From contig JAUNJE010000019.1 in NCBI GenBank assembly GCA_030533415.1, forward strand, positions 1 to 47,570: a stretch of DNA of 47,570 nucleotides, written 5' to 3'. Below, piece after piece: positions 1 through 47,570 of this stretch (position 1 is the stretch's first letter; each line of letters opens with the position of its first letter). Made by a program: the position numbers and the translations under genes. The notes beneath the pieces were generated by a model. It saw only the letters and a program-made list of their open reading frames with translations. It had not been told where the DNA came from and did not search any database. This stretch comes from Eubacteriales bacterium (GTDB lineage: Bacteria; Bacillota; Clostridia; Oscillospirales; Oscillospiraceae).

Positions 1-65
1 CTTCGGTCGCCTTTACACAAGGGAGCCTTGGGCGCTCCCGCGCCAGAGGGTTTATTGACAGTCTG
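1..65 (-). repeat. Dispersed repeat, copy A (partial)
   Basis: This is the end of a non-coding repeat seen four more times in the window. It carries the shared blocks ACAAGGGAGCCTTGG, GCGCTCCCGCGCCAGAGG and the end motif TTTATTGACAGTCTG (51-65), which is the reverse complement of the left end of copy B. The rest lies outside the window. A terminator hairpin begins one base after the element ends. Confidence 0.75.
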
Positions 66-66
66 T

Positions 67-102
67 GTGGCAGCAACTGTTGCGTTGCTGCCACGTTTTT
101 TT
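67..102 (+). terminator. Rho-independent terminator beside repeat A
   Basis: A perfect 11-bp stem (GTGGCAGCAAC at 67-77, GTTGCTGCCAC at 84-94) with a 6-nt loop is followed by GTTTTTTT. The U-tract lies on the plus strand, so it serves a gene entering from the left edge. On the minus strand no U-tract follows, so it is a poor terminator for the peptidase gene that ends at 101. Confidence 0.8.
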
Positions 103-1675
103 ATTGCAGTATGTCCGTCAGCGTCTTTTTCACCTTCTGGATTCTTCCCGGCGCAAAGGGGCTTTCCAGCCCCGCGCTGTCCAGGAAGGACAAAAAGTAG
201 GATTCCTGGGTCGTCAGATTGTCTTCATACAGCCGCAGGCCCGCGCCGCTTTCCTCCTGCTCCAGCTGGTAGAGCTGCATGGCCGCGTCGTTGCTGACCA
301 CATAGCTGATGATGTACAGCGGGTTCGTATAATAATGGGTGATGTCCACAAATTCCCTCCGGTCATAGCCCACGCTGTCAAAGCCGTAGCTCCGGGCCAC
401 CGTGTCATACAGGCTATAGAGGTTTTCCACCGTCAGCGCCTCCCCGCTCAGGCCGTACATCTGCTGCTCAAAGCTGGCAAAGGCCGCCTGCTCCACATAG
501 GTATTCAGGCTGTCCGCCATCTTTACCCGGGTCAGGGCCTGGGTGTTCTGCCCATAGCACAGGCTCAGGTACTCCATGCCCTGGGAGAAAACCTCCGACA
601 CATCCACCCCCACATAGCTGCCGTAGCTGGCGTAATCGTTGCAGAAATGGCCGAATTCGTGGGCCAAAGTCAACTGGTCGTAGGCGGTCAGCGTGGAATT
701 CATGAAGATGAACGGCTCCCAGTAGCTGGTCAGATAGATCTCAAAGGAAGAATTGTATTTGTTCTCACCGTAAGCGATGTCATAAAGCCCCGCCGCTTCC
801 AGCACCTTGAAGGCTTCCGCTACGGTGCCTCCCATATTCTTCGCGGCCCGGCGGACATAGCCAAGGGTTTCCTTTTCCGGGCACGGTTCGTAGGAGGCAT
901 CCCATACGCCGCTGCCGCTCATCTGCCGGTACAATGGCACCAGCTCCTGCCGGATCTGCTCCAGGAGGGCGCCGGCCTGGCTGGGGGTATAGTCCCGGTA
1001 ATAGTAGAAATCCCAGGCAAACTGGAGATAGTCGCTGTAGCCCCAATAGGCGGCGATTTCCTGCCGCAGGGCGATCATCTCCACCAGCAGCTGGGCCATA
1101 TCACCGGCGCAGGCATCGTAATAATCCTCCGTACCGTATTCATAGGCCAGGGACTGCTCCGAAAGGGCATAGTACCTGCTTTGAAGCTGGGCCTCCCGGA
1201 CGAGCATGTCCGTAAATTCCGCGTCCCACAGGTTCTCCCCGTCGTAGCTTTCGAAGAAGCCCTCTCCAAAGAATTCCGCTTCCAGCTCCTGCCGGCACGG
1301 GGATTGGGCCAGGGCGTAGTAAAGCTCCTCCAGTGCTGCGTCCACATCGGCGCTGTTCTGGGCACAGAAATTGGACTCCTGCTCCCAGTAGCTGTCCGTC
1401 AGGTCGCTACAGTAGCGGATGTCCGCCAGGGCGCTGCAGGTATAAAACCAATCATAGGCGTCATAAAAATGGTAGACCGCCTCCAATATGGCATCCACAT
1501 CCTCCCCCTCCGCTGCCGAACAGGCATCCTCCAGGGTCTGCCGGACTGCGGTCATGTCCGGGCGCTCATATTTCATCAGCTTATAATGTACCAGGCCGTC
1601 CCCCGCCACGCAGCCGCACAGCAGCATTGCCAGGGCCAGCAGCAGCGCGGCCAGACGCAGCTTGTTTCGCTTCAT
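101..1675 (-). CDS. M3-like zinc metallopeptidase lipoprotein
   Basis: Predicted surface-anchored oligopeptidase of 524 aa. The N-terminus (MKRNKLRLAALLLALAMLLC) is a lipoprotein signal peptide with the lipid-modified cysteine at about 20-22. The zinc site HEFGH is at 339-343, with H339 and H343 as ligands and E340 as catalytic base, and the third ligand is probably E361 in the following DVSEVFSQ segment, the arrangement of oligoendopeptidase F and M3 peptidases. Length fits the family. I chose the ATG at 1675 because AGGAGGTGC lies eight bases upstream and the signal peptide starts there; the open frame continues 45 codons further without a ribosome site. Single gene with its own promoter, divergent from the MarR operon. 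The substrate is unknown; oligopeptide trimming at the cell surface is inferred. Confidence 0.85.
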   Translation of the reverse strand: MKRNKLRLAALLLALAMLLCGCVAGDGLVHYKLMKYERPDMTAVRQTLEDACSAAEGEDVDAILEAVYHFYDAYDWFYTCSALADIRYCSDLTDSYWEQESNFCAQNSADVDAALEELYYALAQSPCRQELEAEFFGEGFFESYDGENLWDAEFTDMLVREAQLQSRYYALSEQSLAYEYGTEDYYDACAGDMAQLLVEMIALRQEIAAYWGYSDYLQFAWDFYYYRDYTPSQAGALLEQIRQELVPLYRQMSGSGVWDASYEPCPEKETLGYVRRAAKNMGGTVAEAFKVLEAAGLYDIAYGENKYNSSFEIYLTSYWEPFIFMNSTLTAYDQLTLAHEFGHFCNDYASYGSYVGVDVSEVFSQGMEYLSLCYGQNTQALTRVKMADSLNTYVEQAAFASFEQQMYGLSGEALTVENLYSLYDTVARSYGFDSVGYDRREFVDITHYYTNPLYIISYVVSNDAAMQLYQLEQEESGAGLRLYEDNLTTQESYFLSFLDSAGLESPFAPGRIQKVKKTLTDILQ

Positions 1676-1701
1676 ACCATGCACCTCCTGTTTTGGGATA
1701 C

Positions 1702-1730
1702 ATTTTACCATAGGAGGACGCAATTTGCAA
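1702..1730 (-). promoter_or_regulatory. Sigma-A promoter of the M3-like peptidase
   Basis: Read on the minus strand: -35 TTGCAA (1725-1730), 17-nt spacer, -10 TAAAAT (1702-1707), about 27 bases before the start codon. Confidence 0.7.
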
Positions 1731-1797
1731 TGCACGCGGCGGAATTCCGGTATTTGGTTCCGCTCCGCAGAAAAATTGTAAATTTTTTGGAAACCCC

Positions 1798-1826
1798 TTG
1801 CATATCCCAAAGGGCTATGCTAGAAT
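1798..1826 (+). promoter_or_regulatory. Sigma-A promoter of the marR-ABC operon
   Basis: -35 TTGCAT (1798-1803), 17-nt spacer, -10 TAGAAT (1821-1826), with a TG two bases before the -10 box. It lies about 47 bases upstream of the MarR start. Confidence 0.75.
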
Positions 1827-1831
1827 ATTGC

Positions 1832-1843
1832 GTAGCTTGCTAC
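1832..1843 (+). promoter_or_regulatory. Inverted repeat, possible MarR operator
   Basis: The perfect palindrome GTAGC-TT-GCTAC sits five bases after the -10 box, around the expected transcription start. A repressor bound here would block initiation, so it is a candidate autoregulatory site for the MarR protein encoded just downstream. The assignment is inferred from position only. Confidence 0.45.
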
Positions 1844-1872
1844 ATTTTATTTTGGAGGTGATCCCACTGCAA

Positions 1873-2325
1873 ATGCACTACGGCCCCCTTCTGCGCACAC
1901 TCCACTGCTGCACCGACCAGGCCATGACCGTGGCATTGGAAAAAATGGAGCTGACCTCTGCCCAAGGGCATATTATGGGATTTCTGGCCCACCGTGCGGA
2001 GCCGCCCTGCTCCCGGGACATCGAAGAAACCTTTCACTTAAGCCACCCTACCGTCTCGGGCCTTCTGTCCCGCCTGGAAAAAAAGGGCTTTATTGAATTC
2101 CGTACCGACGAGAATGACCACCGCTGCAAACGGATCTACGTCCTGCCCAAAGGGCGGAAATGCCACGAAGAAATGCACCGGAACATCCGGGAAACAGAAG
2201 AGCGTCTCGTGAAAGACTTTACACCGGAGGAACAGGCACAATTCATCGCCTTTCTGGAGCGGGCTATCACGAACATGGGCGGAAGCCCATGGCATCACCA
2301 TCACAAGGAGGAACCAAAAGAATGA
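1873..2325 (+). CDS. MarR-family transcriptional regulator
   Basis: A 150-aa winged-helix regulator. The central part (SRDIEETFHLSHPTVSGLLS, then RLEKKGFIEF and RTDENDHRCK) is the MarR recognition helix and wing, flanked by helices for dimerisation. I start at ATG 1873 because TTGGAGGTGAT lies 9-18 bases upstream; the longer open frame runs back through the promoter. The C-terminus carries a run of four histidines, which I read as chance or metal-binding rather than anything engineered. The stop overlaps the start of the ABC gene (ATGA), so the three genes are translationally coupled. It probably represses its own operon until an exported drug or lipid-like compound binds it; the ligand cannot be read from the sequence. 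Confidence 0.9.
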   Translation: MHYGPLLRTLHCCTDQAMTVALEKMELTSAQGHIMGFLAHRAEPPCSRDIEETFHLSHPTVSGLLSRLEKKGFIEFRTDENDHRCKRIYVLPKGRKCHEEMHRNIRETEERLVKDFTPEEQAQFIAFLERAITNMGGSPWHHHHKEEPKE

Positions 2326-4067
2326 TAAAACGTCTTGCCCGGTGCATCCGGGAATACAAATGGGCAGCCATTATCAGCCCCCTATGTATGGCCGGCGAGG
2401 TCTACATGGAAGTCAAAATTCCGCTGGTGCTGGCAAAGATCGTAGACCTTGGCGTGGAAATGAGCGACATGGGCGCCGTAGTAAAATACGGCCTGCTCCT
2501 GGTGCTGTACGCCCTGTTCTCGCTGGCCTTCGGCTCGGCATCGGCTGTCTATGCGTCCAAAGCCGCCACCGGCTTTTCCCGGAACCTGCGCCATGATATG
2601 TACTATAAGGTGCAGACCTTCGACTTCTCCAACATCGACAAATTCTCCACATCCAGTATCGTCACCCGCCTGACCTCGGACGTGGCAAACATCCAGATGG
2701 CCTTCCAGATGATGATCCGCATGGCCATCCGCTGCCCTATGATGCTGATTCTGGCCACCAGCAACGCCTATTCCATCAGCCCCAGGCTGTGCGTGGTCTA
2801 CTGCGTGGTGCTGCCCCTGCTGGGCGTAGGCCTGTACATATTTATCCGGACCGTGTTCCCCATTTTCGACCGGGTGTTTAAGACCTACGACAAAATGAAC
2901 AACGTGGTCCAGGAGAACCTCCACGGCATCCGGGTTGTCAAATCCTTTGTCCGGGAGGACCGGGAAACGGAGAAATTTACCACGGTTTCCGGCGAAATCT
3001 ACAAGGATTTCTGCAAGGCTGAGCGCACCATGGCCTTTGCCAACCCCCTGATGCAGTTTGCCGTCTACACCTGCATCATCGTCATCTCCTACTTAGGCGC
3101 CACCATGGTGGTCCAGTCCGGCAACGACGCCGCCATCGGGCTGACCACGGGCCAGCTGACCTCCATGTTTACCTACACCACCCAGATCTTGAGCAGCCTT
3201 ATGATGCTGTCCATGGTCATTGTCATGCTGACCATGAGCCGCGCGCCTATGCGCCGTACCACCGAGATCCTGATGGAAACCCCCGATCTGGACAACCCCA
3301 AGGTCCCCGTTACGGCTGTTCCTGATGGCTCCATCGACTTCGAGAATGTGTCCTTCCGTTACTCCAAGACCGCTGACCGCAACGCCCTGGAAAGCATTGA
3401 CCTCCATATTGCCTCCGGCATGACCGTAGGCATTCTGGGCGGCACCGGCTCCAGCAAGTCCACCCTGGTGCAGCTGATCCCGAGACTGTATGACGCCACG
3501 GAAGGGACTGTCCGGGTCGGCGGCATCGACGTCCGGGATTACGATATCACCACGCTGCGCAACGCCGTCTCCATGGTGCTGCAAAAGAACGTGCTGTTCT
3601 CCGGCACCATCAAGGACAATCTGCGCTGGGGCAATCCCGACGCCACGGACGAGGAAATGATCCACGCCTGTAAACTTGCCTGTGCCGACGATTTCATCCA
3701 GACCTTCCCCGACAAATACGATACGCACATCGAGCAGGGCGGCACCAATGTCTCCGGCGGCCAGAAGCAGCGGCTCTGCATTGCCCGGGCACTGCTGAAA
3801 AAGCCCCAGATTCTGATTCTGGACGACTCCACCTCCGCCGTGGATACCCGGACCGACGCCCAGATCCGGCAGGCCTTCCGGGAAGAGATCCCCGGCACCA
3901 CCAAGCTTATCATCGCCCAGCGTATTTCCTCCATTGAGGACGCGGACCTGATTCTGGTGCTGGACGGCGGCAAAATCGTCGCCCAGGGCACCCATGAGCA
4001 GCTGCTCAAGACATCCATCATTTATCAGGAGGTCTACCACTCTCAGACGAAAGGAGGGGAAGAATAA
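2322..4067 (+). CDS. ABC exporter subunit with degenerate ATPase site
   Basis: A 581-aa half-transporter with an N-terminal six-helix membrane domain and a C-terminal ATPase. Walker A is GGTGSSKST, the signature VSGGQ is intact, but the Walker B motif ends LILDDS with Asp in place of the catalytic Glu, and the switch histidine is Gln (IIAQRIS). This is the non-catalytic partner pattern of heterodimeric exporters such as LmrCD, BmrCD and TM287/288. The ATG at 2322 follows AAGGAGGAACC and overlaps the marR stop; the longer open frame has no such site. The next gene starts on the last base of this stop codon. Role: drug, peptide or lipid export with the next gene product, inferred. Confidence 0.92.
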   Translation: MIKRLARCIREYKWAAIISPLCMAGEVYMEVKIPLVLAKIVDLGVEMSDMGAVVKYGLLLVLYALFSLAFGSASAVYASKAATGFSRNLRHDMYYKVQTFDFSNIDKFSTSSIVTRLTSDVANIQMAFQMMIRMAIRCPMMLILATSNAYSISPRLCVVYCVVLPLLGVGLYIFIRTVFPIFDRVFKTYDKMNNVVQENLHGIRVVKSFVREDRETEKFTTVSGEIYKDFCKAERTMAFANPLMQFAVYTCIIVISYLGATMVVQSGNDAAIGLTTGQLTSMFTYTTQILSSLMMLSMVIVMLTMSRAPMRRTTEILMETPDLDNPKVPVTAVPDGSIDFENVSFRYSKTADRNALESIDLHIASGMTVGILGGTGSSKSTLVQLIPRLYDATEGTVRVGGIDVRDYDITTLRNAVSMVLQKNVLFSGTIKDNLRWGNPDATDEEMIHACKLACADDFIQTFPDKYDTHIEQGGTNVSGGQKQRLCIARALLKKPQILILDDSTSAVDTRTDAQIRQAFREEIPGTTKLIIAQRISSIEDADLILVLDGGKIVAQGTHEQLLKTSIIYQEVYHSQTKGGEE

Positions 4068-5965
4068 TGCCCCCTGTCAAAATGAGCGGCGACGGCCGCA
4101 TGGCCAAGAACCCCAAGCAGACCATTACCCGGCTTTTGTCCTATATGGGCAAATACAAGCTGACCATGGCCATCGTTGTAATCTGCATTATTCTCAGCGC
4201 CATTGCCCAGGCGGCCAGCTCTGCTTCTCTGGGTACGCTGGTTGACCGGTATATCACCCCTATGCTGGCCCAGTCCAACCCTGATTACGCGCCCCTGGTC
4301 AAATTTCTCTGCATGATGGCCTGCATTTATCTTGTGGGCATGCTGTCCGCCTTCTTATACAATTTTCTGATGGTAAAGGTTGGCCAGGGCACCCAGAAAA
4401 CCATCCGTGACGAAATGTTCACCCACATGCAGACCCTGCCCATCCGCTATTTCGACACCCATCCCGCAGGCGATGTCATGAGCCGCTACACCAGCGACAT
4501 CGACACCCTGCGCCAGATGCTGTCCCAATCTATCCCCCAGTGCATCTCCTCCATCGCCACATTGATCGTGGTGTTTGTGGCCATGCTGGTGACCTCCCCC
4601 ATTCTGACCGTTGTCCTGCTGCTTACCGTGTCGGTGATTATCTTCGCCACCAAGACCGTTGCCGGTAAATCCGCCGGCTTCTTCATCGGCCAGCAGCGGG
4701 CCTTGGGCGCTGTCAACGGCTATGTGGAGGAAATGATCAACGGTCAGCGCGTGGTCAAGGTTTTCTGCCACGAGGAGACCTGCAAAGAAGAATTTGACGC
4801 TCTCAATGACAAGCTCCGGGAGGACGCCTTTCGCGCCGGTGCCTATTCCAACATCATGGGGCCTGTGAACAACAACTTAGGCTATGTCCAGTATGCCATC
4901 CTGGCCATTGTCGGCGGCCTGCTGGCGGTGTACTCCGGCGGCAGCCTGCTTTCCCTGGGCAAGCTGATTTCCTTCCTGACCCTGTCCCGCTCCTTCAACC
5001 AGCCCATTTCCCAGGTCAGCAACCAGATCAATTCCATCGTCATGGCCCTGGCTGGCGCGGAGCGCATCTTCGAGCTGATGGACGAGGAGCCGGAAGAAGA
5101 CCACGGCTATGTCACCCTGGTCAACGCTAAGATAGACGAAAACGGCAGCATCACCGAGACCTCCGAACGTACCGGCCACTGGGCTTGGAAGCATCCCCAC
5201 AAGGCCGAAGGCACCGTCACCTACACCGAACTGAAGGGCGACATCACCATGTTCAATGTGGATTTCGGCTATGTGCCCGAAAAGACGGTGCTGCACGATG
5301 TGACCCTCTATGCCAATCCCGGCCAGAAGATCGCCTTTGTGGGCGCCACCGGCGCGGGCAAGACCACCATCACCAACCTGATCAACCGCTTCTATGACAT
5401 CGCCGACGGCAAGATCCGCTACGACAATATCAACATCAACAAAATCCGCAAGCCGGACCTGCGGCGCTCTCTGGGCGTAGTTCTGCAGGATACCAACCTG
5501 TTCACCGGCACCGTCATGGACAATATCCGCTACGGCAAGCTGGACGCCACCGACGAGGACTGCATCTACGCCGCGAAGCTGGCCAACGCCCATGACTTCA
5601 TCACCCGCCTGCCCCAGGGCTACAACACCGTTCTGACGGGCAACGGCGCCAGCCTTTCCCAGGGCCAGCGCCAGCTGATCGCCATCGCCCGGGCGGCCGT
5701 AGCCGATCCTCCCGTCATGATTCTGGACGAGGCGACCTCCTCCATCGACACCCGTACCGAAAAGCTGGTACAGGACGGCATGGACGCCCTGATGAAGGGC
5801 AGAACAGTCTTTGTCATTGCCCACCGCCTGAGCACCGTCATGAATTCCGACTGCATCATGGTGCTGGATCACGGGCGCATCATCGAACGCGGCACCCATG
5901 ACGACCTGATCGCCCAGAAGGGAACGTACTATCAGCTTTACACCGGCGCTTTTGAGCTGGAATAA
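4067..5965 (+). CDS. ABC exporter subunit with catalytic ATPase site
   Basis: A 632-aa half-transporter that pairs with the preceding one. Walker A (GATGAGKTT), Walker B (VMILDEATS, with the Glu) and switch histidine (VIAHRLS) are canonical, but the signature is LSQGQ rather than LSGGQ. Its Walker motifs therefore make the one working site together with the partner's VSGGQ. An insertion of about 60 residues containing GHWAWKHPH lies between the membrane domain and the ATPase, a feature I recall from clostridial members of this group. AAAGGAGGGG precedes the start, which overlaps the upstream stop by one base. Last gene of the operon, followed by a terminator. Confidence 0.92.
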   Translation: MPPVKMSGDGRMAKNPKQTITRLLSYMGKYKLTMAIVVICIILSAIAQAASSASLGTLVDRYITPMLAQSNPDYAPLVKFLCMMACIYLVGMLSAFLYNFLMVKVGQGTQKTIRDEMFTHMQTLPIRYFDTHPAGDVMSRYTSDIDTLRQMLSQSIPQCISSIATLIVVFVAMLVTSPILTVVLLLTVSVIIFATKTVAGKSAGFFIGQQRALGAVNGYVEEMINGQRVVKVFCHEETCKEEFDALNDKLREDAFRAGAYSNIMGPVNNNLGYVQYAILAIVGGLLAVYSGGSLLSLGKLISFLTLSRSFNQPISQVSNQINSIVMALAGAERIFELMDEEPEEDHGYVTLVNAKIDENGSITETSERTGHWAWKHPHKAEGTVTYTELKGDITMFNVDFGYVPEKTVLHDVTLYANPGQKIAFVGATGAGKTTITNLINRFYDIADGKIRYDNININKIRKPDLRRSLGVVLQDTNLFTGTVMDNIRYGKLDATDEDCIYAAKLANAHDFITRLPQGYNTVLTGNGASLSQGQRQLIAIARAAVADPPVMILDEATSSIDTRTEKLVQDGMDALMKGRTVFVIAHRLSTVMNSDCIMVLDHGRIIERGTHDDLIAQKGTYYQLYTGAFELE

Positions 5966-5977
5966 GGCAATCCCCAG

Positions 5978-6012
5978 AAGAGGAGCGGAAGCATCTGCTC
6001 CTCTTTTCTTTT
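5978..6012 (+). terminator. Terminator of the marR-ABC operon
   Basis: Stem AAGAGGAGC (5978-5986) with GCTCCTCTT (5997-6005), followed by TTCTTTTG. Confidence 0.8.
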
Positions 6013-6053
6013 GTTCATCCGAAAAAATATACTGAACTGCCTTCCCTTTTCAG

Positions 6054-6080
6054 TTTCTGTTAAGCATTTTATTGTATACT
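6054..6080 (+). promoter_or_regulatory. Possible promoter of the beta-helix lipoprotein
   Basis: A good -10 TATACT (6075-6080) lies 42 bases before the start codon. The best -35 candidate, TTTCTG (6054-6059), is only 15 bases away, so the -35 is uncertain. Confidence 0.4.
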
Positions 6081-6121
6081 GATCCTGCACAAAGCAAATC
6101 CATAATGAAAGAAGGCATCCT

Positions 6122-7888
6122 ATGAAGAAAATGCTTGCCCTGCTGCTGGCCGCACTAATGCTCACCGGCTGCGCAGCCAATACCGTGGCGGAAGCCACCA
6201 CCGTGGAAACCACCGCCTCTACCGAAGCGGCCCCCGCGGAAACCCTGTCATCTTCCGAGCATGTTTCCCGCTTTGATTCGGAAACCGTCATCGTTCTTTC
6301 CGACGAAGGCATCACCGTCAACGGCGGCGAAGAAACGGACACCGTTTACACCTCCCATGACATCATCTATTACGAGGACAGGGATACCTACGAAAGCGGC
6401 AACCCCTACGGCGAGGGCGAGGAAAACCAGCGCCACAGCGCCGAAGAAGCCGCTGCCCACACGGTAGTCAACATCACCGCTCCCGGCGCTTACCGCGTCA
6501 GCGGCACGCTTTCCGCAGGCCAGATCCGCATAGACCTGGGGGATGACGCCTACGACGACCCCGACGCAGTCGTGGAGCTGATTCTGGAAGATGCCGATAT
6601 CACCTGCACCGTTGCCCCTGCCATTTTGTTCCTGAACACCTATGAATGTGACGGAAACTGGTCCACGGAAACCGCCCAAGCCAATGTGGACACCTCCGAC
6701 GCAGGCGCGAACCTGATTCTCTATGGCGAAAACCAGGTGTCCGGCTCCCATGTGGCCCGAATCTATAAAGACGCCGAGGGGGAAAAGAAGCTGTGGAAGC
6801 AGGACGGCGCCATCTACTCCTACATGTCCATGAACGTTTACGGTCCCGGCTCCCTGGACCTGATCGCCGACAACGAGGGTCTGGACACGGAACTGCACCT
6901 GACCATCAACGGCGGCAATATCGCCATCCGTTCCCAGGACGACGGCATCAATACCAATGAGGACGGCGTCTCCGTCACCACCATCAACGGCGGCAGCCTG
7001 CACATCATCGCGGGGCTGGGAAGCGAGGGCGACGGCATTGATTCCAACGGCTATCTCGTCATTAACGGCGGCACCGTGGTGGCCTCCGCCAATCCCGCCT
7101 CCGATGCCGGCCTGGATTCCGACCTTGGCTCCTATATCAACGGCGGCACCGTTGTCGCCCTCGGCTCCACCATGGACTGGGCGGAAAGTGACTCGGAACA
7201 GGTCACCATGAACCTGCAGTTTGCCCAGTACCAAAGCAGCGGCAGCGCCATCGTGGTTACCAAAGAGGACGGCACCGTGGTCTTTGCCTATGATCCCAGC
7301 GAGGACGAGGTCCTGGGGGAGAATATGCGTCAGTTCATGGGTGCGGTGATCTCCTGTCCCCAATTTGTCCAGGGAGAAAGCTACAACGTTTATCTGGACG
7401 GCATAGTTACCGGCAGCGATATCGGCGGTGTCTATGACATTTCCACCATCACCGCTTATGAAGGCGGCACCCAGATGCAGTATACCGGCACCGATGTTTC
7501 CATGGGCTTCGGCGGTCGTGGTGGACAGGGTCCCGGCGGCAAAGACTTCCAGGATTTTGACGGAGAACGGCCAGAGCTTCCCGACGGAGAAACCATGCCG
7601 GAAGGCGGCTTCGGCGGCCGCGGAGGGCAGAAGGAAGACGGTCCCGGTGGCTTCGGCGGAGAAAGGCCCGAAGGCTTTGGCGGGGAAATGTCTGAGGATT
7701 TTGAAGGAAAAATGCCCCTACCCGACGGGGAAACACTTCCCGAGGGAGAAACGCCCCCCGATGGGGACCGCTTTGAAGGCGGACGCCCGGACGGAGCGGG
7801 TATGAACGCCTCCGGCGAGGCCAATACCGTATTTTACATGCAGGATAAGGTCAACGCCTTTTCCGGTGTCTCGGCTGTAGCCGAATAA
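6122..7888 (+). CDS. Secreted carbohydrate-binding-like beta-helix lipoprotein
   Basis: A 588-aa lipoprotein. The signal MKKMLALLLAALMLTGC ends in a lipobox with Cys17. The next ~40 residues are a Thr/Ala/Glu linker. The main part (about 130-420) has repeated turns of the type INGG, DDGI, GDGIDSNGYLVINGG and SDLGSYINGGTV, the pattern of the Cthe_2159-like, right-handed beta-helix, acidic-polysaccharide-binding proteins often annotated as carbohydrate-binding domain-containing. The last 130 residues are low complexity, rich in GGRGG, GGFGGE and PDGE repeats, probably a flexible wall-spanning or calcium-binding tail. GAAAGAAGG precedes the start. Single gene; the ligand is inferred from the family only. 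Confidence 0.8.
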   Translation: MKKMLALLLAALMLTGCAANTVAEATTVETTASTEAAPAETLSSSEHVSRFDSETVIVLSDEGITVNGGEETDTVYTSHDIIYYEDRDTYESGNPYGEGEENQRHSAEEAAAHTVVNITAPGAYRVSGTLSAGQIRIDLGDDAYDDPDAVVELILEDADITCTVAPAILFLNTYECDGNWSTETAQANVDTSDAGANLILYGENQVSGSHVARIYKDAEGEKKLWKQDGAIYSYMSMNVYGPGSLDLIADNEGLDTELHLTINGGNIAIRSQDDGINTNEDGVSVTTINGGSLHIIAGLGSEGDGIDSNGYLVINGGTVVASANPASDAGLDSDLGSYINGGTVVALGSTMDWAESDSEQVTMNLQFAQYQSSGSAIVVTKEDGTVVFAYDPSEDEVLGENMRQFMGAVISCPQFVQGESYNVYLDGIVTGSDIGGVYDISTITAYEGGTQMQYTGTDVSMGFGGRGGQGPGGKDFQDFDGERPELPDGETMPEGGFGGRGGQKEDGPGGFGGERPEGFGGEMSEDFEGKMPLPDGETLPEGETPPDGDRFEGGRPDGAGMNASGEANTVFYMQDKVNAFSGVSAVAE

Positions 7889-7890
7889 GC

Positions 7891-7926
7891 AAAAAACGCC
7901 CTGCGGTTTTGCAAAACCGCAGGGCG
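7891..7926 (-). terminator. Left copy of a duplicated terminator hairpin
   Basis: A perfect stem, CGCCCTGCGGTTTT paired with AAAACCGCAGGGCG, occupies 7897-7926. Six A bases (7891-7896) precede it, so the U-tract exists only for minus-strand transcripts, which here means metG. On the plus strand the hairpin runs straight into repeat B without any T-run. Confidence 0.75.
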
Positions 7927-8212
7927 CAGACTGTCGATAAACCCTCTGGCGCTTATAGCGCCCAAGGCTCCCTTCTGCAAAGGCGACCGAAGGGAGTGCC
8001 TTGCGCTGAGCTGTCACGCGAACAGCGTGACTGAGGGATTGTCGCGGTAAAATGTTTCCTTTTCGCCGAAGTCCAATGCGAATTCGTAACATTCCACTGC
8101 ACAATCCCTCCGAGGCGGCTTGCGCCGCCCCACCTCCCTTTGCACAAGGGAGGCTTTGGTGCAGTGCAAATTGGTAAACTTCTACGTTTAAACTTACTTT
8201 TTCGACACACTG
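7927..8212 (+). repeat. Dispersed repeat, copy B (complete, 286 bp)
   Basis: The only copy with both ends visible. Left end CAGACTGTCGATAAA; right end, read inward, CAGTGTGTCGAAAAA: imperfect terminal inverted repeats. Internal parts: GGCGC/GCGCC stem, an AGGCTCCCTTCTGCAAAGG block, stem GTCACGC-GCGTGAC (8013-8031), GAGGGATTGT, ACAATCCCTC, stem GGCGGC-GCCGCC (8114-8129) and a CCTCCCTTTGCACAAGGGAGG palindrome-like hairpin. No coding capacity. The element is flanked on both sides, with no gap, by almost identical 30-31-base hairpins, so it seems to sit inside a former bidirectional terminator. Confidence 0.8.
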
Positions 8213-8254
8213 CGCCCTGCGGTTTTTGGAAAACCGCAGGGCGTCTTTTATTTT
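8213..8254 (+). terminator. Right copy of a duplicated terminator hairpin
   Basis: The stem of 7897-7926 recurs at 8213-8243 with a slightly different loop, followed by TCTTTTATTTT. The U-tract exists only for plus-strand transcripts, so the upstream lipoprotein mRNA is expected to end here, after reading through repeat B. Confidence 0.75.
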
Positions 8255-8297
8255 ATACGTTTTCGAGATGGAAAAGAACGAAAATCCGTATTGCGCA

Positions 8298-10256
8298 TCA
8301 GCAAAGCTTTGCGCCGGCGGGAATATCGTCGCTGACCATGATCAGGTTCAGCTTTTCCTCTCCCTTTTCCGTATGAACCGCGCTGAGCAGCATACCGTTG
8401 CTCTCCCGGCCCATCATTTTCCGGGCAGGCAGGTTGGTGATGGCCACCAGGGTCTTGCCAACCAGCTCCTCCGGCTTGTAATACTTCGCGATCCCGGACA
8501 GGATCTGGCGGTCTGTGCCTGTTCCGTCATCCAGGGTGAAGCACAGGAGTTTTTCACTCTTCTTGACAGGCTTGCAGTCCTTGACCTTTACAGCCCGGAA
8601 ATCCGACTTGCAGAAGGTGTCGAAATCAACCTTTTCTTCGGAATACGGCTCGATTTCCAGGGCAGGAACCGGGGGCTTGCTCAGCTCCTCCAAAGCCGCC
8701 AATTCCTTCTCCACATCGATTCTGGGGAACAGGGCAGGACCGCTGAGCGTTGCCGCATCCGCAGGCAGGACCCCGAACACATTCAAGCTGTCCCAATCCA
8801 TCCGCGCGCCGCCCAGCCGCTTTGCGATTTCCTCGGAGGTGCCGGGCATAAAAGGCGTCAGCAGGCCGGCGCAGATGCGCACCGTCTCCAGCAGATTGTA
8901 CAGCACCCGGGCCAGGCGGGGTTTATTTTCCTCGGACTTGGCCAACACCCAGGGAGCGTTCTCGTCGATATACTTGTTGGCCCGGGAAATGACCTTGAAA
9001 ATCTCCGCCAGCGCGTTCTGGAAAGCGAACTTCTCCATCTGCTCCTCGTATTTATCCCGCAGGGAGGCCGCTATCCGGAGCAGCTCGGCGTCCTTTTCCT
9101 CGTCGGCTGTCTGCTGGGCCGGCAGATTAGCGCCGAAATATTTCTGCGCCATGGCAACGGTACGGGACACCAGATTGCCCAGGTCATTTGCTAAGTCCAC
9201 ATTGATGGTGTTGATCAGCAGCTCATTGGAGAAGTTGCCGTCGGAGCCGAAGGGGAAGGAACGCAGCAGGAAGAACCGCAGAGCGTCCACGCCGAAGCGC
9301 TCCGCCAGAATGTAGGGATCCACCACATTGCCCTTGGATTTGCTCATTTTGCCGCCGTCCAGCAGCAGCCAGCCATGGCCGTAGACCTTCTTAGGCAGGG
9401 GCAGGTCCAGGCTCATCAGCATGGCAGGCCAAATGATGGAGTGGAAGCGGACAATCTCCTTTCCCACAAAATGCACGTCGGCAGGCCAGAAGCCCTCCAA
9501 ATCATCATACTTGTCGTTTTCAAAGCCCAGGGCGGTCATGTAGTTGAACAACGCATCAATCCAGACGTACACCACATGGCCGGGATCGAAGTCCACGGGC
9601 ACGCCCCAGGTGAAGCTTGTGCGGGAAACACACAAATCCTCCAGGCCGGGCTTGATGAAGTTATTCACCATTTCGTTGACGCGGCTCCGGGGTTCCAGGA
9701 AATCCGTGTTCTCCAACAGGTCCTGCACCCGGCCGGCATACTTGCTCAGGCGGAAGAAATAGGCTTCCTCCTCCGCGTCCTGGACCTCCCGCCCGCAGTC
9801 GGGACACTTGCCGTCTACCAGCTGGCTTTCCGTCCAAAAGGACTCACAGGGCTTACAGTACTTGCCCTTGTAGGTGCCCTTGTAGATGTCTCCGTTGTCG
9901 TACATTTTTTTGAAAATCTTCTGAATGGCCGCCACATGGTAGTCGTCGGTGGTGCGGATAAAACGGTCATAGGAAATGTTCATCAGCTTCCACAGGTCCA
10001 GCACACCGCCCTGGCCCAGGACGATGTCGTCCACAAACTGCTGCGGCGTAACGCCTGCCTCTTTGGCCTTGTCCTCGATCTTCTGGCCGTGCTCGTCGGT
10101 GCCGGTCAGAAATTTGACCTTGTAGCCCTGCAGCCGCTTGTACCGGGCCATGGCGTCCGTGGCCACGGTGCAGTAGGTGTGGCCGATGTGCAGCTTGGCA
10201 GACGGATAGTAGATGGGGGTGGTAATGTAATAATTACCTTTGCACTTTTCGCACAT
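8298..10256 (-). CDS. metG: Methionyl-tRNA synthetase
   Basis: Charges tRNA-Met in the cytoplasm. The 652-aa protein has the class I HIGH-type motif (KLHIGHT) near residue 22, a zinc knuckle pair (CKPCESF and CPDCG), the KMSKSKGN loop, an anticodon-binding helical domain and a C-terminal OB-fold tRNA-binding domain (DFRAVKVKDCKPVKKSEKLL), which makes it the long dimeric form. The ATG at 10256 follows ATAGGAGGAGA; the longer open frame reads back into the T-box terminator, so it is not used. It is a single gene controlled by the Met T-box directly upstream. It converges on the lipoprotein gene across repeat B. Confidence 0.97.
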   Translation of the reverse strand: MCEKCKGNYYITTPIYYPSAKLHIGHTYCTVATDAMARYKRLQGYKVKFLTGTDEHGQKIEDKAKEAGVTPQQFVDDIVLGQGGVLDLWKLMNISYDRFIRTTDDYHVAAIQKIFKKMYDNGDIYKGTYKGKYCKPCESFWTESQLVDGKCPDCGREVQDAEEEAYFFRLSKYAGRVQDLLENTDFLEPRSRVNEMVNNFIKPGLEDLCVSRTSFTWGVPVDFDPGHVVYVWIDALFNYMTALGFENDKYDDLEGFWPADVHFVGKEIVRFHSIIWPAMLMSLDLPLPKKVYGHGWLLLDGGKMSKSKGNVVDPYILAERFGVDALRFFLLRSFPFGSDGNFSNELLINTINVDLANDLGNLVSRTVAMAQKYFGANLPAQQTADEEKDAELLRIAASLRDKYEEQMEKFAFQNALAEIFKVISRANKYIDENAPWVLAKSEENKPRLARVLYNLLETVRICAGLLTPFMPGTSEEIAKRLGGARMDWDSLNVFGVLPADAATLSGPALFPRIDVEKELAALEELSKPPVPALEIEPYSEEKVDFDTFCKSDFRAVKVKDCKPVKKSEKLLCFTLDDGTGTDRQILSGIAKYYKPEELVGKTLVAITNLPARKMMGRESNGMLLSAVHTEKGEEKLNLIMVSDDIPAGAKLC

Positions 10257-10273
10257 ATTTTCTCCTCCTATAA

Positions 10274-10510
10274 ATAAAAAAACCGCCCTGGGATGACCCA
10301 AGGGCGACAAAATTGACGCGGTACCACCTTGATTCGCAGCTTACGCTGCCTCATGGCGCGTTAACGGGCGCACCCGAAACCGCCTACCTATCGGCGGCCC
10401 AGCTCCGAGACCATGTTCCCCTGTTCTCCCCGTGCCCACTCTCACCTTCCAGGGCTCTCTGACCGGTTCTCCCAGGGTACTCTTCTCTTCCCAGCTTTTG
10501 CAATATTGTA
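10274..10510 (-). ncRNA. T-box leader of metG
   Basis: The minus strand carries the T-box sequence AAGGTGGTACCGCG (complement of 10318-10331), which pairs with uncharged tRNA acceptor ends. It is followed by a terminator stem (10284-10306, CGCCCT with AGGGCG) and a run of U (10274-10283) just before the metG ribosome site. In Stem I the segment GGGGAACATGGTCTCGG places ATG in the specifier position followed by a purine, so uncharged tRNA-Met should bind and antiterminate. The boundaries are approximate: the 5' end is set by the promoter. Confidence 0.92.
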
Positions 10511-10516
10511 TTTGTT

Positions 10517-10546
10517 ATTATAGCCCGAAACGCGGCAGTTTGTCAA
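10517..10546 (-). promoter_or_regulatory. Sigma-A promoter of the metG T-box
   Basis: Read on the minus strand: -35 TTGACA (complement of 10541-10546), 18-nt spacer, -10 TATAAT (10517-10522). Both boxes match the consensus exactly. It lies 45 bases past the end of eutH. No U-tract terminator is seen in that gap, so eut transcripts could run into the T-box leader. Confidence 0.88.
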
Positions 10547-10591
10547 CACCCAATTGCGAAACGGCGGAGAAGCCGGCTGTCCGGGATACGG

Positions 10592-11674
10592 CTACAGCTT
10601 CTCTTCCTTCTTCGTCAGCCACATGGCCACGGCAATGGCGCTGATGCCGCCCACCAGCTTCCCCGTGATCATGGCGCCCATCATCTCCGGGGCAAAGCCC
10701 GCCGTGAAGCCCAGATGGTCGCCGAACACAAACGCCGCCGACACGGCAAAGGCAATATTGATGACCTTTCCCCGCTCATTCATATCCTTCACCATGCCGA
10801 AGGTGGCAATGGAATTGGCAAGGCTGGCAATCAGCCCCGCAGCCGCGGCGTCATTGATGCCCAGCCGCTGTCCCACCGCCATCAGGGGCTTTCGCAGCAG
10901 CTTTGTAATGACGAACACCAGCGGGAAGGCCCCCGCCAGCACAATGGCGATGGTGCCCACGGTGGCAAAGCCCTCCGAAATCGGCGCCATGCCCGGAATC
11001 ACGGCATAACCTGTCAGCGCTTCCACAATGGCTGCCGCCAGTCCCACGGTCACCACAATGACCACGCACTTTCCGAACACCTCGAAGCCCCTGACCATGG
11101 CCCGTTCCGCCCGCCACAGGCCCAGAGCGATCAGCAGCGCAATGATCACAATGGGGATCAGGTTGCGCAGCACCATCCCCACCTGGTATCCCGCCACCAA
11201 TCCTCCCGCAAAGACACCCAGGGGAATGGTCACGATACCGCAGAGGATGCCCTTGGCCATGGCGGGCCTGTCCTCTTCCTTCAAAATGCCCATGGCCACC
11301 GGGATGGTAAAGACAATGGTGGCTCCCAGCATGGAGCCTGTCAGGACACCGCCCAGCATGGCCGCCTGGTGATCCGTTGTCATCTCCACGGCCAAGGCGC
11401 CGCCGCGCATATCACAGGCCAGGATTGTGCCGGCAAACATGGCCGGGTCAGCCCCCAGGAAGCCGTAAACCGGCACCACCACAGGCTTCAGCACCGCTGC
11501 CAGCACCGGCGCCAGGGATACGATTCCCACCATAGCCAGCGCCAGAGAACCCATGGCCAGGATGCCGTTTTCAAACTCCTGCCCCAATCCCCAGCGGTTG
11601 CCGAAGATGCGGTCAAGGGCGCCCAAAACCGCAAACCCGGCCATGACCGCGATCAATATTTCATGAAAAGACAT
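10592..11674 (-). CDS. eutH: Ethanolamine transporter EutH
   Basis: Integral membrane protein (360 aa, about ten hydrophobic segments) that brings ethanolamine into the cell when the outside level or pH is low. The family is recognisable from MSFHEILIAVMAGFAVLGAL at the N-terminus, the GADPAMFAGTILACDMRGG segment and the C-terminal FGDHLGFTAGF stretch. The ATG at 11674 follows AGGAGGGATACC; the 26 codons before it in frame have no ribosome site. It is the last gene of the eut operon and is separated from eutN by 87 bases, the second largest gap in the operon together with those before pduL and eutB. Confidence 0.93.
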   Translation of the reverse strand: MSFHEILIAVMAGFAVLGALDRIFGNRWGLGQEFENGILAMGSLALAMVGIVSLAPVLAAVLKPVVVPVYGFLGADPAMFAGTILACDMRGGALAVEMTTDHQAAMLGGVLTGSMLGATIVFTIPVAMGILKEEDRPAMAKGILCGIVTIPLGVFAGGLVAGYQVGMVLRNLIPIVIIALLIALGLWRAERAMVRGFEVFGKCVVIVVTVGLAAAIVEALTGYAVIPGMAPISEGFATVGTIAIVLAGAFPLVFVITKLLRKPLMAVGQRLGINDAAAAGLIASLANSIATFGMVKDMNERGKVINIAFAVSAAFVFGDHLGFTAGFAPEMMGAMITGKLVGGISAIAVAMWLTKKEEKL

Positions 11675-11761
11675 GGTATCCCTCCTGATGCCGTAATCCG
11701 GTTTCCCGGTGGTGAAGGCTTTCCCTCTCCTGAAAGACGCCTTCCCTTCCAACCGTATCTT

Positions 11762-12010
11762 TTACCTCTCGAATTTTTCTTCCTTTTCGTCCACGATGGC
11801 CACCACAGCGGCATCCACCGGGGCGTCCATGCAGTACCGGGACGCCACCGTCCCCGTTGCCAGCAGCACCCGGTCTCCGGTGCCCGCACCAACCTGGTCC
11901 GCCGCTACAATCCGCTGTCCGTCACTTTCCACCACCAGAAAGGTCTGTCCCTGCAGGCAGGCGGCCTTCCGTGTGGCCCAAATGGCTCCGATCACTTTTC
12001 CAACCTTCAT
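11762..12010 (-). CDS. eutN: Microcompartment vertex protein EutN
   Basis: An 82-aa member of the EutN/CcmL family that forms pentamers closing the vertices of the protein shell. The start MKVGKVIGAIWATRK and the AADQVGAGTGDRVLLATG loop are typical, and the length is slightly short of the usual 85-100. It overlaps the preceding gene by four bases (ATGA), so translation is coupled. It is the only pentamer gene in the window. Confidence 0.93.
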   Translation of the reverse strand: MKVGKVIGAIWATRKAACLQGQTFLVVESDGQRIVAADQVGAGTGDRVLLATGTVASRYCMDAPVDAAVVAIVDEKEEKFER

Positions 12011-12405
12011 TTCGTTCCCTCCATAATTTCCTTTGCCAAAGGCGTCAGCACCGCACCGGGGCTGGGCAGCCGCCCGGAATTGCGCAGAATCCGGGCTTCC
12101 TCCGCCGTAATCAGCTTCTTCCGCCCGCCGTCCGTAAACAGTACGCCCCAGTTTTTCAGTTCCCTCTGGGCGGCCGTCAGGCTGCCCGCCAGCGCCCGGT
12201 TTTTCGGGACCTCCGGTAACCCCGGCGTGTAGAGATACACCGCCTGTCCCTCCGCCAGCGCCGCCAGAACCCGTTCATCGCGGAACCGCAGAAGCTGCGA
12301 CAGCGTCAGCGAGCCGATGACCACCGCTTCATAGGGCGGCTCCGCCACATACTGGTAGCCCAGCTCCGTCCCCGGCTCCTTTCCGATCAGCAGCGCCCGG
12401 GTCAT
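12007..12405 (-). CDS. Conserved ethanolamine-operon protein of unknown function
   Basis: A 132-aa protein without a recognised catalytic motif. I recall a conserved family of this size in Firmicutes eut operons (the eut_hyp type of annotation), and the placement between pduL and eutN fits. Visible pieces: an N-terminal MTRALLIGKEPG strand-turn segment that resembles the start of a flavodoxin-like or Rossmann fold, an alpha/beta core, and a C-terminal part with LITAEEARILRNSG. It overlaps both neighbours by four bases, so it is firmly part of the operon. A role in shell assembly or cargo handling is possible, but nothing in the sequence proves it. Confidence 0.75.
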   Translation of the reverse strand: MTRALLIGKEPGTELGYQYVAEPPYEAVVIGSLTLSQLLRFRDERVLAALAEGQAVYLYTPGLPEVPKNRALAGSLTAAQRELKNWGVLFTDGGRKKLITAEEARILRNSGRLPSPGAVLTPLAKEIMEGTK

Positions 12406-13010
12406 GGGAGGATCCTCCCCAGATCGCCCTTGCGAAAGCCGCAGGCGTTTGCCTCATCGTAGTCCAGATGCACATAGGCGGCAAAATCCGGGCTGACCCG
12501 TATCACCACATCGTCAAAAATCACGGGCCGGGCCGTATAGGTCCGCAGCTTCACCGTCTGATTGTTCCGCACCCCAAACCGCTGCGCATCCTCCGGGGTC
12601 AGATGGATGTGCCGCTTGGCGGCAATGACCCCCTGGGGCAGGGTCACACGGCCGCAGGCTCCCACCAGCACCGCACCGGGGCTGCCCTTTACATCTCCGG
12701 ACAGCCGCACCGGCGCGTCGATCCCCAGCACCCTGGCATCCGTCAGGGAAACTTCCACCTGGCCTTCCTTCCGCTCCGGGCCAAGCACGGCCACGTTCTG
12801 AAACTCCCCCTTGGGGCCGATGACCGTGACCCGTTCATTCGCCAGATACTGTCCCGGCTGGGACAGGGGACGCTTAGGGGTCAGGGGATGCCCGAAAAGG
12901 ATCTCGGCCTGTTCCTTTGTCACATGCGCATGCCGTCCCGAGGCCTCCAGTTCCACAAAAAGCCGGAGCGTAATGCGCTCAACCAGCGCATGTAATTCCT
13001 GTCCGTCCAT
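12402..13010 (-). CDS. pduL: PduL-type phosphotransacylase
   Basis: Converts acetyl-CoA plus phosphate to acetyl phosphate and free CoA, so CoA is recycled inside the shell and ATP can be gained by acetate kinase elsewhere. The 202-aa protein has the two PduL repeats with zinc-binding histidines: SGRHAHVT (H27, H29), AKRHIHLTP (H134, H136) and YVHLDYDEANAC (H181). It is unrelated to Pta/EutD. The first 20 residues (MDGQELHALVERITLRLFVE) form an amphipathic helix that fits a shell-encapsulation peptide. GAGGAGGAACC precedes the ATG. A repeated hairpin lies immediately upstream at 13026-13047. Confidence 0.93.
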   Translation of the reverse strand: MDGQELHALVERITLRLFVELEASGRHAHVTKEQAEILFGHPLTPKRPLSQPGQYLANERVTVIGPKGEFQNVAVLGPERKEGQVEVSLTDARVLGIDAPVRLSGDVKGSPGAVLVGACGRVTLPQGVIAAKRHIHLTPEDAQRFGVRNNQTVKLRTYTARPVIFDDVVIRVSPDFAAYVHLDYDEANACGFRKGDLGRILP

Positions 13011-13025
13011 AGGTTCCTCCTCGCT

Positions 13026-13047
13026 TTTTGGCGTCCTGCCGCCAAAA
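13026..13047 (-). promoter_or_regulatory. Intercistronic hairpin before pduL, shared with eutM
   Basis: An 8-bp stem TTTTGGCG/CGCCAAAA with a six-base loop, placed just before the pduL ribosome site. Nearly the same hairpin precedes eutM at 17086-17105. It has no U-tract. It may act as an mRNA-processing or stabilising stem; the function is inferred. Confidence 0.6.
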
Positions 13048-13065
13048 TACAGAATACGGCACTGG

Positions 13066-13108
13066 GGTATCCCTACTGGGATTCTCTCACATTCCCCGAA
13101 GGGATACC
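13066..13108 (-). promoter_or_regulatory. Second hairpin in the eutE-pduL gap
   Basis: GGTATCCCT (13066-13074) pairs with AGGGATACC (13100-13108) around a 25-base loop containing a smaller stem. The minus-strand start of the hairpin, GGTATCCCTTCGGG, resembles that of the hairpin before eutB (GGTGTCCCTTCGGG). Confidence 0.5.
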
Positions 13109-13125
13109 GCCGTTGGCCGCGTGAT

Positions 13126-14553
13126 TTACCGCAGCCGCTCCAGGATCTTCTCCGTCAGCAGCTCCACAAGATCCGAACTGACCGCCACCTTCGGCGCCTG
13201 CTTCTCCTCCACGCCCCAGGCCACCCGCCGGATGTTGATCAGGTCCAGGGGGGAAATGTTGTTGGAGGAGCTGCTGCCGCCCACCGCGCCGCAGCCCAGG
13301 GTCAGCGCCGGGAACAGCCCCGTTGTGGCCCCGATGCCCCCCAGTGCCGCCGGGGTGTTTACCAGGAACCGGGACACAGGGATTTTTTCCGCGAAACGCC
13401 GGATCACATTTTCGTCGGCGGCGTGCATGGCAAAGGTATGGCCGCTGCCCTCATGCCTTAGGACCTCTATGCTTTTGGCAAGCACCGCTTCCTCGCTGTC
13501 CATGACGAAAAACGCCAGCACCGGGCAGAGCTTTTCCATGGAGTAAGGCCGGGTAGGCCCTGCCTCCTGCTCCCGGGCTACCAGGACCTTGGTGCCATGG
13601 GGAACGGGGAATCCCGCCAGTTCCGCCAGACGCGGGGCGCTTTTGCCCACGATTTCCGGGTTCAGCGCTCCGGTGGGGCGGAACAACAGCTTTGCCAGCT
13701 GCCCTGCTTCCTGGGCGTTCATAAAGTAGAACCCCTGCCGCTGTCCCTCGGCACGCACCTGCTCCTCCAGCGCCTTTTCCACGATGATGCTCTGCTCCGA
13801 AGCGCAGACCGTACCGTTGTCAAAGGTCTTGGACCGGAGAATACATTGCATCGCCTGGGAAATATCCGCGCTGTGGTGGATATATGCCGGCCCATTGCCC
13901 GCTCCCACGCCGATGGCGGGCTTTCCGGAAGAATAGGCCGCCTTCACCATACCGGGACCGCCGGTGGCCAGGATCAGCCGCACCGGCTCCGCACCCATCA
14001 GCTCCTGGCACCCGGCCATGGCAGGGATGCTCAGGCAGGCCACCGATCCTTTGGGCGCTCCCGCCCGTTCCGCCGCCTCCGCCACGATCTGCGCCGCTTT
14101 CCGGGTGCAGACAATGGCCTTGGGGTGGGGAGAAAAAACAATGGCGTTACCGGATTTCAGGGCGGTCATCGCCTTATAGCACACGGTGGACGTGGGATTG
14201 GTACTGGGGACAATGGCAGCGATGACCCCCACCGGTACGCCGATCTCCCAAAGCCGCTGGTCCGGGACCTCCCGCAGGAGGCCCACGGTCTTCATCCCCC
14301 GCACCGCCTGGGCCACCCGCTCCGAGGCAAAAAGGTTCTTTGTGATTTTATCCTCCACATTGCCGAAGCCCGTTTCACTGACGGCCATTTCCGCCAATAC
14401 AGGCGCTTCCTTGGCGAAGGCCTTCGCAACCGCTTCCACGATATTGTCCAGCTGCTCCTGACACATTGCCGCCAGCCCCAGCTGGGCCTGCTCTGCCGCC
14501 TTCGCCAGCGCCCTGGCCTCCTGGCGGGCCGTTAAATCTTTGTCAAATTCCAT
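13126..14553 (-). CDS. eutE: CoA-acylating acetaldehyde dehydrogenase EutE
   Basis: Oxidises acetaldehyde to acetyl-CoA with NAD inside the microcompartment. The 475-aa protein belongs to the EutE/PduP branch of aldehyde dehydrogenases: nucleotide-binding part with AAIVPSTNPTSTVCYKA, the ATGGPGMVKAAYSSGKPAIG segment, and catalytic Cys250 in DNGTVCASEQS. It lacks the alcohol dehydrogenase half of AdhE, and EutG supplies that step. The first ~25 residues are helical and Ala/Gln-rich, which fits an encapsulation peptide. The ATG at 14553 follows GGAGGAAAT; the 41 codons before it in frame overlap the upstream gap and are not conserved. It follows eutB by 44 bases. Confidence 0.95.
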   Translation of the reverse strand: MEFDKDLTARQEARALAKAAEQAQLGLAAMCQEQLDNIVEAVAKAFAKEAPVLAEMAVSETGFGNVEDKITKNLFASERVAQAVRGMKTVGLLREVPDQRLWEIGVPVGVIAAIVPSTNPTSTVCYKAMTALKSGNAIVFSPHPKAIVCTRKAAQIVAEAAERAGAPKGSVACLSIPAMAGCQELMGAEPVRLILATGGPGMVKAAYSSGKPAIGVGAGNGPAYIHHSADISQAMQCILRSKTFDNGTVCASEQSIIVEKALEEQVRAEGQRQGFYFMNAQEAGQLAKLLFRPTGALNPEIVGKSAPRLAELAGFPVPHGTKVLVAREQEAGPTRPYSMEKLCPVLAFFVMDSEEAVLAKSIEVLRHEGSGHTFAMHAADENVIRRFAEKIPVSRFLVNTPAALGGIGATTGLFPALTLGCGAVGGSSSSNNISPLDLINIRRVAWGVEEKQAPKVAVSSDLVELLTEKILERLR

Positions 14554-14597
14554 ATTTCCTCCATTGGTCAATACCTGTTTACGGCCCTGCCAACAGC

Positions 14598-15962
14598 CTA
14601 AAACAGCAAGCTTGACCCGTCGCCGGCTTTTTTCGTCAGCCGTCCGTTCTCTACAAAGCCCATTTTTTCCAGCCACCGCTGGAATTCCGGGATAGCCGTT
14701 TTCCCGGTCAGCTCCCGCAGGGCCGCCGTTTCCCGGAAGCCCGTGGTCTGGTAGTTCAGCATGATGTCATCCCCGTGGGGAATGCCCATGAAATAGTTGC
14801 ACCCCGCCATGGTCAGAAGGCTTGCCAGATTCTCGATGTCATTTTGATCCGCTTTCATGTGGTTGGTATAGCAGCAGTCACAGCCCATGGAGATGCCGGT
14901 CAATTTGCCCATGAAGTGGTCCTCCAGTCCCGCCCGGGTCACCTGCCGGGCATCGTAGAGATACTCCGGGCCGATGAAGCCCACCACGGTGTTCACCAGG
15001 AAGGGCTGGAACCGCTTGGCAAAGCCGTAGCACCGGGCCTCCATGGTCACCTGGTCCGTGTCATAGTGGGCGTTGGAGGAAAGCTCCGAGCCCTGGCCCG
15101 TCTCAAAATACATGACGTTGGGGCCTTCCGCCGTGCCTTCCTTCAGCAGCAGCTGGCGGGCCTCCTCCAGCGTCGCCCCGGAGAAGCCGAAGGCCTCGTT
15201 GCCCTTCTGGCTTCCGGCAATGGACTGGAAAATCAGGTCGCAGGGCGCCCCCGCCCTCACCGCTTTCATCTGGGCCGTCACGTGGGCCAGGACACAGATC
15301 TGGGTGGGAATGCCCCAGTGCTCCTTGATCTCCTGAAAGCGCCGCAGAATTTTGCCCGCCTGCTCCGGGGAGTCCGTCACCGGATTCAGTCCGATGACCG
15401 CGTCACCGGCGCCAAAGCTCAGGCCCTCCAGCGTGGATGCCGTGATGCCCTCCGGGTCGTCGGTGGTGTGGTTGGGCTGCAGGCGGCAGCTCAGCGTCCC
15501 TGGCAGGCCGATGGTGGTGTTGCAGTGGGCGGTGATGGTGATCTTATTGGCGGCATAGATGAGATCCAGATTGCTCATCAGCTTGCACACCGCCGCCACC
15601 ATCTCCGCCGTCAGCCCCCGGCTGAGCTTGCGGATGTCCGCCCCGGTGGTGGTCTCCGAGAGGAGCCATTCCCGCAGGTCCGACACCGTCCAGCCCCGGA
15701 TCTTGGCGTAAACCTTTTCGTTTACGTCGTCCTGAATGATCCGGGTGACCTCGTCCTCCTCGTAGGGGACAGCGGGATGCTCCCGCAAATCCCCCAGGGT
15801 CAGGGCGGACAGCACCACCTTGGCCGCGACCCGCTCCTGGGCGGTTTCCGCCGCCAGGCCGGCCAGCTTGTCCCCGGTTTTTTCCTCGTTGGCCTTTGCC
15901 AGTACCTGCTTGATATCCCGGAATGTGTAGGTTTTCCCCAATAGGGTGGTTTTCAGCTTCAT
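14598..15962 (-). CDS. eutB: Ethanolamine ammonia-lyase large subunit EutB
   Basis: Catalytic TIM-barrel subunit of the AdoCbl-dependent lyase that turns ethanolamine into acetaldehyde and ammonia. The 454-aa length and the start MKLKTTLLGKTYTFRDIKQV match the well-known EutB start, so I use the ATG at 15962 with AAAAGGA upstream; a second ATG three codons earlier is possible. Family stretches include AHCNTTIGLPGTLSCRLQPN, SIAGSQKGNEAFGF and YFETGQGSELSSNAHYDTDQ. In most operons eutC follows directly. Here eutC lies 1.8 kb upstream with eutL, eutM and eutT in between, and eutE follows eutB. Confidence 0.97.
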   Translation of the reverse strand: MKLKTTLLGKTYTFRDIKQVLAKANEEKTGDKLAGLAAETAQERVAAKVVLSALTLGDLREHPAVPYEEDEVTRIIQDDVNEKVYAKIRGWTVSDLREWLLSETTTGADIRKLSRGLTAEMVAAVCKLMSNLDLIYAANKITITAHCNTTIGLPGTLSCRLQPNHTTDDPEGITASTLEGLSFGAGDAVIGLNPVTDSPEQAGKILRRFQEIKEHWGIPTQICVLAHVTAQMKAVRAGAPCDLIFQSIAGSQKGNEAFGFSGATLEEARQLLLKEGTAEGPNVMYFETGQGSELSSNAHYDTDQVTMEARCYGFAKRFQPFLVNTVVGFIGPEYLYDARQVTRAGLEDHFMGKLTGISMGCDCCYTNHMKADQNDIENLASLLTMAGCNYFMGIPHGDDIMLNYQTTGFRETAALRELTGKTAIPEFQRWLEKMGFVENGRLTKKAGDGSSLLF

Positions 15963-16007
15963 ATCGTTCATCCTTTTGTGCACAGAGCGGACGAAAAACC
16001 GCAAAAG

Positions 16008-16059
16008 GACGGTGTTCCCCTCGGGAATGAAGGATATCCCGTCCCGAAGGGACACCGTC
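16008..16059 (-). promoter_or_regulatory. Large intercistronic hairpin between eutT and eutB
   Basis: GACGGTGTTCCCCTCGGGA (16008-16026) pairs with TCCCGAAGGGACACCGTC (16042-16059) to give a stem of about 18 bp, overlapping the eutT stop. On the minus strand it is followed by CTTTTGCGGTTTTTCG, a loose U-rich tail. It could be a partial terminator that sets the eutB level, or an mRNA-stabilising stem. Confidence 0.6.
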
Positions 16060-16753
16060 ATTTCGCATTTTGGTTTTTACTCTTCCACTGCACCATCAAA
16101 ATATAGAGCATACTGCTCATCCGGTTCAGCGCCTGCAGGATATCCACCCTCGTTGGATTTCCTTCCCGGTCGCAGAAGGCCGCCACCGCCGCCAGCTCCG
16201 CTTCCCGGGCCGCGCACCGGGCACGGTTCAGACGGGCGATCACCGCCCCGTCCGCCGCGCTGGGCATGAAGTGGGGCTGGCCGTAGTAATCCTGGGGGAA
16301 ATGGCTGCGCTTGCGCTGCTCCTCCTCCGTCAGGCCGCAGAGCCTGTCCCATTTCAGGGGCTCCTCCAGCACCTCACAGCGGATGATCTGCCGGGCCAGC
16401 GCCAGGACCTCCCCCACCGGGGTGACCAGTCCTTCCTCCGCCTGCTGGCTCAGGATCAGCTCCGCTTCCAGGGTGTCCATTTTCCCCCGGAACAGGATCC
16501 GGGGGTGGTCCTTCCGTACCAAAACATCCCCATGCAGATGGGTCATCTGCTCCGGCTTCTCTAACAGATAGCCCCCGTTTAACAGCCTGTATTGTTCGAT
16601 CCTGGCCTGCTCCGCCGGACGGATCTCGATCCGTTCCCGGTTCAAAAAATCCCGGGCGCCGCTGGTCAGCTGGTCCCCCTTCCCCAGAAAGTAGACCCGC
16701 TTGCCGTCCCGGTTGCGGATATTCGCCCGGACGGCCTCCTCGTTATAGAGCAT
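16058..16753 (-). CDS. eutT: Cobalamin adenosyltransferase EutT
   Basis: Transfers the adenosyl group of ATP to Co(I)-cobalamin to make the AdoCbl used by EutBC. The 231-aa protein has the EutT N-terminal part (YFLGKGDQLTSGARDFLNRERIEI), the middle HLHGDVLVRKDHPRI segment, the DTLEAELI helix, and a C-terminal helical bundle ending in VDILQALNRMSSMLYILM. The cysteine-rich HX11CCX2C metal motif of enterobacterial EutT is absent; as I recall, Listeria-type EutT also lacks it. The start overlaps a poor ribosome site (TAAGGA directly before ATG) and lies three bases after eutM, so translation is probably coupled. Confidence 0.9.
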   Translation of the reverse strand: MLYNEEAVRANIRNRDGKRVYFLGKGDQLTSGARDFLNRERIEIRPAEQARIEQYRLLNGGYLLEKPEQMTHLHGDVLVRKDHPRILFRGKMDTLEAELILSQQAEEGLVTPVGEVLALARQIIRCEVLEEPLKWDRLCGLTEEEQRKRSHFPQDYYGQPHFMPSAADGAVIARLNRARCAAREAELAAVAAFCDREGNPTRVDILQALNRMSSMLYILMVQWKSKNQNAK

Positions 16754-16756
16754 TCC

Positions 16757-17062
16757 TTACTTGCTGGCGGGAGGATTCTGGCTCAGCCGGCCCTTGGGCA
16801 GGATGGCGTCCACTTCCATGTGAGGCCGGGCGATGACATGGACGGAAATCAGCTCGCCCACCTTTTCCGCAGCGGCCGCGCCGGCGTCCGTCGCGGCCTT
16901 CACCGCACCCACGTCACCGCGCACCATAACGGTCACCAGGCCGCCGCCGACCTGCTCCTTGCCCACCAGCTGCACATTGGCAGACTTGACCATGGCGTCC
17001 GCCGCCTCAATCGCGCCGATCAGGCCCTTCGTTTCGATCATACCCAGAGAATTCGTATCCAT
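16757..17062 (-). CDS. eutM: Microcompartment shell hexamer protein EutM
   Basis: A 101-aa single-domain BMC protein of the EutM/PduA/CcmK group, which tiles the facets of the shell. The start [25 protein letters not shown] and the segment [27 protein letters not shown] are diagnostic. The last 15 residues ([14 protein letters not shown]) are a short tail. It is the only single-domain hexamer gene in the window; neither eutS nor eutK is present, so it is expected to be the major facet protein. Its ribosome site GAAAGGATGG lies after a hairpin shared with pduL. Confidence 0.95.
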
Positions 17063-17085
17063 TGTTGTTCCATCCTTTCCAATTG

Positions 17086-17105
17086 TTTGGCGTCATGCCG
17101 CCAAA
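17086..17105 (-). promoter_or_regulatory. Intercistronic hairpin before eutM, shared with pduL
   Basis: TTTGGCG (17086-17092) pairs with CGCCAAA (17099-17105) around a six-base loop. Stem and five of six loop bases match the hairpin before pduL. It lies in the 74-base gap between eutL and eutM, just before the eutM ribosome site. Confidence 0.6.
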
Positions 17106-17136
17106 ATATACCGTACAGAAGGCGCTGCGTGCTTTT

Positions 17137-17766
17137 CTAGCCTTCCAGCGGCCTTACGGCCACCTCCGCTACCGCCTCGGCAAAAGCCGCGCAGGCGGCG
17201 TCACAGGCGCTCTGCGTTCCCGCCAGCAGGCCGCCGCCGAAGTTCGTCTCGCTGGGCGGCGCGTAAAGTTTACATAACGTCACATCCGCCGCTTTCAGCG
17301 CCGCGTCCATGGCGTACATGCCCTCCAGCGGCGGGGCGATGAGATAGGCCAGGGCAGTCCCTGTCCGCACACCCGCTTCGCCTGCCAAAAAGCTCCCCAC
17401 GCTGCTAACAGTTTGCGCAAGATAAGGCACGCTATTCACTTCTTCAAACCCGATTCGCTGCAGCGCGGCCAAAGCCGCCTCCATGCCGCTGCGCACCGCT
17501 CCCGGAGTCTGCCCCGCCAGGATTCCAATGACCTCTCCCGCGTTTGGCGTGGAGGCGTTGGCCGCTCCGGCGTAAAAGCTGCGGCCGTAGGCCACCTCCA
17601 CCTCCGCCGCCTTCGTCGCCGCGTCCAGGGCGATATAGGTGGCGTCATCGCAGTCGGTGGTCAGGATTCCCAGGGAGGGATATCCCTTGGGCGCGCCCAG
17701 GGCTTCGCACAGAGTGGGACTGGCATTGGCAAGATACCGCACCGCCAGCACGTTTACAGGTATCAT
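17137..17766 (-). CDS. eutL: Microcompartment shell protein EutL
   Basis: A 209-aa tandem BMC-domain protein that forms pseudohexameric trimers with a gated pore for ethanolamine and other larger molecules. It begins MIPVNVLAVRYLANASPTL, close to other EutL proteins (about 219 aa), and contains GILTTDCDDATYIALDAATK and the C-terminal ETNFGGGLLAGTQSACDAAC segment. The ATG at 17766 overlaps the eutC stop (ATGA), which decides the start; the 76 codons before it in frame lie over eutC and are not used. It is followed by a 74-base gap with a hairpin before eutM. Confidence 0.95.
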   Translation of the reverse strand: MIPVNVLAVRYLANASPTLCEALGAPKGYPSLGILTTDCDDATYIALDAATKAAEVEVAYGRSFYAGAANASTPNAGEVIGILAGQTPGAVRSGMEAALAALQRIGFEEVNSVPYLAQTVSSVGSFLAGEAGVRTGTALAYLIAPPLEGMYAMDAALKAADVTLCKLYAPPSETNFGGGLLAGTQSACDAACAAFAEAVAEVAVRPLEG

Positions 17767-18671
17767 GCCCCCGCCTCCATGTGCAGCCCCACGCCGGAGA
17801 CCTTCTTGTTCAGGATCGTTTCGATCAGCCCGGCAATGTGGGCGCCCGCCTCCACCGCCGGCGTACCCTGGGCATGGATATTGGAGACGACCGTCCGGCT
17901 GGATTCCGACACCCCTGTCCGGGGCTGGTAGGTGATATAGGCCGACATGCTCTTGTCCGTCACCAGGCCGGGGCGCTCCCCCACCAGCATGCACACCAGC
18001 TCACAGCCCGTCACATCGCCGATGGCGTCGCCGGCGCCCACCCGGCAATAGCGGACAAAAATAGGCGTTCCCGCGTCAATGCCCCGAATCTTCAGGCCCT
18101 CCCGGATGGATTCCAGGCAGTCCATGGCGTTGGCCATGATGGCGGCGGAGCTTAGCCCGTCCCCCACCACGATCTGCACCCTGGGGGTCCCGGGAATGGC
18201 GGCACGGATCTTTTTCTGGTTCTCCTCGTCAAAGCACCGCCCATGGTCCGGGCGGGTCAGGTACTCGTCCTTGTCATGGCACTTGGTCTGAACCTCCGCC
18301 ATGCCGTTTTTCGCGGCGAAGTCCTCGCTAACCTGGGAAAACACCGCATCCTGGGCCGCCGCATGATCCGCCCGGAACCGCAGCATGGTCAGGGTCTTAT
18401 ACCGGGCACCTGCCCGGCCGCTTCCCAGCCGTGCGGGGGTCCTCTCCTTCATCTTTCGGAATTTTTCTCCCTCCGCCGGATGGTCCACCAGATAAAGCTT
18501 TCGCAGATCCAGGGCCGTCACGTCCGGGACAAAATCCCCGTCATGATAATCCGTGGGCTGCTTTTCCGGCTGGGGGGCAGTGGGATGGTAATCGCTGGCC
18601 TTCACCATAGGCTCCGCATCCAGGCCCCCCAAAATTTCCGCCACCATGGCGGCCAGTTCCTGTTTGTTCAT
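17763..18671 (-). CDS. eutC: Ethanolamine ammonia-lyase small subunit EutC
   Basis: The 302-aa subunit that holds the cobalamin together with EutB. Family stretches are visible: ARLGSGRAGARYKTLTMLRF, QIVVGDGLSSAAIMANAMDC, VGAGDAIGDVTGCELVCMLV and GERPGLVTDKSMSAYITYQP. The first ~20 residues (MNKQELAAMVAEILGGLDAE) form the amphipathic targeting helix known from other EutC proteins, followed by a proline-rich linker. TAGGAGATT precedes the ATG. It sits between eutA and eutL, three genes away from its partner eutB, an unusual order for an obligate complex. Confidence 0.96.
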   Translation of the reverse strand: MNKQELAAMVAEILGGLDAEPMVKASDYHPTAPQPEKQPTDYHDGDFVPDVTALDLRKLYLVDHPAEGEKFRKMKERTPARLGSGRAGARYKTLTMLRFRADHAAAQDAVFSQVSEDFAAKNGMAEVQTKCHDKDEYLTRPDHGRCFDEENQKKIRAAIPGTPRVQIVVGDGLSSAAIMANAMDCLESIREGLKIRGIDAGTPIFVRYCRVGAGDAIGDVTGCELVCMLVGERPGLVTDKSMSAYITYQPRTGVSESSRTVVSNIHAQGTPAVEAGAHIAGLIETILNKKVSGVGLHMEAGA

Positions 18672-18688
18672 ATGAATCTCCTAATCTG

Positions 18689-20035
18689 TTACTGCGATAA
18701 AACCAAGGTCTTTACCACGACCGGAAGGGCATGGCCCACGGGAGCACCGATGTCCAGATAGCTTCCCTCGCCGACCCTCACCCGGTCAATGCACAGGATC
18801 GGGGCATCTCTGGGCAGCCGTACCGCCAGGGCCTGGCCCAGGGCCTTGGCCATGTCCTGCTCCAGGCACAGAAGCAGCGGACCCTGGGCCTGCGAAATGA
18901 TTTGCTCCGCCATGGCAACGGTCTCCCGGTACGTCGGCGACAGCAGGCCCGGCATGGCAAGCACGGTCATGCCCTCCTGCCTGCCAAGCTCCCGGTGGAT
19001 GTCCGAAAGCTTTTCAATGTTCGCCACCGGCACATTTTTCATGGGAAAATGCACATTCTGGTAAAACACCGTGCTTCCGGACAGCTGGGCGCTGTGGCAC
19101 CCGGCGCCGATGACCGTGGCCCGGATGGTTTCGCTGCCCAGCATATATTCCCCCCGGCAAAGCAGGCTTTTGCGGATCGCCTGCCCCAGCACCGGACCGA
19201 TGTCCCCATATTCCAGCCAGGGCACTTCCCGCTCTATGCAGTCCGCCACGCCCCCGGAAAAGGAGAGCACCGCACCGGCCGGGGGCGGTGCCCAGGTTTG
19301 TCCCGCCTCCGCCGTTGTCAATTGCTCCAGCAGCGGCCCGGATTCCCGCAGCCCGGCCGCCATTTCCAGCGTCTGGACCAAGGTCTGTACAACCGCTTCT
19401 ATCTGCTCCCGGCCTGCCAAATCCCCGGTTTTCAGACCACAAAGCCCCTTCAAAACCGGGGAAACATAGGAAACGGTGCCGTTTTGTTCCAGCTTGATCA
19501 GCCGTCCCCCTACGTTCAGGCAGCCCGTCTGCACAATCTTCCCCGACCGGATCAGCGCAAGGTTGCTGGTCCCGCCGCCGATATCCATGTGGAGCACGGT
19601 TTTTCCCGACCGCTCGGAAAAATCCACCGCCCCGGCGCCCTTCGCGGCCAGGACGCTTTCCAGATCCGGTCCCGCCGCCGCCACCACAAACTCTCCGGCA
19701 AAATCCGACAGGGCTTCCAGCACTGTCCGGGCATTTTCCTTCCGGCTGGTCTCCCCGGTGATGATGATGGCGCCCGTGTCCACACTGCTGCGGGTAATCC
19801 CCGCCTGCCGGTACTCCCGCTCCACGATTTCCCGCAGGGCGGCGCCGTCCATGTGGCTCTCATCCAGCAGGGGCGTGAAATGCACCGGGCTTTTGTACAA
19901 AATCTCCCGCCGGGCAATTTCCATTTCCGGAACGGCGAAGCTGGATGCCCGGTTTTCGATGGTCAGCTCCGACAGGATCATCTGTGTGGAGGTGGTTCCC
20001 ACATCCAGTCCCACACTGCGCAGCCGCTCAGACAC
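18689..20035 (-). CDS. eutA: Ethanolamine ammonia-lyase reactivating factor EutA
   Basis: An ATPase of the actin/Hsp70 fold that frees EutBC from damaged cobalamin so a fresh AdoCbl can bind. The 448-aa protein shows the phosphate loops [15 protein letters not shown] at the N-terminus and [18 protein letters not shown] at about 150, and an adenosine-pocket segment [14 protein letters not shown]. Translation begins at GTG 20035, with GAGGTGACGGGGC upstream; the start overlaps the end of eutG by eight bases. It ends 17 bases before eutC. Confidence 0.95.
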
Positions 20036-21110
20036 GCCCCGTCACCTCTTCCAAAATCCGCCGTACCAGGAAGTCCTCCACCTCCATGGGATTGCTCCTG
20101 CAGCAGGGATCCTCCAGCGCCGCCTTGACAATATCCCCGGCATTCCGCCACACCGCCCGGGGGTCCACTCCCGCCTGGGCCAGGGTTTCGGGGAGGTTCA
20201 GCTCCCTGCGCAGGCGGATCAGGCCGTTTCTCAGATTCCGCACCGCAATGGTGTCGGCGCTGCCGCCCATGCCCGCCGCTCTGGCCAGCTCGGCATACTT
20301 CTTCCCCGCCACATGGGCGTTGCAGCTGATAATCGCGGGAAGCAGAATGGCATTCAGCCGGCCATGGGCCACATGGAACATGCCGCCCAGGCTGTGAGAC
20401 ATGGCATGGCACAGCCCCAGGCCCGCCTGGGTGAAGGCCATGCCCGCCATGGTGGCCGCCAGATGCACCTTCAGCCGGACCTCTTTCCGTCCCGCGTAGG
20501 AGGCGGGCAGCGCGGCATAAGCGCTGCTGAAGGCCTCCCGGGCATAGATATCCGTCACCGTCCCGGCATCCCTGGCCACATAGGCCTCCACCGCATGGGC
20601 CAGCACATCGAAGCCCGCCTCGGCAATCAGGCCCTTTGGCAGCTCCTGCAGCAAATCGCTGTCCAGAATCGCCACATCCGGGCGCAGGCGCTTGTCCACC
20701 AAGGGATGCTTGACCTTTTCATGGGTCAGGATGGCAAAATCCGTCACCTCGGAACCGGAACCAGAGGTGGTGGGAATCGCCACCAGCTTGTAGCCGCCTT
20801 TGGCAAAATAGGCCATAGCCTTGGCACAGTCCATGGCACTGCCTCCCCCCAGGGCCACCAGCATATCCGGCGCAAAGGCCCGCAGGCGCGCCGTTCCCTC
20901 TGCCGCCAGCTCCACCGTCGGGTCCGGCTGAATCTTGTCGAAGATCTCCACCTCAGGGCATTTCGCTGCGTCCGCCACCTGCTTTGCCAACCCCGTTTTT
21001 GTGAAATAGGGGTCCGACACCAGAAACAGCCGCTTTGCGCCCATGCTGCCCAGAGCCGAGATCGCCCCGGCCCCGGAAATAATCTTTGTTTTACAGGAGA
21101 ATTCCTCCAT
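20028..21110 (-). CDS. eutG: Iron-containing alcohol dehydrogenase EutG
   Basis: Reduces part of the acetaldehyde to ethanol and regenerates NAD inside the microcompartment. The 360-aa group III alcohol dehydrogenase has the nucleotide motif [13 protein letters not shown], the [16 protein letters not shown] loop, and metal ligands in [24 protein letters not shown] and [13 protein letters not shown]. PduQ is the alternative name for the same activity; the eut context favours EutG. I use the ATG at 21110 ([10 protein letters not shown]), which begins the conserved fold; an in-frame ATG 17 codons upstream is possible. First gene of the operon as seen, only 124 bases after glgP, with a strong terminator in between. 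Confidence 0.9.
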
Positions 21111-21171
21111 AAAAACCCACCGCCTTTTCAGGGGTAGTATTTCCCAAGGCACGAAAATCATGTATGTTTTC

Positions 21172-21216
21172 TCAACAAAATAACCCTCCCGGCGTCCTGT
21201 GGACGCCGGGAGGGTT
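21172..21216 (-). terminator. Terminator between glgP and the eut operon
   Basis: A 16-bp perfect stem (AACCCTCCCGGCGTCC at 21182-21197, its complement at 21201-21216) with a three-base loop, followed on the minus strand by TATTTTG. It should end glgP transcripts. It does not have the paired hexaloop form of ANTAR/EutV antiterminator sites. No convincing sigma-A promoter follows it before eutG. Confidence 0.85.
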
Positions 21217-21234
21217 TAGAAAACTTTTCTTGAA

Positions 21235-23568
21235 TTAGTACTGGGTGGGCTTGATGTGCCAAATCTCTTCAGCATACTGGCGGATGGTGCGGTCGGAGGA
21301 GAACTTTGCCGCGGAGGCCACGTTCATCAGGCACTTGCGTCCGAACGCTATACGGTCGGCATAGTCATGGTTTGCCTTCAGCTTGGCATCCAAATAGGAT
21401 GCGTAGTCCAGCAGCAGGTAGTAATGGTCAGCCTTGTGCCAATTGGTGCCGTCCAGCAGGGCGTGGAACAGCTCTCTCTGGCCGTCGTCGGTGGGCACGG
21501 TACCGTCCACCAATGTGTTGATGGCACGGCGCAGGTCGGCATTGCTGTCGTAGATGCCCCGGGCATAATAGCTGTCCTTGGCGGCGTTGATCTGCTCCAC
21601 GGTGTGGCCGAAGATATACTCGTTCTCCATTCCGGCCTCCTGGGCGATCTCCACATTGGCACCGTCCAGGGTACCCAGGGTCACGGCGCCGTTCAGCATC
21701 AGCTTCATGTTGCCGGTGCCGGAGGCCTCCGTGCCGGCGGGCGAAATCTGCTCGGAGATGTCGGCAGCGGGAATGATATGCTCCGCATAGGAGCAGTTAT
21801 AGTTCTGGATAAAGACCACCTTCAGCTTATCGCTGACCGCGGGATCATTGTTGATCATCCGGGCCACCCGGTTGATATAGCGGATGATGGACTTGGCCCG
21901 GGCATAGCCGGGAGCGGACTTGGCGCCGAACAGGTATACCGTGGGATGGAAGTCAGGCAGGCGGCCCTCCTTCAGGCGGAAATAGATGTCCACAATGGAC
22001 AGGATGTTCAGCAGCTGGCGCTTATACTCATGCAGGCGCTTGACCTGAACGTCAAAGATAAAGTCAGGATTCAGCATAACGCCCTCATGCTTGGCAATGA
22101 CGCTGCACAGCTGTTCCTTCTTCATGCGCTTAATGGCGTTGAACCGGGAAACCAGTTCATCATCAATCTGGGGCTTCAATCTGCCGATCAGCTCCAGGTC
22201 CTTCAGGAAGTCACCACCCACCTTTTCCGTAATCAGGCTGGACAATTCGGGATTGCACAGGCCGATCCACCGGCGGGGGGTGATGCCGTTGGTCTTGTTC
22301 TGGAAGCGCTCGGGGTAGGCATAGTACCAATCCTTGAAGCAGTCATCCTTCAGGATCTGGGTGTGAATCTCCGCCACGCCGTTGACATAGGTGCCGACAT
22401 AAACGGACAGGTTCGCCATATGGGCGGTGTTGTCCTTGACAATAAACAGGTTGGGATGCTCCCACTTCAGCTTCTGGTCAATGCGGCAGATGATGTCCAC
22501 GATCTCCGGCACCACACTGCGCATCAGGTCCAGGGGCCACTTTTCCAGCGCTTCTCCCATAACCGTGTGGTTGGTATAGGAGAAGGTCTTCTGCGCCACC
22601 CGGAAGGCATCGTCAAAGCTCATGCCCTCCAGCATCAGCAGGCGGATCAGCTCGGGGATGGACATGGCCGGGTGGGTGTCGTTCAGCTGAACGGCATAGA
22701 ATTCCGAGAAACGGCTCAGGTCATTGCCGTGGGCAGTCTTGAAGGTGCGCAGCATATCCTGCAAAGACGCGGAACTGAGGACATACTGCTGCTTGATACG
22801 CAGGCGCTTGCCCTCCCAGGTGGAGTCATTGGGATACAGAACCCGGGTGATGTCCTCGGCCTTGTTTTTGGCATCCAGCGCCCGCAGGTAATCCTGGTCA
22901 TTGAAGGCGTTGAAATCCAGCTCCTGCTCCGCCTCGCACTGCCACAGGCGCAGAGTGCCCACATTGCTGGTGCCGTAACCGATGACGGGCACATCGTAGG
23001 GCACCGCCAGAACGGTGTGCTCAGGGAACTTGATTTTTACGGTGTGGTTATAGCGGCGGTAGGACCAGGGGTCTCCGTACTTGGTCCAGTCGTCGGCCTT
23101 TTCCACCTGGCTGCCATTGCCGTCAAAGCTCTGCTTAAACAGGCCGAACTTATAACGCAGGCCGTAGCCGGACAGGGGGATGTTGGTGGAAGCGGCGGAG
23201 TCCAGGAAACAGGCGGCCAGACGTCCCAGACCGCCATTGCCCAGAGCGTCGTCCTCAATGTCCTCCAGGATCGCCAGATCCACACCCCGCTCGGCAAAAA
23301 GCCTCTTCATCTCATCCAGAATCCCCAGATTGAACAGGTTGCTGTAAACCAGACGGCCGATCAGATACTCGGCGGAGATGTAATAAGCCTTCCGCTCACA
23401 CATACGGGTCTTCTTGGAATGGCTCCAGTTGTCGGCAATCGCCATCATAACGGCCTGGCCCAGGGCCTCATGGAGCTCCTGAGGGGTCGCGTCCTTCAGG
23501 CCCACATCGTAGGTGTACTTTAACTGTGCCTCCGTCCACTGCAGAATATTATGACAATTCAAACTCAT
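21235..23568 (-). CDS. glgP: Glycogen/maltodextrin phosphorylase
   Basis: Releases glucose-1-phosphate from glycogen or maltodextrin. The 777-aa protein has the GT35 family landmarks: DDALGNGGLGRLAACFLDS near the N-terminal third, NDTHPAMSIPEL, TNGITPRRW, VKRLHEYKRQLLN, and the pyridoxal-phosphate lysine in EASGTGNMKLMLNGAVTLGT. The ATG at 23568 (MSLNCHNILQW) follows TGGAGAGC; the open frame 43 codons further runs over the operator and promoter. Single gene behind its own promoter, with a CcpA-type site close to the start point, so glucose repression is likely. Confidence 0.96.
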   Translation of the reverse strand: MSLNCHNILQWTEAQLKYTYDVGLKDATPQELHEALGQAVMMAIADNWSHSKKTRMCERKAYYISAEYLIGRLVYSNLFNLGILDEMKRLFAERGVDLAILEDIEDDALGNGGLGRLAACFLDSAASTNIPLSGYGLRYKFGLFKQSFDGNGSQVEKADDWTKYGDPWSYRRYNHTVKIKFPEHTVLAVPYDVPVIGYGTSNVGTLRLWQCEAEQELDFNAFNDQDYLRALDAKNKAEDITRVLYPNDSTWEGKRLRIKQQYVLSSASLQDMLRTFKTAHGNDLSRFSEFYAVQLNDTHPAMSIPELIRLLMLEGMSFDDAFRVAQKTFSYTNHTVMGEALEKWPLDLMRSVVPEIVDIICRIDQKLKWEHPNLFIVKDNTAHMANLSVYVGTYVNGVAEIHTQILKDDCFKDWYYAYPERFQNKTNGITPRRWIGLCNPELSSLITEKVGGDFLKDLELIGRLKPQIDDELVSRFNAIKRMKKEQLCSVIAKHEGVMLNPDFIFDVQVKRLHEYKRQLLNILSIVDIYFRLKEGRLPDFHPTVYLFGAKSAPGYARAKSIIRYINRVARMINNDPAVSDKLKVVFIQNYNCSYAEHIIPAADISEQISPAGTEASGTGNMKLMLNGAVTLGTLDGANVEIAQEAGMENEYIFGHTVEQINAAKDSYYARGIYDSNADLRRAINTLVDGTVPTDDGQRELFHALLDGTNWHKADHYYLLLDYASYLDAKLKANHDYADRIAFGRKCLMNVASAAKFSSDRTIRQYAEEIWHIKPTQY

Positions 23569-23673
23569 GTTAGCTCTCCATTCTAAGCGGATTTCCGCTG
23601 TTGCTTCATTTCTATGGCGGCAGCTGCCGCAAAACCGGACCGCGCACCGGGCGCCGTTCGGATATTCCATGCT

Positions 23674-23688
23674 ATGAAACGTTTCCAT
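23674..23688 (-). promoter_or_regulatory. Catabolite-response-like operator at glgP
   Basis: ATGGAAACGTTTCAT (minus strand) holds the palindrome GAAACGTTTC and fits the cre consensus bound by CcpA and related LacI-family repressors. It lies about 23 bases past the -10 box, in the early transcribed region, where a roadblock or block of initiation is expected. Confidence 0.65.
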
Positions 23689-23710
23689 AAAATCCACAGC
23701 ATGCTTTTAT

Positions 23711-23739
23711 AAATTAATACTTTTTTTATTTTTTGTCAA
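23711..23739 (-). promoter_or_regulatory. Promoter of glgP
   Basis: Minus strand: -35 TTGACA (23734-23739), 17-nt A-rich spacer, -10 TAATTT (23711-23716). The remaining 150 bases up to the next terminator hold an AT-rich stretch and no gene. Confidence 0.7.
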
Positions 23740-23886
23740 GTAAAACCAGCCGATAAAGGTGTATGATTTCATATTTTTGGCATAATGTTCAGATTCTGCC
23801 CGTTTTTTTCGTACGATATACCCCGGTGTGTACAAGGCATCCGTCCTTTTCCCGAAGGAGCGGGCCGTCCATATGCCGCCGCAGCC

Positions 23887-23920
23887 GTAAAAAACAGGCC
23901 TGCCGGTTAAGGCAGGCCTG
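23887..23920 (-). terminator. Terminator of the msmX-like gene
   Basis: Stem ACAGGCCTGCC (23893-23903) with GGCAGGCCTGT (23910-23920), followed on the minus strand by TTTTTTA. Confidence 0.9.
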
Positions 23921-23936
23921 TTGCTGTCTGTGAAAA

Positions 23937-25127
23937 TTAAGCTTCCAGGTTGATACCGGTCTCCTTGTTGAAGACGTGGCAGACATGGCCGGGGAAGGTG
24001 AAGTTGACCTTGGAGCCATTGGTCAGGGCGGCAACCTCGGCACCGGTCATGTTCATGGTAGAAACGACCATGACAACATCGCGGCCCATGGAGGTGACGT
24101 GCAGGTGGACAGAGGAGCCCATCATTTCGGAGACGTCGACCTTGCCATCCAGACCGGGAGCCAGCTCAATGTGCTCAGGACGGACGCCCAGAACGACATC
24201 CTGCTCAGCCACATTGTTGGCGGCCAGCTTCTTCTGCTTCTCGTCGGACAGGGTCACGGTGATCTTATCCAGCTGAACAGCATACTTGCCGTCGACCTTG
24301 ACCAGCTTGGCGTTGTCGAACATGTTCATCTGAGGAGTACCAATGAAGGTAGCGACGAACAGGTTGTAAGGATGGTTGAAGACCTCCTGAGGAGTGCCGA
24401 TCTGCTGGATGAAGCCGTCCTTCATGATGACGATACGGTCGCCCAGAGTCATAGCCTCAGTCTGGTCGTGGGTAACATAGATAAAGGTGGTGTTGATACG
24501 CTCACGCAGCTTGATGATCTCAGCACGCATCTGGTTACGCAACTTGGCATCCAGGTTGGACAGAGGCTCGTCCATCAGCATGACCTGAGGGGCACGAACG
24601 ATAGCACGGCCGATGGCAACACGCTGGCGCTGGCCACCGGACAGAGCCTTGGGCTTACGGCCCAGGTACTGGGTGATATCCAGGATCTCAGCGGCTTCCT
24701 TAACCTTCTTGTCGATCTCGTCCTTGGGAGTATGGCGCAGCTTCAGAGCAAAAGCCATGTTCTCGTAGACGGTCATATGGGGATACAGAGCGTAGTTCTG
24801 GAAGACCATGGCAATATCGCGGTCCTTGGGGGCCACGTCGTTGACCAGACGGTCGCCGATGTACAGCTCGCCCTCGGAGATCTCTTCCAGGCCGGCGATC
24901 ATACGCAGGGTGGTGGACTTACCACAGCCGGAGGGACCGACCAGAACGATGAATTCCTTATCGGCGATTTCCAGGCTGAACTCCTGAACCGCCACGACGC
25001 CCTTGTCCGTGATCTGCAGGTTCGTCTTCTTCTCAGGCTCATCGCCCTTCTTCTTCTTTTTCTTCTTTGCGTCGTCGCCGTTGAAGGGGTAGATCTTCTT
25101 GATGTTCTTCAGGGTTAAACTTGCCAT
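23937..25127 (-). CDS. MsmX/UgpC-type sugar ABC transporter ATPase
   Basis: The ATPase that energises CUT1-family carbohydrate importers. The 396-aa protein has Walker A GPSGCGKST (64-72), Q-loop VFQNYALYPHMTVYENM, signature LSGGQRQRVAIGRA, Walker B VMLMDEPLSNLDAK and a C-terminal OB-type regulatory domain. No permease or binding protein lies nearby, so like MsmX it probably serves several transporters encoded elsewhere. Between the first strand and Walker A is a 25-residue insertion (about 16-40) with seven lysines in a row and more Asp/Glu/Lys, not usual for the family. The start codon has only AAAAGAA upstream, a weak ribosome site, after a long structured leader. Confidence 0.93.
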   Translation of the reverse strand: MASLTLKNIKKIYPFNGDDAKKKKKKKGDEPEKKTNLQITDKGVVAVQEFSLEIADKEFIVLVGPSGCGKSTTLRMIAGLEEISEGELYIGDRLVNDVAPKDRDIAMVFQNYALYPHMTVYENMAFALKLRHTPKDEIDKKVKEAAEILDITQYLGRKPKALSGGQRQRVAIGRAIVRAPQVMLMDEPLSNLDAKLRNQMRAEIIKLRERINTTFIYVTHDQTEAMTLGDRIVIMKDGFIQQIGTPQEVFNHPYNLFVATFIGTPQMNMFDNAKLVKVDGKYAVQLDKITVTLSDEKQKKLAANNVAEQDVVLGVRPEHIELAPGLDGKVDVSEMMGSSVHLHVTSMGRDVVMVVSTMNMTGAEVAALTNGSKVNFTFPGHVCHVFNKETGINLEA

Positions 25128-25306
25128 TTCTTTTCGACTCTAAACGCACCGAGCCTTTCGCGTGCGTTCTCGCGTACCGGGAAGCATCATCCCGGCAGCA
25201 TTACGACAGGTCTCCACACTGCCGCACCGTGAGTCAGACGGGGTTATCCTCCTTTATTTTAGCGGTATTGCGTCTATTTAGTGGAGTAGGCGCAACCCAC
25301 CTGGAT
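25128..25306 (-). other. Long structured 5' leader of the msmX-like gene
   Basis: From the promoter at 25313 to the start codon there are about 180 transcribed bases. They hold an isolated AAAGGAGG site without a clear downstream frame, a stem CCGGGA/TCCCGG and, next to the start, a stem AACGCAC/GTGCGTT. I recognise no known riboswitch. Confidence 0.5.
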
Positions 25307-25312
25307 AGAGAT

Positions 25313-25341
25313 ATGATATCACAATTTACAGCCCCTGGCAA
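25313..25341 (-). promoter_or_regulatory. Promoter of the msmX-like gene
   Basis: Minus strand: -35 TTGCCA (25336-25341), 17-nt spacer, -10 TATCAT (25313-25318). Confidence 0.7.
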
Positions 25342-25399
25342 TCGTAGGTTTCTACAGTTTTTCCGGTGTTCTTTTAGGCAAATTGCCCTCAGTCACCGC

Positions 25400-26680
25400 T
25401 TATTTTAGGATATAACCATCCTCCGTAGCTTCCAGTGTGGAACCAAAGTAAACTGCCATGGCCTCTTCCAGCCATACCGCGTCCGCCACTGCCGCAGTCT
25501 CATAGCAGGAGTGCATCGCCAGCTGGGGCAGTCCGATGTCCACTGTGGGGATGCTGACATGGCCCAGGGAAATGCGGCCCAGGGTATAGCCGCCGGGGAT
25601 GTCCGCCCGGTTATGATAGCTCTGCACCGGCACACCGGCCTTGCCGCAGATCTTCCGGAAAACAGAGGCGGAAGCGCCGTCGGTACAATATTTCAGATTC
25701 GCATTGTATTTCAGCACGATGCCTTCGCCCATCACCGGCGCATTGGCCGGGTCCGCGTATTCCGGATGGTTGGGGTGGAGGGCATGGGCATTGTCGGCGG
25801 AGATCATGAAGGACTGGGCCAGCATCCGGCTGTGGTCCAGCCCCAGTGCCTGGCTGATACGCCTGAGGGTGTCTGGCAGCAGCATCGAGCCCGCCCCCTG
25901 TCCGGAGCAGGAGCCGACCTCTTCACTGTCAAAGACACACAGAACGGGGATATCCCCGCTCTCTTCCGCGTTCAGGAAGCCCTGGGTGCAGCCCCAGGTG
26001 CATTCCAGGTCGTCCAGTCCCGCAGAAGAAATGTATTCCTCATCGACGCCCCAGACGGTGGCCTTCTGGCGCACATAAACATACAGGTCCTGCCCCAAAA
26101 TCCTGCCGCCCGCCTCCTTCTCCAGCAGGGCCTTCAGCTTGCCCTGGGTGTCCTTTCCGCCGATCAGGGGCATGATGTCCGAAGCCGGATTCCACTTGTA
26201 TCCGTCGTTGATCTGCCGGTTCATATGAATCGCCACATTGGGGATCAGCAGCAGGTCCCTGTCAATGTCAACCAGCTTGGTGCGCACACCGTCCTCCGTC
26301 TCCACCATCACCCGGCCCGCAATGGACAGAGGCCGGTCCAGCCAGGGCGCGATGATCATGCCGCCGTAGCGCTCCACCGCCATGCGGGTGTAGGGACCGG
26401 TCAGTTCAAAATTCTCCTTGACCTTAAAGCTGGGGCGGTCGGAATGGCTGGCGCTCATAAGGAAGCCCTTGGGTGTGGTCTTGGGCACGCGGAACGCGAT
26501 AAGGGAAGCACCGCCCCTGCCCAGGTAATATTTTCCGCCGGGGACCAGATTCCAGTCCTTGTGCTCCAGCAGACGGGTATATCCCCTGTTTTGCAGCTGC
26601 TGCGCGATATAATCCTGGGCGTGGTACACGCTGTGAGACGCATCCAGGAAATCCCGCAGCGCATTGATTTTGCTATTCAT
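25400..26680 (-). CDS. M18-family aminopeptidase
   Basis: A cytosolic dinuclear-zinc aminopeptidase (426 aa) that removes N-terminal residues, often acidic ones, from peptides. The metal-site motifs are present: SASHSDRPSFKVK (first His), ECTWG and DSEEVGSCSGQGAGS in the middle, SADNAHALHPNH, and the late VDIGLPQLAMHSCYE. The ATG at 26680 (MNSKINALRDFLDAS) follows AGGAGGAAAC and is the conserved start; the open frame upstream covers the promoter. Single gene divergent from spo0A. ApeB is the usual name for clostridial members, but I leave the symbol empty because specificity is not visible. Confidence 0.93.
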   Translation of the reverse strand: MNSKINALRDFLDASHSVYHAQDYIAQQLQNRGYTRLLEHKDWNLVPGGKYYLGRGGASLIAFRVPKTTPKGFLMSASHSDRPSFKVKENFELTGPYTRMAVERYGGMIIAPWLDRPLSIAGRVMVETEDGVRTKLVDIDRDLLLIPNVAIHMNRQINDGYKWNPASDIMPLIGGKDTQGKLKALLEKEAGGRILGQDLYVYVRQKATVWGVDEEYISSAGLDDLECTWGCTQGFLNAEESGDIPVLCVFDSEEVGSCSGQGAGSMLLPDTLRRISQALGLDHSRMLAQSFMISADNAHALHPNHPEYADPANAPVMGEGIVLKYNANLKYCTDGASASVFRKICGKAGVPVQSYHNRADIPGGYTLGRISLGHVSIPTVDIGLPQLAMHSCYETAAVADAVWLEEAMAVYFGSTLEATEDGYILK

Positions 26681-26747
26681 GCTGTTTCCTCCTATTTTCA
26701 TGACGCAAAGGACTTGTTTTTGTCCCCGGTCCATTTTTATCGGCCCT

Positions 26748-26776
26748 ATTTTACACCAGACGCCCGCTTCCGTCAA
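26748..26776 (-). promoter_or_regulatory. Promoter of the M18 aminopeptidase
   Basis: Minus strand: -35 TTGACG (26771-26776), 17-nt spacer, -10 TAAAAT (26748-26753). Confidence 0.8.
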
Positions 26777-26801
26777 CCATGGAAATTGTTCCTCCGGTTT
26801 T

Positions 26802-26848
26802 TGTCGTTTTTCGTCGATAAGTTCCGAAAACTTTTCATTTTTGTCGGA
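26802..26848 (+). promoter_or_regulatory. Cluster of near-match Spo0A boxes
   Basis: The 0A box consensus is TGTCGAA. Near matches occur at 26802 (TGTCGTT), 26812 (CGTCGAT) and 26842 (TGTCGGA), all on the plus strand and 40-110 bases upstream of the spo0A -10 box. One more TGTCG lies at 26922 near the start point. This fits autoregulation by Spo0A, an inference from sequence likeness. Confidence 0.45.
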
Positions 26849-26887
26849 AATCGTCTACTTTTGACGAGCGATTATTTTTGTTTTTCC

Positions 26888-26916
26888 TTGCAAAAACGAT
26901 CACTTCATGCTATGCT
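26888..26916 (+). promoter_or_regulatory. Promoter of spo0A
   Basis: -35 TTGCAA (26888-26893), 17-nt spacer, extended -10 TGCTATGCT (box at 26911-26916). Confidence 0.65.
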
Positions 26917-26981
26917 TTATTTGTCGCACGCGGCCATGTACCGCGTACTGGGGAGAATTTTACATGACAGGAGAGGAATGT

Positions 26982-27761
26982 ATGGAACACGCAACAACCG
27001 TATTCATTGCCGACAGCGCTGAAGACTTCTGCAACGGACTTACCGCTGCGCTGCAGCGTGCCGACGGTTTTCATGTAGTGGGAACAGCCAATGATGGGGA
27101 ACTGGCTATCCGCATGATCGAAGAAAGAAAACCGGACCTGCTGGTGCTGGATCTGATGCTGGCGAAAAAAGACGGCATCAGTGTGCTCAAGTCCATGGCG
27201 AATCTGGAGCGCAAACCCATGACGCTGGCCACCTCCGGATTTGTGACGGAGTATGTATCCACGGCGGCAGCCAACCTGGGGGTTCGGTATCTGATGCTGA
27301 AGCCCTGCGATATGACCGCGCTGGTAGAGCGGCTGGAAGAGATCCGGGGTGGGGAGAGCCTCCGGTATCCCGAAAAGCGCCGCGCCGACAAGACCAGTAT
27401 TGAATCCATGGTCACCAACATCATCCATGAAATCGGCGTTCCGGCCCATATCAAGGGCTACCAATATCTGCGGGAGGCCATTATCATCGCGGTAAACGAC
27501 ATGGATGTTATCAACGCCATTACGAAGGTGCTGTATCCTCAGGTAGCCAAGACCTTCCAGACCACGCCGTCCCGGGTGGAGCGGGCCATCCGCCATGCCA
27601 TCGAAGTGGCCTGGGACCGGGGCGATTTGGACACACTGCAGCGGTTCTTTGGCTATACGGTATCCAACACCAAGGGAAAGCCCACCAATTCCGAATTCAT
27701 CGCCCTGATTGCGGACAAGCTGCAGCTGCAGCTGAAAGCCGCCGAGGCTGCCCAATACTAA
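26982..27761 (+). CDS. spo0A: Sporulation master regulator Spo0A
   Basis: Response regulator that, when phosphorylated, starts sporulation. The 259-aa protein has a receiver domain with the acidic pocket (D11) and phospho-acceptor D57 in [13 protein letters not shown], a linker, and the strongly conserved effector domain: [20 protein letters not shown], then [20 protein letters not shown] (recognition helix) and [21 protein letters not shown] start at ATG 26982 with AGGAGAGGAATGT upstream; an ATG six codons earlier is possible. In many Bacilli and Clostridia spo0A follows spoIVB; here it stands alone beside an aminopeptidase gene and ends in a terminator. Confidence 0.97.
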
Positions 27762-27785
27762 AAAATTGCCATTTTATAGTAAAAA

Positions 27786-27835
27786 CACGCCTGCTTGACC
27801 GGCCGAAAAGCCGGAAAAGCAGGCGTGCTTCTTGT
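27786..27835 (+). terminator. Terminator of spo0A
   Basis: Stem CACGCCTGCTT (27786-27796) with AAGCAGGCGTG (27817-27827), an inner CCGGC/GCCGG stem, and a short CTTCTTG tail. Confidence 0.75.
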
Positions 27836-27852
27836 GGTGATATATATAATGC

Positions 27853-28056
27853 GAATCAAGAGTTGAATTGTTTGGAAAAAACGGGAAAACACACCAGTTG
27901 TCATCCTGAGCGAGCGGAGCGAGTCGAAGGATCTTGGCACTTAAGTTACGTACCAAGAAAAAGCAAATGCGAAGATCCTTCGACTCCGCCGCCTTTGGCG
28001 GCGACCCTCAGGATGACAGCCGTTCAGAATACTTTCACTGTTTCAACTCTTGATTC
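27853..28056. mobile_element. MITE-like palindromic element (about 204 bp)
   Basis: Perfect 15-bp terminal inverted repeats GAATCAAGAGTTGAA (27853-27867) and TTCAACTCTTGATTC (28042-28056), flanked on both sides by TATATAT-like sequence that may be a target duplication. Inside is a second inverted repeat, GTCATCCTGAG...GTCGAAGGATCTT against GAAGATCCTTCGAC...CTCAGGATGAC, around a central CTTGG/CCAAG stem. No coding capacity, so it must have been moved by a transposase encoded elsewhere. Confidence 0.75.
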
Positions 28057-28124
28057 ACATATATAAATAATGCTTGATTTTATATTTTTTCCTGAATACA
28101 GTAATCGACTAACTTTTTCGATGA

Positions 28125-28153
28125 TTGATGAATATATAGAGCTGAGGTATAAT
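28125..28153 (+). promoter_or_regulatory. Promoter of the two-component system
   Basis: -35 TTGATG (28125-28130), 17-nt spacer, -10 TATAAT (28148-28153). The leader of about 60 bases contains the motif at 28170. Confidence 0.8.
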
Positions 28154-28169
28154 AAACAGGAAATTTGAA

Positions 28170-28189
28170 AACTACACTTTAATCACAAA
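28170..28189 (+). promoter_or_regulatory. Motif AACTACAC-N3-AATCACAAA upstream of the response regulator
   Basis: The two blocks AACTACAC (28170-28177) and AATCACAAA (28181-28189) recur with the same spacing at 30339-30358 before the lipoprotein gene. Their sharing between the regulator gene and its neighbour suggests the regulator's own binding site. Here it lies 10-30 bases after the expected transcription start, so bound protein would more likely repress. Confidence 0.6.
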
Positions 28190-28222
28190 AATCTATGATA
28201 CGCTATCCCTGGAGGTGGTATT

Positions 28223-28894
28223 ATGCAAAAGATTTTGGTCGTTGAGGACGATTTTGATATTCAAGAGCTTTTACAGAATTTTTTGCAAGAGGCAGGTTAT
28301 GAAATCATTTTAGCGGGTGATGGTGTTGAGGCTATCACTGTATTCCCCACCGCACATTTCGATTTAGTATTACTTGATGTAATGCTCCCCAAAATTGATG
28401 GCTTTGCCGTTTGCGAACTGATACGGAAGCAATCCCAGGTTCCCATCATCATGCTTACCGCATTGAGCGGGGAAGAAGAACAAATCCGGGGATTGGATTT
28501 ACAAGTTGATGACTATATCACAAAGCCCTTTTCTATGCCAATTTTAATTCGCAAGATTGCCGCCGTCCTGCGGCGGAGCAGCGGGCTGCAGGAAAATGAA
28601 CACAAAACAATTTCTTATCAAAACCTCGTTTTGGATTGCGACAATTATACAGCCACAATAGGCGGAGCCGCATATGAATTAACACAGCGGGAATTTGAAA
28701 TATTAAAAGAGCTGCTCACGAATCAGGGACGCATTATGACACGGCAAAACTTTTTGGACAGACTATGGCGATATGATTTTTATGGGGATGCGCGTGTAGT
28801 TGATACGCACATCAAGAACTTACGAAAAAAGCTGGGTATTGACTTTATCCAGACGATTAGAGGGGTGGGATATAAAATTGATAAAGCGAATTAA
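28223..28894 (+). CDS. OmpR/PhoB-family response regulator
   Basis: A 223-aa regulator: receiver domain with acidic pocket EDD (8-10), phospho-acceptor D52 in LVLLDVMLPKIDG, T/K switch residues in IMLTALSG and YITKPFS, then a winged-helix DNA-binding domain (ELTQREFEILKELLTNQGRI, VDTHIKNLRKKLG). It resembles VanR and other envelope-sensing regulators. TGGAGGTGG precedes the ATG. The gene overlaps the following kinase gene by 17 bases. Base composition and codons are AT-richer than those of the neighbours, which suggests a separate origin. Probable targets are its own operon and the lipoprotein gene downstream. Confidence 0.93.
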   Translation: MQKILVVEDDFDIQELLQNFLQEAGYEIILAGDGVEAITVFPTAHFDLVLLDVMLPKIDGFAVCELIRKQSQVPIIMLTALSGEEEQIRGLDLQVDDYITKPFSMPILIRKIAAVLRRSSGLQENEHKTISYQNLVLDCDNYTATIGGAAYELTQREFEILKELLTNQGRIMTRQNFLDRLWRYDFYGDARVVDTHIKNLRKKLGIDFIQTIRGVGYKIDKAN

Positions 28895-30296
28895 AAGCAG
28901 TTTGTTGGCAAAAGTTTTTCTCACAACATCGGCCATGTTGCTATGTATGTCATTATTGGTGTTTGGGATATTGGCGTGGTTCATGCCACAGACCTATTCC
29001 AACAGGCTGAACACAGTTTTAGATGAACGAGCGCAAGGTTTTATTTCCGAACTGGAGCAAGTAGCTTTTTCAGACAGTGGCGGTTTGTTCGATCAGTTTA
29101 TAGCGGATATGGAAATCAATTCTGTTGAGTTATACAACAGCGACGGCGATTGGGTTCCGTTACCCACAGAAGAATTTGATAATGAGTGGGGCGTTAATAT
29201 CGCACAATCGGCAGTTGTTGGCCTGGGTGAAACAAATCCTATCTTATCAAACAGCTACTACTTTTCTTTTGCTGATTGTAGTGATCGCTATATGCTTACT
29301 GTCTATGGAGAGGCCGAACAGATTGCAGAACTGCAACAGTCCTTTATCCGTGTTTTTCCGCTTGTTTTGCTGATTGTTTTAGTAGTTGCTTTTATTATGT
29401 CGTGGCTATATTCCCGCATGATTACAAAACCAGTTTTGTCAATCAGCCGCATATCAGAAAAAATGTCTGCGTTACAGTTGGACTGGCAAGTTGACGACCG
29501 ACGGACTGACGAGCTTGGAGTTTTAGGAAACAGCCTTAATTCGCTGTCTCGCAATCTTTCTACCGCACTTTCCGACTTGCAAAGGGCAAACAAAAAACTT
29601 GAGGCCGACATTGCGAATGAGAAAGAGCTGGAACAGGCCCGCACAAATTTCTTTTCAGCAGTATCCCATGAATTAAAAACACCTGTTACCATTATCAAAG
29701 GCCAGATAGAGGGGATGCTGCTCGGTATCGGGGCATATAAAGACCGTGAGAAATATTTGGCAAGAACGCTGGAAATTGCGAATACCCTTGAAACGATGGT
29801 GCAAGAGATATTAACGATCTCACGGCTGGAAACTGCGGGGGAAACTCTCAAAAAAGACCGTTTGGATTGCGTTCAGATTATCAAATCCTATTTAAGCGAA
29901 ACCGAAGATTTGATTGCGGAAAAGGATTTACAAATACATCTTGATATACCACCAGCCACCTTTATAAGCGGCAACAAAATGCTGATGAAAAAAGTATTTT
30001 CAAATCTCATTGGAAATGCAATCAAATATTCTCCATATGGGGCGTCTATCTACATTTCTGCCTATGCAGATCAAGAACAGATATGTTTTTCTGTTGAGAA
30101 CACAGGTGTGCATATCCCGGAGGACAGTATTCCGAAACTGTTTGACGCATTTTATCGTGTGGAGCAGTCCAGGAGCCGCAAAACTGGCGGTAGTGGACTT
30201 GGGCTATATATCGTACAGGAAATCCTACGTCAACACGGAAGTGAATGTAGGGTCTGCGATACGCAGTCCGGGGTAAAATTCTTCTTTACAATTTAA
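28878..30296 (+). CDS. Sensor histidine kinase
   Basis: A 472-aa membrane kinase that phosphorylates the preceding regulator. Order: membrane segment at about 8-36, an extracytoplasmic sensor domain of roughly 120 residues, second membrane segment (VFPLVLLIVLVVAFIMSWLY), HAMP linker, dimerisation helix with phospho-acceptor H264 in FFSAVSHELKTP, and an ATP-binding domain with NLIGNAIKYS and GGSGLGLYIV. I start at TTG 28878 because GGGGTGGG lies eight bases upstream and translation would be coupled to the regulator; the open frame before it runs over the regulator gene. The sensed signal is not visible. Confidence 0.92.
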   Translation: MIKRIKSSLLAKVFLTTSAMLLCMSLLVFGILAWFMPQTYSNRLNTVLDERAQGFISELEQVAFSDSGGLFDQFIADMEINSVELYNSDGDWVPLPTEEFDNEWGVNIAQSAVVGLGETNPILSNSYYFSFADCSDRYMLTVYGEAEQIAELQQSFIRVFPLVLLIVLVVAFIMSWLYSRMITKPVLSISRISEKMSALQLDWQVDDRRTDELGVLGNSLNSLSRNLSTALSDLQRANKKLEADIANEKELEQARTNFFSAVSHELKTPVTIIKGQIEGMLLGIGAYKDREKYLARTLEIANTLETMVQEILTISRLETAGETLKKDRLDCVQIIKSYLSETEDLIAEKDLQIHLDIPPATFISGNKMLMKKVFSNLIGNAIKYSPYGASIYISAYADQEQICFSVENTGVHIPEDSIPKLFDAFYRVEQSRSRKTGGSGLGLYIVQEILRQHGSECRVCDTQSGVKFFFTI

Positions 30297-30306
30297 GCAC
30301 AGCAAT

Positions 30307-30342
30307 AAAAGCGGCGGGTGGCTCACTCGCCGCTTTTCAACT
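30307..30342 (+). terminator. Terminator after the sensor kinase
   Basis: Stem AAAAGCGGCG (30307-30316) with CGCCGCTTTT (30328-30337), A-run before and T-run after. It separates the kinase from the lipoprotein gene. Confidence 0.8.
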
Positions 30343-30380
30343 ACACACAAATCACAAACGAATCCCAAATGTATCACAAA
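30339..30380 (+). promoter_or_regulatory. Direct-repeat array before the lipoprotein, probable regulator site
   Basis: ATCACAAA (30351), ATCCCAAA (30362) and ATCACAAA (30373) are spaced exactly 11 bases apart, the spacing used by PhoB/OmpR-type regulators. AACTACAC (30339) precedes them as in the site at 28170. The array ends ten bases before a -10 box TATTCT (30390-30395) that lacks a good -35, so activation by the neighbouring response regulator is likely. Confidence 0.65.
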
Positions 30381-30430
30381 AAAGAGTGGTATTCTTTAGG
30401 TAATCTCAAAGAAAGGATGGTGTTTCTTCA

Positions 30431-31309
30431 ATGAACACAAAACCCCTGCTCGCATTAGCCCTTGGCGGGGTGTTGCTCGTTGGGTGCTTGGCCGGGTGCA
30501 GTACGGCGGCGGCATCCCAAGGCGGCACTTCCCCTATCAGCACTACTTCCCCGCAAATTTCCAGTGCGTCCGGCCCGCCCCTCTCCGCAACGGCTGAAGA
30601 TGGAGGGGCTGTCACCAATGTTTCCTGCGAGGAACAGTTCAAGCCCTATGAGCAGTTTGGCCTGACATACGATGCCAGCAAAAATGAACTGCAATACAAC
30701 GGCAAAGTGGTGCGTTGGTTTGAGGACTACTATACCATAGCGGATGGCATTCAGGCGGGCCAGGACTTTTTCAACGAAAACGGCGTTGTCGATGTGTATG
30801 CTGTCCGTGATTTCAGCAGTATTGTCCGGGCTGATGATGGCTCCTTTGACCCCAGCGGAAAACTGATTGGTGTAAAGGAGTTTTCGGCGGAGGAATTTGC
30901 CGCCCGTGACATTGCGGCAATCAAAAATCCACCACTTCAAGTTACCATGACAGGTGACCCGCCCTCCGTAAAGGAGCTTGAAGATATGGCAAGGGAATAT
31001 GAGGCGTTTAGTGTCACCTATGACGCTAACAATGACCAGTGGTATTTCAACGGCGAAAAGGTCCGGCTTTTCCAGGACGTGCTGACTTCCAACGGTGAAA
31101 GCCTGACCGGGGGAAACTTCCACGGCACAATCCGCACGATGGGGAGTGCAGACGGAACTATCGACATTTACACGGTGCGCGACTTTACAAACCCGGATGC
31201 TAACGGGTATGGGACGTTGATGCGCGTTGAGAAATTCAGCCAAGAGGAATTTGATGAACATACACGCAGAGAGGCACAGACCAGCTCTGGCTTTTGTACC
31301 GTAGAGTAA
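30431..31309 (+). CDS. Lipoprotein with duplicated domain, beside the two-component system
   Basis: A 292-aa secreted lipoprotein. The signal peptide ends in a lipobox near LVGCLAGC, followed by a Ser/Thr/Pro linker of about 40 residues. The rest is two copies of a domain of about 90 residues: the first starts YEQFGLTYDASKNELQYNGK and contains VDVYAVRDFSS and VKEFSAEEFAAR, the second starts YEAFSVTYDANNDQWYFNGE and contains IDIYTVRDFTN and VEKFSQEEFDEH. I do not recognise a named function. It has its own promoter with the regulator-like repeats, so it is probably the output or an accessory sensor of the two-component system. GC content is closer to the genome average than that of the kinase. 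Confidence 0.8.
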   Translation: MNTKPLLALALGGVLLVGCLAGCSTAAASQGGTSPISTTSPQISSASGPPLSATAEDGGAVTNVSCEEQFKPYEQFGLTYDASKNELQYNGKVVRWFEDYYTIADGIQAGQDFFNENGVVDVYAVRDFSSIVRADDGSFDPSGKLIGVKEFSAEEFAARDIAAIKNPPLQVTMTGDPPSVKELEDMAREYEAFSVTYDANNDQWYFNGEKVRLFQDVLTSNGESLTGGNFHGTIRTMGSADGTIDIYTVRDFTNPDANGYGTLMRVEKFSQEEFDEHTRREAQTSSGFCTVE

Positions 31310-31460
31310 AGACTGCCGCACGACGGCAAAAGAAAAAGCCGTCATACAGCGGCCCTATTAACATGTCTATACAATTTTTCAGCGGCTTTGAACGATCAAT
31401 CAGGGCCGCCGTTTCTTAAGCAGAAACAGTATAATAACAGGGAAATAATACTATTCAGGA

Positions 31461-31496
31461 TAAAATACACCCGGCTGACCGCTCAGCCGGGTGTAT
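31461..31496 (-). terminator. Terminator of the PPIase-peptidase lipoprotein gene
   Basis: A perfect 14-bp stem (31465-31478 with 31483-31496; core CACCCGGCTGA) followed on the minus strand by TTTTATCC. The 150 bases between it and the upstream lipoprotein gene hold only a short GACGGC/GCCGTC hairpin (31322-31343) and a distant GCGGCCCT/AGGGCCGC pair. Confidence 0.85.
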
Positions 31497-31514
31497 TAGG
31501 CATATGTGCCGCTA

Positions 31515-33560
31515 TTAGTCGAGATAAGTGCTGCGCCGCAGCATGGCGGAGACGCACTTTTCACAGTAATAATCCTCTGCCATCAGGCTGTCCACGACCC
31601 CTTCCGGATCTCCGCAGCGGACACAGGCAGGAATGTTTTTTACCTTATACTCAAAAATCCAATACCCCAATCCACTGGTGGTGACACTGCCCCAGCTGTG
31701 CTTATCTTCCTGATGCGCCTGAATTCTGCCGTAATTGTAGATATTGGAGTCGCGGACCTGGACTGTACCGTCCTCGTTGAGCTTTTCCAGCACAATGTAG
31801 TGGCCGCCCCGGGTCCAGTATCCCGGGCAGTGCACCGATACCACAACATGCCCTTCCTCCAGCGCCGCTTTGGCAACCGCAGGCTCGTAGGTCTTTTCCT
31901 TCAGATAGAAGCCCATCACCGGAGCTTCCTTATTGAAAATCGTACCGTCCGTCCCATTGGAAAAGCTGTAATTTCCGTACCGGGCACACATCTGAGGCGG
32001 AGTCACCTCGTTATCGGACAAATAGCTGGCCACCATAGCAAAAGATGTAATGCCGCAGCCATTGGTTCTGAGCAGGTTACCGCCGAACCAGGTGTTGCCA
32101 TAGTCCTGCTGCAAATACAGCGGGATCTCCGGGAAACGCTCATGGGCCACGTCCGGGTACAGTACATCCGAAGTGGAGACGGTTCCGCCGGCTTCGGCCA
32201 GGGTGATGGCGCTGTAATCGATCTGCGCGGGATACTTCTCTCTGGCAGCGCTAACCAGCTCTGCCTGCCGCTGGGCGGTCAGATCCGCCTGGGCCCGGGC
32301 ATACCAGATATCCGTGCTGCCGCTGAAGTACAGGATATGATATCCGTAATCGGAGCGTAAAATGACGGTGTCACCCGGCTGGCGGCTTTGGTCAAAGCAC
32401 CACGCATCCAGCAAGGGCATCAGCTGTCCCTGCCGAAGCTGGCGGTACGCACCACCATTGAGGGCAGAGCCGGAATCGGCAGAATTTTTATTTGCCAGAT
32501 CGGCAAAGGTGGCTTCCGTAGCGTTCCTGTCGGCCTGCCAGCCTGCCAGCAGCGCTTCCGCCTTTTCCCGGCAAGCCTCCCAGGAAGCATCGGAGCAGGT
32601 CACAGTACCGTCTGCGGCAATGACCACAGGCTGGGATGCGGTTTCATTGGCAGCCGCCTGGTCCTCTCCGGTTTCCCCGGGAACCAGCAGAATATGGCGG
32701 ATATCCACATATTTTCCGCTGTTGCGGGTGATGCCTTCCTGGGCGTAATCACTCTCCCGCTGGGCAAAATATGCCTCCACCTCTTCAGCGGTGGTCTCTA
32801 TGTAATAGCTCAGGGAGGTAACGTACATATAGCCCCGGTTATAAAGCTCCGTAAATTCCGCCAGCGCCTGGGAGGTAGTCCCAAAGGCCTCCTGGGCCAT
32901 GGCCGAAGCATCCCCATAGCCCCTGTCCCCGGCCAGCTCCTCCAGCATGGCGGGGATATCGTCCAGATAGGCCTGGTGCAGGGTGTTTGGCTCGTAGCTT
33001 TTATTATAGCGGTAGAGGTACTTGGTTGCAGGCATGCCTGTCATGTATTTCTCATAGTTCTCCAGGTTCGGCTGATAAGCTTCCTCCGTGGGCAGCCCCT
33101 CGTCCTGGCCCTGAAGAGTCAATGCCTGGGCCCCATGCCAGGCATTCAGCGCCCGCTGCAGGAAGTACTGCTGCCAGCTGGAAACCCCCGCGTCAATTTC
33201 ACAGATTTGGGTATCCAGGGGCCGGTCAAAATCCGGTGCAGCCGCGTATCCCGCCTGCCGGTACTGTGCCACCTCTGCCCAGTAATAGGCCTGGAGCTGG
33301 CCGTTGGTCAGTTCCGCACCGCCAACAGAAGCCACCACGGTACCGGCGTCCATTTCCCCCGTATAGCTTCCCTTACAGGTGACGTCCTTCGGATTCCCGT
33401 CGGCAGGCACTGTTGCCGGAACGGTAGGCTCGGTCGTCTCCGGGATTTCGGCGGTTTCCGGCACTGCTTCCGATGTGGGAGCAGGTTCTCCCCCGCAGCC
33501 CCACAAAACGCCCAGCAAGAGGAGCGCAGTCACCAGCAGTCCCAAGTATTTCTTTTTCAT
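31515..33560 (-). CDS. Parvulin PPIase fused to C39-like cysteine peptidase, lipoprotein
   Basis: A 681-aa secreted lipoprotein with an unusual layout. Signal peptide with lipid Cys22; acidic Pro/Thr linker (25-55); a helical SurA/PrsA-like part (75-280); a parvulin peptidyl-prolyl isomerase domain (about 283-415: YVDIRHILLV, FADLANKNSADSGSALNGG, GYHILYFSG); then a papain-like C39-type domain (475-640) with oxyanion Gln484 or Gln485 in LQQDYGNTW, Cys502 in TNGCGITSFAMVASYL, His587 in GGHYIVL and Asp604 in VRDSN; last, a four-cysteine ribbon (CVRC at 646-649, CEKC at 666-669). The parts suggest a surface foldase with built-in proteolysis or cross-linking. GGAGGATT precedes the ATG. No operon partner. 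Confidence 0.87.
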   Translation of the reverse strand: MKKKYLGLLVTALLLLGVLWGCGGEPAPTSEAVPETAEIPETTEPTVPATVPADGNPKDVTCKGSYTGEMDAGTVVASVGGAELTNGQLQAYYWAEVAQYRQAGYAAAPDFDRPLDTQICEIDAGVSSWQQYFLQRALNAWHGAQALTLQGQDEGLPTEEAYQPNLENYEKYMTGMPATKYLYRYNKSYEPNTLHQAYLDDIPAMLEELAGDRGYGDASAMAQEAFGTTSQALAEFTELYNRGYMYVTSLSYYIETTAEEVEAYFAQRESDYAQEGITRNSGKYVDIRHILLVPGETGEDQAAANETASQPVVIAADGTVTCSDASWEACREKAEALLAGWQADRNATEATFADLANKNSADSGSALNGGAYRQLRQGQLMPLLDAWCFDQSRQPGDTVILRSDYGYHILYFSGSTDIWYARAQADLTAQRQAELVSAAREKYPAQIDYSAITLAEAGGTVSTSDVLYPDVAHERFPEIPLYLQQDYGNTWFGGNLLRTNGCGITSFAMVASYLSDNEVTPPQMCARYGNYSFSNGTDGTIFNKEAPVMGFYLKEKTYEPAVAKAALEEGHVVVSVHCPGYWTRGGHYIVLEKLNEDGTVQVRDSNIYNYGRIQAHQEDKHSWGSVTTSGLGYWIFEYKVKNIPACVRCGDPEGVVDSLMAEDYYCEKCVSAMLRRSTYLD

Positions 33561-33603
33561 GGGAGAATCCTCCAGTATCTAAAATTGGCAGTCATTACTG
33601 GTT

Positions 33604-33632
33604 AGCTTATCATAATTGCGGACATATTGCAA
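33604..33632 (-). promoter_or_regulatory. Promoter of the PPIase-peptidase gene
   Basis: Minus strand: -35 TTGCAA (33627-33632), 17-nt spacer, extended -10 TGATAAGCT (box TAAGCT at 33604-33609). Confidence 0.6.
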
Positions 33633-33665
33633 GTGCCGATTCGCGGTCGGTCCGCAAAATCTGTC

Positions 33666-33694
33666 TTGCATTTCTCTCCATCATCGGGTATACT
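33666..33694 (+). promoter_or_regulatory. Promoter of the DUF1292 gene
   Basis: -35 TTGCAT (33666-33671), 17-nt spacer, -10 TATACT (33689-33694), 36 bases before the start codon. Confidence 0.75.
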
Positions 33695-33729
33695 TAAGGA
33701 AAATATTCCATTTTTACAGGAGGAACCCT

Positions 33730-34020
33730 ATGGAAAACGAAAACCTGCTTCCCGAGGAGGAAGAAACGATCCTCACACTGACCGACGAAAACGGCCAGGA
33801 CGTGGACTTTGAATATCTGGACTGCCTGGAATATCAGGGCAAGGAATATCTGGTTCTGATGCCCGCCGGGGAGGATTCCACCGAGATCGTCATTCTGGAA
33901 GTCGAGCCTGTGGACGAGGAAAACGAAAATTACCTGGCTGTGGAGGACGACGCCATACTGGATGCCGTTTATGGTATCTTCAAGGAGAAGTACAAGGATA
34001 TCCTGACCTTCGAGGAATAA
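33730..34020 (+). CDS. DUF1292 (YrzB-like) acidic protein
   Basis: A 96-aa, very acidic cytoplasmic protein. The pattern ILTLTDENGQDVDFEYLDCLEYQGKEYLVLMP followed by EIVILEVEPVDEENENYLAV is that of DUF1292, a small beta-rich family found across Firmicutes, often near yrrK/yqgF but here alone. The function is unknown. The ATG at 33730 follows CAGGAGGAACC; the open frame upstream covers the promoter. It is a single gene with a promoter and terminator of its own, divergent from the PPIase-peptidase gene. Confidence 0.9.
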   Translation: MENENLLPEEEETILTLTDENGQDVDFEYLDCLEYQGKEYLVLMPAGEDSTEIVILEVEPVDEENENYLAVEDDAILDAVYGIFKEKYKDILTFEE

Positions 34021-34027
34021 CCGGCCG

Positions 34028-34060
34028 GGCGGCTTTGGAGTCTTTCCGAAGCCGCCTTTC
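34028..34060 (+). terminator. Terminator of the DUF1292 gene
   Basis: Stem GGCGGCTT (34028-34035) with AAGCCGCC (34049-34056), followed by TTTCC. Confidence 0.7.
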
Positions 34061-34135
34061 CATTTCCCGCACAAAATCCCGCTTTTCCCATAATTTGGCA
34101 TAGGAATTTATTCTCCCCGCCGTTTCCGCCATGAA

Positions 34136-34164
34136 TTGACATCGGCAAATCCTTATGCTAAACT
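34136..34164 (+). promoter_or_regulatory. Promoter of cysE
   Basis: -35 TTGACA (34136-34141), 17-nt spacer, extended -10 TGCTAAACT (box TAAACT at 34159-34164). No T-box or S-box is seen in the 20-base leader. Confidence 0.85.
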
Positions 34165-34189
34165 GGTATCAAAATAAGGAGGGATAGCT

Positions 34190-35131
34190 ATGACCCCCAT
34201 TGAAGAGCAGATCGAAGGCATCGTGGACAGCATCCTGGTGGACTACCACAACGAAAGAGCAATTGATAAACTGGACCCCTTTCAGCATCCTGACAAGGAT
34301 GTGGTCATCGACATGATCGGAAAGCTTTTGCGCATTGTCTATCCCGGTTTCTCCCGGGACAGGGCCTACCGCATCTACAATACCAAGCACAACCTCTCTA
34401 TGCTCATCGAGGACGTGATGTACAATTTGAACAAGCAGATCGCCATTGTGCTGCGGAGCAATCTGACGGCCGAGGAAGCCCAGGAAAAAGCCCAGGAGCT
34501 GAGCCTGGAATTTTTCCGCGCCATTCCCGGCGTCCGGGCAGTGGCCCAGACGGACGTGGAAGCCTTCTACGAGGGTGATCCCGCCGCCTACAGTACGGAC
34601 GAAATCATTTTCTGCTATCCCGGCCTGTTTGCCATTACCGTTTACCGGCTGGCCCACATTCTTTATACCCTGGGCGTTCCCCTGCTGCCCCGGATCATGA
34701 CGGAGCATGCCCACAGCGTCACCGGCATTGACATCAATCCCGGTGCCACCATCGGCAAGTATTTTTTCATTGACCACGGCACCGGCATCGTTGTGGGCGA
34801 AACCACCGTCATCGGCGACCATGTAAAGGTTTACCAGGGCGTGACGCTGGGCGCCCTGACCACCCGGGGCGGCCAGAGCCTGCGGGGAAAGAAACGCCAC
34901 CCCACCATTGAAGACAATGTAACGATTTACGCAGGCGCGTCGATTCTGGGCGGCGGTACGGTCATTGGCCGGGACAGCGTCATCGGCTCCAACGTATTCA
35001 TCACCCATTCCATCCCCGCCTGCACGACGGTCAGCGTAAAGAGCCAGGAACTGCAGTTTAAGCCCCGCAATTGCGAGGGCAACTGCGGCAATTGCGCCAA
35101 GCCCGAGCCGTTCTGGGAAGGGCAAAAATAA
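34190..35131 (+). CDS. cysE: Serine O-acetyltransferase
   Basis: Makes O-acetylserine from serine and acetyl-CoA, the precursor of cysteine. The 313-aa protein is of the long EpsC-like form: a helical N-terminal half (to about 170), then the left-handed beta-helix with hexapeptide repeats (GIDINPGATIGKYFFIDHGTGIVVG, TVIGDHVKVYQGVTLGA) and the active-site His in DHGTG. The tail ends with a cysteine-rich piece (NCEGNCGNCAKPEPFW), unusual for an enzyme usually inhibited by cysteine through its C-terminus; it might bind a metal. AAGGAGGGATAGCT precedes the ATG. Single gene; cysK is not in the window. Confidence 0.93.
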   Translation: MTPIEEQIEGIVDSILVDYHNERAIDKLDPFQHPDKDVVIDMIGKLLRIVYPGFSRDRAYRIYNTKHNLSMLIEDVMYNLNKQIAIVLRSNLTAEEAQEKAQELSLEFFRAIPGVRAVAQTDVEAFYEGDPAAYSTDEIIFCYPGLFAITVYRLAHILYTLGVPLLPRIMTEHAHSVTGIDINPGATIGKYFFIDHGTGIVVGETTVIGDHVKVYQGVTLGALTTRGGQSLRGKKRHPTIEDNVTIYAGASILGGGTVIGRDSVIGSNVFITHSIPACTTVSVKSQELQFKPRNCEGNCGNCAKPEPFWEGQK

Positions 35132-35137
35132 ATTCGC

Positions 35138-35168
35138 AGGGGCACTGCCGCATGGCAGTGCCCCTTAC
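35138..35168. terminator. Hairpin between convergent cysE and tcdA
   Basis: Stem AGGGGCACTGCC (35138-35149) with GGCAGTGCCCCTT (35154-35166) and short A/T tails on both sides; a weak bidirectional terminator. Confidence 0.65.
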
Positions 35169-35169
35169 T

Positions 35170-35898
35170 TCAAGCTGTTTCATGATCCATTGCAATATGG
35201 CGCACAACCTCTCCCGCAAGAAGCAGGCCGGCGGCTCCCGGAACAAAAGCCACACTGCCCGGAATCTGCCGTTTGCCCAGAGCGGCGGCTTCCTCCTCCC
35301 AGCCGGTGGGGCTTAACGTCTCTTCTTTGGAGTAGACCACCTTGAGATGCCTGATTCCCCGCTTTCCCAGCTCCCTGCGCATGACTCTGGCCAGGGGGCA
35401 CATGGAGGTTTTGGAGATGTCCGCCACCTCAAAGGCTCCGGCGTCCAGCTTATTGCCTGTACCCATGCAGCTGATGATCGGGGTGCCCGTCCGGCTTGCC
35501 TGTTCTGCCAGTGCCAGCTTTCCCGTGACGGTATCAATGGCGTCCACAATATAATCATACACGGAAAGGTCAAACTGTCCCGCTGTCTCCGGCGTGTAGA
35601 AAACGCCATAGGTATTGACCACACAGCCGGGATTGATGTCCAGAATTCTTTCCCTGGCCGCATCCACCTTCCGCATCCCCACCGTGGAACGGGTGGCCAG
35701 AATCTGACGGTTCAGGTTGGAAAGGCTGATGGTATCGCTGTCGATCAGGTCCAGCCGCCCGATGCCGCTTCGGGCCAGGGCCTCCACCGTATAACCGCCC
35801 ACACCGCCAAGGCCAAAGACCGCCACCGAGGCTCTTTGCAGCCGTTCCAGGGCCTTTGTTCCCAGCAGCATTTCCGTGCGGACAAACTGTTCGCGCAT
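35170..35898 (-). CDS. tcdA: tRNA threonylcarbamoyladenosine dehydratase
   Basis: E1-like (ThiF/HesA fold) ATP-dependent enzyme that cyclises t6A37 to ct6A in tRNAs reading ANN codons. The 242-aa protein shows the nucleotide motif VFGLGGVGGYTVEALARSGIG, DSDTISLSNLNRQILA, the YDYIVDAIDTVTGKLAL segment and the activating cysteine region SCMGTGNKLD. The start codon at 35898 (MREQFVRTEM) has GGAGGGAAGC upstream; the ATG five codons earlier overlaps that ribosome site and is not used. Single gene, convergent with cysE. Confidence 0.92.
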   Translation of the reverse strand: MREQFVRTEMLLGTKALERLQRASVAVFGLGGVGGYTVEALARSGIGRLDLIDSDTISLSNLNRQILATRSTVGMRKVDAARERILDINPGCVVNTYGVFYTPETAGQFDLSVYDYIVDAIDTVTGKLALAEQASRTGTPIISCMGTGNKLDAGAFEVADISKTSMCPLARVMRRELGKRGIRHLKVVYSKEETLSPTGWEEEAAALGKRQIPGSVAFVPGAAGLLLAGEVVRHIAMDHETA

Positions 35899-35959
35899 AA
35901 CGCTTCCCTCCAAAATCTGTTTATGTGCGCATCGGGATTACACAGCAAATTCCCCAACC

Positions 35960-36174
35960 ATGCGGCGGTGCAAAGGCTCCCTTGTGCAAAGGGAGCAGTC
36001 AAAAATCTTTGATTTTTGACTGAGGGATTGTGCGGTAGAGAGTGGGAATTCGCCGGAACTGATGCGAAAACGTAGAAGTTGACCGCACAATCCCTCCGAG
36101 CCGCCTGACGGCGGCCCACCTCCCTTTGCACAAGGGAGGCTTTGGTGCGCTACTGGTCGGGCTTGCCGTGCAAA
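35960..36174 (+). repeat. Dispersed repeat, copy C
   Basis: A third copy of the family in copies B and D, filling most of the 355 bases between tcdA and murA. It has AGGCTCCCTTGTGCAAAGG, stem GTCAAAAATC/GATTTTTGAC (35998-36020), GAGGGATTGTGCGGTA, CGCACAATCCCTC, stem GCCGCC/GGCGGC (36100-36115), CCTCCCTTTGCACAAGGGAG and the end GTCGGGCTTGCCGTGCAAA like that of copy D. The outer ends are degenerate. Confidence 0.75.
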
Positions 36175-36212
36175 CAAGCAGGCCCCCGGCAACGGTTTGC
36201 ATGCAATATCAC

Positions 36213-36247
36213 AAAGCGGCTTTGGAATTTCCTCCGAAGCCGCTTTT
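36213..36247 (-). terminator. Terminator of murA
   Basis: Stem AAAGCGGCTT (36213-36222) with AAGCCGCTTT (36237-36246), just after the murA stop on the minus strand. The U-tract is short (TTTGTG). Confidence 0.6.
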
Positions 36248-36253
36248 CCTGAT

Positions 36254-37519
36254 TTAATCTTCCAGCCGGCGAATGCTGGCCCCCAGGGCGGTGAGCTTCT
36301 CCACCAGGTTCTCATAGCCCCGCTCAATGAAGTGGATATGCTCCACGTAAGTCGTGCCTTCCGCCGCCAGGCCCGCAATGACCAGCGCCGCGCCGGCCCG
36401 CAGGTCATGGGCACAGACCGTGGCGCCGTAAAGCTGCTCCACGCCGGTAACCGTCGCGGTCTTGCCGCTGATGCGGATATTGGCTCCCATGCTCTGCAGC
36501 TCCGTGCAGTAGCCGAAAAAGCGGGTCTCGTAAACGCTCTCCGTCAGGCGGCTGACACCGTTGGCCAGGGCCATGCAGACACAGGCCTGGGCCTGCATAT
36601 CCGTGGGGAAACCGGGATAGGGCCGGGTCTTCACCGTTGTCTGGCGCAGCTTCCCGGTGCGCATAATGCGGATGCAGTCGTCATAGTTAATGACCTTGGC
36701 GCCCATCTCCTGGAGCTTGCCGGTGATGCACTCCATATGCTTGGGGATGACGTTCTGTACCAGAACGTTGCCGCCTACAGCGGTGACTGCCGCCATATAG
36801 GTCCCTGCCTCGATCTGGTCGGGGATAATGGCATAGGCCCCCCCCTTCAGGGCGTTGACGCCCCGGATCTTCACGGTATCGGTGCCCGCGCCGGTGATCC
36901 GTGCGCCCATGGTGTTCAGGAAGTTGGCAAGGTCCACAATATGAGGCTCCTTGGCGGCGTTTTCGATGATGGTCTGGCCGGGGATCAGAGTGGCCGCCAG
37001 CATGATGTTCACCGTCGCGCCGACGGAAGCCATATCCAGGCTGATGCGGCTGCCCCGCAGCCCTTCGTCGCCGGGCTTCAGCGCCACATACTCCTCCGTC
37101 TCATCCACCTCGGCCCCCAGTCCCCAGAAGCCCTTGATATGCTGGTCAATGGGGCGGGAGGCGAAATTGCAGCCACCGGGCAATGCCACATGGGCCTTGC
37201 CAAAGCGGCCCAGCAGGGCACCCATCAGGTAGTAGCTGGCGCGCATTTTGGTAACCAACTGCGCATCCGGCTCGGTGCACTGCACCTGGGAGCAGTCGAT
37301 CTCCACCACGCTCGGCTCGGGGGTGGCGATCTTCGCCCCCATATGATCCAGGATACTCAATAGAATCCGGACATCGGAAATGTCAGGTACATTCTCAATA
37401 CGGCACTTACCGCTGACCAGCAGCGCCGCCGGCAGGATTGCCACGGCTGCGTTCTTCGCGCCGCTGATGGTGACGGTACCGTTCAGGGGGGTGCCGCCGT
37501 TGATTTCATATCTGGCCAA
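36254..37519 (-). CDS. murA: UDP-N-acetylglucosamine 1-carboxyvinyltransferase MurA
   Basis: First committed step of peptidoglycan synthesis: transfer of enolpyruvyl from PEP to UDP-GlcNAc in the cytoplasm; the target of fosfomycin. The 421-aa protein has GAKNAAVAILPAALL near the start, the catalytic loop LPGGCNFASRP with Cys117 (so fosfomycin-sensitive in principle), and the C-terminal DLRAGAALVIAGLAAEG. I start at TTG 37519 (LARYEINGG) because AAGGAGAGGA lies just upstream and the homologous start begins there; no ATG fits, and the open frame upstream covers the promoter. Confidence 0.95.
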   Translation of the reverse strand: MARYEINGGTPLNGTVTISGAKNAAVAILPAALLVSGKCRIENVPDISDVRILLSILDHMGAKIATPEPSVVEIDCSQVQCTEPDAQLVTKMRASYYLMGALLGRFGKAHVALPGGCNFASRPIDQHIKGFWGLGAEVDETEEYVALKPGDEGLRGSRISLDMASVGATVNIMLAATLIPGQTIIENAAKEPHIVDLANFLNTMGARITGAGTDTVKIRGVNALKGGAYAIIPDQIEAGTYMAAVTAVGGNVLVQNVIPKHMECITGKLQEMGAKVINYDDCIRIMRTGKLRQTTVKTRPYPGFPTDMQAQACVCMALANGVSRLTESVYETRFFGYCTELQSMGANIRISGKTATVTGVEQLYGATVCAHDLRAGAALVIAGLAAEGTTYVEHIHFIERGYENLVEKLTALGASIRRLED

Positions 37520-37570
37520 GGAATATCCTCTCCTTAAATGAACGAAAGGTTTCTGCACACGGGTTGGATT

Positions 37571-37599
37571 ATTATACCACACAAAACAAATCATGTAAA
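37571..37599 (-). promoter_or_regulatory. Promoter of murA
   Basis: Minus strand: -35 TTTACA (37594-37599), 17-nt spacer, -10 TATAAT (37571-37576). Confidence 0.85.
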
Positions 37600-37694
37600 G
37601 TCCAAATTCCCGGACTCACGGCAAGCCGTTTCCGGCGCGAAAGGGGATTCCCTTCGGAAAAAAACGTTTTCCGAAGACGCCGCCGTTTCGCCCT

Positions 37695-38984
37695 TCACCG
37701 CCGCAGTCCCTTTGGGTAGTGGTTCTTCAGTACGGTTCCGTCGCCCTTGCCCCAGCCGATGGAATACCCGCCGGCGCAGACCAGGCACCAGCCCCTGCGC
37801 TGCGACGGCACCACATCGCCGTGAAGGTACGCCTTCATTTCCGCCGAATCCGCATCATAGCGCTGAAGGTTCCCGCAATCTGTCAGCCACAGCGCCAGGG
37901 CATGGGCAGGCTCAAAACGGTCTTTTTTCACCGTCCCCAGCTCCAGGCCGGGCCGCAGAACCTTCAGGCGTGCAATCTCCGGCATATCAGCAGGCGCCCA
38001 GAACAGGCTGCTGCCAAATTGGACCGCTTTTCCCTCGGGCAATTGGATGCCCATCTCCTCCGCAAAGGAGAGCCACTGCTTCGGCAGTCCATCTCCCTTG
38101 GATGGCTCCGCATCTGCCTCTTCTTCCCCGGTTTTCCGCAGAACCGCGGCAAAATGGCCCTCGCCCAGCAGCTTGTGGGGCCACATCCGGTAGCTTCCAT
38201 TCTCCCCCGGCGCAAACCAGGGCGCTTCGACTTTCTCCGGCTCGAATTCCGGGTGGGCGGCGAGAAACTCCGCCACCACGCCTTCGTCCTCCTCGGGGGC
38301 AAAGGTACAGGTGGAATATACCAGCCGGCCGCCGGGGCGCACCATTTGGGCTGCGGAATACAGAATCTCCCCCTGACGCCGGGCGCACATCTGTACCGTT
38401 TCCTGGCTCCAATCGGTGACGGCGGCCTCCTCCTTGCGGAACATCCCCTCCCCGGAGCAGGGGGCATCCACCAGCACCCGGTCGAAAAATCCCCGGAACC
38501 GTTTCGCGAGATTGGCCGGGTGCTCTCCCGTCACCAGGGCATTGCCCACCGCCATCCGTTCTATATTCCGGGAAAGGATTTTCGCCCGGCCGGGATGGAT
38601 CTCGTTGCACAGAAGGAACCCCTCCCCCCGCATCCGTCCCGCGATCTGGGTCGTCTTGCCCCCCGGGGCGGCGCACAGGTCGCAGATCCGTTCGCCGGGC
38701 TGCGGGTCCAGCAGGCTGACCGGCGCCATGGCACTGGCCTCCTGTAAATAATATACGCCGGCCTCATGGTAAACGTGCAGGCCGGGGCGGGATTCCGGGT
38801 CGTAGTAGAAACCATTGGGTTCCCAGGGGACGCCTTCCCCGGTAAAGGGCAGGCTTGGCCGCGGGCCTTTCAGGGGATTGAAACGCAGGGCCACCGCCCG
38901 GGGGCGCTCCAAACTTTTCAAAAAGTCCTCATATTCGTCACCCAACTGGGTTTTCATCCGCGCGAGAAACACCTCTGGCAGCAT
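37695..38984 (-). CDS. RsmF-type rRNA cytosine-C5 methyltransferase
   Basis: A SAM-dependent RNA m5C methyltransferase of 429 aa, probably acting on 16S rRNA. The methyltransferase core has ICDLCAAPGGKTTQIA (SAM site), LSRNIERMAVGNALV, VLVDAPCSGEGMF with the releasing cysteine, and VYSTCTFAPEEDEGVV with the catalytic cysteine. The C-terminal third, with KVLRPGLELGTVKKDRFEPAHALA and LVCAGGYSIGWGKGDG, is the RNA-recognition part typical of RsmF/YebU and its Gram-positive counterparts. AGAGGAGATACC precedes the ATG. The site methylated cannot be read from the sequence. A weak -10 (TACAAT, complement of 39017-39022) lies upstream. Confidence 0.9.
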   Translation of the reverse strand: MLPEVFLARMKTQLGDEYEDFLKSLERPRAVALRFNPLKGPRPSLPFTGEGVPWEPNGFYYDPESRPGLHVYHEAGVYYLQEASAMAPVSLLDPQPGERICDLCAAPGGKTTQIAGRMRGEGFLLCNEIHPGRAKILSRNIERMAVGNALVTGEHPANLAKRFRGFFDRVLVDAPCSGEGMFRKEEAAVTDWSQETVQMCARRQGEILYSAAQMVRPGGRLVYSTCTFAPEEDEGVVAEFLAAHPEFEPEKVEAPWFAPGENGSYRMWPHKLLGEGHFAAVLRKTGEEEADAEPSKGDGLPKQWLSFAEEMGIQLPEGKAVQFGSSLFWAPADMPEIARLKVLRPGLELGTVKKDRFEPAHALALWLTDCGNLQRYDADSAEMKAYLHGDVVPSQRRGWCLVCAGGYSIGWGKGDGTVLKNHYPKGLRR

Positions 38985-39091
38985 AACGGTATCTCCTCTG
39001 TCTGTCTTTTGCCGTCATTGTAACACATGGGAAGCGGTTTTTCCACCGCAATTACGGGGGCATAGGAAAAAACATTTTCCCATGGACACGC

Positions 39092-39122
39092 AAAAACGCC
39101 GCCGCGAACACTTCGCGGCGGC
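39092..39122 (-). terminator. Terminator of degV
   Basis: Stem GCCGCCGCGAA (39098-39108) with TTCGCGGCGGC (39112-39122), followed on the minus strand by GTTTTTG. Confidence 0.9.
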
Positions 39123-39139
39123 ATCTCTTTCCCAAAATA

Positions 39140-40000
39140 TCAGAATTTCGTATTGTCGTTTTTGGTATTGAACCCGCCTTCAAACCCGATGATCAGGCCG
39201 CCGACCTCCGCATAATAGCTGCAAAGGGCCGTGGTGCGCTCCAGAATGAATCTGGTATTGGGGAACTCCGCCAAAATAGCGTTCCGCAGCGCATAGGCAG
39301 CATCCTCGGCAAAGCAGTGGGCGACCCGAAGCAGGGCGCCGTCATAGAAGCCCCGTTCCTTGATCATTTCCACCAGCGCCTGGGTGGTCTTTCTGGGTCC
39401 CCGGGGCTTATGGACCGGTGTAATCTCGCCGCCCTCGGCATCACCTGCCACACGGATCCCCAATACTCCCGCCAGCTTGGCAGCGGCAATGCTCACACGG
39501 CCGTTGCGGGCCAGATTCATCATGGATTCCAGGCAGAACAGGGTGTGCAGATGGTTGTGGTATTCCAGCACCTTGGCCTTGGTCGTCTCAAAATCGTCCC
39601 CAGATGCTTCGCACTCCCGGATTTTGTCCACCATCATCATCATTTCCGGGCCGGTAGCCAGGGAGTCAAAAATGAACACCTTCCTGTCAGGATGCTCTTC
39701 CATATAAGTACGGGCAGCCTGCTTGGCGGCATTATAGCTGCCGGACAGGTATTTGGTAATGGTCACACCGAAAACATACGCGGCATCCCCAAAGGCGTCC
39801 AGCCACTCCCCCACATTGGGGCAGGAGGAACCGGACTTGCCCTTATGCTGCTTCAAATCTTCCACCATGCCCGCTACATCCAGATTGGCATCATCCACAT
39901 ATTCTTTAGCCGCCACGATCTTCATGGGGACCGTCGCATAGTCGGTCCCCTCCATGGAAAGGACATTGGAAGAGGAATCCGTAACAATTTTATAATTCAT
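39140..40000 (-). CDS. DegV-family fatty-acid-binding protein
   Basis: A 286-aa cytoplasmic protein of the DegV/FakB family. FakB proteins hold a fatty acid for phosphorylation by the kinase FakA, so exogenous fatty acids can enter phospholipids; other DegV paralogues are uncharacterised. Landmarks: YKIVTDSSSNV at the start, KSGSSCPNVGEW in the middle, VTITKYLSGSYNAAKQAA, IFDSLATGPEMMMMV and LEYHNHLHTLFCLESMMNLARNGRVS. No fakA gene lies nearby. It is divergent from a DUF1836 gene with an operator-like set of repeats between them. Confidence 0.9.
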   Translation of the reverse strand: MNYKIVTDSSSNVLSMEGTDYATVPMKIVAAKEYVDDANLDVAGMVEDLKQHKGKSGSSCPNVGEWLDAFGDAAYVFGVTITKYLSGSYNAAKQAARTYMEEHPDRKVFIFDSLATGPEMMMMVDKIRECEASGDDFETTKAKVLEYHNHLHTLFCLESMMNLARNGRVSIAAAKLAGVLGIRVAGDAEGGEITPVHKPRGPRKTTQALVEMIKERGFYDGALLRVAHCFAEDAAYALRNAILAEFPNTRFILERTTALCSYYAEVGGLIIGFEGGFNTKNDNTKF

Positions 40001-40027
40001 TGCAATTACCTCGCCAAGCTTCTAATC

Positions 40028-40069
40028 ATCGGTTTTTTAATAACCGATATCATTGTATCAGCAACCGAT
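40028..40069. promoter_or_regulatory. ATCGGTT half-site cluster between degV and DUF1836
   Basis: ATCGGTT (40028-40034) and AACCGAT (40042-40048) form a palindrome with a 7-base centre; a further AACCGAT (40063-40069) lies 21 bases on, two helical turns, inside the degV spacer. The sites overlap the start point and spacer of the degV promoter and should block it when bound. Confidence 0.65.
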
Positions 40070-40080
40070 GTAGATGTCAA
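40052..40080 (-). promoter_or_regulatory. Promoter of degV
   Basis: Minus strand: -35 TTGACA (40075-40080), 17-nt spacer, -10 TACAAT (40052-40057). Confidence 0.85.
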
Positions 40081-40105
40081 GAAAATCTTAAGATAAGTTT
40101 TTGCG

Positions 40106-40134
40106 TTGACATTTTCCGTTTTTTTCAGTATAAT
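40106..40134 (+). promoter_or_regulatory. Consensus promoter of the DUF1836 gene
   Basis: -35 TTGACA (40106-40111), 17-nt spacer, -10 TATAAT (40129-40134), a full consensus match. The expected start point at about 40140 leaves a leader of only some 12 bases. Confidence 0.88.
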
Positions 40135-40151
40135 GGCCAAGGGTGATGACG

Positions 40152-40676
40152 ATGAAACAGGAAAGCAAACAGCAGTTTACAGCTTCCGTGCGGGATTTCC
40201 GTCTGCCCCGCTATGTGGAGATCCCCAATGTGGGCCTGTATCTGGAGCAGGCGACCAAATATATCTGTGGATATCTGGCGCCGCTGGGGGATTTTTCCCT
40301 GACCTCCTCCATGATCAGCAACTATGTGAAAAAGGGGCTGATCGCCAATCCCGTGAAGAAGCAGTACAGCCGGGAACAAATCGCCTACCTGTTCTTCATT
40401 GCCGTGGCCAAAAGCGTGCTGTCCCTGGACGCCCTGTCCGCCTTTCTCCAGCTGCAGCAGCGCACCTATCCGCTGGACCAGGCCTACGACTATTTCTGCG
40501 AGGAATTTGAAAATGTCCTGCAGTTTACCTTTGAAGTAAAGGATTTTATGGAGATCCGGGGAGAGGATAGTTCCGCCGAAAAGCGGCTGCTGTACACCTG
40601 TATTGTGGCCGCAGTGCAGAAGGTCTATCTGGAACGGTGCCTGGAGGCCATCGTCAGCGGAGAACAGGAAATCTAA
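40152..40676 (+). CDS. DUF1836 protein, probable DNA-binding regulator
   Basis: A 174-aa protein of the DUF1836 family. Residues around SLTSSMISNYVKKGLIANPVKKQYSR, followed by EQIAYLFFIAVAKSVLSLDAL, look like a MerR-type winged helix (helix-turn-helix, then the K-K-Y-S-R wing). The C-terminal half is helical. In Firmicutes this family often stands beside degV, as here. I use the ATG at 40152 with AAGGGTGA five bases before it; GTG 40143 and ATG 40146 are possible and would be nearly leaderless. It is the best candidate to bind the ATCGGTT sites, but that is an inference. Confidence 0.85.
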   Translation: MKQESKQQFTASVRDFRLPRYVEIPNVGLYLEQATKYICGYLAPLGDFSLTSSMISNYVKKGLIANPVKKQYSREQIAYLFFIAVAKSVLSLDALSAFLQLQQRTYPLDQAYDYFCEEFENVLQFTFEVKDFMEIRGEDSSAEKRLLYTCIVAAVQKVYLERCLEAIVSGEQEI

Positions 40677-40701
40677 AGTTTCCTTGGAAGTTGAGATATT
40701 T

Positions 40702-40741
40702 AACCGCAGGGCGGAGAAAGTCCACGCCCTGCGGTTCTATT
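40702..40741 (+). terminator. Terminator of the DUF1836 gene
   Basis: Stem AACCGCAGGGCG (40702-40713) with CGCCCTGCGGTT (40725-40736), followed by CTATTT. Confidence 0.75.
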
Positions 40742-40766
40742 TGCGCCGGTTTTTCAATTCCCGTCA

Positions 40767-40795
40767 TTGACATTTCTGCCTGTTTGTGAAATAAT
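40767..40795 (+). promoter_or_regulatory. Promoter of aspS
   Basis: -35 TTGACA (40767-40772), 17-nt spacer, -10 AATAAT (40790-40795). The 35-base leader has no room for a T-box. Confidence 0.75.
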
Positions 40796-40835
40796 GTATG
40801 GGTTAAACAACAGAAAATAAGAGAGGATTTTATCT

Positions 40836-42605
40836 ATGATGCAATCCAGAACACATAACTGCGGCGAACTGCGGCTCTGCGACGCGGGCAAGTCCGTCAC
40901 CATCGTCGGCTGGCTGGAAAATCTCCGGGAGGTCGGCGCCAATTTTGCCTTCGCCGTACTGCGGGACTACTACGGCACCACCCAGGTGGTCATTGAGAAC
41001 GAGGAAATGATGCGCTTTATCAAGCCCATCAACAAGGAATCCACCATTTCCGTCACCGGCACCGTCCGGGAGCGGGAGAGCAAGAATCCCAAGCTTCCCA
41101 CCGGCGAGATCGAGGTCGTTCCCGAGAAAATCGAGGTACTGGGCAAGTGCGTGCACAACCAGCTGCCCTTTGAGATCAACAAGAGCAAGGAAGCGGACGA
41201 GAACACCCGCCTTAAGTACCGCTTCCTGGACCTGCGCAACCCCGCTGTCAAGAGCAACATCGTCCTGCGCTGCCAGGTGGTCGCCGAGCTGCGGCGGCTG
41301 ATGACCGAAAAGGGCTTTTTGGAAATCACCACCCCCATCCTCACCGCCTCCTCCCCTGAGGGCGCCCGTGACTATCTGGTTCCCGCCCGGAACCATCCCG
41401 GCAAATTCTACGCCCTGCCCCAGGCGCCCCAGCAGTTCAAGCAGCTGCTGATGACCTCCGGCTTTGACCGGTATTTCCAGATCGCCCCCTGCTTCCGGGA
41501 CGAGGATGCCCGGGCCGACCGTACCCCCGGCGAATTCTACCAGCTGGATATGGAAATGGCCTTCGCCACCCAGGAGGATGTGCTGTCCACCCTGGAGGAC
41601 GTGCTGGTGCCCGTCTTTGAAAAATTCGGCAAGTATAAACGTGTTTCCCCCGCTCCCTTCCGCCACATTCCCTTCAACGAGGCCATGGAGCGCTACGGCT
41701 CCGACAAGCCCGACCTGCGCATCGACCTGGAGATTCGGGACATTACCAGCGAAGTGCAGGGCTGCGGCTTCGGCCCCTTCGAGGGGGCCACCGTCAAGGC
41801 CGTGGCTGTGGACAATTTCACCCAGGCGAGAAAATGGATCGACAAGCTGCTGGCGGATGTGGAAGTCCAGACCGGCAACAAGGCCTGCTGGGTGAAGGTG
41901 GATGAAAACGGCAACCTGACCGGCGGCGTTTCCAAGTTCCTGAATGAATGCAAGGACGCCCTCACCGCGAAGCTGGACCTGAAGCCCGGCTCCTTCGTCT
42001 GCATGGCCGCCGGCAAGAAGGCTGCGGCCCAGAAAACTTCCGGTGTAATCCGCACCATGCTGGGCAAGCGTGTCCCCGGACACTTTGACGAGGAGCAGTA
42101 CGCCCTGTGCTGGATCGTGGATTTCCCCATGTACGAGATCGGTGAGGAATCGGGACAGTTGGAATTCTGCCACAACCCCTTCTCCATGCCCCAGGGCGGC
42201 CTGAAGGCGCTGGAAGCGGCCGAGGGCGATACCGAAAAGCTGCTGGCCATCAACGCCGACCAGTACGACCTGGTGGTCAACGGCTACGAGTCCGCCTCCG
42301 GCGCCGTGCGGAACCACGATCCCGAGATCATGGTCAAGGCCTTCGAAATGGTGGGCCTGGGCGAGGAGGATGTGAAAGCCAAGTTCCCCGCCATGTACAA
42401 CGCCTTCACCTACGGCGCGCCCCCCCACGCCGGCGCCGCCCCCGGCGTCGACCGCCTGATCATGCTGCTGACCGGAGAGGAGTCCATCCGCGAGGTCATC
42501 ACCTTCCCCATGAACAAGAACGCCCAGGACCTGATGATGGGCGCTCCCACCACCGTGGACCAGAGCCAGCTGGACACCGTCCACATCGCCCTGGTGGAGG
42601 AATAA
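40836..42605 (+). CDS. aspS: Aspartyl-tRNA synthetase
   Basis: Class II synthetase of 589 aa in the bacterial form. N-terminal OB-fold anticodon-binding domain (VTIVGWLENLREVGANFAF), catalytic core with motif 2 (FQIAPCFRDEDARADRTPGEFYQLDMEM), the GAD insertion domain (about 290-420), and motif 3 (GAAPGVDRLIMLLTGEESIRE). AGAGAGGA precedes the first of two ATG codons. Length and domain order are those of the long bacterial AspRS; whether it also charges Asn-tRNA cannot be decided here. Single gene with its own promoter and terminator. Confidence 0.96.
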   Translation: MMQSRTHNCGELRLCDAGKSVTIVGWLENLREVGANFAFAVLRDYYGTTQVVIENEEMMRFIKPINKESTISVTGTVRERESKNPKLPTGEIEVVPEKIEVLGKCVHNQLPFEINKSKEADENTRLKYRFLDLRNPAVKSNIVLRCQVVAELRRLMTEKGFLEITTPILTASSPEGARDYLVPARNHPGKFYALPQAPQQFKQLLMTSGFDRYFQIAPCFRDEDARADRTPGEFYQLDMEMAFATQEDVLSTLEDVLVPVFEKFGKYKRVSPAPFRHIPFNEAMERYGSDKPDLRIDLEIRDITSEVQGCGFGPFEGATVKAVAVDNFTQARKWIDKLLADVEVQTGNKACWVKVDENGNLTGGVSKFLNECKDALTAKLDLKPGSFVCMAAGKKAAAQKTSGVIRTMLGKRVPGHFDEEQYALCWIVDFPMYEIGEESGQLEFCHNPFSMPQGGLKALEAAEGDTEKLLAINADQYDLVVNGYESASGAVRNHDPEIMVKAFEMVGLGEEDVKAKFPAMYNAFTYGAPPHAGAAPGVDRLIMLLTGEESIREVITFPMNKNAQDLMMGAPTTVDQSQLDTVHIALVEE

Positions 42606-42617
42606 CCCCTTCCGTTA

Positions 42618-42649
42618 CGCCCCGCCGCGCAAAACCGGCGGGGCGTTTT
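42618..42649 (+). terminator. Terminator of aspS
   Basis: Stem CGCCCCGCC (42618-42626) with GGCGGGGCG (42637-42645), followed by TTTTG. Confidence 0.8.
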
Positions 42650-42679
42650 GATGTTTCCGCCCGGATGAAAATTTTTTAT

Positions 42680-43046
42680 GCTTATCGACTGTACCCCCCG
42701 GCGAACAAGGCCGAATAGCATTCAATCCAAATTCATGCCAATCTTCCCATGAACCACTGGCGCTTACAGCGCCCCAGACTGTCGATAAATCCTCTGGCGC
42801 GGGAGCGCCCAAGGCTCCCTTGTGCAAAGGGAGCTGTCAAAAATCTCTGATTTTTGACTGAGGGATTGTGCGGTAGGGAGTGCGAATTTGCCGGAAGTTG
42901 GGCGAAATCGTAAGATGTTACCGCAACAATCCCTCCGTCTCCGCTTCGCGGAGCCACCTCAGCGCAAGGCACTTCCTTCGGTCGCCTTTGCACAAGGGAG
43001 GCTTGGGGGCGCTGCAAGTCGGGTTCGCTGGGCAAAATTGATAAGC
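42680..43046 (+). repeat. Dispersed repeat, copy D with outer inverted ends
   Basis: Most of the 515-base gap between aspS and the sigma factor gene. The core starts with CAGACTGTCGATAAA at 42775 and has the family blocks: AGGCTCCCTTGTGCAAAGG, stem GTCAAAAATC/GATTTTTGAC (42836-42858), stem CTCCGC/GCGGAG (42939-42953) and CTTTGCACAAGGGAGG. Outside it, GCTTATCGACTGTACCC (42680) and the end CAAAATTGATAAGC (43046) match each other in inverted order over some 25-30 bases, so this copy is longer than B. AAAATTTTTT-like sequence flanks both outer ends. Confidence 0.75.
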
Positions 43047-43068
43047 ACTAAAAAATTTTTCAAAATTC

Positions 43069-43095
43069 TGCAACCAAACGGGATTTTTGTCGAGA
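43069..43095 (+). promoter_or_regulatory. Candidate ECF-type promoter of the sigma/serpin operon
   Basis: TGCAAC (43069-43074), 16-base spacer, CGAGA (43091-43095). The TGAAAC-N16-CGTC layout is usual for ECF sigma factors, many of which transcribe their own gene. No sigma-A promoter was seen in the same place. Confidence 0.5.
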
Positions 43096-43121
43096 TATAT
43101 AAGTAGAGAGGAGGCTTTTCC

Positions 43122-43682
43122 ATGGAGGATGAACAGATCATTTCCCTATACTGGGACCGCGACGAAGCCGCGATCCGGGAGACACAGATCAAATATGAGC
43201 GCTACCTGACCAAAATCGCCTACAACATCTTAAACAATACCGATGACAGCCGGGAAAGTGTCAACGATACATACCTGGCGGCCTGGAATTCCATGCCGCC
43301 CCACAGGCCCAGCATTCTTTCCGCTTACCTGGCCAAGCTTACCCGGCGCATTTCCATCGACTGCTTCCGCAGCCGCACCCGGGATAAGCGGATGGCTTCC
43401 GAGTACGCCATTTCCCTCAGCGAATTGGACGACTGCGTCTCCGGGGGCAACACCACCGAGGAGACCGTCAATGTCAAGCTGCTGGCGGATACCATCGGTA
43501 TCTATCTGCGGCTGCAAAGCGAGGAGGCCAGAACCGCCTTTATCGGCCGTTACTATTTTCTCGATTCCATAAAAGAGGTAGCCGCCTATTGCGGCATGTC
43601 TGAAAGCAAGGCAAAAAGCCTGCTGTACCGCACCCGGACTGGGCTGAAAGAATATCTGGAAAAGGAGGGGTTCTGTGTATGA
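43122..43682 (+). CDS. ECF-type RNA polymerase sigma factor
   Basis: A 186-aa group IV sigma factor with only regions 2 and 4. Region 2: YERYLTKIAYNILNNTDDSRESVNDTYLAAWNSMPP and AYLAKLTRRISIDCFRSRTR; region 4: FIGRYYFLDSIKEVAAYCGMSESKAKSLLYRTRTGLKEYL. Such factors serve envelope or protease stress responses under control of a membrane anti-sigma factor. GAGAGGAGGC precedes the ATG. The stop overlaps the start of the next gene (ATGA). The four genes of this unit are closely packed, so the sigma factor probably drives serpin production. Confidence 0.92.
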   Translation: MEDEQIISLYWDRDEAAIRETQIKYERYLTKIAYNILNNTDDSRESVNDTYLAAWNSMPPHRPSILSAYLAKLTRRISIDCFRSRTRDKRMASEYAISLSELDDCVSGGNTTEETVNVKLLADTIGIYLRLQSEEARTAFIGRYYFLDSIKEVAAYCGMSESKAKSLLYRTRTGLKEYLEKEGFCV

Positions 43683-44479
43683 CCGCTGAAAAACTCCACG
43701 ATGCCATCGGCCTGCTCCCGGCTGACCTGGTTGCTGCGGCGGATATCAAACGGACGAAAAAAGCCAGGATTATCCCCTGGAAACGGTATGCCGCCATGGC
43801 GGCCTGTTTCGTCCTGATCCTCTTCGGCGGGCTGCTGTTCCGGTCAATGCTCCTGCCCGGCCTTAACGGCGCCTCCAAAATGGCCGCCTACGAAGCCGCG
43901 CCGGAAGCCAACGACAATGCCGCGGCAGGGGGTACGGCGGAGAATGGGGCCGCCCCCACAGCCCAGGATAGCAATACCCAGATCACCGCCGGTACACGGG
44001 ACAGCGGACAGTCCTCCCAGACCAGTGACGCCGTCTCCCCAGACGCGTCCCCTTCCCAGGAATATGCCGCTTCCTTTGCCGTCCACTATGTGAATACCCC
44101 GGACAATCCCTACAGTGCCCAATGCTACATCTCCGGGCCGGGAACCACCCTGGTTTCCTCCCGGGAAGATCTGGACGATTACTGCCGGGAGAATCAGAAC
44201 CAGTATATTCTGGACGCCTTTGTCAGCAGCTGCGAAGCCTATGATGAAGCCTGGTTCCAGACCCATGACCTGCTGCTGATCGCGCTGGACGCCATTGTCC
44301 CTGCCGATGGCAGTGTCACGGTAACGGATATCACCCCCGGGACGGAGGGCTGGGAGGTACACATCCACCTTTCGCAGGAGGATGCCGCCAGTGAATACAC
44401 CACCAACTGGCATATCCTGCTGGAAACGGAAAAGGGCCTGATCTCCGGCGCGGAGGCCGTATTACTGATTTTTGAATAA
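43679..44479 (+). CDS. Membrane protein, probable anti-sigma factor
   Basis: A 266-aa single-pass membrane protein. A cytoplasmic part of about 36 residues (MTAEKLHDAIGLLPADLVAAADI, then a basic KRTKKARIIPWKR), a membrane segment (YAAMAACFVLILFGGLLF), an Ala/Thr/Gln-rich stalk (70-130), and an extracellular domain of about 130 residues with TLVSSREDLDDYC, AYDEAWFQTHDLLLIALDAI and WHILLETEKGLISG. The last part faintly resembles PrcB-like domains. Position and overlap with the sigma gene make an anti-sigma role likely; the N-terminal part would hold the sigma factor and the outer part would sense. No classical zinc anti-sigma motif is present. Confidence 0.75.
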   Translation: MTAEKLHDAIGLLPADLVAAADIKRTKKARIIPWKRYAAMAACFVLILFGGLLFRSMLLPGLNGASKMAAYEAAPEANDNAAAGGTAENGAAPTAQDSNTQITAGTRDSGQSSQTSDAVSPDASPSQEYAASFAVHYVNTPDNPYSAQCYISGPGTTLVSSREDLDDYCRENQNQYILDAFVSSCEAYDEAWFQTHDLLLIALDAIVPADGSVTVTDITPGTEGWEVHIHLSQEDAASEYTTNWHILLETEKGLISGAEAVLLIFE

Positions 44480-44500
44480 GAAGGATTAGGAGGGACCGCT

Positions 44501-46129
44501 ATGAAAAGATTCATCACCATAATGCTTCTGCTGGCCCTGCTGCTCACCGGCTGCGGCGGAAACCCTGCCAATTTGATGGAGACCGTCCCCGAGCGGGTCA
44601 TTTGTCTGTCGGAGCCGCCGGAAAAACGCGCCGAAGCCACGGATTTCGCCCTGCGTCTGTTCCAAAACAGTCTGAAAACGGAGGAAAACACGCTGATCTC
44701 TCCTCTGTCCGTGCTGGCGGCCCTGGGCATGACCGCAAACGGCGCGGCGGGGGAAACCCTAGCCCAGATGGAGCAGGCCCTGGGCATATCCGCGGCGGAT
44801 CTGAACGCTTACTTCTATAGCTATATGGACGCCCAGGGGGAGCAGCTGAAGCTGGCAAATTCCATCTGGTTTTCCGATGCCGGCTGGCTGAAGGTAAGGC
44901 AGGATTTCCTGGAAACCAATGCGGACTTCTATCAGGCGGACATTTTCCAGACCCCCTTTACACCGGAAACCTGCACCGCCATCAATGGCTGGGTGAGCGA
45001 AAAGACCGCCGGGATGATCCCGGAGATTCTGGAGGAAATTTCCGCCGATGCCGTTATGTATCTGATAAACGCCCTGGCCTTCGAAGCCGAATGGCCCGAA
45101 GCCTACCGGGAGGATCAGGTGCGGGAAGGCACCTTCACCCGGGAAGACGGGGCACAGCAGGCTGCGCAGCTGATGTACTCCGGGGAATCTTCTTACCTGG
45201 AGGACGAAAACGCCACAGGCTTTGTCAAATACTACAAAGGCGGTGATTACGCCTTTGCAGCGCTGCTTCCCAATGCGGGCATTTCGGTTTCCGACTATGT
45301 GAAATCTCTGACGGGCACCCATTTACAGGAGCTGCTGGGCAATGCCCAGGCGGTTACCGTCAATGCAGCCATTCCCAAATTTGACGCGGAATACAGCGTA
45401 GAGATGAAGGATATCCTGCAATCCAGGGGCATGACCGACGCTTTCGACGCGAAAACGGCGGATTTCACCGGGATCTGCGAAGAAGGCGGCCTGTTCATCG
45501 GCCAGGTGCTGCACAAGACCGCCATCACCGTAGCCGAGCAGGGCACCAGGGCCGGTGCGGCCACGGCCGTGGAAATGCGCGCAGGAGGCACCATGCCCCA
45601 GGAGGACGTCAAAACCGTGATTCTTGACCGCCCCTTTGTCTACATGCTCATCGACTGTGGGCAGAACCTCCCCTTCTTTTTGGGCACTATGATGGATGTG
45701 GGCAGCGAAATCTGCGTCTATCCCGCCGCCCCTGATCCAAGCCCTTCCGGCCAGGCACCCTCTGATCTGCGGATAAGCTGCGGGGATGCTTCCATTCTCA
45801 GCAGTCCCAGCAGCTACACCTGGACAACGGAAGAAGACAGTGGAACCGGCCGCACAGTCATCGCCTGCGGCGCGGCCCCCACGGATAATATTGACCTTCT
45901 GCCCCTTCTGGAAACATCAGAGGAAACGGCGCTGCTTGTTTGGGACATTTCCCCGGAAACCGTCACCGCCCGGTGCTGGGCGGACGCCGGTTCCCCGGAG
46001 GAATCCGCCACCGTGAAGGACGGCACACTGTCCTTAAAATCCGGTACATATCTCTATGAAGTCACGGCCACCTGGGAGTGCGGCACCGCCAGTTACGCCT
46101 TCCGGGCCGGCACACCTGCAGGAGGCTGA
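44501..46129 (+). CDS. Lipoprotein serpin with C-terminal extension
   Basis: A 542-aa serine (or cysteine) protease inhibitor placed on the outer face of the membrane. Signal with lipid Cys18; serpin domain at about 45-401 with NTLISPLSVLAALGMTANGA, INGWVSEKTAGMI, LINALAFEAEW, and the signature DRPFVYMLIDCGQNLPFFLG. The reactive loop starts with the hinge EQGTRAGAATAV (345-356), so it can insert as inhibitory serpins do; counting from the hinge puts P1 near Gly362, in MRAGGTM, a specificity I would not predict. A 140-residue tail (405-542), predicted beta-rich, is extra to the family. TAGGAGGGACC precedes the ATG. It may protect the cell from host or competitor proteases. Confidence 0.9.
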   Translation: MKRFITIMLLLALLLTGCGGNPANLMETVPERVICLSEPPEKRAEATDFALRLFQNSLKTEENTLISPLSVLAALGMTANGAAGETLAQMEQALGISAADLNAYFYSYMDAQGEQLKLANSIWFSDAGWLKVRQDFLETNADFYQADIFQTPFTPETCTAINGWVSEKTAGMIPEILEEISADAVMYLINALAFEAEWPEAYREDQVREGTFTREDGAQQAAQLMYSGESSYLEDENATGFVKYYKGGDYAFAALLPNAGISVSDYVKSLTGTHLQELLGNAQAVTVNAAIPKFDAEYSVEMKDILQSRGMTDAFDAKTADFTGICEEGGLFIGQVLHKTAITVAEQGTRAGAATAVEMRAGGTMPQEDVKTVILDRPFVYMLIDCGQNLPFFLGTMMDVGSEICVYPAAPDPSPSGQAPSDLRISCGDASILSSPSSYTWTTEEDSGTGRTVIACGAAPTDNIDLLPLLETSEETALLVWDISPETVTARCWADAGSPEESATVKDGTLSLKSGTYLYEVTATWECGTASYAFRAGTPAGG

Positions 46130-46131
46130 TT

Positions 46132-46494
46132 ATGAAACAGAAGCATCTGATCGTCCTGATCCTCGTGGTGATCCTTTGTGTCTCCCTGGTGCGGGCGCTG
46201 GTGCCGCAGCCCCTGTCCGGTTCCACCGGGCGCTGTGTCCTGTCCGGCCAGGGTGACTGTTTCCTGGTTCTGGACGGAACTCCCGTCGAGCTGCACAACC
46301 GTACAGGCAACGCGGATGTCTTTGGGGACCTTGCTACCGGAGACAGGCTCTTCGTCCTCCACGACGGTATCCGGGAAACCTTCCCAGCCCAAACCTACGC
46401 CTATTTCTGCCTGCGCATTGGCCAGGGCGGTATGCAGGACATTCCCCAGCATGTCATGGACGGGTTGACGGAACTGGGCTGGCTCAGCCGGTAA
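46132..46494 (+). CDS. Small membrane-anchored protein of the serpin operon
   Basis: A 120-aa protein with one N-terminal hydrophobic segment (HLIVLILVVILCVSLVRAL), then a compact, probably all-beta part: GRCVLSGQGDCFLVLDGTPVELHN and TGDRLFVLHDGIRETFPAQTYAYFCLRI. The pattern suggests a small OB-like or SH3-like barrel outside the membrane. I do not recognise a family with known function. CAGGAGGCTGATT precedes the ATG, three bases after the serpin stop, so it belongs to the operon. It ends before a large terminator hairpin. Confidence 0.75.
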   Translation: MKQKHLIVLILVVILCVSLVRALVPQPLSGSTGRCVLSGQGDCFLVLDGTPVELHNRTGNADVFGDLATGDRLFVLHDGIRETFPAQTYAYFCLRIGQGGMQDIPQHVMDGLTELGWLSR

Positions 46495-46506
46495 TCAAAA
46501 TAAAAC

Positions 46507-46589
46507 GCGGAATGCAAAGAGAGCGATTTTCCCCTGGGGTGTTTTATAACTCCCCCATGGGGCATCCTTCCTTTGTATTCCGCTTTTTT
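46507..46589 (+). terminator. Terminator of the sigma/serpin operon
   Basis: GCGGAATGCAAAG (46507-46519) pairs with CTTTGTATTCCGC (46571-46583) around an inner arm with CCCCTGGGG and CCCCCATGGGG, followed by TTTTTTG. The stem is unusually long. Confidence 0.8.
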
Positions 46590-46674
46590 GGGGCCGCCTT
46601 CCGTCAAATAATTTTCCGGAATTTGTTTAACCTCCGTTTTTTCCGTCAATACTCAGCTTCGGAGGTGCTTAATT

Positions 46675-47367
46675 ATGAGCGACAACAAACACACCGGCCG
46701 CGGCTTTGCTGGAAAGGGCTATTACATAGCCCTGATCCTGTGCGCCGCTGCCATCGGGATCACAAGCTATGTATACTACCGGAACGCGAACCAGGTTCAG
46801 GAGGTATCCCTTCAGGAGACACAGGAAGACATCCTGGTAGGTACCATGGGCACGGAGGATGTGCAGGTGCTGGCGACCCAGCCCCAGACACAGACCCAGT
46901 CCACCACCCCCGCCACCCAGGAAGCGTCCACTACACCCACTGCGAAAAAGCCCCTTAAAACCGCATCCCCGGTATCCGGCGATACGATCTTCGGCTACTC
47001 CATGGAGGCTCTGAGCTATAACCAGACCACCCGGGACTGGCGGGTCCACAACGGCGTGGACCTGGCCGCTGAGCCGGGCAGCGAAGTCTGTGCCGCCGCA
47101 GACGGTGAAGTGTATACCGTCTACAAAGACGACGCCATGGGCTACACCGTGGTCATCCGCCACGACGACGGCTACACCACCCGGTATTCCAGCCTTTCCG
47201 AGGACCTTACCGTTAAGGCCGGCGACCAGGTAACAATGGGCCAGACCATCGGCTATGCGGACGACACGGCCATCGTGGAGACCACCCTGGGCAGTCACGT
47301 CCATTTCAGCGTCACCCAATATGATGCGCCCATGGACCCCGCCGAATTCCTGGCCCTGGGCGAATAA
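46675..47367 (+). CDS. SpoIIQ-like M23 (LytM) peptidase
   Basis: A 230-aa, membrane-anchored LytM-domain protein. One membrane segment (YYIALILCAAAIGITSYVYY, 16-35), a Thr/Gln-rich stalk (45-100), and the peptidase domain with H125 and D129 in HNGVDL and H208, H210 in HVHF. The full metal set suggests an active endopeptidase, unlike Bacillus SpoIIQ, where one histidine is lost, and more like clostridial SpoIIQ. The presence of spo0A in the window fits a role at the forespore, but cell-wall remodelling in growing cells is also possible. CGGAGGTGC precedes the ATG. No spoIIIA genes are nearby. Confidence 0.85.
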   Translation: MSDNKHTGRGFAGKGYYIALILCAAAIGITSYVYYRNANQVQEVSLQETQEDILVGTMGTEDVQVLATQPQTQTQSTTPATQEASTTPTAKKPLKTASPVSGDTIFGYSMEALSYNQTTRDWRVHNGVDLAAEPGSEVCAAADGEVYTVYKDDAMGYTVVIRHDDGYTTRYSSLSEDLTVKAGDQVTMGQTIGYADDTAIVETTLGSHVHFSVTQYDAPMDPAEFLALGE

Positions 47368-47406
47368 CCATTGACTGTTTCTTTATTTTCTTTCCTCTTT
47401 GACGGG

Positions 47407-47439
47407 CCGCCGGGAAATATCCCGGCGGTTTTTCTTTTT
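47407..47439 (+). terminator. Terminator of the M23 peptidase gene
   Basis: Stem CCGCCGGGA (47407-47415) with TCCCGGCGG (47420-47428), followed by TTTTTCTTTTT. Confidence 0.9.
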
Positions 47440-47487
47440 AGAGAGTGGAGCGTGTGAAGAGTGAGGAGTGAGGTCAAAAAAATTTTC

Positions 47488-47512
47488 AATAAAACGGTTT
47501 TACCGTTTTATT
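47488..47512. other. AT-rich hairpin abutting repeat E
   Basis: AATAAAACGGT (47488-47498) pairs with ACCGTTTTATT (47502-47512). Repeat E begins at the next base. Confidence 0.6.
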
Positions 47513-47570
47513 GCTGAGTGTCGAAAAAGTAAGTTGAAACGTAGAAGTTTACCAATTTGCACTGCACCAA
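47513..47570 (-). repeat. Dispersed repeat, copy E (partial)
   Basis: CTGAGTGTCGAAAAAGTAAG and the following ACGTAGAAGTTTACCAATT and TGCACTGCACCAA match the right end of copy B (8150-8212) in inverted orientation. The element continues past the window. Confidence 0.75.

Follow-up and report, generated by a model that had tools for sequence, protein, structure and literature searches.

The 286-bp element that lies between a lipoprotein-type gene and the convergent metG gene is a MITE, as it is short and present in multiple copies, carries no transposase gene, has terminal inverted repeats, and is bordered by a target-site duplication. We read it, with a probability of close to 0.9, as a non-autonomous element that was moved by a DDE transposase of the IS1182 family, with duplication of the whole target stem-loop. 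Most DDE transposons make a short target duplication, the length of which is fixed by the transposase.

The window, i.e. the whole stretch of 47,570 nucleotides that was analyzed, is contig C23 of genome G000 (2.72 Mb, 80 contigs). The features of the locus, together with two partial copies of the element at the window edges, are collected in Table 1.

Table 1. Positions of the MITE, its flanking stem-loops, the neighboring genes, and the partial copies at the edges of the window.
Feature	Position	Strand	Basis
Terminal part of a further copy (1-65), truncated at the contig edge, beside its own terminator-like hairpin (66-95)	1..95	-	
Upstream convergent gene, lipoprotein-type start, PF14262 domain	6122..7888	+	ORF list, profile match
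A-tract, equal to a T-tract for metG transcripts on the - strand	7891..7896		Sequence and terminator scan
Left copy of the target stem-loop (target-site duplication), 30 nt	7897..7926		Sequence, folding, flank alignment
286-bp MITE	7927..8212	+	~30 copies in the genome; ends
Terminal inverted repeats of the MITE	7927-7941 and 8198-8212	within + strand element	
Right copy of the target stem-loop (target-site duplication), 31 nt	8213..8243		Sequence, folding, flank alignment
T-tract for lipoprotein-gene transcripts on the + strand	8244..8254		Sequence and terminator scan
Downstream convergent gene metG (methionine--tRNA ligase)	8298..10310	-	Profile match
Terminal part of a further copy (47514-47570), truncated at the contig edge, beside its own 27-nt hairpin (47487-47513)	47487..47570	-	

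Both hairpins abut the element (the gap is 0 on either side), and their alignment shows 29 of 30 aligned bases identical, with one gap. The tract outside the left hairpin is AAAAAA and that outside the right hairpin is TCTTTTATTTT. This arrangement, an element set without a gap between two near-identical hairpins of which the left one keeps the A-tract and the right one the T-tract, had been described in the original prediction and is confirmed to the base. When folded with short flanks, the left and right hairpins reach -25.4 and -27.2 kcal/mol, respectively, in comparison with means of -10.8 and -10.7 kcal/mol for the shuffled controls, where none of 200 shuffles folds as well. A terminator consensus scan of the region 7800-8350 returned three terminator-like sites vs 0.8 expected. 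Two of them coincide with the hairpins, on the + strand for the right one and on the - strand for the left one, and the third is a weaker sub-stem within the left hairpin. The open reading frames listed within the element are mechanical only. The identity of the element with a known RNA was considered and set aside, with the two best Rfam matches in 7700-8400 at 20.5 and 16.2 bits and the corresponding gathering scores at 60 and 90. For a transcript that spans 7885-8256, the minimum-energy structure is predicted to pair the left hairpin with the right one (z -13.5); such pairing could compete with formation of the terminator hairpin.

The upstream gene codes for a protein of 588 amino acids with a PF14262 domain and a lipoprotein-type start, MKKMLALLLAALMLTGC, which we take to hold a lipobox; the product of metG matches NF008900 and TIGR00398. 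The stop codons are found at 7888 and 8298, respectively. For each of the two genes, the hairpin nearest the stop codon is without a tract on the downstream side of the gene, and the outer hairpin keeps one, which places a terminator-like hairpin ~320 bases beyond the former position. Both genes should thus still have a terminator, now past the element, and the positions of the tracts are consistent with transcripts of both genes reading through the element before they terminate.

A search of the genome with the element gave 70 matches, many of which are fragments or reverse partial matches, and about 30 full or nearly full copies, mostly of 254-261 or 285-286 bp. The set of 27 two-ended copies was composed of the 30 fetched loci, minus five with a missing or broken end (L007, L010, L019, L026, L029), plus L052 (C32) and L060 (C48). 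The two-ended copies are 254-310 bp long, with the exception of L060, a derivative of 393 bp. A direct repeat is present in the flanks of 22 of the 27, with scores of 28-64 (50 for the copy at 7927-8212), in comparison with a maximum of 23 for 702 mispaired left and right flanks taken from different copies. In all 22 the repeat is a complete stem-loop that starts 0-2 bases from the element. The duplication measures 21-34 bp and is equal to the length of the hairpin within 1 nt in 21 of the 22 copies (repeat lengths were entered by hand from the flank alignments, and those of L002 and L014, with mismatches at the edges, were counted 1-2 bases longer). The Pearson coefficient between the two lengths is only 0.66 owing to the left flank of L005, a copy with a partial tandem copy, which was miscalled as a 35-nt hairpin; the right flank gives 21, which is the repeat length. 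The remaining five copies are off the pattern: L003, L011, and L028 have unlike hairpins on either side, the flanks of L006 show no match, and L017 has an 8-bp repeat and no hairpin.

The hairpins could in principle be a component of the element and move with it as the termini of a longer repeat unit, and a genome scan indeed found a hairpin next to 81 of 100 end-like sites (some of these 100 are chance matches within genes, and one site, listed as both L026 and L263, was counted twice). The sequence of the hairpin, however, varies from copy to copy, with each site having its own, the flanks match within a copy but not across copies, and relatives free of the element have a hairpin at the site, as described below. 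The explanation was rejected and is left with practically no chance of being right. The original prediction had named the same hairpin on other copies of the element as an observation that would make it part of the element, and a different hairpin is what was found at each copy.

Several further arrangements were observed in the same genome. Two more mosaic repeats in the window, at 35966-36148 and 42775-43010, have modules in common with the element; the end at 42775 adjoins a 15-nt hairpin, with no second end found to match it at that place. The copy L263 (C73:130712-133218) is seemingly interrupted by ~2.2 kb of other DNA, and at L037 (C11:53735-53788) two copies lie back to back, with one hairpin common to both. 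Breaks of the assembly fall inside copies of the element, at both edges of the window (1-95 and 47487-47570) and at the ends of other contigs. The hairpin at 47487-47513 is also present at the matching end on contig C24, and cut ends paired by their hairpins are window 47514/C24, C64/C58, C16/C65, C39/C74, C46/C18, and C11/C34. These duplicated hairpins probably indicate contig ends that belong together, and the partner of the end at window 1-65 is probably located on C35 (the same stem with a different loop, a less exact match).

The state of the locus before insertion was approached through metG. A search of 101 genomes yielded 30 metG loci, all but one of which belong to other genomes of the genus; in at least 6 of these 29, fewer than 600 bases are available beyond metG, which is too short to show the lipoprotein gene in full. 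Among the 29 loci, a lipoprotein homologue convergent with metG was found only in L123 (genome G109), the homologue being 69% identical (main segment) and metG 88% identical to the genes of the window. The intergenic region of L123 contains no element and a single strong hairpin, bordered by an A-tract and, on the opposite side, by a T-tract; its stem core, GCCCTGCGG/CCGCAGGGC, also occurs in the window. L123 comes from another species, its hairpin is not identical to the one in the window, and it is the only relative that supports an empty site at this position. A second site (L024) is empty in four aligned relatives (G110, G065, G007, G116), in each of which the same gene ends enclose one strong hairpin, the sequence of which differs; one of them (L231) shows an additional weak, unlike hairpin. 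A match spanning the L024 site is listed for three more genomes (G081, G114, G104).

The single hairpin with both tracts in L123 suggests that the original target was a bidirectional intrinsic terminator. This is the state that the original prediction had assigned to the locus and had expected of a relative without the element, with the difference that the relative belongs to another species; two copies of one hairpin, which would have spoken against insertion, were not seen in the relatives with matching gene pairs. Convergent genes can have two terminators, and the element might have come between two separate ones that already stood side by side. Such an origin is extremely improbable in view of stems and loops that are nearly identical on both sides of this copy and of 21 others, the single hairpin of L123, and the main hairpin occurring once in each of the four relatives at the second site. 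The preferred reading, insertion with duplication of the whole stem-loop, had also been put forward in the original prediction and is upheld by the empty sites and by the 21 further copies; the insertion was placed there into the hairpin, but the element meets the hairpins at the stem base and not inside the stem.

With respect to the transposase, L060 is a deletion derivative with MITE-type ends, flanked by a 34-bp hairpin repeat with 33 of 34 bases identical. It codes for a 98-aa fragment of an IS1182-type transposase, which scores 25.7 bits on PF13751 (cut-off 25.1) and 28.4 bits on NF033551, below the cut-off of 270. No intact IS1182 transposase was found in G000 (88% complete), nor any PF13751 match besides L060. 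In related genomes, the complete 1.6-kb elements L095 and L097 reach 407 and 401 bits on NF033551. Both ends of these two elements match the two end types of the MITE at 15-17 of 18 bases, and the ends of L098 at 14-15 of 18, against a random control that gave mostly 3-7 and is weak, with a maximum of 17, as it drew also from the elements' own ends. The flanks of L097 and L098 form hairpin repeats of ~34 and ~25 bp, respectively, and those of L095 hold hairpins that are unlike. The IS1202 and IS1634 families, which make long target repeats, were considered and set aside, as the transposases scored as IS1182. The ends common to the MITE and the complete relatives, together with the transposase of the latter (NCBIfam NF033551; Pfam PF13751, PF05598, PF01609), point to an IS1182-family enzyme as the one that moved the MITE.

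Public genomes were scanned with an alignment of the transposase, a search that reached close relatives of the four query proteins, all in Bacillota-type hosts by their titles, and the best 80 loci were kept. Nineteen of them were dropped (four without an end pair, five with weak ends, and ten with a flank shorter than 25 bases). Among the 61 two-ended elements left, 45 have a flanking direct repeat with a score of at least 38, in comparison with a maximum of 34 and a 99.9th percentile of 24 for 3,660 mispaired flanks. The duplicated hairpins are 19-64 nt long, and 39 of the 45 are without any mismatch. The length of the hairpin, measured independently from the junction, agrees with that of the repeat within 2 nt in 43 of 44 cases (Spearman 0.97, Pearson 0.79), whereas 10,000 permutations gave a mean of 11 and a maximum of 23 such agreements; 44 and not 45 were measured, as L201 gave no independent hairpin, and the hairpin of L160 was called too long (68 vs 29). 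The repeat is present in all six listed copies of Bacillus sp. OV166 and in all four listed copies of Chakrabartyella piscis. The target repeats of L098 and L097 recur in L148 and L152, respectively (reversed in L152), and each of the latter is probably the same insertion as its counterpart. The 16 elements without a repeat as called comprise nine with two different hairpins, three with a hairpin on one side, two with hairpin repeats that had been missed in the calling of the ends (L153, L212), one with short diverged hairpins (L206), and one with a bad end call (L189). The longest duplicate seen is an identical 64-nt perfect palindrome on both sides of L202 (CANQQI010000051.1).

In four loci (L023 and L052 of G000, L198, and L201), the two flanking hairpins agree in the stem and have loops that are reverse complements of each other. 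The flip is clear in L023 and L052, where the reverse-complement scores are 54 vs 32 and 37 vs 27; in L198 the values are 64 vs 60, and L201, a tie at 64, was judged by reading. For L001, L014, and L028 the two scores are 1-3 apart and uninformative on this point. The flipped loops may have arisen through repair across the hairpin or through template switching at a later time.

IS1272/TnSha1 of Staphylococcus, a member of the IS1182 family, also targets hairpins with little common sequence, including terminators confirmed by RNA-seq (PMC4923244), and deletes part or all of the stem-loop, with no target duplication (PMC4923244, PMC5678879). By analogy, the stem-loop could have been replaced in the present elements too, with the flanking hairpins acquired later by recombination. 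IS1272 removes the stem-loop, however, and here it is duplicated: whole stem-loops abut the ends on both sides in 22/27 and 45/61 copies, with the junctions at the stem base, and repeats that are so often free of mismatches are not an outcome of replacement. We regard replacement as highly improbable.

An A/T-tract is found at the outer edge of the hairpin at 56 of 67 sites (17/22 for the MITE and 39/45 for the IS elements), in comparison with 16 of 67 control windows placed 45 bases further out. Most of the targets therefore look like intrinsic terminators, but the tract is not required; 11 of the 67 sites are without one by the same rule. According to a crude ORF rule, the majority of the target sites are located at gene ends; convergent genes surround 25 of 64 sites and divergent genes 8 of 64. 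The outer tracts and the location at gene ends would also be expected if the transposase were led to terminators by the transcription machinery (a paused polymerase, an R-loop, or the T-tract) rather than by DNA structure. This is judged unlikely, given the sites without a tract, the repeat length that tracks the stem-loop from 19 to 64 nt, and the stem base as the position of both junctions, whether or not the tract is on that side. The two readings are compatible, and transcription could help the hairpin to extrude.

In the duplication of the whole stem-loop by an IS1182-family enzyme, as we favor it, the transposase would pick a palindrome able to form a stem-loop, most often an intrinsic terminator, in the form of a cruciform or of hairpins on single strands. 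As the repeat length tracks the stem-loop, the two points of strand transfer would be the two bases of the stem. The ends of the element would be joined there on each strand, at the 5' feet of the stem-loops, and gap repair would then copy the complete stem-loop to either side. The junctions are most simply read in this way, with the 5' feet of two extruded hairpins as the points of attack. In the window, the target would have been the one bidirectional terminator that the lipoprotein gene and metG had in common, with the tract on the outer side retained by each hairpin copy.

The direct repeats of the IS1182 family reportedly reach ~60 bp in the ISfinder tables. Elements that target REP/BIME palindromes, e.g. 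IS1397, have a sequence-specific target and a short repeat; an intergenic palindrome likewise guides their insertion, but they do not copy any stem-loop whole.

Hairpin or palindrome targets are published for some members of the family (cited in PMC5678879 and PMC4923244), so that the targeting of hairpins and terminators by IS1182-family elements is already known. IS1182-related transposases are described as acting with or without target duplication or deletion, and as possibly recognizing the structure of the target (PMC12056078). Not every member duplicates a hairpin: a 4-bp repeat is given for ISPse1 of Paracoccus (PMC3281130) and none for IS1272 (PMC5678879). The MITEs of IS1182-family elements in Methanosarcina, related to ISMac2, are likewise short non-autonomous derivatives, in a host of another domain; their repeat sizes are small or unclear, and the portion of PMC3852290 that was available makes no mention of hairpins. 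A further precedent is pathway b of PMC5678879 (Fig 13 and Discussion), in which the stem-loop would be duplicated in full if the joining took place at its 5' feet; the outcome is the same, on paper there and in natural insertions here. In the available parts of the open literature, taken apart from ISfinder and the main reviews, no report was found of whole-hairpin duplication of target-set length as a rule of the IS1182 family.

A broader reading, for which we put the odds only slightly above even, is that IS1182-type transposases size the target by its fold and duplicate the whole stem-loop at any length. If so, IS1272 would represent a sister mode, in which the other foot is the point of transfer and the stem-loop is lost, and the four flipped-loop pairs would be traces of repair across the hairpin. 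Since most of the targets are terminator-like, each insertion would restore a terminator on both sides and be nearly harmless, which would help to explain the dozens of copies. With a repeat length that appears to be set by the target, a choice of targets by structure becomes open to direct test, and the many natural insertions exemplify a pathway formerly sketched as a possibility. They suggest that such an element can land without loss of transcription termination for either of the neighboring genes.
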